A DNA stretch of 64,000 nucleotides from Macrophomina tecta (taxonomy: Eukaryota > Ascomycota > Dothideomycetes > Botryosphaeriales > Botryosphaeriaceae): contig JAKSGN010000010.1 of NCBI GenBank assembly GCA_024180945.1, forward strand, positions 620,001-684,000. The letters run 5' to 3'. Made by a program: the position numbers and the translations under genes. Below, in pieces: positions 1 through 64,000 of this stretch (the first letter of the stretch is position 1; each line of letters starts with the position of its first letter). The notes below the pieces were generated by a model, which did no database searches, was not told the DNA's origin, and saw only the letters and a list, made by a program, of their open reading frames with translations.

Positions 1-291
1 CCGAGAACCGAGTTAAATAGGTAAATGGTCGCCAGAAAGAAGACATGCCGGGCACTACCTTGGAATAAATGCATGCGGCAAAATATTGAGAGAGTCTGAG
101 GGCACGCATCGACGTTTTGATAAACGGGTACAAAAGGTGTTGCGCTTGGAGAATGAGGGCGACGGATAAGTCACTTTGCGCAGAGTTGTTATAGTTATCC
201 AGTAGGCGCTGCTTTCTGCGAAAACAACATGTTGCTATGACTAAGCGAAACGTGAAAATACTGCACGAAGGTTAAGTTGTTCTCCTATATA

Positions 292-2524
292 TCATATCCT
301 CAACAAACTCGCGTAAAATGCCTTTACCTTCGGATGCGCTTTCACCTTATTAGGATCAAAGTTCAGCACTTGCAATCCGTCTATGCTCGTCGCACGCGAT
401 AATGCGACGTACGCCTGGCCCATCTCGAACACGCGGTCCAGGTCTACCTTCACAAGCCCCAGTGTCTGGCCCTGTGCCTTGTGGATACTGAGCGCCCATG
501 CAAGGATGAGGGGGACCTGAGTGCGGGTTGCGAGCTCCTCAACGACCCAGCCGTCGTCCATCCACGGCTCAGGAACCCACCGCTCGACAGCCCACTTCAT
601 AGGCTCACATAGCTCAGTTCGCATGACGCCGTTCGCGAGATGGAAGCGCACCACGGGGTAAAGCGGCAGGCGTTGCTCCGGTGCGCCAATCATGGCAGTA
701 GATGGTGCGGTATCGGAATCCAATTCTTGATTTTTAACGCAGTCTTTATCGTCCCATCGACTATGGAAGAACGTATCCTTATTTGCAAAACCGACGACGC
801 AGCCCAGGGATCCGTTCACGAGGGTCTTGTCTATATTCTTGACGAGCATGACTTGCGCACCTTGCTTCAGCTCGAGGACCTCAGATGCTGGGCAGTCGGA
901 TAAGAGCCTCTTGCGGGTATCTGCGTCTGTAATTATCCCGCCCTCTTCAGCGAGGTACTTATGGACTCCGCTCTTGATTTTTTGCATCCGTCTTGCGTTC
1001 GCTAAGTCGGCTTCACGGCGTAGAGGAAAGAGCTCAGCGACTTCTGGCCGTTGTCTGCGAGTGTCGTTAGAGGCCTGCTTAGTCTTCTGAAAGTGCCGAT
1101 GGTGCTTGGTGAGAGGAGGCCTTCCCGGATCTCGTTCAGCATTCCAGCGAATATAGGATCCTTCTGTCTGTAAATCTGAGTCAAACTGATCGTGTGTTGA
1201 ACAGCGGTCTTCCACGCATCGGCTTCGAAGCAGAACCTCGGGCTGCCGTTGTCCGGCCCTGCAACACGGGTGGGAGCTGGAAGAAGTCGCCAGTAATGAC
1301 AAGCTGAATTCCTCCAAATGGCAGGTCAACACCTCGCACTGCGCGCGCGATGATGTCGAGCTTGTCAAAGAGCGTGGAATCAACCATGGAGACCTCATCG
1401 ATGATGAGGACCTCAACTTCCAACCAACGCCTCAGCTTGAACTTGGGATCTTTGAATATGTCCATGATAAGCTTGGTTGTGGGGGCTTTACCAAGACCAA
1501 TCCCCGCAAAGCGATGAAGCGTCGTTCCGCCGATGCTGTAAGCTGCAAGCCCTGTAGAGGCGGTAACAGCAATGCGGCAACAGCTGTCCTCAAGGTACTT
1601 TACCGTTAAGCCCTCAATGATCTTGCTTAGAAGGAAAGACTTTCCAGTACCTGCAGGACCCGTGAAGAAGACATTCTCACCCTGATTCAGCACCAGATCT
1701 AGTACAGCCCGCTGTTCATCGCTTAACCCTTCCCCGACCCACAAGGGCATTGTCTGATGCCTGGATTTTCGGGCGATATCTTCCATTTCAACAAGTGACT
1801 GACATGCTTGAAGTTTTCGCCGGCGGAACTTCTTTGCCGAATTGCTCGCGGTAGAGAGCTGCCGAAGCGAAGGATGAAATGGCCCGTGTCCCATCCGGCA
1901 GGCGGTAGGGGAGCCTGCCTGAATCAACCTTCGGAGGTGCCGGCTTGCCCCAAGGTGACTGTCGCAAATTCTTGTGACCGCATATTGCAGCCCGTTCGTT
2001 GGACAGCTCAATGACTTAATAGGATAATGGACTGAGGATGGGGATGTGGAGATTGACGCGCCGGAAAAGGGGCACGTAAACTGATGCGATGAGGTAGAAT
2101 GTGGCCAAAGACGCGTGTATGAAGCACTGGTAAAGATTTCAGCATCTCCTGTGAATGAGGCGCAAATGCAACGAAGAATTTCCGATTTCATCCGGAAGGA
2201 CGCTGTTGGTAATATCTCCATGGAGGTGGAGTCGCTGGATGTCGATTCCAGACATCGAATGGTCTCGACGACTTGTTCTAGTTCTAGCCGATCGGCAAGT
2301 CCTTTGTGGCCGAGCGTATCGCCGGGGCTCGAACCGATTAAGGACACGGCGGGATTTCGATTGCATCCTGTGCGGAAGTTCAGCCGTTCCCCCGCTCCGC
2401 CTCTCGACGCATACCACTGCAGGGCAGATCGCCGATTGCCGCTAGGGCCTTGCGGCTGGGGTAGGTTGAGAAGAATCTGAAATGCCGGTTGAGGCGTCAT
2501 TTTCGCTTGCAGAGGGAGGGGCAT
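292..2524 (-). pseudogene. PIF1-type DNA helicase, broken by two frameshifts
   Basis: PIF1 helicases are 5'-3' SF1B enzymes that unwind G-quadruplexes, telomeric DNA and replication intermediates. The N-terminal reading frame (1181-2524) carries the Walker A motif GPAGTGKS, the following TASTG box, IIDEVSM (motif II) and [10 protein letters not shown] (motif III). The centre continues in a second frame (about 1002-1255; [19 protein letters not shown]). The C-terminus lies in a third frame (292 to about 1040; ELFPLRREAD, IHKAQGQTLG, YVALSRATS, i.e. motifs V-VI). No GT-AG intron fits at either junction (near 1260 and 1045), so single-base indels or assembly errors are the simplest reading. The ATG at 2524 precedes a long non-conserved N-terminus of about 250 codons, so the true start is uncertain. 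Family assignment is firm; functionality is doubtful. Confidence 0.85.
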
Positions 2525-3523
2525 ATGGACTCATAAACACCCTCAATTTCTTGCCATAGCACTGGAAATTAAGTGCCAGGAATAACGAACCGGCCGTCAA
2601 GGTTTCCCTGGAAGATGCTCATTTCTACCCTCAGCGCGAGGCCCGCATCATCCTTCTGGGAGGGTGATGGAGTTGGGAACTTGGAGGACCACGAGCTGAA
2701 CTGTTGGCAACGTCAGCCTCGCTTGGCGGGGCTCAGCTGCAGCCTAGCTTGTGTAAAAAAAAAGTAAAAAAAACAGGGTCTGCCTCTTTCACAAAGCTTC
2801 GGAACAACTTAATGGGCAGCTAGCCATCAGATTCCACCCTCTCATAGTCTATCGCGCTCAGTGCGCGAGGCCCACTTATTTCTGCTGAGCGTAGTGTTTT
2901 AGTTGTGCTGCTTGCTTAACTATTTGGTCGCTCCGTATGTCTTGGCGTTCTAAGTCGGGGCGTCTGTCTGAGCGCAGATCAACACGCGATGTTTTCCCCC
3001 GCTTCGTATTCTTGCGACACTGTCCTCTCGGTATCCTTCTGACGACTTTGTTGAGGCTGCGCTGTAATGACTCAACCATCAACCAGCGTAGGCCTTATCC
3101 AGCACTGTTACTCTAGTTGTTTAAGCGAACCAGGGTGTTAACTTTTTTAACACCATCGCTTGCATTATGCCTATCTTTAGGAAATCGGCGCAGTCATCGG
3201 GTGTTACGGACCTACCTGTATATAGAGTTGTTGGGGCACGATCAGCCACCAGGCTGATCATTGCTGAACCTTTTGTCGACTGGGAGTCGACGGGGGGTTG
3301 GCCGAATGGTCTTACGCACCGACTGAAACCCAACACGGTCGGGTCCGTCGTAACATCGGGGTCTCGCACTGAAGTCACTTCCGGGCCCGACACGGACGCT
3401 AACAACGAGCTGTAAGCAGCTGTCGAGATATCCGGACGTTGCTAACAATGATGCAGATATGCGACCGATGGATCGACCGGAATCAGGGTAGTTGCCAATC
3501 CTCCGGATGCAGTTGTTGAGTAG
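2525..3523. other. intergenic, no supportable gene
   Basis: Only short overlapping ORFs without recognisable motifs occur here. The sequence near 3050-3072 (GTTGAGGCTGCGCTGTAAT) resembles the terminus of the Gypsy LTR found at 4540-5028, so a decayed LTR end may lie at about 2990-3072. That assignment is weak. Confidence 0.4.
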
Positions 3524-4474
3524 GAACTCCGCGGCATAGCATCTCGCCGTACGCTGACTTGTGCTTCTAGCATCGTCTTCGTTCATGGACTCACAGGAAA
3601 TCGCGACAAGACATGGACGCATCGCAACGGAATTTTCTGGCCAGGCGCCCTCTCACAAGACTTTCCCCGCGCTCGCATCATGACATTTGGATACGACGCC
3701 GACGTTGTCCGCTTCTAGACCATCGCAAGCTCGAATCGGCTGAACGACCATGGGAAGTCGTTGGCGTACGCGCTTCTCGATCAGCGCGCAAATTAGCCAA
3801 CGTCACGATCATATTCATTGCTCATAGCCTGGGGGGCTTGGTGTGTGAGGAAGCTCTGAACTTCAGCAACAAGAGACAGGACTTGGGAACCGTTCTATCC
3901 AATACGCTAGACATAGTGTTCATGGGTACTCCTCATGGAGGCTCACGTGTGGCAAATTGGGGAAATACTGTGGCGAAACACGTGAATATCTTCCGCGGCA
4001 CAAACCGGGAGATCTTGAGATACCTGCAGCCTGGTTCTTCGGACCTGCAAAGGACTGAAGAGGACTTCCAGCATATGCTTCAGCGAGAAGACATTAAGCT
4101 GAAGATATACTGCTTCTACGAGGCTCTCAAGATGGACGACATGATCGGCAAGATTGTGGAACCAGAATCTGCGATACTCCCGGCATACGACAACTGCAGC
4201 ATCAATGCAGATCATCGGGACATGACGAACTTCACTGGAAGAGCGGACCCGGGGTACGGTCAGGTCCGAGGTGTGCTAGAAAGATGGATGCAAGAGTTTA
4301 AGTAATGTTGGCCGTTCGGATGTTAGCGACGCGGAGAGCGCATCAACGACCGATAAAAGTACTGTTGGGTCATTATACAACGGCCCTGTTTTCAACGGTG
4401 CCATCTCTGGTCGGTATGTGATTCCTGGAGCCCAGACCACTGGCGATACAGTCAATTTCAATTTCCCTGGATAA
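3524..4474 (+). pseudogene. SesB-like alpha/beta hydrolase (lipase/esterase), broken, with amyloid-like C-terminal tail
   Basis: The N-terminal part (frame open from 3524) reads IVFVHGLTGNRDKTWTH and then RIMTFGYDADVV, the hallmark start of the fungal SesB/SERAC1-like hydrolase domain. A TAG at 3716-3718 sits where relatives usually carry Trp, consistent with a TGG to TAG change. A second in-frame TAG lies near 3793. The catalytic centre then continues one frame over (FIAHSLGGLV nucleophile elbow with GHSLGG-like serine; FMGTPHGG) to a stop at 4303-4305. One frame over again, 4301-4474 encodes a Ser/Thr/Asp linker and a Gly/Asn/Phe-rich tail. SesB-type lipases in fungi are effectors or sensors in heterokaryon-incompatibility-like cell-death systems, some triggered by prion-like amyloid motifs. 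At least two stops and two frame changes make this copy inactive as it stands. No start codon could be assigned. Confidence 0.75.
4376..4474 (+). other. candidate amyloid signalling (sigma-like) motif at the SesB C-terminus
   Basis: In the frame beginning at 4301, the last ~33 codons before TAA (4472-4474) contain NGPVFNGAISGRYVIPG followed by an FNF ending. The segment is short, Gly/Asn-rich, C-terminal and separated from the hydrolase by an S/T/D-rich linker, as in the amyloid-forming motifs attached to fungal SesB-like lipases and NLR partners. The match to a particular named motif class is from memory and needs a profile search. Confidence 0.5.
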
Positions 4475-4539
4475 TCTGGGCGCGTTTCGTAGAGAATGCC
4501 AATGCCTGTATCTTTCTCTGCGTTCTATGGCTATGCAAG

Positions 4540-5028
4540 TGTAACGAGCGGGCCTCTGCCTCTAAGGATCCAAACACCGAAGAGGGAGAAAACCTGTCGA
4601 GGGGGTTTTCCTTGAGTGGGTACAAGAAGAGGGTGAGAGCAAGTCGAACACGTGACAAGACTGAGCACTGCGTGCGAAGGCCGTGTTACTAACAATGTGC
4701 TGAATTGTTATTGAAGTTGACCACGAAGGTCAAAGCTATCTAAGGAGTGTGGTTTATATACAAGTAGGAAAGTGTATACAATCTAGTTTCTGATCCGTCT
4801 GCTCTGTCCCTCGGGAGGGCGGTGACCTTGGGAGCAGACAGAGTAGCTTGTCCTGCTCTGGGTGCTCTGTGGTGTTCCGGTCCGAGCGCCTTCGGAGCAG
4901 TGAGAGCACTATCTTGGCGTCACGTGCTTCACGTGAGCGCGCGTGGGTCCTTTCCACGCCGCACCCGAGCTCCCCACTTACTACCTCATCCTGCTGTTCC
5001 CTAACCCTGTGGAGGCTGCGCCGTAACA
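4540..5028 (-). mobile_element. solo LTR of a Ty3/Gypsy element (minus orientation)
   Basis: The 489-bp unit begins TGTAACGAGCGGGCC and ends GGCTGCGCCGTAACA. It matches, reversed, the 5' LTR at 62465-62906. It is bracketed by perfect 5-bp target duplications GCAAG at 4535-4539 and 5029-5033, with no internal region, so it arose by LTR-LTR recombination. It lies 65 bp downstream of the SesB-like pseudogene. Confidence 0.92.
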
Positions 5029-5044
5029 GCAAGCTGCGACTTCA

Positions 5045-5064
5045 TTTTTTTTTTTTTTTTTTTT
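5045..5064 (+). repeat. poly(T) run of 20
   Basis: A homopolymer of 20 T follows 16 bp after the solo LTR. It could be the poly(A) end of a retroposed sequence on the minus strand, but no adjoining body is recognisable. Confidence 0.8.
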
Positions 5065-5365
5065 CCAATAAGACAAAGAACCACCTTGATGCTGGCATTC
5101 TAGTGGGACTTAAATTAGAAACCGGCATATTCAATATCCCTCCAAACTAAAATGCTATAGTCATTTGACAGACCCACGGTAACAAATCTCGGTCGTCGAT
5201 ATTAGACAAAAGAGTGCTGGCAGAGGCCAACGTAATAAATCTAAATAAAAGCTCGACGACACATGTACAACACAATGCCTGACGGCAGTGACCAGGTTTT
5301 GACGGAAGACTGGGCAGCAGAGTGCATGCGAAGGTAAAGAAATTACATGCAATAGTATGCTGGTA

Positions 5366-5573
5366 CAGTCACTAGCGAAATCGGCTTCCGCCCAAGTGCA
5401 GCTGGCAACAAAGCTGGCGAAAGTCTTTGCATCCCACCTTACGAATTTAGTAAGGCGCAATTCTTGTAGGCACGTAATTTGTCACGATACAAGAGAGTAC
5501 TTCTGTATTGCGGTTTGAGCCATAACCCCATGGCTGGTGCGGCTCGGCCGCCCTACCTACCTGTGGTGGTGAC
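5366..5573 (+). repeat. inverted repeat arm 1 (unidentified dispersed repeat)
   Basis: This ~208-bp stretch is the reverse-complement partner of 10090-10311. Shared blocks include CACTAGCGAAATCGGC, AGTAAGGCGCAATTCTTGT and AGAGAGTACTTCTGTATTG. Many differences are C/T or G/A, as expected after RIP. No coding potential is evident. The flanking 5065-5365 holds no gene I can support. Confidence 0.8.
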
Positions 5574-5724
5574 TTGCAGCACAAAACTGCTTACACAACC
5601 AGATCAGTTTCACACAAACCTGATACACCTCTTTAGATCTTCCGCCACATCAGTGGCGCCCTCTACTTGCCGCTAGGGGGCGAATAAACCTATTCCCTTC
5701 CGCTGGAGAAAAATTCAGCTTCTA

Positions 5725-7569
5725 ACGTACCCGGCAAGCGAGCCGCGCAGGCAAGCGAGCCGCGCACCCCACCAAATCTAGCTATATAAATAGCTATAAA
5801 TGTCCAGATTTCTCCCTAACGCCTAAAGCAATCAATTAGAAAATTAGGATTTAACTTCAATCTCATTTGATTCACGCATCGGACACGTCTTAATATAGTG
5901 TCCTGGCTCTCTACAGCGTCCACACCGCCGTTGAGCTGGTATGTTACCACTGTGTCGCGGTCGCGATTGACGCGTTTCCTGCACAATTTGCGCATCAACA
6001 TTAGCCTGATCAATTAGCTGAGATCCCTCTGCCTTCGTTAGGGTCCCTCGCTTCTGTATTCGCTTTTTTTTTTGGCGTTGTTTTCGGCGTGTTACGGCCT
6101 CGTTTGCCTTCCGAAGGGCTGCGTTCTCTGCCTTGAGTAGCTCCAGCTGCGCGGCCATCCGATGCGCACCCTTCAAGAACTGATCCACTGCATCTGTGAT
6201 TGGTGTTGGTGAACTATCTTGATGTCGTACGATCTTGCCCTTAATAAACTCTGTTTGAGATACCATTTGGGCTTGATCAGCTGGTGTTTTCGCAGACCAC
6301 GGGGCTTCGTCTTCGGCTTGGGGAGTAGGTGTCCGAAGCTTCACGTCAAGCTTCGAAATCACAGCATCTGGATCGTACGGGACCAGTCCTGCACCTCTAA
6401 AGCCTCCGCGGATGTTATCTGGTGTAATTGACGTGTCGAATGCGGCCCGGAATGCAGGCAAAAACTCGACCTTCGTGATGTGATTGATGCCGTTGCGCAT
6501 GAGGCCCTCCATTTGCTTGCCGTACGCCTTCTTTAATGGCGCAAAACAACCCACATCGAGAGGCTGCAAGAGATGCGATGAATGCGCAGGCATGCACAGG
6601 GTAATAATGTTGTTCTCCTGGCAATATAGCTCAAATTGCGTGGTTGTATGGCTTCCGTGGCCATCTAGAATGAGCAGGCGTCGCGTCCCTTTCGTACGAG
6701 TCCTTGTGCGCTTGTCGAAGTGCTTAAGCCATTCAAATCCGAGGTCATCAGTAGTCCAGCCATTATCGCTCAATGCGATAGCCCAATCAGATGGTACATC
6801 GTCGCCCTCGTACCATGCGGATAGATGATACTGTCCGGTGAAGATGACGAATGGTGGGATCGCCCAGCCGAGCGCGTTAATTGCCTGGATAGCTGTGACC
6901 CACTTGCGATTACCTGGCTGTATCGATTTAGGTCGATTTCGCCTCTCCGTGCCTGTAACAACTAGTTCGGTCCCGATGACACCCATCATAAAGCCTATCT
7001 CATCGAAGCTGTACGTGTCATCATCTAGGATACCATGCTTCTCTTTAACGTCATGGACAAGCTTGAGCCAGAGCCTGATAACCTCAGGATCCTCCATCTT
7101 AGCCCTCTGATAGTCGTATTTGCGATTAAAACGCGTTTTGAGCTCAGGCTGCCGATTGACGAAATTCCTAGGCCACTTCTCGCCAACCTTGCGACCACCG
7201 CGTCCAGTGAGGATGTGATTGGCCATATCTCCAACACGGCGAAGGCCAGGAGGATGTCCGTGTGAATCTAGGTCCAGAATGTGTCGTACAAGGACCTCCT
7301 CTTCTAGATCTGTAAGAAGCCTTGAGTTGGGTGTGCAATCGCGTCTTGCGCGGATTCCGGCGCGTCGATCGCGAAGGGTGGTCTCAGGCGTGTTATATGT
7401 CTCTGCAGCGCGTCTAACGCTTCAAAATTGACACTAATTGATAGCCCGATTTGCTAGCTGCAAGTTAGCTTCTTTTTGAGCGCGAGAAGCTTGTGGTTGT
7501 TGTTGCATGGTTGTTGCATAAGTGGTTATATTTTCTAGGTCCGGTGCGCGGCTCGCTTGCCGGGTACGT
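5725..7569 (-). mobile_element. Fot1/pogo-like DNA transposon (copy 1)
   Basis: The element is bounded by TA duplications (5723-5724 and 7570-7571) and inverted termini ACGTACCCGGCAAGCGAGCC. The left terminus carries a tandem 17-bp unit (GGCAAGCGAGCCGCGCA twice); the right has one unit only, so the right terminus appears to have lost a repeat. It contains one transposase gene on the minus strand. Confidence 0.9.
5844..7508 (-). pseudogene. Fot1/pogo DDE transposase of copy 1, N-terminus broken
   Basis: A 460-codon open frame (5844-7226) covers the DDE_1 catalytic core with FDEIGF, ILDGHGSH and LLQPLDVGCF supplying the three Asp residues. A basic coiled region (RRKQRQKKKRIQKRG) and a C-terminal CCHC zinc knuckle (CGRCREPGHYIKTC) follow. 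The N-terminal DNA-binding part, from the ATG at 7508, is interrupted by a TAG near 7435 (CAG to TAG type) and then shifts frame before joining the core through a segment starting TLRDRRAGIR. The core looks little damaged, so inactivation seems recent, but the lost helix-turn-helix should abolish terminus binding. Confidence 0.88.
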
Positions 7570-7663
7570 TAACCGAATATACAACGTTGAGGCTTAAAAG
7601 GATGTATTCAATCAAGCTAGGGAAGTCAACCTGGTTGCTCACGGCTTAGAAAGAACATGTGCC

Positions 7664-8327
7664 TCAATGACTATGATTCTCGGATTCCTTAACCGGAGTA
7701 AATATCGTCCTATCTTCTTCATCGTTACTAGTCCTGTAAGATATCCATCCGGCTTTAGGCAAATCGATATCCCGTTCACCAGACAAAAATTTCATAAACA
7801 CACCATGGGTGACAACGACAATATCTCTCCTTTCGTTGCCACGCAAGGCCGCACTGAGTTGCTCGAGCTTCTTTCTCATCCTCCCCGCTCTCAGTGTGAC
7901 TGAATCATCATCTGCTGCGTATTGCCCTGCTTTAACCTGCCAGCCCTCACTCAACCTCTCCAAACCTAAGTTTGGGAATTCTTTCTCCAACGCATGGCGC
8001 TCTGAACCAGTGTCGCAAGGCAACGCGCTCCGTTCCTGCAGATCAGGTTCTAAAGTGAGCTCAACGCCATTTTCGATATCGAATCCCGAGGAAGAGTCAT
8101 AGTATCGTTTGTCAAGCACGTGAGGAAAACCTGTAAGGGAGGTTTGGATGGTGCGTCGAAGTGGGGAACTCAGAATCACTGCGATTCGCTCGGGATGAGG
8201 GAACGAGCTGACCAGCTGAGCAGCTTGTGTGACCGAGGGCGGTTAAGGGTGGGTCAAGACGAGAAAAGTCCTTGGAGACGTTGTGTTCTGATTCAGCGTG
8301 GCGGACGAGATAGATTATTGATGCCAT
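7664..8327 (-). pseudogene. histidine phosphatase (phosphoglycerate mutase-like), 2-bp deletion
   Basis: Translation from the ATG at 8327 gives IIYLVRHAESEHN, the RHxE active-site motif of the histidine phosphatase superfamily, then PPLTALGHT. At about 8235 a CA-repeat stretch (GGTCACACAAGC) appears to have lost two bases, shifting the frame. The rest continues in another frame (7664-8179; ILSSPLRRTIQTSL, VVVTHGVFMKFL with the second catalytic His). The reconstructed length, about 220 residues, is normal for the fungal family. Substrates of this subfamily are unknown. A sequencing error in the dinucleotide run is a live alternative, in which case the gene would be intact. Confidence 0.82.
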
Positions 8328-8504
8328 CCCGCTTGAGAGTTATGGACGATGGACTGGTAGAGGGAGCTCACTGCTTCTTGACTACGTGAAAGCGGAAGCC
8401 AAGAAATCGCGCAATATATGCCAAGAATTGCGATCGAAGCCTGTCAAGCATCACTCGTACTCTTAGGGTTCAAGGTTCCTTGTTACGACCATGGACAGGA
8501 CAAT

Positions 8505-8746
8505 GATGATGATGATGATGATGATTCATACACCCCGCCGGCCTCCACGGGCCATAGGGAAGAACTAACACTGAGTAGACGTTTACCTACATTAACTCCC
8601 GGTTCATTCAAAGCCCTCACTCTCAGGAACAAAACAGGGGAAAACCACGAGTAGGTGTGAAGCCGTCCGACGGTGGATGAGTTAGTAGAGTAGATAAAGA
8701 AGGGCTCCGCGGGTGGCAGAGTCAGGTTGAGAATGAAAGATGGATC
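8505..8746 (-). mobile_element. severely 5'-truncated Tad1-like LINE (family 1)
   Basis: This 242-bp stub has the family 3' end (GGCCGGCGGGGTGTATGAATC on the minus strand) and an (ATC)n tail at 8505-8525. It is flanked by exact 13-bp target duplications TGGACAGGACAAT at 8492-8504 and 8747-8759. It carries no coding sequence. The same tail and 3' end recur at 12132 and 14644, and on the plus strand at 48570-48617. Confidence 0.88.
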
Positions 8747-8759
8747 TGGACAGGACAAT

Positions 8760-9142
8760 CTCCGCCGTTGACAGTCGAGATCTTTGTGCTGATGACTAAG
8801 CAGACTTGAAGTGCCGGCACCAGGAAGCTACCCTTGCTTCAACAACAGTGGTAGCTTATCCTGTATATTGCAAGTGAAGTGCCTGCTCGTGATATGTCTA
8901 AGTGCCTTGGCTCGTTTACCATTGACCTTTATGTAGTGTTCGGATTGTTCTGCATCTGATATCGCTCCTTTGGTTCAGTGGACCAGCTTTACCTCAATCA
9001 TCACTTATGTTTTAGAATTGAATAATTATACTTCATCCGAAACATCTCGAATTTCTGAGTTATTTTGCTTTTGTCGTGACGGCTGTAGGTCACAAACAGT
9101 GACAGCCACGTAGTGACACGGTTCTCGACGTGATACTTTCCA
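8760..9142. other. intergenic, downstream of the GFA gene
   Basis: No ORF with recognisable motifs is present. The sequence probably contains the 3' untranslated region of the minus-strand gene ending at 9143. Confidence 0.4.
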
Positions 9143-9785
9143 TCAATAGCAGCCTCCAGGGAATGGCTCAGCGAAGCGCACCTCTTCACGCTTTCCTTCT
9201 TCGTAGGTAAGATTCCCCACGTAAAAAATCCACTTCTTATTCGCCCAGTCAATGAGGTCGATGCCTTCAAGCGTGATGGCATTCACGCTCACGTAGTGAA
9301 GAGGCTTCCTATCGAATCCCATGATATCCTCCAATGGTTTCGATCTCCACACCTTCTGCAATTTGCCATCGCCACCGTCCCTGCCTGCCCACTTGTCGAC
9401 ATAAAGATCTTCTTGCACCCAGTTTCCACCGATACGAAAGGTCTTGACACCGCACTTCTTGCAAAAATACCATCCAATCTTGCTACCGAATACCCGATAG
9501 CAACCAAGCTCTTCAAAAGTTGCTGGAGATGTCATGACAAAGTCTTCATAGGCGTCGATAGGTCGGCAATGAAACATGCCTAGCTGTTATGATCATCAGA
9601 ACTAGGAGAAATAGGAAGCAGGTTTAGGGCCTTCGAACCTTGTGGCAAGTGGTACAGTTGCACTTGTAGATACGGACAGACTTTGTAAAGGAATGAGGGC
9701 TCGTGCTTGGAGGAAGCGTGAGGCGCATCTGGTACTTGACATCACCGCAATGGCAGGAGCCGTAATAGACTTCGGTGGGAGACAT
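9143..9785 (-). CDS. GFA/CENP-V family zinc protein (glutathione-dependent formaldehyde-activating-like)
   Basis: Two exons, 9785-9639 and 9583-9143, with a 55-nt intron 9638-9584 (GT...CAG), encode 195 residues in one frame from the ATG at 9785. The zinc-binding pattern of the GFA/CENP-V fold is complete: C11-H-C13, C42-N-C44-x2-C47 in exon 1 and C90-x2-C93 in exon 2; exon 2 opens with LGMFHCRP, as expected after CHK. Bacterial Gfa was proposed to join formaldehyde to glutathione, but most fungal homologues have no proven substrate. It lies alone between a pseudogene and transposons and still reads cleanly, which suggests selection or recent arrival. Cytosolic location is likely because no signal peptide or membrane segment is seen. 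Confidence 0.88.
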
Positions 9786-10089
9786 GATGCGTTTGAAGGC
9801 TAATTTGAAGGTTACAATGGCTTGTCAGATAGAAATGGAACTGGAAGGATTCGTTGTTGGCAGAGGTGATGGTTTGATAAAACGCAAAGCCAATGGTGCA
9901 CATTATGTGTACGCGTGTCGCAGGCTGAGGCCTGGTATCGGCACCGGCTACGCCAGGTGCCAAGAGCGGAGCTTCGGTGGTCCGGATCAATTCCCGATCC
10001 CATCGGGCAACCTAGAGGAAGGCCTTAAAAGCGCTGCATACTTACGAATAATATCTAACTGGAATGAAAGTGATATAGTACTGGATTAT
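9786..10089. other. intergenic, upstream of the GFA gene
   Basis: This presumably holds the promoter of the minus-strand GFA gene. A short plus-strand ORF through 9775-10101 has no recognisable motif and overlaps the first exon antisense, so it is not called. Confidence 0.4.
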
Positions 10090-10311
10090 CGCCACTGCTA
10101 GTAGGGAGGTGGCCGACCCGCTTTGGCCACACCCTTGTGGGCTCAAACTACAATACAGAAGTACTCTCTTCTATCGTGGCAAATCACGAGCCAACAAGAA
10201 TTGCGCCTTACTAGATTCATAAGGCGGGGTGCCAAGACCTTCGCTTAGATGCGGGGTATAGCCTTGTCGCGGCTGCAATTGGGCGGATGCCGATTTCGCT
10301 AGTCACTGTAC
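10090..10311 (-). repeat. inverted repeat arm 2 (partner of 5366-5573)
   Basis: This is the reverse complement of the repeat at 5366-5573, with one extra ~23-bp stretch (about 10242-10265) absent from arm 1. Together the arms enclose 4.5 kb containing the Fot1-like copy, the phosphatase pseudogene, the LINE stub and the GFA gene. Confidence 0.8.
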
Positions 10312-10447
10312 TTGCTTTTGGAAAAGCGTTGGCGAAAACCTTACGCCTCTGCTCACGCTCTCCCGTGTAATTCATCCTACAACCTTTGATCCTTGCAATG
10401 CAATTACATTGGGCTGTAACAACTGGCCTGTGTATAATAAATGGCCG

Positions 10448-12117
10448 TCAAAATATCAGAACAGAGCAATAACTCCCTAGCCCTAGTGCCTCTATCTCAT
10501 CCTCTGCAGCTTCTACTTCAGTCTTCCTTATTCTTTTATTCTGCGCCATTGTAGGTGTAGCGCTCTCGCGCTTCGAACCACGTTTCCCTTTAGCCATAAC
10601 AGCTTCCTTTGCGTCACGCTTCGCTTGTGCTTGAACAATGTCCTCATAGCACATTACTTTCGCCTTCCCGACCACCGTTGACCTGGCCGATTTGCGGCAA
10701 TTGCTTTCATTGTTCTGCTCGAACAAGAGCCGGTTCTCATCGAGAAGGAGAGCGCACTCAGCAAAGCACTTTCGAGCAGCATTGGCCAGCTTACGTAGGC
10801 GCTTTCTGCTCCGACCATCGAGCGTATGCGCGTCCTGTTCGATTTGGTCATGCAGCAAAGTGAGAGCCTCCAATGTCACGGGCGTTTGGATTACTTCGCG
10901 TGGACAAGATTCCGCCTTCGCCTTACCTTCCTGAGCGATACGCAGTTCGGATAGTGGCCTTTGGATGCCTCCAAGTACCTTGTCTGGGCTGAATGGATAC
11001 AAACCTACCTTTGCCCAGCCTGACTTGATGTTTCGCGGGGTAAGTGCCTGTTCGCGTGCACGGCTATAGAGAGAAGTAAAATGCTGCTTTCCAACTGTAT
11101 TTGCACCTCCTCGATATAGCCGCTCAACCTGTTCTCGATATGCCGTCTTCAGTGGGCCAAAAACTCCAACGTCACAGGGCTGGAGCTTGTGAGAGGCGTA
11201 AGACGGAATGCGGCAGAGAATGATGTTGTTTCGAAACAATACTGCATGTCTTCGAGTGACTCATGCGTCCCGAAGCCGTCGCAGATAAGAATCCGTGGCA
11301 TCTGGTTCGCTCATGATTTAGTCTGCGGGTCAAACACGTGTTTAACCCAGTGCAAGCTGATCCTGGAGTCCGTGTATCTAGATTGAGAGCACGCAAAATG
11401 CCACCCAGGAGTTGGATACGCAGTCCATGCGTTTCGATGAGTTGCTGCTGGCCAGATTACCAGTGGGAAGAGACACCTGCCATCTGTAGAAATGCACTCG
11501 ATCGCCGTCACGGTTGTCCGCTTGACGCCTGCGCCTCTATAGCTTTGCAGGTCGTCCTTATCTACCAGGACCTTGAGGGAAGCAAGCATGCTTAACATGA
11601 CCCCCGTTTCGTCCATATTGTAGACGTTCTCCGGCACAATGACGGGGTCATGTAGCTCCTTCCCGATGGTCTCAAACCAGTGCGTTATCTTATCGTAGAT
11701 GTTATTGTCGTGCCGGTTCCAATCTAGCGCCTTGACTCTTTTCGCTTTAAGCTCGGGATGACGATTGCAGAAGGCCTGCGGCCAGTTCTTGCCGGGAGTG
11801 CGGATCGTTTCGTCGGTCGCAAGAGCCTGAAAGACGGAGGAGCGCTGGCGGGCGATGACGAGTGCTAGCGAGCGTAGGTATTTGATCGGAATAGGGAAGC
11901 CATTGTTAGACATCCGCAACAGGTACTCGGCAAGGGCTTTCTCTTCCGAAGGGCTGAGGTACTGTTGGCGCTGCGCTTTATCTTCTCTCGAAGGCCGTCC
12001 GTGCGCGCGGTGCCATAGCATAGAGATAGGCACATCACTAGATGCTGATAGGGCGGCGTACGTTTTGGGTTTCGAGGGCACAAGGCCTTCAGACAGCACA
12101 GCACTGGCGGGATCCAT
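10448..12117 (-). pseudogene. Fot-type (pogo superfamily) transposase, second subfamily, two lesions
   Basis: From the ATG at 12117 the frame runs through an N-terminal DNA-binding region and the first catalytic Asp (NMDETGVML) to a TGA near 11306 (CGA to TGA type, within PQTKS-stop). In the same frame LICDGFGTHES (second Asp) follows. A one-base loss in an A-run near 11238 then shifts the frame to 10448-11239, which carries SHKLQPCDVGVF (third Asp) and a basic C-terminus ending in a K/R-rich stretch. Sequence and C-terminus differ from the 17-bp-unit Fot elements elsewhere in the window, and there is no zinc knuckle. Terminal repeats could not be identified; the 5' side abuts a LINE tail. 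Confidence 0.82.
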
Positions 12118-12505
12118 TCTACGATGCTGATCATGATGATGATGATGATGATTCATACACCCCGTCGGCCTTACCAGACCATAGGGACAAGGAACGCTAT
12201 TCTACGCTAAGCTACATTGGGATCCCGGTTCATTCGAGGCCCAGCACTCTGTATATAAAGAAACTACAATTTCCTCCTGTTCAACAATCTGAAAACAGAC
12301 GGACAAAAGCACAAAAAAAAATTAACGATAAACAGAATACTAGAACAAACGAAATAAAATGTAAAAGTAGAGCTATCCTCCATACACCCCTTATACCATC
12401 CCCTTCGAGACCACTTCTCGAGTGCTGTCAGTCCCTGTAGCGACGTGACGGCTGGTTGGAGAAGGGATTAATTTGTTTTGAGAAGGATTAAGCTCTCGGT
12501 CTCTA

Positions 12506-12573
12506 GTTGCGATCAGTCTTTGGTTGCAATCAGTCTTTGGTTGCGATCAGTCTTTGGTTGTGATCAGTCTTCC
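12506..12573 (+). repeat. 17-bp tandem repeat, four units
   Basis: Four copies of GTTGCGATCAGTCTTTG (with small changes) lie at the end of ORF2 of LINE A and overlap its last codons. LINE B has only about one unit at the equivalent place (near 15020), so copy number varies within the family. Confidence 0.85.
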
Positions 12574-14643
12574 CGTGGCCAGAGCAAATGCTGCCGTTGC
12601 TTTAACTGCGCGCATGTCTGCCTGCCACTTCTCCGGTAGGCCATCTACATACCTACCGTCAGGTCTTTTCGTGCCCGACCATCCGCCTAGCATGAACCCA
12701 AGGTCTCCGAATCTACTCCCCAGGTCGGTCTGTAGTTGAGCCCGGCGGTCCATCCAGCGTGGACACTCTAGGAGGAAGTGCTTAACTGTTTCCCTCTCTG
12801 CTCCGCACCCGCACGAGGGTGAATCTATTCGCTTGATTTTGTATAGCGGCTCGTTCAGGTTCGCTTTCGACGTCCTTAGCTGCGTAATTGCCACTGCTTC
12901 ACTATAGTTCAGTTGGTCATAGAGCTTCTTGGTGTGGAAGTGCGCCAACGCGCGATCGAGCTTGCGGATCGACTCGCCGACCTTAGAAGCTTCGAGCGTT
13001 TCCCTCCACTGTCTCAAGGTAATTTCCTTACACCGAGCTAGTGCTAAAGGCCGCAGTAGATTACCTGCAGGAGGCTCTTAGTTGCTCTTCGTGGCTTATA
13101 GTGCCAAGCTATGCGCCTTATCGCTTCCTATGATCTCTTCGTGCGCCGGTACCCATCTGAACTCGACGGGCGGCCCCTTGTTGCGCCTGATCTGGTCCAA
13201 TAAGCGGAGAATACTTTCAACCACTTCCTGACGCGGTACTTGTCGCGGCCTGCAGAGGAGACGGAGGGCTGTCTTGCTGTTACTATAGATGGCGTGTTTT
13301 ACCTTGGCTGCTTCGGGATATGCAGCCACCATCGCGGACGACCACGTGCCCTGTATTAGCTCTACTGCTTGGTGGATTGCGTGGAGCTCTGCGAGTAATC
13401 TTGTCTACTGACTCAGATTTGCCGACCGTACATGAGTGAGCGACGATGGTCGTGCCCCTGCTATCCACGCAAAAGACGCTGGTTCCGAGCTTGCCGTTCT
13501 TTGCGCGCCACCCGTGAAGATAGCGACCTCTGATTTCGACGGAGAGCTGGGTCGGAGCTTCGCTGCCTCGCGCGACTCAATGTAACCAGTCGGCATGTCC
13601 GCCCACGGCATCCTTAGAAACGGGTGGATCGTTTCGAGGTGTTCGACGTCGATTTCTCTAGCCATCAGCATTATCCGCTGTAGCGGGGACACGAACCTCT
13701 TGTTGGCCGGGTTGATCGCACGCTTTAGCTTCCAGAACGGGTGCTTCTGAGGTAGCGAGTGGCAATTAACCCAAAATCGAAGTAGTTGCTGGTGGAGGCG
13801 GATCTTGATAGGTAGAATCGCTGCTTCGGCTTCGAGGATGGATAGAGCTACTGTCCTGAATGCCCCGGTGATTGCTCTGCCCGCGATCCTCTGCACCGCC
13901 TCGAGTGATTTCATCAATGGTGCAGTCATGGTTGATGCCCATACTGGGGCCGCGTAATCGACCGCCGGCGCCACTGTGGCCGAGAAGAGCTGGCGCACGC
14001 TGCTCGGCCGAAGGCCCTGTGGTCGCCTCAGCGCCAGCGCTGCCTGGACGCCCCTTTTGGCAATCCTGCCCGCATGAGCCTTGAACCGGAGTTCCTGGTC
14101 GAAGATGACGCCCAATATCTTTGCTTCCGTCTTTGGGTGTACCTCCCTTCCCTTAACCGAAATCGGCTGGTTAGACCGCCTCTGCTCGTTCCGCGTGAAG
14201 TGAATGAGCGTCGTCTTCTCCGCTTCGAACGTCGCGCCGCTCGTCACTTCCCACTCTTCGGCTCGAGCCACCACCGTTCTTTGAAGCTTTGCCACGTTCT
14301 CGCTTGCAGACGATCCCGTTACCCAGGCGCTATAGTCGTCGATAAAGGCGATGGCTCCTTTGTTCCTGTTGGTTACGGACTGCACCAAGTCGGCGTTGAA
14401 GAACAGAAATAGTATCGGCGAGAGAGGCGAGCCCCGTGGGAGTCCTGCCTGCGGTAGGTCCATGACCCTGGACGTCTTGCCGTTTACCACTACCGAGGCA
14501 CTCCTTTTGGAGCAGAATGCTTCCACCCATTTGACTAGTACCTCGGGGATCCTTCTTTGACGGAGCCGCTGGAGGAGCACGTCTCGGGCAACGCCGTTGT
14601 AGGCTCCCTTGACATCGAACGATAGGAGCGTGGTTGATCTGTT
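12547..14643 (-). pseudogene. LINE ORF2 (reverse transcriptase-RNase H), LINE A
   Basis: The reverse transcriptase part (13405-14643) contains LLSFDVKGAYNGV, GLPRGSPLSPILF and the catalytic AFIDDYSAW. After it, the RNase H domain is spread over several frames (13283-13468, 13096-13332, then 12547-13017, the last containing the Cys-rich C-x-C end SCGCGAERETVKHFL). Frameshifts near 13480, 13330 and 13020 and a stop near 13090 show decay. Endonuclease and ORF1 are missing because of 5' truncation. The family is the Tad1-like clade typical of filamentous fungi. Confidence 0.85.
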
Positions 14644-15656
14644 TGATGATGATGATGATGATGATGATGATTCATACACCCGTCGGCCTTAGCAGACCAT
14701 TGGGACAAGGAGCGCTAATCTACGCTAATCTACATTGGGATCCCGGTTCAGTCAAGGCCCAGCACGCTGTATACAGAGAAACTATCCCTTCTGTCCCATC
14801 CAACGATCTAAAACCCAGATGCAAATGAAAGTAAGACTCGAGGAAGTTGGACGAAACGCAAGAAATGAAAGGATACATAAAAGTAGAGCTATCCTTCATA
14901 AATCCCTCGTGCCATCCCCTTCGAGACTACTTCTCGAGTGCTGTCAGTTCCTGTAACGGCGTGACGGCTGGTTGGAGATGGGATCGATTTGCTTAGAGAA
15001 GGACTGAGCTCTCAGTCTTCGGTTGCAATCAGTCTTCCGGTAGCCAAAGCAAAGGCTGCTGTTGCTTTGACCGCGCGCATGTCTGCCTGCCACTTTTCCG
15101 GTAGGCCGTCCATATACCTACCGTCGGGCTTTTTCGTGCCCGACTATCCACCTAGCATGAACGCGAGATCTCCAAATCTACTTCCTAGGTCGGTCTGTAG
15201 TTTAGCCCGGAGATCCATCCAACGCGGACATTCCAAGACGAAGTGCTTCACTGTTTCCTTCTCTGCTCCGCAGTCACACGCGGACGATTCCGCTCGCTTG
15301 ATTTTGTACAGCGGCTCGTTTAGGCTCGCTTTCGACGTCCTCAACTGTGCGATTGCTGATGCTTCTTTGCAGCTTAGCTGGTCATAGAGCTTCTCGGTGT
15401 GGAAATGTGCCAATGCGCGGTCGAGCTTGCGGGTCGACTCGCCGACCTTGGAAGCGTCGAAGGTTTTCCTCCACTGTTTCGAAACGATCTCTTCGCATTG
15501 AGCCAGTGCTGAGGACCGGAGCAAGATCCTTGGAGGGCAATCCGGACTGTCATCTATGGCTTGCGGTGCTAAGTGACGCGCCCTCTCATTGCCTGCAATC
15601 CCTTGGTGCGCGGGCACCCATCTGAACTCGACCGGTGGTCCCCGGTTGTGATCTGT
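14644..15656 (-). mobile_element. Tad1-like LINE B (family 1), inserted in LINE A
   Basis: A 1-kb 5'-truncated copy in the same orientation as LINE A. Its (ATC)n tail is at 14644-14671 and its body covers the RNase H C-terminal region (15144-15650). The sequence TTGATCTGTT occurs on both sides (14634-14643 and 15657-15666) and belongs to LINE A ORF2, so it is a target duplication (at least 10 bp). Near 15144 the frame ends at TAG where LINE A has TGG, a RIP-type change. Confidence 0.83.
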
Positions 15657-15684
15657 TTGATCTGTTGTTGCCCAGGCCAGAGCG

Positions 15685-15814
15685 GACAGATCAATACTTG
15701 GCGTCACGTGATACACGTGATCCCACTCTGGATCCTTTCTCTGCGGCGCGTATCTGCGCCCCACTTTGCTTCCTATCCTTCTCATCCCGATACTGTGGAG
15801 GCTGCGCCGTAACA
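15685..15814 (-). mobile_element. Gypsy LTR fragment (minus orientation)
   Basis: The sequence from about 15685 to GGAGGCTGCGCCGTAACA at 15814 matches one end of the solo LTRs at 4540-5028 and 45994-46428, including the GGCGTCACGTG block. The rest of the LTR is missing; on that side it meets LINE A sequence. On the other side it cuts into a hAT transposase. Confidence 0.8.
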
Positions 15815-17011
15815 CTTGGTTTTCACCGGTATGAGGCCCCTCGCAAGCCGAGAGGGATTGAAAGAAGCTTATTCTGAGCCGTCGGAAAATGCGCGTTAAT
15901 ACCAATAAGACACATTAGCTGGCCCGGCGAGGTCCAGGCGTCGAATGAGATGTGTATGGGCGTGCGCGCCGATGTAAGGAGCGTCCTTATATCGCCCTTC
16001 TTTTGCCTGAATAAGTGCATGAGCCATTCTTTTGTAGTAGTTGGTGACGTAGGTAGCATTCCAAGAAGATCCGGTGACGGGTTAAGTAGTTGAAAGAGGT
16101 GCCTTATGGAGAAGCAAGTAGCCTGCACGAAGGTGATATTGCATAGGATAATCCACTGGATAAATGCGCTCCTCCAAGCAGCAGGGTTGAAGGTAGTAAT
16201 AAGGCACGTCGTGCGTCCAGAGGTTCTAGGCGTAGCAGTGGGCTTCTGTATCGTCTTCTTACCCTTCTCTGTGATTTTATGCTTCTCAAGAAGGTGTCGG
16301 ATGGCGTTGGTGGTTGACTTGGAGGCGAAACGATGATTGCATGGATCACGGTTTAGCTCGCCTGTACGCACGGGATAGCTGTTTAGTCCATGCATAGGGT
16401 ATAAAGGAAAGCGCTTACATACAAATTTTGCAGAGCCAGGCTTCACGGCGGCCCCTTGGCAGGTCCTTGGTGTACAGTGCCTGGCCGTACTGCCAAATCC
16501 ATGAGCGCCTTGCACGGCGGCGTTGCAAGAAGCCGGCAGTCCACCCATGAGGAATGCGGCTTGGCTCAAGCACGTAGCCTCTGTGCTCCGTAACTAGCTC
16601 GTACTCTTCAGAGGATGTGCTTGCAAAGGAAGTATTGGCGCTTGGCTGGCTAGGCTGGCTAGGCTCGTTGTACAAGGACTCGTCATCGGAAGGAACAAAG
16701 ATCGGCGAATTGTCGCGTACGGTTGTGGTTGCAGAGGGCCCACGGGCTCGCTGCTTGCCCTTGCTTACTCGCTTGCGCTTGCTAGGAGTAGATGAAGGGC
16801 CGGCAACGGCTCCAAAGGCGGAGGGAGGAGGGTCGAGCGGCTGCTGAACGTGGAGGACGTTGAACGGGTTATAGCCAACATTGGCGCGTCGGGCGTCCTC
16901 CAAACGGGCGGAGCGACGGCTGGCGGGCGTACTGGCTACGCTGATGGCAGGAGTCGCTTGCGGCTTCGGAGAAGCACGAGTATGACGTGGGGTAACGATG
17001 GTGTAGTCCAT
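15815..17011 (-). pseudogene. hAT transposase, N-terminal half only
   Basis: Exon 1 (17011-16423, ATG at 17011) encodes a low-complexity Ser/Thr/Pro region with a KRKRVSKGK nuclear signal, ending WLCKI. A 61-nt intron (16422-16362, GTATGT...ACAG) joins it to ELNRDPCNHRF, completing a BED-type zinc finger (C-x2-C...H...H; RHLLEKHKI). Exon 2 continues into the hAT core start (KEWLMHLFRQKKGDIR, ISFDAWTSPGQ) and breaks off, with a frame change near 15835 (GPHTGENQ in another frame), at the LTR fragment. The rest of the catalytic domain and the dimerisation domain are absent, so it cannot be autonomous. Confidence 0.85.
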
Positions 17012-18444
17012 AGAGATGTTGCGATGGTTACTGATGATGCCGGTACTGGAGGGCGGTTCGCACGGCTTATATGTTGAAACATCGTTGCGCGATAATTCGA
17101 AAAAAAAATGCAAGATCTATTGTGATAAATTTCCAAGTATCCCCAGGAGTTTAGGAATCGATCTAGTCGCCTGCAGGAACGAAAACCGCACGCGTTGTTG
17201 AATAACATAGGTTTTTTCGTAGCCAATGCAAGACATCGTGATATTCAGCGAGGAGGTTTGACGAGGCAATCGGCGGTGTTAAGCGCCGACGCACTAACCA
17301 TGATAGGCACACGCTAAGCCTATAATAAGCACTCAACACCATGTAAAATATCGTGAACTTACGAACTCCCCTGCATTAACCTCCTTGCTGCTAGCAATTT
17401 CCACGGTATACAGGAGTGCTTGCCTTCGTTCCTGTATAAGGTTATCAGCTCCTGGCGCGTCTGCAACGCGACACCACGTATCAGTTTACGGGTAATTGAT
17501 AATTCCGCTCGGTAATTATGCAAGCGCATTTGCTTATTGGGTAGTAACAGTTGACTGAGAAGGGTCCAGATTACACTACGCTATAGCGATAACTAATAAT
17601 CCTAGTTGCTTGTTGGAACCCCTGGCTATACGGCCATTGAGCTGTATGGCGTGCCGCCGAGTCAGGCGGATAATGAGAGGTTCTACAAGAAGGCTGGCGA
17701 AATGGTGACGACCACGCGCCACTGGCTCACCGCTGAGATGGTTGGCGTTGCACATAGCCTACGGCAGTGGGATGAGGAGGATCACATCGATTGGCGGTGA
17801 TATTCTGGTGCCAGCGACGGCGAGGTGAGCTAGAACTGTATATATCCACATTCTTAAAACCTCACCACCATGCCAAGGCCTTGTATAGACTAATACGGCG
17901 ATCCCGTTCGTTTCGTTTCCAGGCCTCTGATTGGCCCATTCGTGCAGTTCTACAGCCTCAAACGGACGGAACGCACTATTCCGAACCGTGAGTGTGGCAC
18001 ATTGAATGGGCAAGGCATTTTCTGCTGGCCGCTGTGGAAAGTTTCCCCTCAACGTGGTTTCATCTCACCTGCATCGTCTCCACCGCTGGGAAGACCTGGC
18101 AGTAGTGCAATTAAACTTGCCGTCCCAGAGATACAGAGATCCTGTTTTTCTGTTGACGTGCGTCACGGATATCCAGCATATGCACAACCATTTCTGTATT
18201 GCAATGCAGCCACTGCGGATGGGGCGCCTTAAGAGATGGATACCGCTTGACTGCACTCGACGTCGGTGTAAGCATCGCACAGCATCATCATTCCCACGAA
18301 TTTCCACCTTGTGAAGGACGCATGGCCCAATCAAGGCTTGGTTTGATGCATTATTCGATCTTTCACCCGACAGCTGAAGCGACTATACTTCGACCCGTCA
18401 CAATGATCTTTTTTCCCGAAGAACCCGGGCGGGTCTGGGGGTTG
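17012..18444. other. intergenic; one unrecognised 64-codon ORF
   Basis: The only notable coding-like stretch is 17606-17800 on the plus strand, containing GTPGYTAIELYGVPPSQ and ending DHIDWR. Its composition looks protein-like but I do not recognise the family and it may be the last exon of a decayed gene. Nothing else from 17801 to 18444 can be supported. Confidence 0.35.
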
Positions 18445-18643
18445 GTTTTGATGGTGTATGGTCATACGAGCCTCAATAGGAACCAGTCCGCGAAGCTGAT
18501 CATGGAAAATCTGGTTGTTCTTCCTAACTAATTAGTGGCGTTGGCTATAGACATCTGACGCTATAACCGAGGCAAACAGAAGGTTTAAATAAATCAGACA
18601 ATAAGGCATAGATCAGTCAGCGATTGGGCTCATGTTCCATCAG
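18445..18643 (+). repeat. dispersed repeat, copy 1 (partner 42340-42535)
   Basis: About 200 bp matches 42340-42535 in direct orientation, with shared blocks such as GGAACCAGTCCGCGAA, CTATAACCGAGGCAAACAGA and CTCATRTTCCATCAG. Differences are mostly transitions, the downstream copy being the more AT-rich. The family is not recognised. Confidence 0.8.
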
Positions 18644-18676
18644 TTTTTTTTTTTTTTTTTTTTTTTGGGGGGGGGG
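18644..18676 (+). repeat. T23 directly followed by G10
   Basis: A run of 23 T (18644-18666) passes straight into 10 G (18667-18676) at the end of the dispersed repeat. The sister copy at 42535 has only five T at this point. Confidence 0.85.
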
Positions 18677-19658
18677 TGTGGTCGCACACTTCCAAGCCCT
18701 GGAAGAATCCTTTGATCACCAACGCTAACGCATGCATCCCACCACGGGCCGTGAATGCGAGCCGTCCGACCCGCAGCCCCTCGCTCCAGGGCTCTCGCAC
18801 ATCAAGGGATGGCATTGCATAAGCGCCACCCAACGGAGCGGTGAGGGGAGCACTGATGATGGTGCAAACCACCACTGGTAGTCTGATTAGTAGCTCAAAG
18901 ATCACGAGAGAGCCGTACCTTCAGATCTTCCAAGACTGTTGAAAATACATGATGGCTTTGCGTCTCACATAGCTTATCTCACATTGGCCAGCCTAAATAT
19001 CTCTCTCTGAAGAGTGCGTGTTGGGAGAGCATTCACGGGCAAGCCGCCGTCAGCGTTGTAGGTTCTGGGGAGATGATGGTTTGACATACGAGTATCTGCA
19101 TTAGTTTGGTTTCAGATATACGAAGTTTGCAAGCCACAATGAACGGATTTGGAACCGATCGCGATCGAGTGTTATTGAAGCGTACCATAGCCCAACAACT
19201 TGATGACGAAAGAGTGCCACATGAACTAGCGGTGTACATCTCGTTCTGACTTCGATTAAATAAAAGCAATATTCCTGAAGGCTTGCATCGGGGCAGTTGC
19301 AACAACGAATGAGGCCAACACTATTGTCAGGGTCCAACCTGCCATACACTCGCAATGAGCCTAGTAGGAAAAGAGGTTTGGGAATTGTTGCTGGTTCACA
19401 ATTCTAAAACACAAGTCAGACACCCACCGAGCCACGCTAGCGAAAGGGATGTATATAGATTCCCTCTTCTCTTCACATGTTTCTTTCTTCCCTACACTTG
19501 TTGTTCTTCGTCAATTGAGTATCTGCATCGACCGCCTCTGGCTGTGCCCTGCACACGTGTCTGCATTGATGTGACAACTATGTTCTTTGTCTTGCTTAGG
19601 ATTCGACACTCACAACTAATGAAGTGGCCTATCGCTTGCAATAGGATTACGCACCGCA
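18677..19658. other. intergenic, no supportable gene
   Basis: Only short ORFs without motifs are present. This is unoccupied sequence upstream of the hAT insertion site. Confidence 0.4.
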
Positions 19659-19666
19659 CGACACAG

Positions 19667-22391
19667 CAGACATCCCAATAATAAATAAATACATAATATT
19701 GACATATTCTTATGTATTCATTGGCAGATCCTAATATTATTATCGATTGCTAAGCTTATCAATAATTATTAATATAAAACTGAAGCGCCATGCATGTCGT
19801 CGTTGCCGCCAGCAATATCCATGACCTTACCATCTACTGCCACGTAGACTTTGCGGACCAAGTCATTCTTCACCCGGTTGCTCAGGCATTGAAGCTTCTC
19901 GATAGTATCAGGCGAGAGCCGTGCCCTGTCCCAAGAAATTGTCCGCCTTGCGCAAGAGAATACCCGTTCCGGATCGTCGGACATCGCCGGCACACTTAGT
20001 ATGTCAATGGCCAATTGGTGTAAACGTGGATACTCAATCCTCTGTTCTTCTCGACACCACCATTCAAGCGGTGTTTTGGTCGTCATAGGTCTTGGCGGAG
20101 AATTGACGAATTTTTCGAATTCATCCTCATCTCCGGGTTCATCCAAGACACTCATTGACTGCTTGATACGCTCGTACGGTGTTACTTCCCGTCGTTCGTC
20201 GTTCAGCCGAGCCGCGGACTCCGACGGGAGTGGCCGGTCCTTGTACTTCGCCCAATGCTGCCGTGCACCAGCAATAGCGGTCTGCCTCCATTCCTCTGCC
20301 CAGTGGCGGTCAAGGTACCTCCGGCGCTTTTCTGGATGGAGCAATAATGCCGTGGCATATATTGGGTTTCTGTCACTCTCTTCATAATGCTTCGAGAGAA
20401 CCCACCAACCCATGTGAATGGAATGAACCATACGCGCGTTGCTGGCGTATTTGCCCTGCTTTAACATCAGTCCAGGTCTGGTAATCGATCGAGCCGTCCA
20501 TGGCTTACCTTGGCATTCTCAAACTGCATGAAAAGAATATCCATATTCTCTAGCACCTGATCTATTGATGCCCACTCCATTTGCTGCTCCAAGGTCGCTT
20601 GGTAAAACGGCTGCAAGAACTCGTGAGTCATTTTGAGTACTTGCCAATCATCATGTGTGAGGATGTCGTCTTCCAGCTCGTTGTGGTATTGGTTGAGGAA
20701 TATTGACAATGGACCCTCTTGGCTGATAGCCGCATCAAGCAACTTGAACCATGAGTTCCAACGGGTGATATTGTCAATTCCAAGCGCCTTTTCTGCAATG
20801 TCATCCCATGCATCGTTGCGCACTGTGGAATTACGGATGAACACCGCAATGTTGTGGAGTTTACCCATTGGGCCGATGCTCCGCCAGCCGGCAGTGTCAT
20901 GGCGTTTCTTGCGCCTGTCGTGACTCTTGTGACAAGTGTTCGACTGAATTTGGTCGTGTAACGCGTCCGCAACTGTTACATCATTTACCTCGTGTTGCGC
21001 CTGCGCAATTGCGGCCTGCAGAGCGTCCTCACTAGTTGCAAAGAGAAAGGCTTGAAGGGACAAGTTAATGATGTGGCCGGCACACCGCGTGCGAGAGGAC
21101 ACTGGGTCAAGTGTAAGGCCGTACTCTTGCGACAGCTCAACAGCAAGTTGGCGGAGACAGGTGTCATTCTTTGCGTCATTGTCCCCAGTGAAGTAGCCGA
21201 TTCGGGGCGCTAAGTGGTACTGTCGGATAATCGTCATCAAGTGAGGTGCCATAGCCGTGCCGGCGTGAGAGCGGCGGAGGTTTGGTAGCCCTAGCAATGC
21301 TTTCCGAGGTTTGTAGGCCTCGTCAACCCATTGGGCGTGAACAGCGATATAGGCCTTCCGCTGAGGAGAAGACCATACGTCCATAGCAATGTGTACGAGG
21401 CTCCGGGCACGTTCTAGCCATTCCTTTACGGATTGTTGATGCGCATCGTAGGCCCTATCCAAGTCCGCCGCAACTGTGCTACCGGAATCAGTTAGGAACT
21501 CTTCAACGGCAGGGTTTATCGCGGCCAGAAGTGCCTGGTATTCCGGCCAGGTTACGAAGTTGAGCGGTAAATGTTTATGTGCGGATAGCAACATCTGTGC
21601 CCCTCGAAAGGCATCGACATTGATTACACTCCGTAGAGTGTTCATCTCATTCTCCCTGACTTGCTGCAGCCGCTTGCCGGTTGTTCTTGCGAAGGCATTT
21701 TCGATGGCTAGTTGGCGCCTGTTTTGAGATTTTGAATCCTCTCGAACAAGTATGTGATGAGCCTTCTCGAGATGATAGCGGGCGTTGCCAGATATGTGGG
21801 TTGACCAGGATGGATTGCGACAACGCGTGCAGTAGTGAAGTAATTTCCCGCTCATAGTACGTGGCTCGTCGCCTTGAGCTTCTCGAAAGTGATCCCATGT
21901 TGATGTGGCTCTCAGTTTCCGTCTCTTGACCGTATGCTGAGCTGACGATGCCTCGGGTTCTGACAGTGTGCTGGCAACTTGTGAGGCACTGTCAGAGGGT
22001 ACCACGGAGGAAGAACTTGACGGGGCATTGGATTGGGGCAGTGAGGATATGTTGACGTCCATTGTCGTGTGTAGAGATATGTCGCTGATGTATTACGAAC
22101 TGCGTACTTGCAACGTGACGGGTATGGCGAGGCAGCAGTTTCGGTTGCTAGGAGTTACAAACATTGGAGTTCACCTCCTATCTAGAGGCCTGATAAGCAG
22201 TAATATGCGTACAAGACTGCAATTTAATCTGAAACACTCTGGGGGAATTGGCGCTGGAAAATAGTGGGCCTATATTATTAATAGTTAACAATATATATTT
22301 ATTGGCAGCGTCTATATTATTATCCTTATGGAAAAGCTTAACAATAAATATGCCCTTAATAATAAATATATATTTATTACTGGGATGTCTG
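19667..22391 (-). mobile_element. complete hAT transposon with 8-bp target duplication
   Basis: The 2,725-bp element starts CAGACATCCCAATAATAAAT and ends with the inverse of CAGACATCCCAGTAATAAAT. It is flanked by exact 8-bp duplications CGACACAG (19659-19666 and 22392-22399), the length diagnostic for hAT. AT-rich subterminal regions lie inside both ends. It contains one two-exon transposase gene. Confidence 0.95.
19769..22062 (-). CDS. hAT family transposase, intact, 747 aa
   Basis: Exons 22062-20509 and 20458-19769 flank a 50-nt intron (20508-20459; GTAAGC, ACTGAT branch-like, AAAG end). Splicing joins ENAK to QGKYASNARM in frame and removes the apparent stop. The product starts at the ATG at 22062 with a Ser-rich leader, then a BED-type zinc finger (YCTRCRNP...YHLEKAHH), the RNase H-like core (MDVWSSPQRKAY; GYFTGDNDAKND; CAGHIINLSLQAF; ITRWNSWFKLL) and the C-terminal hAT dimerisation domain (PLEWWCREEQ; DPERVFSCARRTIS). 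No stop or frameshift is seen, and the TIRs are matched, so the element may be autonomous. It acts in the nucleus by cut-and-paste. Confidence 0.9.
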
Positions 22392-22606
22392 CGACACAGT
22401 CGGTACTGCTTCACACCGCCAGTACGGCGCCTCCTTGGATTTAAATAGGGCCGTGGAACAGAGGTATTCAATCTTCATCCTTACCCGGCGTAGAAGCGAT
22501 CAATTAACGCGGACTGCCTCTAGATGGTTGCAGAGGGCTAACACTGCAAATTGCTTACTCCGTGCATGCTCTGGTAAGTAATACGAAAAGTTGAAAGTCA
22601 CCCCCC

Positions 22607-23326
22607 TAAAGTTTCGCCAGCATTCTAGAGGCTAAATGTCGAGGTTCCCAAGGTGACCGATCCGCGTTTTGCAAGGGCAGAATCGCTCGCCCCTGTCTTG
22701 ACCGGAGGTCCTTCTTTACCGACAGTCGCCTACCTCAAGATCCCCAGCCTTCGCATACATCGACTCACGCTTGTCCTTACTGCCCGAGGTTGTCTTTCGA
22801 AACCGCCTCTGCACTGGAAAACCACATCCGTGTGAAGCATGCGAAGAAGGCGAAACATGAACAAGTTCCACCGAAAGTTACGCCACTCGATATATTCTTT
22901 CAGACTTACGAGAAGGAGAATGGCTTCAAGTATGACCGAACGAGCGCCCCGTCAGCCGCGTTTGCTGCTCTGCGCGCGTATATGCGCTGGACTGATGATG
23001 ACTCCAATTATCAGTATGCAAAGTCGAGATACCGCTCGGCGCTGCGGGATGAGCTGAAAGTCTGGTTCGGTAGTGAAGACGACCTTGGCAACTGGCATGC
23101 TCTATGCAGGGCCGTGGGGATTGCGCCGCTGCCGCGTGACTGTGGCGGGTGTCAAGGGGCGCTCTGTGGGAAGCAAGTCAACCTCGTGGACTTGGTTGAA
23201 TGGGCTCGGGCGGGGAAGAACGAAGAGGAGACTGAGAGTGTTTCGGGATGTGAGCGAGTTGAGGAGATACACAAGAAGCACAGGGAGATTTTTCCCACTG
23301 GTAGATGTGGAGAGTTCAGGGGCTGA
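22607..23326 (+). CDS. C2H2 zinc-finger protein with fungal-specific conserved domain
   Basis: The open frame contains one C2H2 finger (CPYCPRLSFETASALENHIR followed by VKH, about 22764-22835). A conserved fungal region follows: GFKYDRTSAPSAAF, then a Trp-containing stretch, RYRSALRDELKVWFGSEDD, WHALCRAVGIAPLP and VNLVDLVEWARAG. This finger-plus-domain arrangement recurs in many filamentous ascomycetes as a protein of unknown function. The frame opens at 22607 without an ATG, so a short upstream exon is likely; ATGTCGAGG at 22636 in another frame, with GTGACC after it, is one candidate. It ends at TGA 23324-23326. A regulatory role is only a guess from the finger. Confidence 0.7.
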
Positions 23327-23648
23327 CCGCGATGGACAAGTGGTAATCAGGCACTTGTTGAGAAGAATATAGAGATGATGAAAAGCAATAGAGCAGGTTA
23401 GATGTTTGTGATCTACGTAGTGTTGAGCATGGTGGGTTATAGTTGACGGGACTCTGCTAGTAGCGAAGCTCGTTGAGGGCACTTTGAACCACAAAGTCCA
23501 AAATAGCGGAGGTGACGTCAGAGTTCACCAAAGGGATAGTGCGACAAGTCACCCGCCCACCATCGGTGCCTAAGGACTGCTCAGTGATGTGGCCACTGCC
23601 GGGCGGAGGTGAACATGCCAGATAGGAAAACGAGCGTGAAGACCTATA

Positions 23649-25500
23649 ACGTATTTCACCACCGAGCCGTCCAAACCACCGAGCCGTCCACTTCCTCACC
23701 AACATCACACTTTGAACTCAAGTTATTCAACACAACACAAAAATTTCAATAAACTAGTAGCGATCCTAGATTACTCAGTACCTGTTACCTCCTCTGTACA
23801 AGTCCGTCTGTTGTGCCCGGTCTTGCCGCAGTTCCCACAGCGCCGTTGAGCCCCCTGCGCGCCCTCTGCGCGAGCCTTCTTAGAGGGCTGTTCGCTGCCC
23901 TCTGCCCCCCAGCGCCCTGAGGATTAGATAGCTGACCGCCGTCTACCATTGTTAGCGTGCCCCGATTCTGTACGTACTTTCTTTTACGCTGTTTCTTCTT
24001 GTTTGCGGCCTCTGTGGCCCTTTGAAGGGCAGAGAGTTCGTCGCGTACTAACACAGCAGAGTGCACCATGAATGACGCGCCTTTTACGAGCGATTGAAGC
24101 GATCCACGCGCCTCTGTAGGTGAGGAGCTGCAATACTGCCTTATCTGCTGATAAAGTAGCCTTGATTGGGCCTCTAATTCGCGCATATTGCTGGGCGTTT
24201 TGGATTCCCATGGGACAGCCTCTGGTGCAGGCGGTGTAGGCGTACGAAGCCTGACATCAACCTTCGATAACACAACCTGCGGGTCGAGCGGCACCAAGCC
24301 AGCTCCTCGGAAGCTTGCACAGATATTCTCCTTTGTGAACACCTTGTAATAAGCCGCCTTGTACGCCTGTATAAAGGCTGGTTTGTCGATTTTTGTGGCC
24401 ATCAAGCGCGCCAAGCCTGAGATCTAAGAGCGGTACGCCCGCTTTAACGGCGAGAAAATGCCCACATCAAGCGGCTGCAGGAGGTGCGACGAATGCGACG
24501 GCATACAGACGGTAATAATCTTCTCCTCCTTGCACAGATCCTAGAACTCAATTAAGTTATAGCTCTCGTGGCCGTCGATTATGAGCAGCCGGTACACCCC
24601 CACAGTACGCGACTTTATATGCGCGTTAAAGTGCTCTAACCACTTCACTCCAAGCTCATTTATCGTCCAGCCGTTGGCGCTGACAGCAACAACCCAGTCC
24701 TCCATGCCAGAGGTGTCTTCGTACCAAGTGTTAATGTGGTTCTTGCCGGCGAAGATCGTAAAGGGTGGGATCGTCCAACCGAGCGCGCTAATCGCGTTAA
24801 TAACTAAAGTCCACTCGCGATTGCCTGGCTAGATAAATTTTCGTTTTCCGCGCCTTTCAGAGCCTGTAATAACTAGCAGAGAGCCTATTACGCCCATCAT
24901 AAAGCCAGTTTCATCAAAGTTGTACGTATCCTCGTCTAGGATGCCGTACTTCTCCTTCACAGAGCGAACGAGGTCGAACCACCGCTCGATAACCACTGGG
25001 TCCTCGTTCAAGGCTCGCTGGCGATCGTACGCGCGAGTCCAGCACGTTTTGAGCTCATCTCTGCGGCTGATGAACCTGTCTGGCCAGTTCTTGCCCACGG
25101 TACCCCCGTCGCGCTCTGCCAGCAATTTGTTGGCCATATCACGTAGTATATCCTTGGAGGGCGGAAACCCTCTCGAATCCAGGTCCAGTATACGCTCGAC
25201 AATCGCGCCTTCTTCATGTTTGGTAAGCTTCTTGCCGTTAGGCACAGCTTCTGCGCGTGGTATGGCACCTGCGCGTCGGTCGCGTACGGTTGATCGGGGA
25301 GCAAGGTACTCGCGACAGGTAGCTCTTTCGCTGTGCGACGCGTGGGTATCAATAGATTGGATAGCAAGGTTAATATACTGAGTTTTCTGGGATGATTTCA
25401 TAGCGTTGTGGTGATGCATCGTGTTGAGTTTTCATCCGATGCGTTTTTGGTGAGGAAGTGGACGGCTCGGTGGTTTGGACGGCTCGGTGGTGAAACACGT
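23649..25500 (-). mobile_element. Fot1/pogo-like transposon (copy 2), RIP-inactivated
   Basis: Bounded by TA (23647-23648, 25501-25502). Termini begin ACGTRTTTCACCACCGAGCC and hold the unit CACCGAGCCGTCCA twice at a 17-bp spacing, at both ends, followed by CCTCACCAA. The transposase is on the minus strand. Confidence 0.93.
23785..25419 (-). pseudogene. Fot1/pogo transposase of copy 2, three CAG-to-TAG type stops
   Basis: One reading frame spans the gene from the ATG at 25419 with HTH/CENPB-like N-terminus (STVRDRRAGA; VERILDLDSRGFPP), FDETGFMMGV, LLIIDGHES and LLQPLDVGIF. It is interrupted by TAG at 24826-24828 (before PGNREW, where sister copies have Gln), near 24541 (Gln in a sister copy) and near 24426. 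All are single C-to-T changes on the coding strand. The C-terminus (KKKQRKRKYVQNRGTL) lacks an intact CCHC knuckle and ends in an Arg/Ala-rich shifted tail. Otherwise the gene is full length, a clean case of premeiotic RIP silencing. Confidence 0.9.
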
Positions 25501-25668
25501 TACATTATTCGTCTCTCCTTGTGCAGGAGAAAAGTCTGACGAAACAAGCCCGGCAGCGAGCGGACGTCGGAAATCTTCATATCTCAGGAACTGTGAGAAG
25601 AGCCAAGCGAATGTGGGCCTTATACTCATCGAGTGTCGAGTGCCGAGCGACGACGCCTCCGGCAGGCG

Positions 25669-25816
25669 GCAGGATTCAGGGTGGTCAACAAACAAACAAA
25701 CAAACAAATATTTGGTAAATCTTTGCTTTATCGGCGCCTCTGATTGGTCGATAAGCAAAGATTTAACAAATATTTGTTTGTTTGTTTGTTTGTTTGTTGA
25801 CCACCCTGGCAGGATT
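25669..25816 (+). mobile_element. palindromic hAT-type MITE, 132 bp, with 8-bp target duplication
   Basis: The element 25677-25808 begins CAGGGTGGTCAACAAACAAA and ends with its inverse. Nearly the whole sequence folds on itself (arms ~58 nt with (CAAA)n and AAATCTTTGCTTATCG-type blocks, loop GCGCCTCTGATTGG). Exact 8-bp duplications GCAGGATT flank it (25669-25676, 25809-25816). The 5'-CAG start and 8-bp duplication point to hAT mobilisation, though its TIR does not match the hAT at 19667. Confidence 0.92.
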
Positions 25817-26379
25817 ATGTTGCGTTGCCGGGCTTTGGCCGGCCGGCTTTGTTGCCTCTGGCAGTTTGCGCCATAGGGTTCGGAGACCATAAAATGACTC
25901 GGCAGGCCCGCAAAGAGAAAGGCTGGTCCAGTTGAAGCAGCTGGGAAGACCTCCCAAGGGTCTGGGAGGTTTGTCGGGGCGGCTCAGATGCGGCTCTAGC
26001 ACCTTCAGCGTGGCGGTGGAGAAGAGTGAGGGAGCTTAGCACCGACGGCATAGTCAGCTACTAGAACGGTTCGCAAAGCATAGCAACTGAAATGATGGGC
26101 TGCTGAAGCGTCCATCTCGACATGAATGTATCCGCATATCTGTGAGCAAGAGCATCCAGCCAGATGTGAACTTTAACTCCTTCCCCTCGTGGCAACAAAG
26201 CGAATTGACCTCGTACCTCTGAACAGTTGAGAAGAACAAGAGGCTATCCAAAGTCGGCTGTTGCGAATGAGGTTCGAGAGGGCGATCCTGGATCCATGGC
26301 TGGAATGGTGCAGGATCTTCAATCCTGCGCTGTAGTTGCCTCTCATCGGGCACGGGAACATCGACCGCAAAATTCAAGT
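25817..26379. other. intergenic, no supportable gene
   Basis: Short ORFs only; none carries a recognisable domain. The 168 bp before the MITE (25503-25668) are equally featureless. Confidence 0.4.
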
Positions 26380-27110
26380 AACTATAGATTGGATTAGATT
26401 GTATTGGTCTATTAAGGCTACGATGAGTGGAGAAATGAGAGCCGTCCGTACATTGCCGCACCTTTCAACCGTTCCTGCCTTGAATTATTTCTCAGCTCAA
26501 CTCTGTTTAGTGGTCGTGTGATGGCTGCTATAATGCTCTATCGCCAGTCTTATCCCGGCCGGACAGTCGGGTAGTCGATTTTAGAAAATGAACCATCGCC
26601 TTGACCACTCGCACATCCGGCCTCCATCTCTCCTTTGGCCCATCGACCGATTGCCCAGTCCGCCAGTCTTGCCTCCTGCTCCAGCCTCCAAGCATGTATG
26701 AAATATCTTCCCACCTTTTACCCACGATACGCGCTAGCTCGCCGCGAGCCTACTACTACTACTACGGATAGACTGAAATAACGTGCCGCACTGTCTCTAT
26801 TCCTTATCCACATTTGCACCGGCCTAATTCCTCCTTTCGTAGCTAGCGAAGGAACCCCCGGAGGAAGCTATAGTTAGTCCAACACTAGATAAGAATAGCC
26901 GCGCTTTCCGCATCGAGGCTGTTATATAGTCGTAATATGTATTGCCCCGGGAAGGCTCCGTCCAGCTTGCGCGTGTATCCCCTCTAAGAACTCAGCTTCG
27001 CCGCCGCCGCCTCCTCTCGTTCCTGGCGTAGTCGTTGCCTTACTAGCGCCTCGACGGCCTCCCTTGCTCGCCGCCCAGCACTTCACTCGATTAAGAGCTG
27101 TAGCCCTAGC
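26380..27110 (-). mobile_element. LINE fragment, family 2 (3' end, degenerate)
   Basis: This matches 51205-51841: both encode YMLGGWSRRQDWRTGQ and DGPKERWRPDVRVVKA near the ORF2 C-terminus and both end in an ATTGG-type pentamer tail (here degenerate at 26385-26406). Upstream blocks CCCGGGAAGGCTCCGTCCAG and GCCGCCGCCGCCTCCT are shared. Frame changes and stops make it a pseudogene. Confidence 0.8.
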
Positions 27111-27385
27111 ATTATTGTTTCCCGCGCAGCTCACGTGTACTGCCTCATTACGAGCGATTCCGCTATAGGCTAGTATCTATAGTAACTTAACTATTGCTCC
27201 TTTAACTCCGGTTCTAATTGTAGGCTCCCAGGCTCTATTAACCGTGAGCGGGATGAATTACTACGAGGTATCAGCTAATATTATTTAAGTTCCTAAGTAT
27301 CTGGTTACTCGAGGTACTTATGCTGCTAAGGGAAAGGTAGTACTAGTTCTTATTAATAAAAAGTAGTGGTAACTACGCGAAACGT

Positions 27386-27655
27386 CCTATTTGAATGTCT
27401 TTACCCCGTGGCCATTTTAGGAGGTTGCGCGCGCGCCGTGGTCGCTTGGCCAGTGATTGCGACCGTGTAGCTTCATCATCAGAAATCTCAACAACAACGC
27501 GCTTCCGTTTCGGTGCAGTGTTCTTGCGCTTTTGGGAAGGCTTCTTCTGCGGCGATTTGGCTGCTTGTTGTTGTTGTTTAGTGTCGAATTTGGGTGGGCC
27601 TCAGGCCCGAACTCGGTGAGGTCAGAAGAAAGAATCGAATTTCTGCCTGTCCTTC
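27386..27655 (-). pseudogene. K/R-rich protein C-terminus, possibly of a transposase split by the LINE
   Basis: The minus strand reads FDTKQQQQAAKSPQKKPSQK and KRKRVVVEISDDEATRSQS, ending near 27390. A nuclear-signal-rich tail like this is common at the ends of fungal pogo-type transposases. Removing the LINE at 27669-29350 (13-bp duplication) places it next to 29364-30127, which holds transposase-like sequence, so both pieces probably belonged to one element. The adjoining 27111-27385 is AT-rich and empty. Confidence 0.5.
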
Positions 27656-27668
27656 TAACTGAAGGAGA

Positions 27669-29350
27669 TGATGATGATGATGGTATTAACGTCTATCTGT
27701 ACTAACTTTATAGCCAGTTTGCCTCCCATGGGGCTTGTTGACGGGTGGAGTAGCCACCTTTTCGCTGGACAAATGAGATCCTCCGCTTCCTACCCAGTTT
27801 TTATTACAAGTCCTGCTGTGCAGCCGCCTTGCTGGCCGTCCCCAGCACTCCGCGATTTAGATTCGCGGCTTAATCCGTTTGCGGTGCCTCGCTTCCGGCC
27901 CGGAACACCTCTGTTGATTCAACAAGGCTTTGGAACAGAAACCACCCCGTTTGTCCGAGGAGGCCCTTAAGCTTCTCTGCCCTCGTCGCGACTCCCGGAT
28001 ACCCCCAGCCGGCTGCTAGGCGGCAGTCGATAAAGTGCCATTGCGCTTTCTCAGCGCCGCATTTACAGGTAAGTTTTGCCCTTTCATGCTTAAGGCGTCT
28101 GTGATATTCGGCGAAATCCCCGTGTCCCGTTCTTTCGGCTAGTAGCCGATGCAGCGTCTGCCTTGGCAGTGCTAGTTCAGGGTTCCTTCCTTTTCTTATC
28201 TTGAGGCCTAGGTGCCGGTAGGTTGGTGTTTGGTGCTCCTCCCACCAAGCCTCGTAGATACGCGACCTCTCCTCCCTATTCCTCCGCCTTGTCCAGGATA
28301 CCGATGCCGGCCCTTGTTCATCGTTTAGTAGATCGATGGCTGCCTTCGCTAGCTGATCGGCCTCCTCGTTTCCCGTGATTCCCATATGACCAGGGCACCA
28401 CCTAGTCTCCACTGGGATTCGGAGTTCCTGTCTCGTGCTCTTTAGCCTCGTGAATTGGCTCTGTGAGCTGGCCGGAGTGTGCCCGTCTATGCCCTGTATG
28501 ACTGAAGTGTTGTCTATGCATAGTACGACGTTCGTGGCTTGTAGGGCTTCTGCGTTAGTAGCCGCCCACGTGAGTCCTTCTGCTGCGCCTCGGATTTCCG
28601 CGTCAAACACCTCCGCCTTGTGTAGGCTTCCATTTTGGGCCTGAATCCGCGTGCCGTGTCTGTAGGCGACGAAGGCCCAGGCGGTCTTCGAGTTCATGCT
28701 TGAGCCGTCCGAATAGATATGTAAAGTTCTCGGTGGGTCTTGTTTCAGTGATTCTGCAAATTCCTTTGCTCCCCTCTCTTTCCCCTGCGTTATCTTTTGG
28801 GGGGTATTGGTGTAGCTCGGCTGTAGTAGCTGGGGTCTTTCGCAGTCCTCTACTAGCTGCGCCATTCTTTGTAGCCTTGTGGCCCTCGGCGGCGAATTGG
28901 GGGCCCTTGGAGCCCATCCCCCGTGACCTCTTATGACCTGTGTCCGCCCGACGATTGGGTGGGCCTTGTCTAGTAGCCTTAGACGAAGTAATGCCCTTCT
29001 CTGGATCTGTTGTACGAGCACGTTTGCCGGCGGAATCCCTGCCTCACGATGGAGCACCGGGATCGGAGTCGTTCTCCATACAGGTGCTACAGCCCGGGCC
29101 GCTGTCCGTAGCGCCCTATCTATAGTCGCCGTATGGTATCCTTGTCTAGGTACCGCCGTCTTAGTAGTATAGTATGGTACCGGCTTTGTTGGTCCTTCAT
29201 ACCAGATCTCCGCGCCGTACGTAGCGACCGGGATTACGCATGCGTGTGCCGCTTTCGCCGCTGCCGCTGGGGGCATACCCTTTACAACCCCGTTTAGGCG
29301 TCGGAGGTGTGCCGCTACCTTGCTGCCTTTAGCACCCCATACCTCGGCGT
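27669..29350 (-). mobile_element. Tad1-like LINE, 5'-truncated, with 13-bp target duplication
   Basis: The element has a short (ATC)n tail at its low-coordinate end and is flanked by TAACTGAAGGAGA at 27656-27668 and again at 29351-29363. The 1.68-kb body holds the C-terminal half of ORF2 only. Tail type and duplication length agree with the LINE at 8505, but the protein is from a different lineage from LINEs A and B. Confidence 0.92.
27870..29350 (-). CDS. LINE ORF2 C-terminal part with RNase H, open but partial
   Basis: The frame is open from the truncation point at 29350 to a stop at 27870. It contains the thumb/connection region (AHACVIPVATYGAEIWYEG) and a complete RNase H domain: IYSDGSSM (D), AEIRGAAEGL (E), CIDNTSVI (D) and GNEEADQLAK (D). 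A Cys/His end (CKCGAEKAQWHFIDC) follows. The lack of stops in a dead, truncated copy suggests recent insertion. The reverse transcriptase palm, endonuclease and ORF1 are missing. The reading frame continues 120 nt past the LINE into host DNA by chance. Confidence 0.85.
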
Positions 29351-29363
29351 TAACTGAAGGAGA

Positions 29364-30127
29364 ATGAGTGCCCTTAAATACATGACTCTGAAACAGTATA
29401 ACCGAGGAATTGAGAACATCCGAGGAAAAGTAGAAGATCCGGGGTGTAGGGGATACCGAGAAAGGAATCAATATAGAGCCTAAGGAAGCAATGATAAGTG
29501 TTGCCTAAAAACAAGGGGATTCTGGCTGACATTTGGTCTCCTGTAGAAGCCGCAGTCTCGCCTCCTTTTGGCGCTTCGCTTCCTCCTTTTCTGCGGCCTT
29601 CTGTATCTTTGCTTGTTGACGCTCTGCCTTCAGATGCTCCGCTTGTTGTTGTTTTACCTCCTTTCAGAATTTGCTTCCGAATCTTTGCTTCCTCTTTTGC
29701 ACGCTCTGCTTGCTCCTTCTCGTTGTTCCTTCTGCTCGAGTGGGGGGATCCCACGCTCAGAAAGCTTGTTTATATATTCAACAAGCTCCCTTCCTTAGCT
29801 GTTGTTGAGTAATCGATGCGATTCTGCACTTGAAACTCGAGAAGCGGCGACGCTTCGATGGCGACGTGACAGCGTCGTATGGCAACATCCGAACTTTTTG
29901 GCAGGGGCCTTGTAATTTGGGGGATCGTGGGATTTCAGATCATCAAGCGCGGCCTCAATTGGGTCTATAGCGAGCGAAATGCTGTAGTTCAAAATCTGGG
30001 TGCGGATTTTTGAAGGGGTGTTCAACGGACTGGGAGTGTGTACGGACTGTGGAAATCTCTCACCACCAGCTCCTCCTTCTCTCTCGGCCCACTCTCCTTC
30101 CCGCCACTTTTCTAACTGAAGCACCAA
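29364..30127 (-). pseudogene. degenerate pogo-type transposase N-terminus with internal deletion
   Basis: The segment around 29840-30000 reads IEAALDDLKSHDPPNYKA and KKFGCCHTTLSRRHR, a helix-turn-helix like those opening Fot-type transposases. Downstream, in a shifted frame near 29760-29790, LVEYINKLSERGIPP is the typical next helix. The catalytic core is missing and the sequence jumps to a K/E-rich coil (EKEQAERAKEEAKIRKQILK). It is thus an internally deleted, frameshifted relic, later cut by the LINE at 27669-29350. Confidence 0.6.
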
Positions 30128-30282
30128 ATGTAATTATTAAAATTTTCGAATAGTCTATAGCCTGCATATGGCCTAGAGCGATGGGAGAAGGTAAGTAAAT
30201 TCACTTCAACTCTATCACATCAGTCCCATCCATAAACCCTGATTTTATTTGCGTAACTAATATAAATACCTTAAAGAAAATA

Positions 30283-32133
30283 ACGTGTTCCACAAGCGAG
30301 TGCATCACACAAGCGAGTGCATCACCTCCCCCACCAAAACGCGTCTCCTCTCTTTAAGACGCGATGCCTCAACCAACTCATCCTTAATCATTAAATAATG
30401 AAGGCGCAGTTATTCTAGCTGTTTCAGCCCTCCAGAAAAACCAAATTCCGACCGCCCGAGGCGCTGCAAAGGAGTACGCCGTCCACTACTCGACCGTGAA
30501 TCGGCACGCTAAAGGAATCCCTTCCCGACGCGATTGCGCACCTAACTCTCGAAAGCTCACGCCTACCGAAGAATCCGTTATCGTCGAGCGTATTCTCGAC
30601 CTAGATTCGCGAGGGTTTCCGCCCCGACTCGAAGCCGTTAGAGATATGGCGAATAAGCTCCTCGCTGACCGCGCTAGAGGCTAGGTTGGCAAGAACTGGC
30701 CTATTAACTTTATAAAGCGGACCCCTGAGCTCAGAACACATCTGAATCGTAAGTACAATGACCAGAGGGCTAAATGCGAGGATCCAGAGCCTATTACGGG
30801 CTGGTTTAACCTCGTACGGAATATAATCGCGAAGTACGGGATCGTAGACGACGATATCTTCAACTTTGACGAAGCGGGCTTCCTTATGGGCGTTATTGCA
30901 GCCGCAATGGTTGTCACAGCCTCCGAACGACGTGCTCGACCAAAGACAAGGCAGCCGGGCAATCGCGAGTGGGTTTCGGTGATCCAGGGAGTCAACGCGA
31001 AAGGGTGGGTGATCCCGCCGTTTCGTAATATTTAAGGGATAATACCACCTTTTAGCTTGGTACAGCGACGATATACTAGGCGATTGGGTTATCGCAACGA
31101 GCGATAACGGTTGGACGATAAATAAGCTTACGTTCTAGTAGCTGCAGCACTTCGAAAAGCACACGAAGGATCGTACAACTGGAGCATATCGTCTTTTAAT
31201 TCTTGACGGCCACGAGAGCCATCATTCGGCTGAATTCGAGTCTTTTTGCCAGGAACATAAGATTATCACGCTCTGTATGCCTGCGCATTCATCCCACCTC
31301 CTCCAACCACTTGATGTCAGTTGTTTTGCGGCCCTTAAGAAGGCGTACGGGAAGCGGATCGAGGGCCTGATGCGAAACCACATCAACCACATCACAAAGC
31401 TCGAGTTTTTACCAGCGTTTAAAGCGGCGTTCGAAGCCGCCTTCATACCGCAGAATATCACAGGAGGATTCCGAGGCGCAGGATTAGTCCCACATAATCC
31501 AGACGCCGTGATTTTAAAGCTTGATGTTCGACTTCGGACGCCAACGCCACCCTAGACCGAGGCTACGGCTTGGGACTCCCAAACACCACACAACCCAGCT
31601 GAATTAGTCAGTCAAACTGAGCTTATTAGGGGTAGGATTGCACGGCACCAGGATAGCTCACCAACGCCAATTAACGAGGCGTTGAGTCAGCTCGCAAAGG
31701 GGGCTCAAATGATGGCGCATTCAGCTGTTCTGTTGCAGGCCGAAGTCGCGGGCCTTCAAAAGGCAAATGAGGCCGCAACAGGCCGTAAAAAGCGCAAGAA
31801 GAAGCGAATCCAGTAGCGAGGGACGCTTACGATTTAAGAGGGCCAGGACTTAATTAATAAAGCTGGTGGTAATGGGCAGATTTCGCAGGAAATGCGACAA
31901 GGTGATGCGCAATCGGATGGGGCTGCAATAAAGCGACGGCGATGTGGGCAATGCGGCGAAGTTGGGCATAATTCTCGCACATGTCAAAAAGATGCAGAAA
32001 CCACTATAGAATAGAACGTATATTATAGATAATCGATTTTATAACGCATTGTGGAGTAATTCATACTTAAAGTGGTAGAGGTTTAATGGGGTGATGCACT
32101 CGCTTGTGTGATGCACTCGCTTGTGGAACACGT
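30283..32133 (+). mobile_element. Fot1/pogo-like transposon (copy 3), heavily RIP-mutated
   Basis: Bounded by TA (30281-30282, 32134-32135). Both termini begin ACGTGTTCCACAAGCGAGTG and contain CAAGCGAGTGCATCAC twice at a 17-bp spacing, followed by (C)CACC. The only Fot1-like copy here with its gene on the plus strand. Confidence 0.93.
30364..32014 (+). pseudogene. Fot1/pogo transposase of copy 3, many stops
   Basis: From the ATG at 30364 an early TAA (CAA type) follows within ten codons, then the DNA-binding region (STVNRHAKGIPSRRD; VERILDLDSRGFPP). TAG after DRARG at 30682 and further stops at 31033, 31138, 31552 and 31816 interrupt it, with frame changes around 31025. Catalytic blocks survive in fragments (FNFDEAGFLMGV; ILDGHESHH; LLQPLDVSCF) and a CCHC-like end (CGQCGEVGHNSRTC) is visible. 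It is closest to copy 1 in sequence but far more decayed. Confidence 0.85.
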
Positions 32134-32751
32134 TAGCGCAAATAGAGCGGTATTAATTAGGTCGAATAATTTGCTACTAGCCCTTTCTTTAGAAATTTAG
32201 CGCTATATACGGTAGTTTATAACTTCCTAGCCGACGTATTCGTGGATAAGAGGTTTTATTAATACCTCGATTAGCCTGCTAAGTTATCCTTTAAGAAGAG
32301 TCTTATTTTGTTCTAGGCTTGTAGTCGAGTATTTTATCGGCCGAAGACCACGGTCTCTGCTAAGACTATTTAGTAAGTTTAGTCTGCGCTTTCTGGTTCT
32401 CTACATAAGCTAAAGTGGTTATTAGGTTAAAACTTCGCGCGCCCGGTTAAGTGCATTACGCCACAAGTGCTTCCCGAGAACGGGAGTCGTTCTTCTCTCG
32501 ACCTTAGAAGTTTCGGTGGTACGTCTAACCTATCAGGTTCTCCGAGGATCTTAGACAGGGCTTTCTCGGTGCGACGGCACAGAGCGAAAAAAAAAAAAAA
32601 AAAAAAAATTACATGCCACCCATATTCGCATGCTTCAGTAATTTGCAGTATTTACTGGTGTCATTCTATTAACTCAAGGAGCTGAAAGCTCCGCGAGAGC
32701 GTTTTCTTCTAGACGGCAAAAGTCATCACATGCGGGACTCTGGATCGAATC
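32134..32751. other. AT-rich, RIP-like intergenic with poly(A) run
   Basis: TA-rich sequence without ORFs of note. A run of 22 A lies at 32587-32608. The last ~140 bp are likely the 3' untranslated region of the minus-strand gene ending at 32752. Confidence 0.5.
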
Positions 32752-34488
32752 TCAAACCCGCCCACCAAACAAGTATAACGCATCTGCAAAACACACAGCC
32801 TTCTGCCTCTCGAACAATTGCCTCTCCCACTCCTCCCCCGACATACCTTGTGCCTCCTTCGCCCTCGTTGCTGCGGCTTGCAGCTTCACCAAGTCGGCCA
32901 GAACGTATAAGTCCGCATTCCGGCACACCTTTTCGTTCATCCACCGTCGCACATGCTCGACCTGTGCCTCCACATCATCTGACCATGAAGATATTGTAGT
33001 CGCCTCCGTCGTCGCCGCGGCACAACGCCAGATCACAGTCCGCATCAATGCATCCCGCCTTCCGTCGAAAGCTGCGATGTCACGCTCCCGCGCGAAATGC
33101 CCGAGGCAGAGGAGCTGCGGGAGATAGTCGTCGTGCACATTAGGGAGGAGTTTCGATGTATGACGGATAAGTTGAACAAGGTCGTGGAAGAGATCGGGTT
33201 TGAGCGCAGTGATGGAGGAGGCGATGAGGGGGGCGGGAGGGGGGGAGGGGACAGCGTCATCGGGAGGGTGGATGTCGGGCAACGCGCAGGTACTGGCGTA
33301 CGAAGTGGTTGTGGCAGCGACGCTGCAGGATAGAGAAGGGTGAAAAGGCGGGCTAGATAATGGTAGAAAGCTGTTCGGAACAATGGAACAGGACGTTGTC
33401 TCAGTAGTATCGCCAGACGATGTGGAGGCAGCTGCTGCGGCGCGAAGACGTCGTTCAAGACTCCCTGCTGACTCTCTCGCGGGCTCTTCTGTGGCACTGC
33501 CAACACTCTGTGGTCTATTTATTGCTTCTAGCTGATGCTCGCGAACGTGAGCGTCAAGCTGGGTTGGAAACACTTCCGTCAGGATGAGCTCTGAGCCAAA
33601 CGGGCTATCTGGCACCTGCATCTCGTCCGATTGATCAGACAGAGCTTCGTGCGCTTTGCGCTTCAGAGATCTTTCAATTTCACCGCTTGTAGTTTCAACA
33701 ATCGGCGATTCGAGATCAGATTCAGGCGAGTCGGCTTTCTCTCCAATCGGCAGTGGTGATAGGACCGCATCATCGTACCGCGGAGGCGCATCTTCGACAA
33801 GCGGGTTCCATGAGGAGCCGTGTGTATCGTGGGGATAGTCCGACCAACAATTTACAGCAGCGCGCCATCCATTGGTGTAGACTGAGCGATAGTCAATGGC
33901 TGGAGTGGTTGTCTTCGGCCATTCTCTTCGTAATTTCGAGCAGATGTCGGACAGGCGGAGCTGTACGGATTCATCAGCCGTAAGGTATAAGTCGAGACTA
34001 TTGGCTTCTGAAAGAGCCTGTAAGCAGGATAGGATTTCGGCAGGGACGCCAGTCACAGGCTTCTGCAGCTTGCGACGCGGGACAGGCATCACAACGAAGG
34101 CTGGAGCGTCAAGGCCGCAGCGTACTTCTAGATGATTTTCGCCCATGTACTGGCGCGCATCGTCAGACCCATTCCTGGCGGTATGTATATCCACAGACAT
34201 TGATAATTGTTCTGCGGGGATGATCAAATACATGTTGCGGGGACGCTCGGAGGTTGAGGCATGAAGTTTGACCGGAACGTGGATATTGATTAACACGCGC
34301 TGTTCAAGAGCCGCATCCCGTCCAATATGCAGAGTTAAATTGGCCTTGGCGTTGTCCGGTCCACAAAGTCGTCCAAGATACCTCCGCCTGCCCGTTCTTT
34401 TGTCCAGCCATCCCACCATTACCTGTTTACTCAAAACTGGTTCCAACTGACCTCCGATGACCTTAAGACCGCGGTCGGAAGAACCCAT
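32752..34488 (-). CDS. conserved fungal protein of unknown function, 578 aa (paralogue 1)
   Basis: The frame has its first ATG at 34488 (GAACCCAT context); codons upstream look non-coding. The N-terminal ~220 residues form an ordered-looking region with YLIIPAEQLSMS and, near 120-180, LDLYLTADESVQLRLSDI. A Pro-rich hinge holds PPRYDD near residue 235, followed by an acidic/Ser-rich region with KRKAHE, a likely nuclear signal, near 276. The C-terminal ~200 residues look helical (DLFHDLVQLIRHTSKLLP; EHVRRWMNEKVCRNADLY). I do not recognise the family. The layout matches the neighbour at 36193-37320, so the two are probably diverged paralogues. The intact 1.7-kb frame argues for function. Confidence 0.75.
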   Translation of the reverse strand: MGSSDRGLKVIGGQLEPVLSKQVMVGWLDKRTGRRRYLGRLCGPDNAKANLTLHIGRDAALEQRVLINIHVPVKLHASTSERPRNMYLIIPAEQLSMSVDIHTARNGSDDARQYMGENHLEVRCGLDAPAFVVMPVPRRKLQKPVTGVPAEILSCLQALSEANSLDLYLTADESVQLRLSDICSKLRREWPKTTTPAIDYRSVYTNGWRAAVNCWSDYPHDTHGSSWNPLVEDAPPRYDDAVLSPLPIGEKADSPESDLESPIVETTSGEIERSLKRKAHEALSDQSDEMQVPDSPFGSELILTEVFPTQLDAHVREHQLEAINRPQSVGSATEEPARESAGSLERRLRAAAAASTSSGDTTETTSCSIVPNSFLPLSSPPFHPSLSCSVAATTTSYASTCALPDIHPPDDAVPSPPPAPLIASSITALKPDLFHDLVQLIRHTSKLLPNVHDDYLPQLLCLGHFARERDIAAFDGRRDALMRTVIWRCAAATTEATTISSWSDDVEAQVEHVRRWMNEKVCRNADLYVLADLVKLQAAATRAKEAQGMSGEEWERQLFERQKAVCFADALYLFGGRV

Positions 34489-35099
34489 GGGATTTATTAA
34501 TAGAAAGCAATCGAGGAATGTAATAAATCTAGAAGCGGTAGCGCCTGCGAAAAGGGTTAATGACGATGCCAATAACGCGACAGTTGGGTGAGAGGGGTAG
34601 GGGCATAGGTAACAGCTCCGTACGCAACAGACCACCGCAGCCAAGGTATCAACACCGACGACGGGCCGATGGGGCGCAGACTCTAGGACAGCTGGGCACT
34701 ACGAGAGTGCTGGAGTCGCCACTAAAAGCAAGCGCAAGGCACCAACACAGCGTCGGGCTGATAGGGACGTAGGTGGCCGAATCGCGCAGGACGATGCCTG
34801 TGAATGGATTGAACGATGTTGGTAGAGTGTATTCTAATGTATCGCGACGAAAGGTTTGGATGGAATGATGGATATTGATGTTATCAAGGCGGTTGTTGTT
34901 GGTTGTGTAGATGAATCGGAGCTGCTATGAGAGTTCTCCGCGCCAGCCAGGAAGTCTTGGCAACGATTAATAACCTCTTGGCTCTTCAAGCACGTGACAT
35001 TAGAACGCTAATCGCTTTAGTGGCTTCTATATACAACCGAGGAGCTCCGAAGAGCAAGCGCGTCGCTTCGCAGCCTAAAAGTGCTTCTGGTCTGTACTA
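34489..35099. other. upstream region of the 578-aa protein gene
   Basis: No ORF with motifs; presumably contains the promoter and 5' untranslated region of the minus-strand gene. Confidence 0.4.
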
Positions 35100-35904
35100 A
35101 CGTAAGTTCTGATCTCAGTTCGCCAAGTTTGGCGTCGTCGGCGGCCGAATAATATATATTTTACATGCCTTGTTGTATCCATTGGGAAACTAACTGCATC
35201 TCTCAACGACGTCCACTCTTCCCAAGCATCATTGGCCGGAGGCTTGAGCTCCAACACTTTGATTGTCGGCCGAAGGTGAGCTCGGTCGAGGCGACGATGT
35301 ACAGGGCTCGTGGTGTCAGAAACTCAACCACCTGCAATTTAGCGGCGGTGTACCTGGCCTTCAGGTTGGTGAAGGATGTGAGCAGCTGCGCCGAGGCAAC
35401 CGTTGCCGAGGCCTCGAAGGCGCGCTGTCGGCCTCGAGCGTCGCGTCCATGGAGGCGTGAGGGAGGCACTGTGGTCGAGCGTCTGCAAAGGTGTCCACAG
35501 AGGTGTTTGGCGTTGGGCGTTACGCGTTTGGCAGTTGCGCGTTTAGTAGCTGCACGGCGGAGAATCTCGTTATCGCCGATAAGGTCGTGGTTTGAGATAA
35601 GGAGGTTGTGGCCACAACCTCGGCGATACTCAACACAAGCCACCAGCCGACCGACCGCCGGCCCTGCCTGCCAGGCTCCGTGCTCAATTTCCCGCTGCCC
35701 GAGATCTTGAGGAGGCCGAAAGCCACCTGCTCGCCAGCGCCCATCTCGTCCTGGGTTGCCACGAGCTCGAGCTGCTGGCGGCCAAGCTCCAGCTGACGCA
35801 CGCCAACCCCCACGACGCCCGCCGCCCACCTGCTTTTCCTCGACCGCACCTGGTCCAAGCTCGCCAGCCTCACGCAACACTCCAACGCTTCCGCCTTCGA
35901 TCAC
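35100..35904 (-). pseudogene. unrecognised broken gene
   Basis: A minus-strand stretch reads VASAQLLTSFTNLKARYTAA and LQVVEFLTPRALYIVAS, then, after a one-base frame change near 35255, KVLELKPPANDAWEEWTSLR and SFPMDTTRHVKYI. It looks like the remnant of a conserved protein, but I cannot name the family. On the plus strand 35690-35950 another protein-like stretch (LLFLDRTWSKLASLTQHSN; DHFVDRYAGFPFSV) overlaps its upstream part, so strand and limits are uncertain. Confidence 0.35.
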
Positions 35905-36192
35905 TTCGTCGACCGCTACGCCGGCTTCCCATTTAGTGTCCGGGTGAGGTAGTCAGCGTGGTAGATGGCAGAGGGGGGCGGTGATATAGCATGTCGGTCG
36001 AGCCACCGGGGTCGTCTCGGCAGACGCGCGGAAGTAGGGAACGGATACACTTGCACGTTTGCGGGTAAGGTCACGTTGCAGTCATAGGATCGGAGGCGTG
36101 CAAGTAAGAGCCAAGATTAGATTTGATCGCGGAACCAGAGACACGCCGGATGACGCGTAAAAGCGTGTGGCAACAACCTATCTGCATCTACG

Positions 36193-37320
36193 CTACAAGT
36201 TTGCCGAGAAAGTCACTTCCGCAAGGTCATCCCAGATCCGTTTCTCCGCTTCTCTCATCTCGTCTGTAACCCAGTCAGTAAGCTCCTCCTTAACGTGCGG
36301 CAGCTGCTCGTCGAGACGCAAGTCTATTAGATCAGAAGTACTCGTATGCATATCTTCAACTTGGTCATCCAACTCCTGCTGCAGCGCGTCAGTCCTCTCG
36401 CCCTGCTCCTCTATCTTCTTGGTCAGATCCAGTCTTAGCTGTGACCCTTTTTCCTCGATGCGCTCGTCAAGTCTGGCCAGCATCCGCGCCTCCAGATCGC
36501 GCAGTTGCCTTTCAGACTCTTCACGCGACCGACGTGCTTCTTCAGCGATGTAGTGTCGTGTCTCTACCCTACACTCCTCCAGGACCTGCTTGCGGAAAGT
36601 CTCAAAGGCTTGCAGTTGGCCGGGCGGACTCTCCGCCCGTCGCTTCTTACCGGCCCGTGTGGAGGGAACATTGGGGGGCGGAGTGAGTGCAAGCTCATCG
36701 TACGAAGGCGGGCTTTCGGCGGCCAGGCCGTGCGAAGGTGGCGCCAGCGGGTTGCCACCCAGGATCCTGCCACCCTGACCAGAGTAAAGTGTGGGCAGGC
36801 TGGAGAAGCGGAGCGAGGGTCTCCAGGAGCGATCGGCCGCCATGCGGCTGAGAGCCTGAACACGGGCAGTGGAGAGGTTCGAACGCGCCAGATACAAGGT
36901 GATCTCATCCGCACCAGCCATCTCATGGAGCATGTCCAAGTCCTCGGAAGAGGCCTTGTTCCTGGGAGTAAGCCCAGTGTGAGCCGGGCCAACAACGAGC
37001 CCTCCAGGCTTTGCCAACGCTAGGCGGATGCCGACGGGCTCCGCTGCGAGCGCCGACGCGACATGCTCAGGCACGTCTGTCGGGCTGTCAAAAGATGTAA
37101 TGTGCTCGGGGTGGATAAGGACGTAGATGAAGAATTTTTTTGAGCCTGCCGGCTTGAAAGCCACGGGCAGTCGCAGCCGGAACGTCGCAGTCCTGTGCTG
37201 CAGATCGAACGCGATGGCGAGAGACAGCGAAGGCGAAGTGGAAGAGGAACCGGCGTCCGGGGAGGAGCGCCATTGAGTAACGACGCGGACATCAGCAACG
37301 ACGAAGGGTTCGGCATCCAT
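36193..37320 (-). CDS. conserved fungal protein of unknown function with coiled coil, 375 aa (paralogue 2)
   Basis: The ATG at 37320 starts a domain resembling the N-terminus of the 578-aa neighbour: FFIYVLIHPEHITSFD aligns with its YLIIPAEQLSMS block and ADEITLYLARSNLSTARVQ with LDLYLTADESVQLRLSD. The Pro-rich hinge PPSYDE near residue 204 and KKRR nuclear signal near 225 follow in the same order. Residues about 240-345 are a highly charged coiled coil (RRSREESERQLRDLEARM). A canonical intron (37367-37322; GTATGT, GCTGAC, CAG) lies two bases before the ATG, most simply in the 5' untranslated region. A nuclear, oligomerising protein is a reasonable guess; function is unknown. Confidence 0.75.
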   Translation of the reverse strand: MDAEPFVVADVRVVTQWRSSPDAGSSSTSPSLSLAIAFDLQHRTATFRLRLPVAFKPAGSKKFFIYVLIHPEHITSFDSPTDVPEHVASALAAEPVGIRLALAKPGGLVVGPAHTGLTPRNKASSEDLDMLHEMAGADEITLYLARSNLSTARVQALSRMAADRSWRPSLRFSSLPTLYSGQGGRILGGNPLAPPSHGLAAESPPSYDELALTPPPNVPSTRAGKKRRAESPPGQLQAFETFRKQVLEECRVETRHYIAEEARRSREESERQLRDLEARMLARLDERIEEKGSQLRLDLTKKIEEQGERTDALQQELDDQVEDMHTSTSDLIDLRLDEQLPHVKEELTDWVTDEMREAEKRIWDDLAEVTFSANL

Positions 37321-37367
37321 CCTGAGTAGAATGACGTGTCAGCAGCGGAACAGGAGTACACACATAC

Positions 37368-38848
37368 CTGGAAAGCTGAGCCCCTCTGACGTCGCAGAGG
37401 ATCCCACCCACCCAGGCTTTGATTAGGAGTAGCCTTGACTCCAGAGAAGAGGCGGCCCTCGCGCACGAACTGCCCGACCGGCGGGAACGATAGCTTCGAC
37501 GACGGCGGCTGCGGCCGTGACGCCGCATCCCCTACACAGACCCCAGCTCTTCTGCCAAAGGGACCCCGGAGGACGTTTGGCAGGTAGAAAACTGGCCAGC
37601 CGGCCTGCTGTCGAATAACACTCGCCCCCCGACGGGTCAGGAAGTAGTACGGCACGGCTACCCGCCGGACGCGGATACCTTTGGACTGACCCTATTCTCG
37701 AATCCACGGGAGAAGCGAGTTGCAAAATTGGTCGGCAGGCGTGGTGCGATGGACGAGCGCGGAATAGAACTATGCGGGGGATGATTGAGGAGATGAAGAC
37801 GCCTCGAAGGGGCGCGCGTTGATAAGTGCGGAGGCGGAACGGAACCATGCTTTTCCGGATTTAGGCAGCCGTCCTCCCCGTCCGCCGTCCGAGGCTTCGA
37901 ACGCACAACAGACATCCGTCATGGCCCGTGCATAGTACCACGTGATTTCGCGTAAACGCGTTCCGAGTCACCCCATTTTCCCTACCGGCTTCTCCGCACT
38001 TCTCACTACTAACTTATCTTTACAAGAGTCACTTTTTGTGTGCAAACAGTCACCCTTTGGGCGGGTGTGGCCCGTAACGTCACAAATCGTCCCGGATCTT
38101 CCATGCAATAGACAGGGGATCCCGTCGAACATCCGCCAAGCCTTCTACGGCCCATTTACGAATCCCCTCTTCTCCTCCTCTTCTGCTGTGCCGCAATGCT
38201 GCCTTCGAAGTACAGGCTGTCCTCGCCTCGCACGCCCGTTGCCTTGTACGTTTCCTCCTCTGCTTGGAATACTGATCATTCCCCGCCGTACCTTACGCGC
38301 CCGCCGCCTCCTCGACCTCCTTGACATCCTTGACCTCGAAATACAGGCTATCTCCCACTACACCGAAGAATGCTATCCTCGTCGCTATTACCGCAAACCT
38401 GACGAGCTTAGGCAACTAGCACCCACATAAAAAATATCTATTCTCCAACAATATTAGAGTCAGGACGAGACTTCTAATACACCGTTATAATACGCTTATC
38501 GTCTAGCCACAAGGACTTTATGACCCCACGGCGAGATCCCGCAGGGGAAGAAGGCCCACAGGGACAAGTGAAAAATCCAGGAAACCGTCTTTGGGCGCAG
38601 AGGACTATAGCCTAGCGGAATAATCGTACACAGACGCATGTTGGTGTTCGCTAGGTGGCTCGAGGAGTAGGATGGCCCGAGGACTAGTAGAACACGTTAG
38701 CAAGAATCTTTTTATTCATTGCTACGACGAATAACCGTTTTGTAGCCCAGCCCCATCTGCCCTCACATCCATTGCTTTGCTGATGCGAGTGGTATCAACT
38801 AAAATATTATAGGCGCGCCTTGCAAACGTCTTCACCGCCCAGGCTACC
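37368..38848. other. intergenic; one unrecognised plus-strand ORF
   Basis: An ORF at 37942-38430 (162 codons) has no motif that I recognise; its C-terminal part (DLEIQAISHYTEECYPRRYY) looks protein-like. From 38440 to 38720 the sequence becomes AT-rich with RIP-like TA content. No other gene can be supported. Confidence 0.35.
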
Positions 38849-39501
38849 CTAACCGTCCTGGTCGCCCGTGGCGCCCAAATCCGCGGGACCGTTACCGTCG
38901 TTACTTTGGTTGTTCTCGCCATCGCCGCCCCGAAAGAAGTTCCAAGCCCCCACCGCTACGCCCCCAACCGCCGCGCCAGCCTGTACCGCCCCGCCCACAA
39001 CCGCCACCCCGTATCCCCCCATCGCCGCGCTCTGGAACGTCGCGAAAACGCTGTGCGCCGCGACCGAGGCGCCCTGCGCGCCTGCGGCCAACGAACCTAC
39101 CCATTTAAAAAAAATCACTAAGTCAGTAAACAAGTGCTGACAATGTACATGCATGAAGAGGAAACGTCTAAGCACAACTCACCAGCGGCTGGCCCAGCAG
39201 CCGTGAACCCGGCAGCTCCGAGCAGCGGCCCCGCGACGACGAAAGGCGCGGCGAAGACGACGCCGTTCGCGACGTAGAAAGCCGTTTGGTAGGGATGCTC
39301 GGTTATGTAGTCCTGGATGTGCTTAGGGGCTTGATCCCACTCGATACCGGCGACTCTGTCGCGTGCGTTGGAGCCGGCGTTGTGGAAGAACTGCTGCGTG
39401 CCGACGAAGGCGCTCCGCATGGAGTCCATGGGCTGTGCGTTGGAAGCGGCGTTTCGGAAGAGCTGCTGCGCCCCAGCGAGGGCATTCTGCATGGAATTCA
39501 T
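38849..39501 (-). CDS. IFI6/IFI27 (ISG12)-like small membrane protein
   Basis: Exons 39501-39183 and 39096-38849 flank an 86-nt intron (39182-39097; GTGAGT...GTAG) and give 188 residues. The domain AAPFVVAGPLLGAAGFTAAG, then spliced AAGSLAAGAQGASVAAHSVF and QSAAMGGYGVAVVGG, is the Gly/Ala-rich hydrophobic pattern of the IFI-6-16 family; the splice joins the family's AAGS-type motif exactly. In animals these proteins sit in mitochondrial or ER membranes and modulate apoptosis and antiviral defence; fungal ones are uncharacterised. The first ~46 residues are a tandem repeat (MNSMQNALAGAQQLFRNAAS and MDSMRSAFVGTQQFFHNAGS). The tail is Gly/Asn/Asp-rich. No earlier ATG lies in frame, so 39501 is chosen. 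Confidence 0.8.
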
Positions 39502-40532
39502 GGGCTGCGAGCTGTTCAGATGTTCAAGACTGCGGTAGAGGCTGGAAAGGAGTTGTGGGAAGACTCTGGGAATGACAGCGGCGAGTGTTGTTGCTGGGAA
39601 ATACAGGGCCAGGCTGACACTGCAAGTCACCCCGCACCTAGTCCCACGCGTGTCGTGGCGGGTTTCACTCTCACCAAACACTACTCTGAATTTTGACCGT
39701 CAGTTCCAACGCTATGACGGCTTTCCGCTATTTTAAACCTGCTCTAGGGCCTCTTAACTTATGCTTAATATTTTTCTACGTCGCATCCTCGACTCTCGCT
39801 GCAATACGCGATGAATGATCCCTGTCGGCTAAGTCATTATCACAGCGGCGCAGCACATCAAAGACTTTTCAGCCCTGCGCATACGTAGCTATAGTTTCAG
39901 TGGTTTATTTTAAAGATAGTGGGTTTATATAGGCGACCGGAAATCAATAATCGCTTACGTTATACTTCGGGCGGCGTGACCCCGATTCCTACCCTAAGGA
40001 GCGACACCCATAATTCCCATTTCCCGCTTGCTGGCCCTGAGCGTGCTGTAACCACAGAGCAGGCGAGTCGCAGAAACCTAATATTAGCGCATTGCAAGGC
40101 TACCCCTGCTTGGAGATTTCAGAATAGTTTCGCACTACTATAGCTCGCTAGGGGATCTGCTGCATAAAGAAGGCCGTCGCCTCACTACCGAGCACTTTCT
40201 TGCTCATGCGATCAATCACGTCTACCTTTCCTCCAACGCCTATTTTTTTATGGGTAGATACTTAGCAGGCGACACAGTATACAATATCCGTTTTCAATTC
40301 CGAGTTGCATTCTATCCAAATTTCGAGAAGAGGAATGGGGTATGTTTACTACCAATATTTGCAGGCCGTGTATATCAAATATACTTCGGAACCATATGGT
40401 TTTCCAAAAAATTATACTCAATAGGTCTACTGACCCTTATTTCTCAAAACTATATCTTCTACGGAGCATACATATGCAACCTCCTAGAACATTATTAAGG
40501 CAGCTCCATTCTGCTATTTCCCGTAACATCGC
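39502..40532. other. upstream of IFI6-like gene, passing into AT-rich RIP-eroded DNA
   Basis: The first ~200 bp probably contain the promoter of the IFI6-like gene. Beyond 39720 the DNA is AT-rich with short chance ORFs and no recognisable gene. Confidence 0.45.
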
Positions 40533-41025
40533 GTGGGAACTTCGGGAACGTGCAAAGATATAAAAATTAAGAAAAGAAACTCAAACAAGCTCCAAGCGCA
40601 TAGCGGCATCACCAATCAGAAGAAAAGAAAAAAAGGCAGTCGGTTAGAGAATAAAGACATAAAATCCCACCTAAAGCAAGGACTATCGTTCGTGGAACTA
40701 GAATTTCATCTCCGAAGGACTAAAGAATACATTTACAGAAGGGCTAAACAATTCCCTTAGAAAGAGTTAAAAGAATTAACAAAGAACAAAAGAGGTAAAC
40801 GGTCAGAAAAGGAAATCGAAGCGTTATTACTCCTGCGAGAAGAGAGCAGAAAGATCAGCAAGATCGCCATATTACTACGTAGGCCCGTCTAGAATGTTTA
40901 CAAGAAGCTCGACGAGCTGGCTAGCCGCATTTCCGCTATAGAGGACCCTTGCGTCACTCATAGACCACACGAACTGTCACCGGTTGTGGGAGAATCTCTC
41001 TTCAAGTCTCGATTTCTGCAAATTT
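40533..41025 (+). pseudogene. RIP-eroded remnant with repeated HTH/Myb-like segments
   Basis: The plus strand encodes KSHLKQGLSFVELEFHLRR followed by YIYRRAKQF, then a TAG, then RSEKEIEALLLLREESRKIS and IAILLRRPV, TAG, NVYKKLDELA. Two successive segments share the pattern charged-helix, 'L..L/I..LxR', 'vYxKxxxL', as in SANT/Myb-like or resolvase-type helices. The stops are TAG. The parent gene is not identified. Confidence 0.45.
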
Positions 41026-42339
41026 AGAAAGATATAATAGCAGACCAGGTGACTGAGACTTGGAAGAAATTTATCTCACAGAAATGTACGGATGACTTGC
41101 TATCCCTTATTTCGAAAGGAATTCCCCAGCCTATAAAGGGTTTACTTACCAAGCTGGGCAACCCCTCATTCAAAGATCTGCAAGACTTACCATAGACGCA
41201 CACAACCAAAGCAGGTACAGCCACCTACAAAAAGTCAATAGCCACCTAGTCAGTACGCCAACATCGTCCCCAAAATACAGGAGTTACTATAGCACCGAAA
41301 GCACTCTAATTTACCCAAGATTAGTCGATAGTATATCTCATATACATATTTTACATACTCTGCTTTTTTTAGACAGTGATAAGTGCCTCTAATATCATAC
41401 TGGCCGTGAGAATGTAAGAAGAATGTTGGCGCACAAGCCAGGTGGCCATTAATTTCTTATAGGTGGCTATACGATCAGTCCGTAATCGCACACCCAACGT
41501 ACAAGTACTAACTAGACGCATGTAAGATCCTAACAGGCTAACTAAGGTTTCTATTAGCAAAAAGGCGTAGTAAATTTCAAAAGGCTTAAATAGGGCAATA
41601 CCGTAGCCCCAGGAGGCATGGTCTAGCAGTCGGATATCCTCTTTTACGAGCTTTACGACCTATAAAGTCAAGCAATGCTTTGACTGCTAGAGATAGAGTT
41701 ATATTAGGACAGAGTATTAGGCACTGTAAGCCTGTAGCTGTTGCGCAGGCCAGCACAGCTCCAAGAAATACGACCAAAGAACCACACACAGCCTAAAGCG
41801 CGGCGTGCCCGCGAAGAAAGAAGTAGAAGGAAAGAGTAGAACAGGCGAGAGCTTTTAGACTATTTATTCGCCCTTAAACGGCACTCGAACCGCTAACCCT
41901 ACTCGAGAGCCGATATCTCCTATTCTCTAGAAAACCTACTTATAGTCTTACAAGTGCCCCCTCTTCTAATTCTATTAGCTACTCGCCGCAGGTACATTTC
42001 ATTCCCAAGATCATCAAACTTTAGCAATCCAACTACATATTCCATTGGCACAAACTCCCAGTCAAACCACTCAGTCCGGTCGGCCCCACAAAAGACCTCG
42101 GGATTAGAATCCAGCATCCGCATAAGCTCCTTTAAAAACACCCACACCCTCGAATCTTCTATAAGTTCCACCACAGCAATTTTAACCGTCGCCGGATCCC
42201 GGTATTCCCCACGAACCCGTATTTATCTCCGCCTCCGCCTAGCTTCCGCCGAGGCCTTCTGCGCATCGTCGTAAAACGAGATGAATTAATTGGGCTTACG
42301 ATTCCCCCAGTCCAGGTGTTGCAGCATGTTTTTAATAGT
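41026..42339. other. AT-rich eroded DNA with one protein-like stretch
   Basis: Mostly without signal. On the minus strand 42174-41960 encodes FLKELMRMLDSNPEVF and EFVPMEYVVGLLKFDDLGNE, which looks like a remnant of a real fungal protein, family unknown. No intact gene is present. Confidence 0.4.
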
Positions 42340-42535
42340 ACATAGTCCTGCGAGCCTCAAAATGGGAACCAGTCCGCGAAACTAATAATAAATTCTAGTT
42401 GTTCGCTACTACGAAATAAGTGGCGCTGGCTATAAGCATCTAGCACTATAACCGAGGCAAACAGAAAGCTTAAACAAATCAAATAATAAGGCATTAATCA
42501 GCCAACGATTAGGCTCATATTCCATCAGTTTTTAA
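42340..42535 (+). repeat. dispersed repeat, copy 2 (partner 18445-18643)
   Basis: Same orientation as copy 1 and about 200 bp long. It has more TA dinucleotides than copy 1 (e.g. AAACTAATAATAAATTCTAG against AAGCTGATCATGGAAAATCT), in line with RIP of this copy. Confidence 0.8.
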
Positions 42536-42813
42536 CAGTAACGATATGCTAAGAATTAATTAGGTAGCTATTTAGATCGCCGCACTTAATACCGTCTAGT
42601 ATAAGCGGCGTCTGCGAAAGATTGTCGTAGATATAGTAGAGTATTAGAACTTCGTTTAGCCTCACTTAATAAGGTGCGAGAAGTGTGTTAAAATATCGAA
42701 TAGATAGCGGTCGCATACACGTTTCCATACTCGTAGGAGATTATAACGACCCAGTAGTAGAGTGGTGTGCTCTAACTTTAATTCTTAACGCTAGGAGTAT
42801 TACTAACGAGTTA

Positions 42814-44646
42814 ACGTGTTTCACCACTCAGTGGGCCACACCAGTCAGTGGGCCACCCCACCAACACCAAAACGCTTATTAGTACAGTTATTTCACCATA
42901 ACGCCTTTAATTTAATCAAAATCCCTATCTGACCACTCTCTAGTTATTAGGACATCGGCGAATCGTGTGGCCTTGTAAATGACAATTGCTGCACGTCGGT
43001 GGCGCGCGTTGCCGTACAGCCGTCGCCTCCCGTTGATCAGCCTCTTGTTCCCCATTTCCTATCCCGTGAACTAAGAACTGCCCCTGCTGAGCCTGCAGAG
43101 CGCCTCCCTGTGCAATATATCTTCGCCGGTATTGCTGCTTCTGTTTTCGCCGTTGGTTAGTCGCGCGAAGCTCCGAATTCTCCTTTGCAAGTATCACAGC
43201 TGAATTCATCGCCATCTGACATCCCTTCACAAGTTGACTAAATGCCTGGCTTGTCGGGCTCTGCGATTGGCGTTGAATAAGATCCCGTATAAGCCGAGCC
43301 TGTTGCTCTAGCTGGGTTAGAGTATGAGGTGTTTCCGACGTCCACTGAGGTGCGTGTCCATTAGCTGTAGCTGGTGGAGAGGGTGTTTTGGTGACGGTAA
43401 GCGACGATAAGACGCGTTGTGGGTTGCACGGTATAAGCCCCGTGGCTTGAAATCCACTTCTAATGTTTTGACTCGTAAATACTGATGGGCGCACCCTCGA
43501 GTATATTGCGAGAAAGTCATCTTTGTCGATATGGTGGATTCCTTGGCGGACGCTTTCTTGAACCTCCTGACCGTACAAGCGCTTAAGAGGGGAGAAGCAG
43601 CTTACATCAAGCGGCTGGAGAAGGTGCGATGTATGCGCAGGCATGCAGAGCGCGATAATGTTGTTTGAAATGCAGTATTGGTCAAATTCAGGTGTTGCAT
43701 GGCTGCTGTGGCCGTCGAGGAAGAGTAGACGGTAGGCTCCCTTTGTACAGGACTCTGTGTGCGTATTGAAGTGCTTGATCCATTCAAATCCGAGCTGGTC
43801 AGTCGTCCAGCCATTGCTGCTTACAGCAATTACCCAGTCAGCCGGCAGTCCTCGATACCAGTTTGACTGGTGGACCTTTCCGGCGAGGATGATGAACGGC
43901 GGAATCGCCCAGCCGGACGCGTTGATGCCCTCGATCGCCGTTGTCCACTCACGGTTTCCTGGCTGTACGACAACTGCTCGGCCGATCGTATCGGAGCTTG
44001 TAACAACCTTAGATGTCGCAACTACACCCATCATAAATCCTGTCTCGTCAAAATTGTAGACGTCGTCATCGAGAATGCCGTACAACTGACGCGTCTCTTG
44101 AACACGCGTAAACCACGCGTTAATTGTGTCTGGATCCTCGCATTTGGCGCGTTGTGAATGGAACTTTCGATTCCATTTCGTTTTAAGCTTAGGCTGGTTG
44201 TTGATAAACCGAGATGTCCAATTCTTGCCGACTGGCTGAGGTGGAGGATTATGGCCGCGCGCTGCCAGTAAACAGTCCGCCATCCTTCGTACATCGATAA
44301 TCTGGGGAGGGAATCCTCGCCGATCGAGGCTTAGGATCCACTCAACCAAAGCCTTTTCCTCGGACGGCTGTAGCTTTCGTTTTTGCGAATTAGACGCGCT
44401 TTGTGAGGCCGTTCCATCAAGACGACGTTGGAGAGTAGTTCGAGGTATATCGTACGATGTTGCAGCCTTGCGAATGCTCGAAACTCGATCGTTTTGAACA
44501 GCATGCTTAGCAAGGAGTAGTCTGCCCTCTTTCTGGGGTGATTCGAGGTTCTGTGTTGATGTCATTGTTGATTTGCACGAGGACGCGTTTTGGTGTTGGT
44601 GGGGTGGCCCACTGACTGGTGTGGCCCACTGAGTGGTGAAACACGT
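42814..44646 (-). mobile_element. Fot1/pogo-like transposon (copy 4), complete and apparently intact
   Basis: Bounded by TA (42812-42813, 44647-44648). Both termini begin ACGTGTTTCACCACTCAGTG and hold CAGTGGGCCAC twice at a 17-bp spacing, followed by CCCCACCAACACC. The 1,833-bp element contains one uninterrupted transposase gene and sits inside AT-rich, RIP-eroded DNA that has not affected it. Confidence 0.95.
42940..44565 (-). CDS. Fot1/pogo transposase, intact, 541 aa
   Basis: The ATG at 44565 opens a single uninterrupted frame. Domains in order: helix-turn-helix (IRKAATSYDIPRTTLQRRL, ~31-49), CENPB-like second DNA-binding helix region (EEKALVEWILSLDRRGFPP, ~69-87), DDE_1 catalytic core with D173 (FDETGFMMG), D284 (LFLDGHSSH) and D320 (LLQPLDVSCF; spacing DD35D), a basic coil (RRKQKQQYRRR) and a C-terminal CCHC knuckle (CSNCHLQGHTIRRC). 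It is the only Fot1-like copy in the window without a stop or frameshift. With matching termini this copy could both move itself and, if recognition allows, related copies. Confidence 0.93.
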   Translation of the reverse strand: MTSTQNLESPQKEGRLLLAKHAVQNDRVSSIRKAATSYDIPRTTLQRRLDGTASQSASNSQKRKLQPSEEKALVEWILSLDRRGFPPQIIDVRRMADCLLAARGHNPPPQPVGKNWTSRFINNQPKLKTKWNRKFHSQRAKCEDPDTINAWFTRVQETRQLYGILDDDVYNFDETGFMMGVVATSKVVTSSDTIGRAVVVQPGNREWTTAIEGINASGWAIPPFIILAGKVHQSNWYRGLPADWVIAVSSNGWTTDQLGFEWIKHFNTHTESCTKGAYRLLFLDGHSSHATPEFDQYCISNNIIALCMPAHTSHLLQPLDVSCFSPLKRLYGQEVQESVRQGIHHIDKDDFLAIYSRVRPSVFTSQNIRSGFQATGLIPCNPQRVLSSLTVTKTPSPPATANGHAPQWTSETPHTLTQLEQQARLIRDLIQRQSQSPTSQAFSQLVKGCQMAMNSAVILAKENSELRATNQRRKQKQQYRRRYIAQGGALQAQQGQFLVHGIGNGEQEADQREATAVRQRAPPTCSNCHLQGHTIRRCPNN

Positions 44647-44648
44647 TA

Positions 44649-44989
44649 GCGTTAAAACAGAAATTTTCGATAGCCCAACGTAAGTCAGATAGCTTATATA
44701 ATCATATAGAACTCGCTTTATATCCTCCTCGCGTCCGCTATTCCTATTTCCATTTAGTTTACTCTAGCTTTAGTCTTATTTGAACTCATAAAATCCAGGC
44801 CGGGAAGAAAGAAAGATCGTTTTCATATAATAAACCTCAGATAAACCACAATCCCAACGCAGTCAGAAACAGAAACGCCGCAACTAAACTCACCATTAGT
44901 TTTAAATAAGAGAGACTAAAAGATCGCCCGAAGAAATAAGAGAAACCATCAAGACATCGCGATAAGCTTCCGTCCCTAAAGCACATCTT
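44649..44989. other. AT-rich intergenic, no gene
   Basis: TA-rich sequence without ORFs of note; looks RIP-eroded. Confidence 0.45.
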
Positions 44990-45925
44990 CAACCTGCCGC
45001 TACACCTTCTCAAACTTCATAAATCCGCACGATCCACTTTCGAGATGGTTAAAAAACCCAGCCAAACTAACGAACTGTTTTCGACACTTACCCTTTAAGT
45101 TTAGACAATAATAGATCTTCTGCTTATAAGCAGGTGAGTTGAGATGCGCATTTAGAGCGTAAACGGCGTCAAACTCGCGGTAGCACATATAGCATTCCTA
45201 ATAAAAGCCGTTAAACGCACGGTTCGTAGCCGTATATCTAACGTTCTCCTCCTTATACCATTCAAGCTGCTTATTAGTAATAGTACCATACGGGTCACGC
45301 TCGCGAATTATACGGAGGATGGCTTCGCGGTTAAGATTAGAGGCGCGGGAGCAGAAGCCTATCTCAATGTACTAGATAAGGCCGCTAGCGGAGACGTAGT
45401 TGTCTCGGCAGAATAGGCAGGGCATATTATTTCCGCGATGAATATTTAAGTTTATGTGCTGCAGGCAGGCTTATAAACATTTCCAACGAGTAAAAGAGAG
45501 GAGTTAGAAATATAATCTCACCATCCGCAAGCTGTTCTCATCCTAGAATTACCGGTTACAGCTTTTACAATAGTTCTTATAGTGGGCTTAATCCTTCATA
45601 TACTAGTTCGCTGCGCCTTGCGTGTAAAACATCTTACCGCATGTCTCACAGGGAATTCTCGGTGCCCAATATTAAAGCGCGTTCATATACTAGTTAGCTA
45701 CGTTCTAAGATAAAAACTCCCTAGTGCAAGTCTCGCATTCGAAGCGCGGTGCCCAGTAATCTATATCGTTCATATACTAATTACAAGCGCGCTAGGTGCG
45801 GAAGATACGGGTACAGGTCTCACATTCAGGCCAGTAATCGTAGTCGTCCATGTGTTCTTCGCAGTCAGCTTTATACCGAAAAGTAGCAGAGCAGGTCTCG
45901 CATTCGCACATCTTAGAAAGATGTA
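44990..45925 (-). pseudogene. multi-C2H2 zinc-finger protein, RIP-destroyed array
   Basis: On the minus strand, finger-like units follow one another: CETCSATFRYKADCEEHMDD, CETCTRIFRT-stop, FECETCTREFLS-stop, CETCGKMFYTQGAAN-stop. The spacers read YWAPR with 'N-stop-YMN' where an undamaged finger should have 'NQHMN': CAG has become TAG and CAT has become TAT, both CpA-to-TpA changes. The C-terminal unit (CYREFDAVYALNAHLN; FVSLAGFFNHLESGSCG, 45000-45188) still shows the fungal C2H2 signature ending in an H-ESG-SCG box. Function unknown; no longer coding. Confidence 0.7.
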
Positions 45926-45993
45926 ATTGCCAATATAGCGGTCAACAAAAGCGAACCGGGGGCTATCAGTCGCATAAAGAGCAAGTAGACAAC

Positions 45994-46428
45994 TGTAACG
46001 AGCGGGCCTCTGCCTCTAAGGATCCAAACACCAAAGAGGGAGAAAACCTGTCGAAGGATTTCCTTGAGTGGGTACAAGAAGAGGGTGAGAGTAAGTCGAA
46101 CACGTGATGAGACTGAGCACTGCGTGCGAAGGCCGTGTTACCAATAGAGTCCAAATTCTATTGTTGAAGTTGACCACGAAGGTCAAAGCTATCTAAGGAG
46201 TGTGGTTTATATACAAGTAGGAAAGTGTATACAATCTAGTGGTGCTGTTGCGAGCCCAGCTCCAGAGGGCTCGAGGTGAGCCGTTGTGAGCCCGGCTCGT
46301 AAGGGCTCGGTGGGTCCGTCCTGGGGTACTCACGTGCTGAGCCACGTGATCCCCTCTTTTCTTTGGAATTCCCCGCAGAACTTCCCTTCCTTCCTTATTC
46401 CCTATACTGTGGAGGCTGCGCCGTAACA
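45994..46428 (-). mobile_element. solo Gypsy LTR (minus orientation) with 5-bp duplication
   Basis: It starts TGTAACGAGCGGGCC and ends GGCTGCGCCGTAACA, 435 bp, with exact duplications ACAAC at 45989-45993 and 46429-46433. It belongs to the same LTR family as 4540-5028 and 62465-62906; the central third differs from copy to copy. It lies just upstream of the eroded C2H2 array. Confidence 0.92.
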
Positions 46429-46691
46429 ACAACTATCCGGAATATAGAAGTTTATAATAACGAAGCGCGGAAGCCGGGTAAAAGTAGAGAGAGTAGAGGC
46501 GGCTACGCAATTTAAACGATCGACACGGAACGGCAACCCTACACAATATTACACTTAGTCTACCCCTGAGACTTTTATAGTTCCCCCATCATTTGGCGAG
46601 GCGGCTGGAAAGCCGGATATACTATATATATATTAATATAAAGTTAAAACTGCCTTTAACAGCTTCCTAGCTCGCCTAAATTTCTTCTTAG

Positions 46692-46917
46692 TATTACGGC
46701 GCAGCCTTTACGGGGTCAAGAAGTTAGAAAAAAAGACAAGCGGGGCGTAGGTACAACCGCAGATAATTCCCTAAGCACGGGCCATATAGGTCACATAACC
46801 CCCACTTCAACCGTTCAAAGGCTTGGCACTCTAAACTCATAAACCACCAGTTTGAATCGACTTGCAGATATTTTGAACCACCAGAGTCGGACAAAGAATT
46901 CGCACCTAAACTCGTAA
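46692..46917 (+). mobile_element. decayed Gypsy LTR fragment, 5' part (plus orientation)
   Basis: TATTACGGCGCAGCC at 46692 matches the TGTTACGGCGCAGCC start of the LTR at 62465. Shared blocks GACAAGCGGGGCG and CTTGGCACTCT continue to about 46840; beyond that similarity fades. The interval 46434-46691 is AT-rich without a gene. Confidence 0.7.
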
Positions 46918-46920
46918 ACA

Positions 46921-48228
46921 ATACCGGCCGACGAGGACGATGGGGGCGGGTACACCACCATTAGCGCGTCGCGACGCGCTACGCGTCGCCAGGCCCAACA
47001 ACCCGACTATCGCGCCCTCCACACCGGTAAACCAACGCGGCAGCGTAGAAGTCACGCAGAGACAATACCCGAACTACCAACCAAATCAAGCGAAGCGACC
47101 CTAGACAACGTAATTAGCCTACTCAACCTTATTATCGCGCAGAATAACCAGCTTACCAAGCGGAACGAAGCGCTTGCCGAACAAGTAGCCAGCTACGAAG
47201 ACGAAATCATACGGCTACGCAGCGCGCTAGAGATATCCGAGGAAACGCAGGTCAAGATAGAAGAGCGCATAGAAAAGATAGAGAAACAAATAGCGGCGCT
47301 CGTCGAGACGACGCGCAGAAACCTAACCTCGCAGTCGCAGATCAACGCGAGTTACGCAAGCGCCCTAAAGAACATGCCCGCCACGCCGCCAACGTCTACA
47401 AACACCAGCCCAGCGTCGATGCCAGCCGTGCCGGTACGAGCCGCGACCACAAACACGCTACTGCTACTGTCGCCGCCACCCGCGATCGAGCTCGATCTCT
47501 CCGGAGCCAACGTTAACACCACAAAGCCAGGAGACATACGCGCGCGCTTTCAAAGAGCGCTCGAAGGCCAGAAAGCGACCAAGAATATTAAGTACTATGG
47601 CCTAACGAGATATACGAGCGACGTAGCGAAAGTACGGCTCCTCTTCCGCTCCAAGAATAATAAGAAAACCGTTAGATCACACAGCGGCTGGCTAGAGACA
47701 GCATTTAGAGGCGCGAGGATAAGAGGTCGACAATAGTACCCGGTAAAGATAGACAGTATCAACAAGACGACGATATTCAACAACAAGCGTACGGCTCTGC
47801 AAGAGAATACTTGTAAGATAATAAGCGAAGAGAACGAGGTGGAAATAGTACATACGCGCTAGCTAAGCAAGCCGAGCGACCGACTATACGAATCAATAGT
47901 GATTTATTTAACGAAGAAAAGCGATGCGGACGCGCTCCTAGCGGGCAGGTTAATAGACATCGGCGGAGAAGCGGCGTACACCAACGTATTTAAGCACCGG
48001 CCTCGTCCCCGGCGCTGCTTCCGATGCCAGAGCTACGCCCACCAGCAATTTCGATACACGGGCGAAGAGAGGTGCGTAAAGTACGCGAACATCGAACACA
48101 AGAAAGACAACTATAGTTCAAGGGTAAAGAAGTATACAGCTTACGGCGGCCCGCACAGGGCAGACGATCGAGGCTACCCAAGATACAAGAAGCTCCTAAA
48201 GAAGATAATAGAAAGATCGAAGAGGTAA
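46921..48228 (+). pseudogene. LINE ORF1 (Tad1-like, coiled coil and CCHC knuckles), RIP-mutated
   Basis: A single frame runs from 46918 to 48228 with only two stops, TAG at 47734-47736 and near 47863, both at positions read as TGG in an undamaged copy. The likely start codon is ATA at 46921 (ATG to ATA). The protein has an N-terminal basic region, a coiled coil (ALAEQVASYEDEIIRLRSAL), a domain with YYGLTRYTSDVAKVRLLFRS, and a Cys-rich end in which knuckle positions are mutated (CFRCQSYAHQQF retained; later Cys changed to Tyr, e.g. KKYTAYGGPHRADDRG). ORF1 proteins bind LINE RNA. ORF2 is missing. Confidence 0.82.
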
Positions 48229-48584
48229 AGTATAGAGGAAAGAGAAGAAAGCTAGTAAAATAGAGGCAACCAGGCCCTGTGGTTAATAGTCTCTTAGTAC
48301 TTACTACCCCGCCGTTAGAGAAACGGGCAACGCTCAGAAAAGCGCTCTTAATAGAAACCAAGAGGCAGGACGGTCAAGGTAACAGGGTAAAAATAGCTTT
48401 CGTATTCTACTAACTTTAGAAATTTCTCGTTCCCCCCGTATTCTTTCTCGCTAGGTAACTACTTGCATTCCACTATTGTTCTCTTAATTTTTTGGGCTTT
48501 GGATAAACCGGGATCTTCATATATTTTAAAAGTATTCTATAGCGCGTCTTTTCCCTATGGTCCGTGGAGGCCGACGGGGTGTAT

Positions 48585-48617
<33 letters not shown>
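48229..48617 (+). mobile_element. LINE 3' end (family 1) with (ATC)n tail
   Basis: The sequence ends GAGGCCGACGGGGTGTATAAATC followed by (ATC)n up to 48617, identical in type to the minus-strand LINE tails at 8505, 12132 and 14644. It follows ORF1 directly, so ORF2 has been deleted or the copy is a recombinant. Confidence 0.8.
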
Positions 48618-48621
48618 CCCC

Positions 48622-48684
48622 CCTCGACAGGTTTTCTCCCTCTTTGGTGTTTGGACCCTTAGAGGCAAAGGCCCGCTCGTTACA
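48622..48684 (+). mobile_element. Gypsy LTR 3' end fragment (plus orientation)
   Basis: CGACAGGTTTTCTCCCTCTT through GAGGCAAAGGCCCGCTCGTTACA matches the last ~60 bp of the LTR at 62465-62906. It lies against the LINE tail, so with 46692-46917 it probably frames a LINE that inserted in an LTR. Confidence 0.85.
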
Positions 48685-49099
48685 ACTAGCTATAACCGAG
48701 CCCTACCGCACCTCAACTCATTTACCTTTCCCACAAGGTACGTTCCTGTCGTCCTAAGATATATAATTAGTTGGGTTCAACCAAAGAATTGGGTTTAACA
48801 CGGACTATATCGTATTAAACAATAAAATTTAATAAAATTTAAAGAGGATAATAAGATAACTAGAGAACCAAAATAAGGTAATATACTGGGGTAAGTACTT
48901 CGTGTTTTAGAAAAAGAGTAAAACACAGAAATAAAACATAAGGTTTTACAGAGAATAAATAATAATACGCAAAATACGCAAGAGACATCTTATTATGCAT
49001 CTAATAGCCAAATCCTCACTAGTCTTACAACTACAACGGTGAAATCATTACTCTAAAATTTATATACGTGTACTTCTATTTCTTCTCATTCGTCCTATG
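48685..49099. other. AT-rich intergenic, no gene
   Basis: Strongly TA-rich without credible ORFs. Confidence 0.5.
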
Positions 49100-49101
49100 T
49101 A

Positions 49102-50954
49102 ACGTAGTTGGCAAGCGAGCCGTCCATATAAGCGAGCCGTCCACCTCACCAACTTTCTACGCTTTTACACGTATATATTTCAACAACGCATTAAAATACA
49201 ATAAGAATAACAACTATCCTAGCTTAAGAAGCCTCCCTAGTATCTTTTTAGCACGTATAAGAATTGTGCCCTAGTTTTCTATAGCGCCCATAGCGCGCTG
49301 TTTGCTGCCTGCTCACTCCTGATCGCGCCTTGCCTTAACGCGTTTCGCTCTTAAGTTGCTCATTAACGTTCTTTTAAGCAATAATTTCCTCGCCCTCTGC
49401 CTTTATTAAGGTGCCTCGCTTCTAAATCCGCTTTCTTTTGCGCTGTTTACGCTTTGTGGCGGCCTTATTTGCCTTCTGAAGGCTTGCGATCTGATCGCGC
49501 ATTAGGGTTGCTGAATGCATCATTATCTCAGCGCCCTTAGTAAGCTAATCAAGCGACTGAACGATTAACGTAGGCGAAGAATCTTAATACCTTTAAATCC
49601 AATCGCGAATTAGAGTTAATTAAGACTCTAGTTCGCGCGCGTTGCTTAGTATCTTTAACTCCCATAGAGCCTCTGGCGCAGCTGGGGTTGTTGGCGTACG
49701 AAGCTTAACATTAAGCCTTAATAGCACAGCCTCTAGGTCGTATAGTACTAGACCAGCTCCTCGAAAGCTTGCGCAGATATTAGCCTTTGTAATTAACTTA
49801 TCAAAGGCTACTTTAAAGGCTACTAGAAACTTAAGCTTGGTAATATAGTTAATGTAGTTACGCGCCAAGCCTCCAATCTAATCCCCATATACCCGCTTTA
49901 ACGGCGCAAAGCAGCCCACATTAAGCGGCTACAGCAGGTACGACGAATAAGAAGGTATACAAAGGGTAATAATCTTCTCCTCCTTATAGATTTCCTAGAA
50001 TTTAAGCGAGTTATGGCTCTTATAGCCGTCGATAATTAGCAGCCGATGCGTCCCCACCGTACGCGCCTTTATATACTTGTTAAAGTGCTTTAGCCACGCA
50101 ACTCCAAGCTCATTTATTGTCCAGCCGTTATTACTAACTACGATAGCCTAACCGCTAGGTATATCGTCGTCTTTGTACCAGGCAGAGAGGTGATACTTGG
50201 CCGCGAAGATAATAAACGGTGGAATCGCCCACCTAGTAGCGTTAATTCCTTAGATAATAGTCACCCACTTACGATCGCCTAGTTGTATCGCCTTTAGTCG
50301 ATTACGCCTCTCTAAGCCTGTAACAACGAGCTGAGCCAATATTTTGCCTATTATAAAGCTAGTCTCGTTAAAGTTGTAGGTATCTTCGTTAAGAATGCCG
50401 TACTTCTCTTTCGTACGCTATACAAGCTTAAACCACTCGCTAAGAACCTTAGGGTCCTCACATATAGCCCTCTAGCGATTATATAGTCGATTTAATCGGG
50501 TTATAAGCTATAGACTCCGCCTAACAAAGTTCCTTAGCTACTTCTGGCTAACCTGGCCAGCAGCGCGCTTAGTAAGTAGTTTATTAGCCATATCCCGCAC
50601 TACATCTAACGTAGGCGCAAAGCCTCGTGAATCTAGGTTAAGTATATATTAAATAATTGCCTCCTCCTCGGGTTTTGTAAGCTTCTTTAAATTAGGCTCG
50701 CAATCGCGTCGTAAGGCGACTCTAGCGCGTCGGTCGCGGAGCGTGGTTCGGGGGACGTTAAACGTTCGTGCAGCGCGTCTTTCGCTCTGAATCTGATTTG
50801 TATTTATAGCTGAAATAGCAAGGAAGATATCTGCTTCGTTGCAAGTTGATTGGGCAGTAGTTGATTGAGCCATTGTTGTTGACAGTTGACGCGTCGCGTA
50901 AAGTTGGTGGGGTGGACGGCTCGCTTGCATGGACGGCTCGCTTGCCAACTACGT
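49102..50954 (-). mobile_element. Fot1/pogo-like transposon (copy 5), heavily RIP-mutated
   Basis: Bounded by TA (49100-49101, 50955-50956). Termini begin ACGTAGTTGGCAAGCGAGCC and contain AAGCGAGCCGTCCA twice at a 17-bp spacing at both ends, followed by CCTCACCAAC. Its unit shares parts with copies 1 and 2. Confidence 0.93.
49300..50873 (-). pseudogene. Fot1/pogo transposase of copy 5, many stops
   Basis: From the ATG at 50873 the N-terminal DNA-binding part reads ARTFNVPRTTLRDRRARVAL and then meets a TAA (50647-50649). The catalytic blocks can be traced only in fragments: an FNETSFI-like first block near 50360 (Asp lost), a second near 50025 and a third near 49930. A late block 49620-49868 (NICASFRGAGLVLYDLEAVL) matches the other copies. 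Stops are mainly TAG and TAA, and codons have drifted to TA-rich forms. Confidence 0.82.
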
Positions 50955-50956
50955 TA

Positions 50957-51204
50957 GTTTAAGTTTCGATAACTTCTTTGGTTTTTGCGTAAAGTGAAGT
51001 AGAAACAGAGGTCTTTTTTAACAAATATAGAGCGGCCCTCACTTAATGTGCCGTTTTAATTTTCGTCGACAAAACTAAACTCTTTTTGATTTTTGTCGAT
51101 AAAACTAAGCTACTTTCGATTTTGGACAACAAAACTGACCCGTTTCTAAATTTTGCGAAAAGAAAAAGCTACTTTTAGAACAGAGGTGCTCTGCTGCAAC
51201 CTAA
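50957..51204. other. short AT-rich spacer with repeated AAAACTAAxCT-like phrases
   Basis: The phrases TTTTCGTCGACAAAACTAA, TTTTTGTCGATAAAACTAA and TTTTGGACAACAAAACTGA recur at ~55-bp spacing (51058-51140), a degenerate tandem repeat. No gene. Confidence 0.55.
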
Positions 51205-51841
51205 GATATATGGATTGGATTGGATTGGATTGGTCTAATCAGGCTACGATATCTTCTATGGAGACATAAGAGCCGTCCTATATTCAATACCACGCCTTTC
51301 ATCCGTTGCTGCCTTGACTCACTTCTCAGTCCAACTCCGTTCAGTGGTCGTGCAGCGGCTGTACCGCCCCACGCGTTCTATCCCGGCCGGATAACCGAGC
51401 GGTCGACTTCAGGAACTGCACCGCCGCCTTGACCACCCGCACGTCCGGCCTCCATCGCTCCTTTGGCCCATCAACCGGTTGCCCAGTCCGCCAGTCCTGC
51501 CTCCTACTCCAGCCTCCAAGCATGTAAGAAACGTCTCCCAGCCTCTTACCCGCGATACCAGCCATCCTGCTGCGAGCTTGCTGCCACCGCGGACAGTCTA
51601 AGAGGACGTCTCGCAGAGTCTCCATTCCCTGCCCGCATTCGCACTGCCCTGACTCCTCTTTCCGTAGCTGGAAGAGGAACTCCCGGAGAAAGCTATGGTT
51701 AGTTCGGCATTGCATGAGGATGGCTGCACTCTTCGCATCGAGGGTGTTATACAACCGCAGTGTGTCTCGCCCTGGGAAGGCTCCGTCCAGCTCGCACGTG
51801 TATTTTCCCTAAGGACTTGCCTTTGCCGCCGCCGCCTCCTG
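51205..51841 (-). mobile_element. LINE fragment, family 2, with (CCAAT)n tail
   Basis: The 3' tail on the minus strand is a run of CCAAT pentamers (51210-51232). The body encodes the last ~137 residues of ORF2 (51341-51754): RTNHSFLREFLFQLRK, a Cys-rich patch CECGQGMETLRDVLLDCP, then YMLGGWSRRQDWRTGQ. It ends upstream at the block GCCGCCGCCGCCTCCT. A sister fragment lies at 26380-27110. The tail sequence separates this family from the (ATC)n-tailed LINEs. Confidence 0.85.
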
Positions 51842-52266
51842 AGAGATAATAAGTTGGCTAACTTAGCAAACGCAGCGCAGTGGCTTATCGATAAGGAGAA
51901 TCCATGCTACATTTCCAGAAGACTTAGATCTATGCTTTTAAGTGGCTTAGTCCCTGCACGATACGTACCACAAAATCCCTACGCCGCAGGAGAACGGAAT
52001 AAATCCGCATCTGGGAATGCACAATTTATCCAGCTAGGTTTGAAGAGCGAACGTGTTCGTGCTGTGCCGCTGCTGCCTACAATGTCGATCTTATCGGAAG
52101 AGAGGATGTGTCACAATCATCCCTGTTCAACCAGCCCACTTTGCATGCAGTTCGCCAGAAGCGTTCATTCTTGACTTGCGGTGTGGAAGAGAACAAATAC
52201 CCAGGTCTCTCAAGCGATTTCCACTTTGTCGTCAGTGTGAGCCTCAGCGACCTGTAGGCTGGCAAA
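51842..52266. other. upstream region of the giant gene
   Basis: About 425 bp between the LINE fragment and the ATG at 52267, presumably promoter and 5' untranslated region. A chance ORF crosses it without motifs. Confidence 0.45.
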
Positions 52267-55200
52267 ATGGCAATTCCGCGTTTAAACGCTAAATCTTTAG
52301 GAATCCTCCTCAACCATGTCGTTTTTCCAGAGCAGCTACCCTCAAGACACGAAGCCGATACGCGCGCTCTCGAAAGAGACCTTGTTGATGGCTTAATCAA
52401 GGCTGCCGAGGCTTTGGTTGCTATCGCTTCAGATGCTGATGCAGCGATTTGGGAAGACGTGCGGAAAACACTTCTTACCGCCAGAAATTTGAACAACGAT
52501 ACTGATGTGGAGGGCCTCGAGAAAACTTCCATCATAGAATCTTTCCGCCAGATTGGGCCTAACGAGTCTCTGATTCTGCACGTGAGGGAGCAGAACGCGG
52601 GCCTGCTCATTAAAAGGTCTCTCGTCGACAGCCCGCACCTCGCCTGTAATATGCACAAAGCTGATGTTTGAAAATGCTAGGAATGTCGATTGCGTCGTCG
52701 AATTCGAAGCATTTGAGGCTTCTCCACATTCAAGGGATGTCTTAGCAGCCGAGGGCGCGCTGCAGTGGCGGTTTCCCGGGGCCGCTGCCGCCATTCCGTT
52801 GGACATCTTCACGAACGCATCGTTCCAAGAGAGCTTGGCCGACTTCCTCGAACAATGCAGCAGCGAAAGCTTCCCCGAATTTGCCTCGCACACATACAAG
52901 GCCGGTGTGGAACTGGTCGAGACTCGGGAGTCGGCCGATCCTGCGCTGATATCACAACTGCTCATGACCATCCTCGAAGCCCTCGGCCATAGAACCAACC
53001 CCACTTTGCTGCAGAAGCGCATTCGCGACGATGTGGTTTGGGGGCCTGGTTCAGAAATTCCATGGAGGCGGGCTCCCTACTGGCTCGTGCTCCGGGCCAG
53101 CCTTGCCAGGCACCTGGACGAGAAACTCGGATCCGAGGCCGGGCACGCGTGCTATAAGCTCGTACTCTGCGTGATGTTTTCTCAGCTGCTCAGTCAGTCT
53201 ACTGGCGTTATCAGCATGGATCTGCTGCATAATCTCAGAGCGAAGCTTGCACGGCGCATTGCGAAGCTTCAGGCCGCTGGAAAGGGCTATGGACCCAGGG
53301 CTGCGGAGATCTACGAGGGGATCTTGCCACGTCTGGAGCCACTGTTCCATGACGCATTCCGAAGCGCTACAGATTGCATCGACAGGACCTGGCGCGTGAC
53401 CCGGGCCGCCACCCTACGCACCATATACCGTCTTCCACTTCGGGCTGACCCTAATAGCTTGCGTTTGACTCTTCCGAATAGTGGCCCGATTCTGGAATCC
53501 ATCCTTGCCAATCAGCCTTCATCCAACAAAGCCCGGGGTCCTAACAAGTCACCTGACTGGTATGCCGGTTCCTCCACAACACGAGCGATCGTCACTTGCT
53601 ATTCGCAGTTGAAAGACAATGAGCAAGAAGTAGAGATTGGCGCATTCACAATCCGCATGGATAGAATGGCCAGCCAGGCGGCATGCGCGAGGATATCAGA
53701 CGCCATCGGCCGCTATCTCAACCAGGTCGGGTCCGCTTACGACGGCCTGCCAGAGCTGCAAAGCATCAAGATCCTGACCGCCATGGAAATGTGGATGGTA
53801 TTGGACAAGCGCGCAACGGGGGCAATACGCCTGCTTCTAGACTACAGTCCCGGTGTATCTGCCAGTGCGCTAGACGTCCTTCAGCTGCCTGAGGGACGTG
53901 ACATATACCGTCTACAGGCCATACAAGACTACTTGCGATCTCGGGAGAGGCAAGCGGGCCCCAATGCCCGTACTATCTTCGACGATCCACGCGCGGGCAG
54001 CTTCGCTGTCCGGTACTACAACGAGTGCGACCAAACCGGGACGATGGCCAATCTCCATCGGAGAATCGAGGAGCAATCAGAGAGAGCGCGAATCAAGACC
54101 ATGCAGGAATGGAAAACACTCAGCAAGAGGTACGAGGACCTGTCCCTGCAGCTCGCACAAAGTACGTGCACATGCGGTACTCAAAAACGCTCGACAAACT
54201 GCACAAAATGCAAAATCAAGCGGCAGAGAAAGAAAATCAAGGTAAAGATCCATGAGGACTTCCTGCCAAACGACCAAGCACAAAGCAAGACCATCGTGTT
54301 CGAGCTCCAGTGTCCCCCGGTATTTGCAGCGTACCGCAACGCTGCTTGGAGCATTCTCAGCCATCTCGGATACCCGAGCCTGGCGGCGCCATCCGAGAAG
54401 ACCTACGACATACGAGAGTACAAAAGCTTGGCGCCGTTCCGAACGGGCTCGTCTGGGAACATCACTCTGGCATCCAAGGTCAAGTCGCACCTGAGATCAC
54501 ACTACAAACTGTCGAGCGTCCCAGCAAAACTTGAAGGGGTTCTTCGCCCGCACGGGATGACATACAGCTATGCAGACGCGACGACGAGAGTCTGGTGCTC
54601 TCAAGACACCGACCCCTCGTTCGCACACCTGTGCCAGTGGACAATACCCCCGACCTCTCCCCTGGCGCAGCTGAAGACGATGCCCGGCTTCTCCGTCGAA
54701 GGCGAAGGCCCGTCATCCAACGAGATTCTAGCCAGCCAGCCACAATGTCCCCGCGGGGTCAGCGTGCACGAGTTCACAGCCGTGCAGAGCCTGTTCACGG
54801 GCCGCAGCTGCCGGTGGCCGGCGCTCCTGGTCGAGATCGGGTCGTCGAACCTCAACTTCAGCAGCGAGGCCATCTCGCTGCTGGTGGCGCAGCTGGCAGT
54901 GCAAGCGGGGCCCGGCGACCCCGACGGCGACGCGCTGCGCACGACGCATTGCATTTTCCGCGACCGAGGCTTCTGCGCGCGGCTGGCGGACCAGATCGGG
55001 CAGCGGCTCGACCTCATCGCCACGAACTGGCGCGAGGCGCACATGATGGACATGCTCATCGTGCTGCTGCTGCGGCTCGCGTCCCTCGCGGTTGCGCCGG
55101 CCGCCAGCACGGGCGTCTTTGGGCTGCTAGAGAAGGCGCGGAGCATCACGCATGGGTGGATGAAGCGGCTGCGGGGCGAGCTGCACCAGGCGGCGACGAG

Positions 55201-58200
55201 CGAGGTGTCGCAGAAGCTGTCCAGGCAGATGCTGTGGGCGGCGCTGCTGTGCAGGAGAGCGTGCACCGCGGCGTACTGTGACGGATCGGAGATGCAGCCC
55301 CAGGCGCTGCAGGCCGCGATCGAGGCGTCGATAGCGGTGCACGAGAACTTTTGCAGCGACCTCGCTGCGCTTCCGGACTCATTGCGGCTCGCGGTGCTGC
55401 GGGACATCAGGGCGCGTGGCCGGATGAGCAGGCTGGTGCGGGCGGGCATCGAGCGCTGCCCCGGTAGCCTGACGGCCGCTATAGACAGCGTCTGGCCGTC
55501 TGCAGCAGGCAGTGAGACGAGGCAGTATTCGCAACCCGAGTTCGTCAAATCGTCATCGGGGGAGCTGGTCATGTTGAAGGTCGATTGGCAGGGCGCTGCG
55601 CGTCGGCAAACCCTGCACTACGACGTGGTCAGTGGCGGCCTCTGGATCGATTACAAGCCCCTGAGCCAGCTGCCGGCCGAATATCGCGACAATTGGATGA
55701 TGAAAGAGCTGTTTGGCGGCCAGCACCTTTTGACGTATCCTTCCTACATGCCGGGCATGGAATACATGCTGAACTTCACTCTCGGGGGCCACGAAATCCA
55801 CTTTGGAACGCACGAGAAGCGCCTCATCATCCGAGCTCGCTATCGTGGCCATACTCTGGAGTTTCTCCCACGAGCCGTGTTCGGCAGCCTTGAGAAGCCG
55901 GATCTTCCAGCCTCGCTGGTGGAGAACTGCGTTCATTGGCTCAATCTCGAAACGGGTGCTTTTGAAGCTCGACAGATGCCTGGCATTTGGATTCAGAAGG
56001 AGAGCAACTGGACCATCGACGTGCGATCTCGTTTGGCACGCCGGCGAAATGTTTTCCTGGTAGACCCGAGCAGCACGCTATTCGACCACGTAGCCAGCAT
56101 CTTCCGCGGATTCGAGCACCGCGCTCGAATTACCGTCTTTCAACCAGAAAGCAAGGACGGGCGTCTGTCGGTAGAGCTTCGCCGCCTCGACTTGAGTTTC
56201 GAGGTTAACAAAAAGGGCCTGCTGCGTTGCCGCGAGCTCCACGCCGATGTCGACCCGGACCAGGACGCCGGCACGTGGTACGGCTTCGACTCCAAGATCG
56301 TGCTGCGGGACAGCCAGAACGCGGCGCGGCGCAGCATCCTCGTTCCGCTGGGCCCGCTCTCGTGGCAGCGTCGCGGACCGCACGTCGCGGTGCACGCAGA
56401 GAATGGCGGCACCTACGGCATCTTTACCATCAACACCGTCCTGGGGCGGCTGGACTGCCCGGCCGAGGCGCGCCTGCTGCTCTTCAAGGCGGTGCTGCAC
56501 GCGTACACGGCATCGGTCGCCCCGGATCCGCTGACGCGGCGCAGCGGGACCGAGGAGGCGCTGCACTGCCTGCGCTCGGCCCAGAACCAGCCGTGGATGC
56601 CGCTGAATCCGGCGTTCGAGCAGTATCTCGGGCTGCTGGCGGGGCTGGCGCCGAAGCGCGTGTACTACCCGCCGGGAAAGAAGGTGATGCAGCAGGTCCT
56701 CTGGGACGACAGGCTGCCTGCTGCCACGCAGCACGAAGCGTTCTATCCAGCCGTCGCGGCAATCTACCAGAAGTCGACGCAGCTGTCGGCCTTTTCGTCT
56801 GCGGAGTCAGTGACGATGTCGCTGGAGGACAGGGGCGACGCCCATCTGCGCAAGCGCAGTAGTGCCCGACGAAGCAATTTCTGTCGCAGAGACCGTAACT
56901 GCGTCGAGCCGGAGACGTGCTGCGATGCGGTATACCATTCGCGCGATCGCGAGACGCAGAGCGACCGCCGCGCTAGGGTCTGGGAGAGCAGCACGCTCAT
57001 CGATGCTTGGAGTGCGCAATTTTCCGTCAGGCCCGACCTCGCCCGCCTGCTGCGTGGCTGGCCGGTCATCTACGCCCGTGGGGAACCTGCCGTGGGTCTG
57101 TTGCTGAGCAACTTGCTCGGCGCTGAGGCGGCAATGGGGTGGGGCTCCTGGCTGAGCCTCTGCCGCAGGGCTCGCGTTGCGGACAAGTATCTGCTCTGCT
57201 TCGTGCTGGGCGCCCTTGCTTTCCGCAAAGCTCACGACATGGATCTCGTCAGGAGTCTCATTGCCTTCGCCGTCCTGGATGATCTCAAAGCGCTCGAGCT
57301 CCCTCCATGGCCGTTATATAGCGGTTTTGAGTTTCGCCAGACGCCATCCGCGAGCTACCTCTCACGGCTGATTGCCCCGTTTTGCATGCCCTGCGAAGGA
57401 CGTAGCGTAGCGGAAAGGCAAAGGATCGATACCAACTGTCAGCAGGTAGCCAGCCTTCTTGCTTCGCAGTGGCCAAGCTCCTTGTTATCGATAGACGAGA
57501 TTCCAGAAGAGGCATTCTCTTTCATGGACTTCTCTGGCGCCATCGATGCCGTTATGGATGATTGGGTGCGTCTAAGACACAACTTGGACCTGTCTGAATG
57601 GGTTGCCCGCGTTCAGAGTGTCCTCAGCCGCCTCAGCATCGGAAACCATACAAACGCCATGAACTCTGTATCTGATGACTGCAGAATCATTCGTCACAGC
57701 CATCGTCAGAGCCCTGTGCCACATCTTGAGGATCTATTAAGAGAATCATGTGTCCTTCGAGAACCAGCAGGCGAGGAAGTCTGCGGCAAGCAAAGGTTGA
57801 GAATAGCTATGCACAAGAAAGGCGTAGGAGAACGGATGACCACATCTGATGAATCCTGGGAGCACCGTTCCCTATCACCTGAGATGCAGGAGCTGAGGTC
57901 CATCATAGCGCCCATGATTTCATCAAAGTCAGAAGTCAGATCCCAGTACGCAAAGGATCTTAACCAAAGTCTGCAGGCGCTCGAGATTGCCCACAGATAT
58001 AGCAACACGCAGCAAATTGCCCAAAAGCCACGAGGCCGCACGATCATCTCATCAGCGGATGCTTGCAACGCCGCTTCGGCTCGACTTGAGCAGATTTCCT
58101 TGGCTCTTGAGGCCGGAAAAAATCATGCTGTGTGGCTAAAGTATGGAGGGTTGTGGCCATGCATCAGCCCCGTGACGTTTCTGGAACGGCTCCGAACGAC

Positions 58201-61200
58201 CGCCAAAGTTCAGTTTGGAACTGGTTTGAGAGACGCTCTCATCCAGTATGGCCGGTTCATCACGGAATTGCAGCAGCACCTCAGGATCGACGATGCACGG
58301 ATGCGAGGAAGCGAAAAGGCCGTGGCCGAGGAGCTCGCAGATCCAGGCCACGCAACCTGGAACCCTGCCGAATATCCAGACTGGCTGCTTCTCGAAATCG
58401 AGGGCAATCTCCTGATCAGGCCGCACCAGGTCGACGTGGCGCTTGCAACCATAGCGCCGCGTTCCGGCAGGAATTCCGTCTTGCAGATGAACATGGGCCA
58501 AGGGAAGACATCGTGCATCATACCGATGGTCGCCGCCGTCCTCGCCGACGCACAGCAGCTCGTACGCATCGTCGTCCCGAGAGCGCTGCTCGCGCAGACG
58601 GCGCAGGTCTTGCAGGCGCGGTTGGGCAACCTGCTCGGCCGCGAGGTGCGGAACGTTCCTTTCTCGCGCCGAACGCCGACGACGCTCGAGTCCATTAACA
58701 CATTCGTTGGAATCCACCGAGCGATCATGTCCAGCTGTGGGATTATCGTCACGCTACCTGAGAACATCCTGTCGTTCAAGCTAAGCGGCACGCAGCGGCT
58801 GTTGGACGGCAGAATCGAGGAAGCGAGGTGCATGCTCCAGGCGCAGAAGTGGATGGAGGAAGTTAGCCGCGACGTGCTCGATGAGTGTGATTTCACTCTG
58901 GCCACCAGGACCCAGCTGATATATCCATCCGGATCCCAGGAGAGCTTGGACGGCCATCCATCCCGGTGGCTGACGGCAGAAATGCTGCTTGAGCTAGTCC
59001 ATAGTCATTTGGAGGCTTTGAAGCAAGACTTTCCCCACAGTATTAGGGTCGTTGACAGGGAAGGCGGCGGCTTCCCTTGGGTCTACTTTCTGCGCCCTGA
59101 TGCCGAAAACGCCTTGGTGACGCGGCTAGTGGACCAGATCGCTCTCGGAAAGACCAGGCTTCTCGCCTTTGACGGCTACTCTCAACGGGACTGCAACGTC
59201 TTGAAACGCTTCATTAGGGACATCGAAGTCCACGCAGACGATGAGTGTCACCTAGAGGCCATTTTCAAGGAAAGGAGCTCCATGATGAAGACCATATACC
59301 TGCTCAGGGGGCTTTTGGCTCATGGTATCCTCATTCTGACTTTGAAGAAGAAGTGGAACGTACAGTACGGCCTGCACCCCATGCGCGATCCGGTAGCCGT
59401 GCCGTACCACGCGAAAGGAGTTCCATCGGACCAGGCGGAGTGGGGCCACCCCGATGTGTGCATCCTGCTCACTTGCCTCTCATTCTATTTTGCAGGACTT
59501 AATGTCATGCAGCTCCAAAAATGCGTCCGTCAGGTCCTTCAGTCCGACGACCCGGCCAGTGAGTACGGCCGCTGGGTTGGAAGCTCCAAGACTTTGCCAG
59601 TTCAGTTGCAGGAATGGAATGTGATCAACGTGGATGATGAATTGCAGCTCCGAGACCTCTGGAAACATCTACGCTACAACGTCATCGTCATCGATTCATT
59701 TTTGAACCGCTTCGTTTTCCCGGTCCATGCCAGGCATTTCCAGACTCAGATCGGGACTAGCGGTTGGGACATACCCCTGTATCAGCTGCAGGGATCCCAG
59801 AGCTCGGAGCGAATTGATGGCCGGCGTACTCCGTTGACGACCGGATTCAGTGGAACAAACGACAATCGATACCTGTTGCCGCTGACGATTGAACAGCACG
59901 ATCTTGGCAGCCTCGCTCACACGAACGCTGACGTGCTGACCTACCTGCTGCAGCCCCGGAATCGCGGGTACGTTCTCGCAGCCAAGCATGGACAGCGCTT
60001 TTCAGAAGAGATGTTGCTTTACAAGGTCAGGGACTTGGGAATACGTGTGCTCATTGACGCTGGCGCACAGATTCTGGAGATGGACAACCTTACCCTGGTC
60101 AAGAACTGGATGCGCGTGGACGCGAAAGCCAAGGCGGCGTTGTACTTCAACGCGGACAACAAGCCATTCATCGTGTACCGAAGCGGCACGCAAGTTCCTC
60201 TTCTAGCCTCTTCGTTTGCCAACGACCTCCGCGAATGCGTCGTGTATCTCGACGAAGCACACACCCGTGGGACCGACCTCAAGCTGCCCTCAAACGCCAG
60301 AGGTGCCTTAACCCTAGGGCTAGCACAGACAAAGGATCACACTGTTCAAGGTTTGAGGTACCACCCATACAGCAAGCAAATGATTTACTGATCGACTTTC
60401 CACAGCTGCGATGCGGTTAAGGCAGCTGGCCACGACACAATCGGTCGTCTTCTTTGCACCACCGGAAGTGCACCAGAGCATCCTTGACCATCGAGGCAGG
60501 AGACGTACGGGCCATCTTGACTCGCGTGATGTGGTTCAATGGCTGCTCGAGCAAACGTGTCGAGGAATAGAACAGCTCCAGCCGCTCTATCGCTCCCAAG
60601 GCATCGACTTTTGCCGCCGCTCTGAGATTTCGATCAAGTTCCCAAATCATATTGGCAACAAAAAACACCGAGCATCGTTCGTCCGCAAGATTCGGCAGGT
60701 TGACGACCACACGCTTCAGAAGATGTACCAGCCGAGACGAGGGGAAACAACGCCACAGGTTTTGGAGCAACCATCGCCCGCATTGGTTGCTTTTCTTGCA
60801 AGGCTTAGAAGCCAGACTTACAATTCCAACTCGCCAAATAGCACAGCTTTTCAAGAAGTCGAACAGGAGAGAGAGGTGGCGCACGAAGTCGAAGCGATCC
60901 GGAAGGTCCAGAAGCCGATCCTGTACGAGGCACTGCCTTATAGTGGTCTCCACGAGGATTTACTCCTCTTCGAGAGGACTGGAAGTCCAAAACACGGGTC
61001 GAGTGGGTATGGGCCCATTTCGTTTGCCATTCGGGGCACGCAGACTGGTAAAAAGTATGAGGCTGCCGCTGCGATGTTCCACCACCACCTCTTTGCCTCC
61101 AGCGAGGTCTTCCGGACGGTGAAATTGGGCAAACCAGACGACAATTTTCTGGTAAGAGCTCCTATCATTTTCGTACTAAGCATATCAAAATGCTAAGTCA

Positions 61201-61949
61201 AGCGTCCACAGCGTCCCGTCACCTGGCTGCTTTGGAGCACGCAAACACAGACGGCCTTGATAGTGACTTCCGAGGAAGCCGAAGATCTTATCTCCAGGAA
61301 ACGTGGCGACGAACACCCGATGACGCATCTGCTGGCATACGCGGCTCCCATAACTCGCCGGATGGCGCATTTCAACAAGCTCGACTACTACGCCGTTCCA
61401 GCCATGCCGGCCAGCTACACGACGCCCCGATGGCTCCCAATTCAGCTCGGCTTGTTTGCAGGCCGCTTGTACTTCGAATTTGACGAGTATGAAGCCATTA
61501 CTACGTTTCTCCACGGCAGCAACATGTCGCATGGCTCCGGATCAGCGCGTTGGCAGGCCACTGAGCAGGAGCCGGCTGACCAGGACATGGCCCTCCCATC
61601 GGTTGCATCCAATGGGCTGGTGTTTCTACAGGAGTGGATCACAGCGAGGAGAAAAGGCCAAGAGTTCACGCAAACCCCAATGGGATATGTTTGTGAAGGG
61701 AAGGCATTGAGACCAGAACATCCCTTTTTCTCAAGGACATATGCCGTCTCCCTGCCAATGGAGTCAAGTGGAGGTTTGGATGAAGGTTTCGCGCAAGAAA
61801 TCGGTAGCTCGGATTTGGACAGTTATGATGAGTTTGAGGATGGTGATTTTTCTCCCGCTGGGAAAACTTCACCCGGAACGTCCGCGGTATCGCCACAGCC
61901 TACATTCAAACGGCAATATTGGTTGAGAAGCTCTCATGACGTCGCGTAA
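52267..61949 (+). CDS. giant fungal P-loop protein with DUF6606-DUF3638-DUF3645 architecture, 3,167 aa
   Basis: Four exons keep one frame: 52267-52616, 52681-60350, 60406-61151 and 61212-61949; introns are 64, 55 and 60 nt. The N-terminus (LNHVVFPEQLPS; REQNAGLLIKR joined to NVDCVVEFEAFEASP) fits DUF6606. The DUF3638/3645 part holds a P-loop, NMGQGKTSCIIPMVAAVLAD (~2052-2071), an SF2-like LDECDF (~2183) and LDEAHTRGTDLKLP (~2640). Exon 3 joins TKDHTVQ to AAMRLRQLATTQS, and exon 4 joins DNFL to RPVTWLLWST, both as the family requires. Intron 1 has a weak donor (GTCTCT). The family is widespread in fungi and plants; its biochemical role is unknown, but the motifs suggest a nucleotide-dependent remodeller. 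Low-AT coding with GC-rich third positions contrasts sharply with the flanks. Size is normal for the family, and no stop is seen. Confidence 0.88.
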
Positions 61950-62464
61950 TCGATGCTAATATGTGGCTTCGAAAGGCTTTGCAGCTCGTAGACAACGTTG
62001 AAATTGTTACCGATATTCTGCAGCACGTTGGAGAGACGCTTTGGTGTACATTTGCCAGATTGGTTTGTTGTTCTAGCTATTTCTCGAACACTTTCATCAA
62101 AAGTTGCCCATCACTTTGATGATCAGCATATTTCGTTCCCATATCCACCCTTCCAACGTGTCATCTACAAGTAAATATTCAGTCTCGCACGAGCAGCTAC
62201 TAGCTGCTTTTAGCATCTAGCTAGTATTATCCTCAACTATCTTGGTCTTCTGAAAAAGTTTATGTAGTAGAGTTGAAATGTTACAGGCCTTTCGGCTTAA
62301 CGAGCGGCAGTGCTTAGAACATGATAGTACCTGATGTAGGCTTTAGCCACCATGTACGCAAAGCTCAGTGTAATATCAAGTGATCGACCACATTGCTGGT
62401 CGGCGGCTAGATTATTCTATCCCGCGTCCGGCTTTTACACAAATCGCTGGGCCCAACAAGCACG
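61950..62464. other. 3' flank of the giant gene, no gene
   Basis: No supportable ORF; contains the 3' untranslated region and the Gypsy insertion site. Confidence 0.45.
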
Positions 62465-62906
62465 TGTTACGGCGCAGCCTACACAGGACCTGGGTAAGAA
62501 GGATAAGAAGGACAAGCGGGGCGCCTACGCGCCCGCGAGAAAGATCCACCGGCAAGGAGTCACGTGACTCCCGGTTCAACTGTTCAGAGCCTTGGCACTC
62601 TGAACTCCTGAACTCGCGAAGTTCAGACGTTCAACCGCTTGGCAGAATGAACCCATGAACTATCAGATTGTATACACTCTCCCACTATTATATAAACCAC
62701 ACTCTTTAGATAGCTTTGACCTTCGTGGTCAACTTCAATAACAATTCGCACATTGTTAGTAACACGGCCTTCGCACGCAGTGCTCAGTCTTGTCACGTGT
62801 TCGACTTGCTCTCACCCTCTTCTTGTACCCACTCAAGGAAATCCTTCGACAGGTTTTCTCCCTCTTCGGTGTTTGGATCCTTAGAGGCAGAGGCCCGCTC
62901 GTTACA
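62465..62906 (+). mobile_element. 5' LTR of a Ty3/Gypsy retrotransposon
   Basis: The 442-bp LTR starts TGTTACGGCGCAGCC and ends CCCGCTCGTTACA (TG...CA). It is followed by the element's leader and gag gene in the same orientation. It is the reference for the family's solo and partial LTRs elsewhere in the window. The element runs past the window end, so 3' LTR and target duplication cannot be checked (GCACG precedes the LTR). Confidence 0.92.
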
Positions 62907-62997
62907 CTTTGACCACCATCCTTGCAAGGAGAGGAAGGTTCCGAGATCAAGTCTCATCGGGTAAGGTATCACCCCCTAACGAGTTTAGGAAACAGCA

Positions 62998-64000
62998 ATG
63001 GCACCAGGATCTCAGATGGAGGTCGACCCGGTCGAGGGTCAGGTTCAGGGTGCCCAGGGGCCAGCTCAGCCCACACAGCAAACGGAGCCCACCAGAGCTG
63101 AGCTCTTGCAGCTCATCGAGGAGCTGAAGGCTCAGAACGCTCGACTGATCGAGCATACGACAAAGCGGAGCGCTACTAAGGTTAAAGTAGCGGCACCCGA
63201 GAAGTTCGATGGGGACAGGAAGAAGCTTCAATCCTTCCTCCTCCAGATGCAACGCTACCTCCAGTTCAATCAAGCGCAATTCGACAGCGACGCCGAGGAA
63301 GTACTCTTCGCATCGACCTACCTCAGAGGAACGGCAGAGGCATGGATGGAACCATACCTTCGCGACCACCTAGCCAACGAACACTCTCTCGAGAAGAGAC
63401 GAGAAAAGACCAAGGAAATCTTCGGCACCTATACGGGATTCGCAGACAACCTTAGGGCCACTTTCAACGATCGAGATGAAGTCCGCAAAGCCTCCAACGA
63501 TATCATGACCGTTAAACAATTGGGATCTGTAGCTGTCTACGCAACCAAGTTTCAACAGCTTGCAGCCTACCTCGAATGGTCAGACGAGACTTTCCGCGAC
63601 CTCTTCTACAAAGGCCTGAAGGAAGAAGTCAAGAAGAACATGATTACCCACGAATACCCGGCCACCTTTCAAAAGATGGTAGACCTTGCGTCTCAGATCG
63701 ACGGTCGCATGTACGAATGGAAAATGGGTTCCCGACAAGCCAACACCTCGAAACCTCGCCGTGAAAGAACAACCCTCGAAGGCGGAGACGCTATGGCCCT
63801 CGACGCGGCCAACAGACAGGACTCCAAGAAGGGCAACAACAACGGTCGAAACAAGAAGCCCAAAGGACCTAACCCGAACTGGACGGACGAGCAAAAACAG
63901 CGCTACAAGGATCGACTCTGCATCACCTGCGGAAGTGACAAGCACTTCTCTCCTAAGTGCCCGCAGAACCCTCGCAACAAGAAGGATGGAAAGCAGACCT
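62998..64000 (+). CDS. Ty3/Gypsy Gag polyprotein, 5' part (runs off the window)
   Basis: The ATG at 62998 opens a frame that is uninterrupted to the window edge (334 codons). It has an acidic/Gln-rich start, a coiled segment (RAELLQLIEELKAQNARL), the retrotransposon gag domain (EKFDGDRKKLQSFLLQMQRY; ASTYLRGTAEAWMEPYL), a basic region and a CCHC knuckle (CITCGSDKHFSPKC, C-x2-C-x4-H-x4-C). Gag packages the element RNA in cytoplasmic particles. There are no RIP stops, so this copy is young. Protease, reverse transcriptase, RNase H and integrase should follow outside the window. Confidence 0.93.
   Translation, partial: MAPGSQMEVDPVEGQVQGAQGPAQPTQQTEPTRAELLQLIEELKAQNARLIEHTTKRSATKVKVAAPEKFDGDRKKLQSFLLQMQRYLQFNQAQFDSDAEEVLFASTYLRGTAEAWMEPYLRDHLANEHSLEKRREKTKEIFGTYTGFADNLRATFNDRDEVRKASNDIMTVKQLGSVAVYATKFQQLAAYLEWSDETFRDLFYKGLKEEVKKNMITHEYPATFQKMVDLASQIDGRMYEWKMGSRQANTSKPRRERTTLEGGDAMALDAANRQDSKKGNNNGRNKKPKGPNPNWTDEQKQRYKDRLCITCGSDKHFSPKCPQNPRNKKDGKQT

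Follow-up and report, generated by a model that had tools for sequence, protein, structure and literature searches.

A decayed SesB-like lipase locus as a probable truncated copy of a pogo/Fot-type transposon with a predicted NLR/amyloid/lipase module

The sigma locus of sesA, sesB and het-eN and the other sesB/STAND pairs (PMC3321046) are described as lipases with a C-terminal motif that are encoded beside STAND/NLR genes that bear this motif N-terminally. The receptors of these pairs include NB-ARC and TPR proteins. The arrangement recurs in the elements described below, the receptors of which are predicted to be of a similar type. The same two-component logic, in which a NLR passes its signal to an effector through a shared short motif, has been described for HET-S/NWD2 (PMC9815663, PMC5485727). 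Among mobile elements, ToxhAT is a 14-kb TIR transposon of Dothideomycetes, similar in size to the elements described below, and has a gene with Patatin and TPR regions that its authors assign to the NLR family (PMC6737239). Starships are likewise described as mobile elements able to carry NLR genes (PMC12134995), and fungal DNA transposons with TET/JBP genes (PMC12730594) share with the present elements the carriage of host-type genes as cargo.

In the current analysis we have followed up a broken gene for a SesB-like lipase in a stretch of 64,000 nucleotides at C10:620001-684000, referred to as the window. The sequence-only reading of this gene had described hydrolase pieces in three frames and a C-terminal tail of the amyloid-signalling kind, left over from a lipase and NLR system. 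The pieces are present at the places given (3524-3718, 3571-4305 and 4280-4474), and the tag in which the gene ends also occurs on lipases of other fungi. The match of the middle piece to DUF676 is weak (E 0.0017; 18.3 bits against a cut-off of 20.3), and an open genomic copy passes this cut-off with 25.5 bits. Decay of the gene is confirmed and is more extensive than the displacement of the middle alone that had been proposed. Compared with a full genomic copy, the gene has two in-frame TAG codons within the first matched stretch and two frame changes, and an LTR-like insert splits its first exon. The tail is indeed in phase with the frame that opens at 3524, but this frame starts inside the inferred second intron. 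The half that is missing is also not the effector, as had been suggested, but the receptor: the lipase is broken yet largely present, and the left NLR is cut to 17 motif residues and a stop codon, with no further NLR piece found in the 64,000 nucleotides at the sensitivity used.

The surroundings of the gene have received several insertions. The one previously called a solo LTR starts 65 bp past the lipase stop and has the LTR-like ends and the 5-bp duplication that fit such an origin, but matched no LTR family. It is followed by a nested transposon of a different kind, with ends CAGTCACTAGCG, a DDE_1 transposase at 5844-7421 (minus strand) and a zinc knuckle, for which copy B on contig C21, described below, provides the empty site. 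No inverted-repeat end has been found for the window copy of the cargo transposon itself. RIP was considered as the cause of the decay and rejected, the transitions against copy B being balanced (45/45) and the RIP indices unremarkable. A PIF1-like helicase in broken frames (PF05970, PF21530) lies at 292-2530 on the minus strand, adjoins the point at which the transposon copy breaks off on its left side and is possibly part of a Helitron.

Used as a query of 34 residues, the tail has six matches in the genome of 54.1 Mb and 37 contigs, namely itself and five others of 78-91% identity (E 4e-15 to 4e-11). Lipase and tail lie in one open frame of 318-320 residues in four of the five other copies, and the fifth, on contig C18, is broken. 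With a full copy of 319 residues as query, four open frames of lipase and tail, 91-100% identical to the query copy, are found on C21, and the lipase matches beyond these four, the C18 relic and the window are distant (32-40%). The union of hydrolase and tail in one frame, which the earlier reading had proposed to look for, is seen in four genomic copies and also in the homologues used for the tail profile. The nearest named homologues of the lipase include those of Melanomma, Lindgomyces, Zopfia and Macrophomina. A structure alignment of 36 of the 120 homologues shows the serine of HSLGG and a C-terminal histidine to be invariant. The model of a homologue with 86% identity (P0001; mean pLDDT 71.8, pTM 0.73) matches lipases of the alpha/beta-hydrolase fold (best E 7.5e-7, TM 0.50), and its residues 262-310, which include the tail, are predicted to be disordered (pLDDT about 35).

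Two further loci of this kind may be mentioned. The C18 relic (C18:703451-707761, L024) is a second decayed copy comprising a broken lipase, one NLR motif and a fragment of an element end, and a 98% copy (249 bp) of the LTR-like insertion of the window lies about 1.8 kb from it. At C29:536949 (L015) a lipase named SesB-like from its sequence runs into a NLR-like region in a single frame of 1649 residues.

Alignment of the flanks, about 10 kb each, of the six lipase copies has revealed that the lipases of C21 sit in a larger conserved block. Its outer parts are copies of a single gene in inverted orientation, with tandem repeats of 126 bp. Each of the four blocks has a NLR gene on either side of the lipase, and both NLRs start with the tag of the lipase, which agrees with the system type proposed earlier. 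Each NLR is preceded by a short first exon, for example MSIFQGNLDGQFVIPGTHTSAGGTTNFNFG, that follows the pattern of the lipase tail GPVFNGAISGRYVIPGAHTTGGTVNFNFPG. The genome-wide search for NLRs with this motif, suggested by the sequence-only reading, gives eight N-termini in the elements (two per block) and one at the C18 relic, besides the remnant of 17 residues in the window.

The NLR of copy B has TPR repeats and DUF7779 in open frames of up to 1484 residues. NB-ARC is not among the 25 families listed of the 27 for the copy B frame without exon 1, and Pfam NB-ARC is listed for the homologues P0123 and P0133, with identities of 67% and 62% to its residues 1-380. The receptors of the elements are, by homology, predicted NLRs of the NB-ARC-TPR type. 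One of them comprises 22 tandem TPR units of 42 residues, with a mean DNA identity of 88-91% and variation at few positions; variable repeats are known from the sensors of fungal NLRs (PMC4986451). At least one long open NLR frame (1106-1484 residues) is found in each of A, B and C. The left NLR of copy C looks frame-broken, and both NLRs of copy D show a stop that is read as intronic. Matches of at least 73% to the NLR occur only in the elements, the C18 relic reaches 49% and matches elsewhere 44% or less. Lasiodiplodia is named among the nearest NLR homologues. Taken with the lipase homologues and the introns in the genes, this suggests a filamentous ascomycete, probably a Dothideomycete, as the source of the DNA.

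The order of genes in the blocks is a leftward NLR, a rightward lipase, a leftward transposase and a rightward NLR, within 11-14 kb, and all four blocks are encoded on C21. The ends of A, B and C are inverted repeats starting ACCTCCCCCCCGGTG... with TA on either side, and D has this end pattern on its left and right. Allowing up to three mismatches, this pattern occurs 20 times in the genome, always on C21, and eight of the occurrences are the ends of the four elements; the reversed control gave none. A probe of 601 bp from the end has 31 matches, 28 of them on C21, and some belong to short elements, about 1 kb in length, that have both ends. The transposase of copy B, sited between the lipase and the right NLR, has DDE_1 and, as HTH of the CENP-B/Tc5 type, HTH_Tnp_Tc5, the combination expected of a pogo/Fot transposon of the Tc1-mariner group, and that of copy A is interrupted. 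Among the 80 of 567 candidates scored, matches of at least 88% to the B transposase are confined to the four elements and the window, the next ones being 74% over part of the protein and then 67%. From its position between them, this transposase is probably the one matched to these inverted repeats. The open frames of at least 220 residues in copy B are the two NLRs, the lipase and the transposase, together with two overlapping frames of the TPR array; a tyrosine-recombinase captain of the Starship type is not among them, as judged by this inventory. A lipase paralogue at C21:122284 was considered as part of a second cargo element and this was rejected, the repeat ends at 108421-109414 enclosing only about 1 kb.

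Table 1. Coordinates of the decayed copy in the window, of the insertions around it and of the full-length elements on contig C21
Feature	Position	Strand	Length or basis
Left NLR first-exon remnant, MSIFQGNLDGRFVIPGT then stop	2569..2622	-	own-genome search with the NLR N-terminal motif, 89% over 18 positions including the stop
Pieces homologous to the left NLR-lipase interval of full-length elements	2570..3201 (2570-2742, 2927-3201)	+	blastn to C21 copies
Lipase exon 1, split by LTR-like insert	3167..3411	+	visual comparison with copy B, GT..AG signals; inferred splice sites
LTR-like insert TGTTACGG..CGTAACA, 5-bp duplication TCGGG on both sides	3202..3355	.	absent in C21 copy B
Lipase intron 1 (inferred)	3412-3456	+	GT..AG signals and copy B, by eye
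Lipase exon 2 (..GIRVVANPPDAVV..)	3457..3519	+	visual comparison with copy B; inferred splice sites
Lipase intron 2 (inferred)	3520-3570	+	GT..AG signals and copy B, by eye
Lipase exon 3, broken (in-frame stops, two frame changes); HSLGG and NADH still legible	3571..4474	+	
C-terminal amyloid-like motif common to NLR N-termini, NGPVFNGAISGRYVIPG..NFNFPG	4370..4471	+	
LTR-like insertion TGTAAC..GTAACA	4540..5028	.	duplication GCAAG at 4535-4539 and 5029-5033
Nested second, different TA-flanked inverted-repeat transposon	5366..10308	.	inverted ends; exact ends by eye; uninterrupted in C21 copy B
DDE transposase of the cargo transposon itself, decayed	10309..12138 (matches 10451-11239, 11224-12069)	-	91-92% against copy B
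Repeat entered by element B on C21, here in an uninterrupted copy; TA target 32178-32179	32076..37945	.	
Full-length element A	C21:200745-214612		13868 bp
Full-length element B	C21:429565-442326		12762 bp
Full-length element C	C21:754823-766963		12141 bp
Full-length element D	C21:934253-945227		same end pattern bounds about 11 kb

The joined flanks of B match a single site of the genome, where there is one mismatch and TA is present once. This site lies in the window itself at 32161-32198. The flanks of this site are similar to C21 over 111 bp on the left (92.8%) and over 5.8 kb on the right (98.9%). Position 32178 is a paralogous empty site, the window holding an uninterrupted copy of the repeat into which element B has jumped. 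The joined flanks of A and C have no match in the genome. The 5.8-kb repeat (32178-37945) holds frames of 648 and 381 residues without a Pfam match at E<=0.001.

C21 comprises 1.57 Mb, or 3% of the assembly, and has 25 of the 81 transposase matches listed in a search with a query from C21 in which 80 of 567 candidates were scored. It is possibly an accessory chromosome or a compartment rich in transposable elements; a search for the telomere pattern gave no matches.

The blocks could also have arisen by segmental duplication of a NLR/lipase cluster of the ordinary kind, the transposase and the inverted repeats being incidental nested insertions. Fungal NLR and effector genes are described as clustered (PMC3321046), the transposases are abundant on C21 (the 25 of 81 listed) and the neighbourhoods of A and B share further repeats, which lie outside the elements at non-matching positions. 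Such an origin is nevertheless very unlikely, as the collinear homology between A, B and C breaks off abruptly at the TA-flanked inverted repeats, B has an empty site with a single TA, short elements have the same ends and the transposase is selected like the cargo. The window locus is probably what truncation and decay have left of a transposon carrying a predicted NLR/amyloid/lipase cell-death module, a nature that is absent from the sequence-only reading. Such an origin would explain why the window has a lipase at all and why full-length copies are encoded on another contig.

The sharing of the motif between lipase and receptors has been examined with a profile built from 38 lipase tails of other organisms and metagenomes, which were picked by a loose motif pattern from the first 45 of the 120 listed lipase homologues. 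The N-termini of the eight element NLRs and of the C18 one score 20-40 bits with this profile, and the best of 1800 shuffled sequences 10.9. At E<=0.01 it also matches the N-termini of 16 of the 120 homologous NLRs, and none of 2400 shuffles (best E 0.23) or 120 transposases; this search included four of the eight element N-termini and the later one all eight and that of C18. In a comparison of profiles, the tails match the eight unselected NLR N-termini of this genome with a probability of 97.6 (E 4e-12). An earlier value of 98.8 (E 1.3e-16) is not independent, the NLR N-termini having been picked by the tail profile with four own ones added. The tail as a chance sequence was rejected on the basis of its six genomic matches and of profile scores far above those of the shuffles. 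Of the two outcomes that the earlier reading had named as refuting it, a tail lacking any profile match and the want of an orthologue with hydrolase and tail in one frame, neither was obtained.

NLRs with the motif are named from Zopfia, Delitschia, Lentithecium, Curvularia, Phaeosphaeria, Tricladium and Colletotrichum. Four species have a lipase match and a NLR match on contigs of equal size, and in Zopfia and Tricladium the motif is found on both. The lipase of Delitschia on such a contig (P0050) has no motif in its last 75 residues, and a NLR of Trichoglossum, whose gene tag is consecutive with that of the lipase, gives no match to the tail profile at E 10, being too diverged for it. Lipase and transposase matches on contigs of equal size are absent among the best 60 of 120 each.

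A profile search of the tail against the amyloid signalling motifs of fungi had been suggested. The tail is shared with NLR N-termini and has no match in Pfam or among the published patterns that were tried. At E<=10 there is no match to any family of Pfam, NACHT_sigma included, although the filters of HMMER may drop weak matches; a sigma NLR of Fusarium graminearum, used as a control, scores 37.7 bits with NACHT_sigma. Simplified patterns based on the consensus published for sigma, PP, PUASM and GDQN occur in none of 58 motif instances, and HRAM, judged by Pfam alone, gives no match. Five strings of the motif do not occur in the text of the literature searched. Among the exact submotifs of sigma, both GxGxQF (A) and GGTQN (B) are absent from the 58 instances, and GGTxN, which resembles submotif B, is the third segment in 28 of the 38 lipase tails, in 10 of the 16 homologous NLR N-termini and in all four own ones given. 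It is on this resemblance, and on the sesB/STAND pairs with NB-ARC and TPR described in PMC3321046, that one could regard the motif as a divergent sigma motif and the system as a routine pair of which the transposon setting alone is unusual. We consider this possible, though doubtful in view of the Pfam results, the absence of submotif A and a probability of 0.1-0.3 against a thin set of three near-identical sigma sequences. The motif is a strongly diverged sigma variant or else forms a new class; it may be a fungal amyloid signalling motif of a class so far undescribed.

Comparison of the copies reveals purifying selection on all three kinds of genes. The dN/dS of the lipase is 0.05-0.15 at a dS of 0.22-0.42 in the four copies, that of the transposase 0.09-0.17 in three of the four (the interrupted A being left out) and that of a NLR stretch 0.16-0.32 in seven of the eight, the left one of copy C lacking the anchor. 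The lipase and NLR subfamilies are found in this genome only in the elements and relics. Passive capture of cargo is disfavoured because the cargo is under selection. A module that is mobile yet functionless, in which a transposon captured a cluster and its cargo is drifting, would agree with the broken copies, namely the window, the C18 relic, the transposase of A and probably the left NLR of C. With the low dN/dS of lipase and NLR, four open lipases and a long open NLR frame kept in each of A, B and C, drift of this kind is improbable.

The left and right NLRs differ at a dS of 0.13 in B and 0.10 in D and of 0.33 in A, and the NLRs of different elements at 0.16-0.63. Gene conversion between the inverted arms would account for the likeness in B and D, A being unlike them. 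The NLR N-terminal motifs of B (right, C21:434818-434922) and D (942240-942344) are identical over 35 residues, and other parts of these elements differ.

The full-length copies comprise inverted repeats that enclose two divergent NLRs of the predicted NB-ARC-TPR type, a SesB-like lipase and a DDE transposase. We consider it likely that the locus derives, by truncation and decay, from such a cargo-carrying transposon of the pogo/Fot type, with TA as target, and we propose that the cargo works in the following way. The TPR repeats of the NLR would sense a ligand and the ligand-bound NLR would oligomerise, whereupon its N-terminal motif may fold as an amyloid seed. The C-terminal motif of the lipase would copy the amyloid fold of the NLR motif, and the lipase so switched on would damage the membrane and kill the cell. 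Seeding of the motif by the activated NLR and conversion of the lipase tail are suggested by analogy with HET-S/NWD2 and the sesB/STAND pairs; ligand sensing, amyloid folding and templating, lipase activity and killing are predicted. The transposase and the inverted repeats would move the whole module, and the elements may be mobile at present.

What the element gains may be a host-benefit immune cassette or a selfish weapon, and both fit. The ends of one small DNA transposon here enclose a whole predicted pathway, and this bears on the reason for the side-by-side occurrence of genes for amyloid-signalling receptors and effectors. With the module inside one small transposon, an empty site for one copy and subfamilies found only there and in relics, the proposal can be tested by the comparison of strains.

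Sister transposases of 67% identity are encoded at 816 kb and 1399 kb of C21 in a block that is 99.97% identical over 7001 bp (C21:813200-820498 and 1396500-1403850; L043, L044). By their sequences, its other genes are a CK1-like kinase and a HET-NACHT-type NLR. Copies of this NLR are found beside a sister transposase at C6:33-38 kb (99%) and, likewise adjacent to a transposase, at C6:3.06 Mb (62%); those of C27 (94%) and C37 (87%) have no adjoining transposase among the matches listed. The block of kinase, sister transposase and NLR is perhaps a second NLR-carrying transposon. A tentative extension, which we hold to be possible at most, is a pogo lineage specialised in NLR cell-death modules, with NB-ARC-TPR receptors and an amyloid-tagged lipase of a new motif class in one branch and a HET-NACHT-type NLR with a CK1-like kinase in its sister, the modules serving as mobile weapons or immune cassettes. 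If this is true, the modules would give an advantage to hosts bearing the element, or to nuclei bearing it in fused hyphae, and would be a fungal counterpart of mobile abortive-infection systems.

The present system differs from the sesB/STAND pairs as described in the available text of PMC3321046 in its motif, which is unmatched to the sigma or PP patterns, in the two inverted NLRs flanking one lipase and in the TIR/TA transposon around them. Compared with the accounts of HET-S/NWD2 (PMC9815663, PMC5485727), the effector here is a lipase and not a HeLo protein, the receptor has TPR in place of WD repeats and the function of the system is predicted. Starships, as portrayed in PMC12134995, are giant and use a tyrosine recombinase, whereas the elements here are of 11-14 kb with a DDE transposase and a TA duplication. 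The TET/JBP transposons have a different cargo, said to aid escape from silencing, and pogo is not among the lineages named in the available part of PMC12730594. A NLR inside an element of the pogo/Tc1 type was not found in the literature searched, by title or abstract opening. ToxhAT is of the hAT type and, in the text available of PMC6737239, has a single NLR-like gene and no pair of receptor and effector with a shared motif. As an element with one NLR-like gene, it is the nearest precedent found in the literature searched for the NLR-carrying transposon described here.
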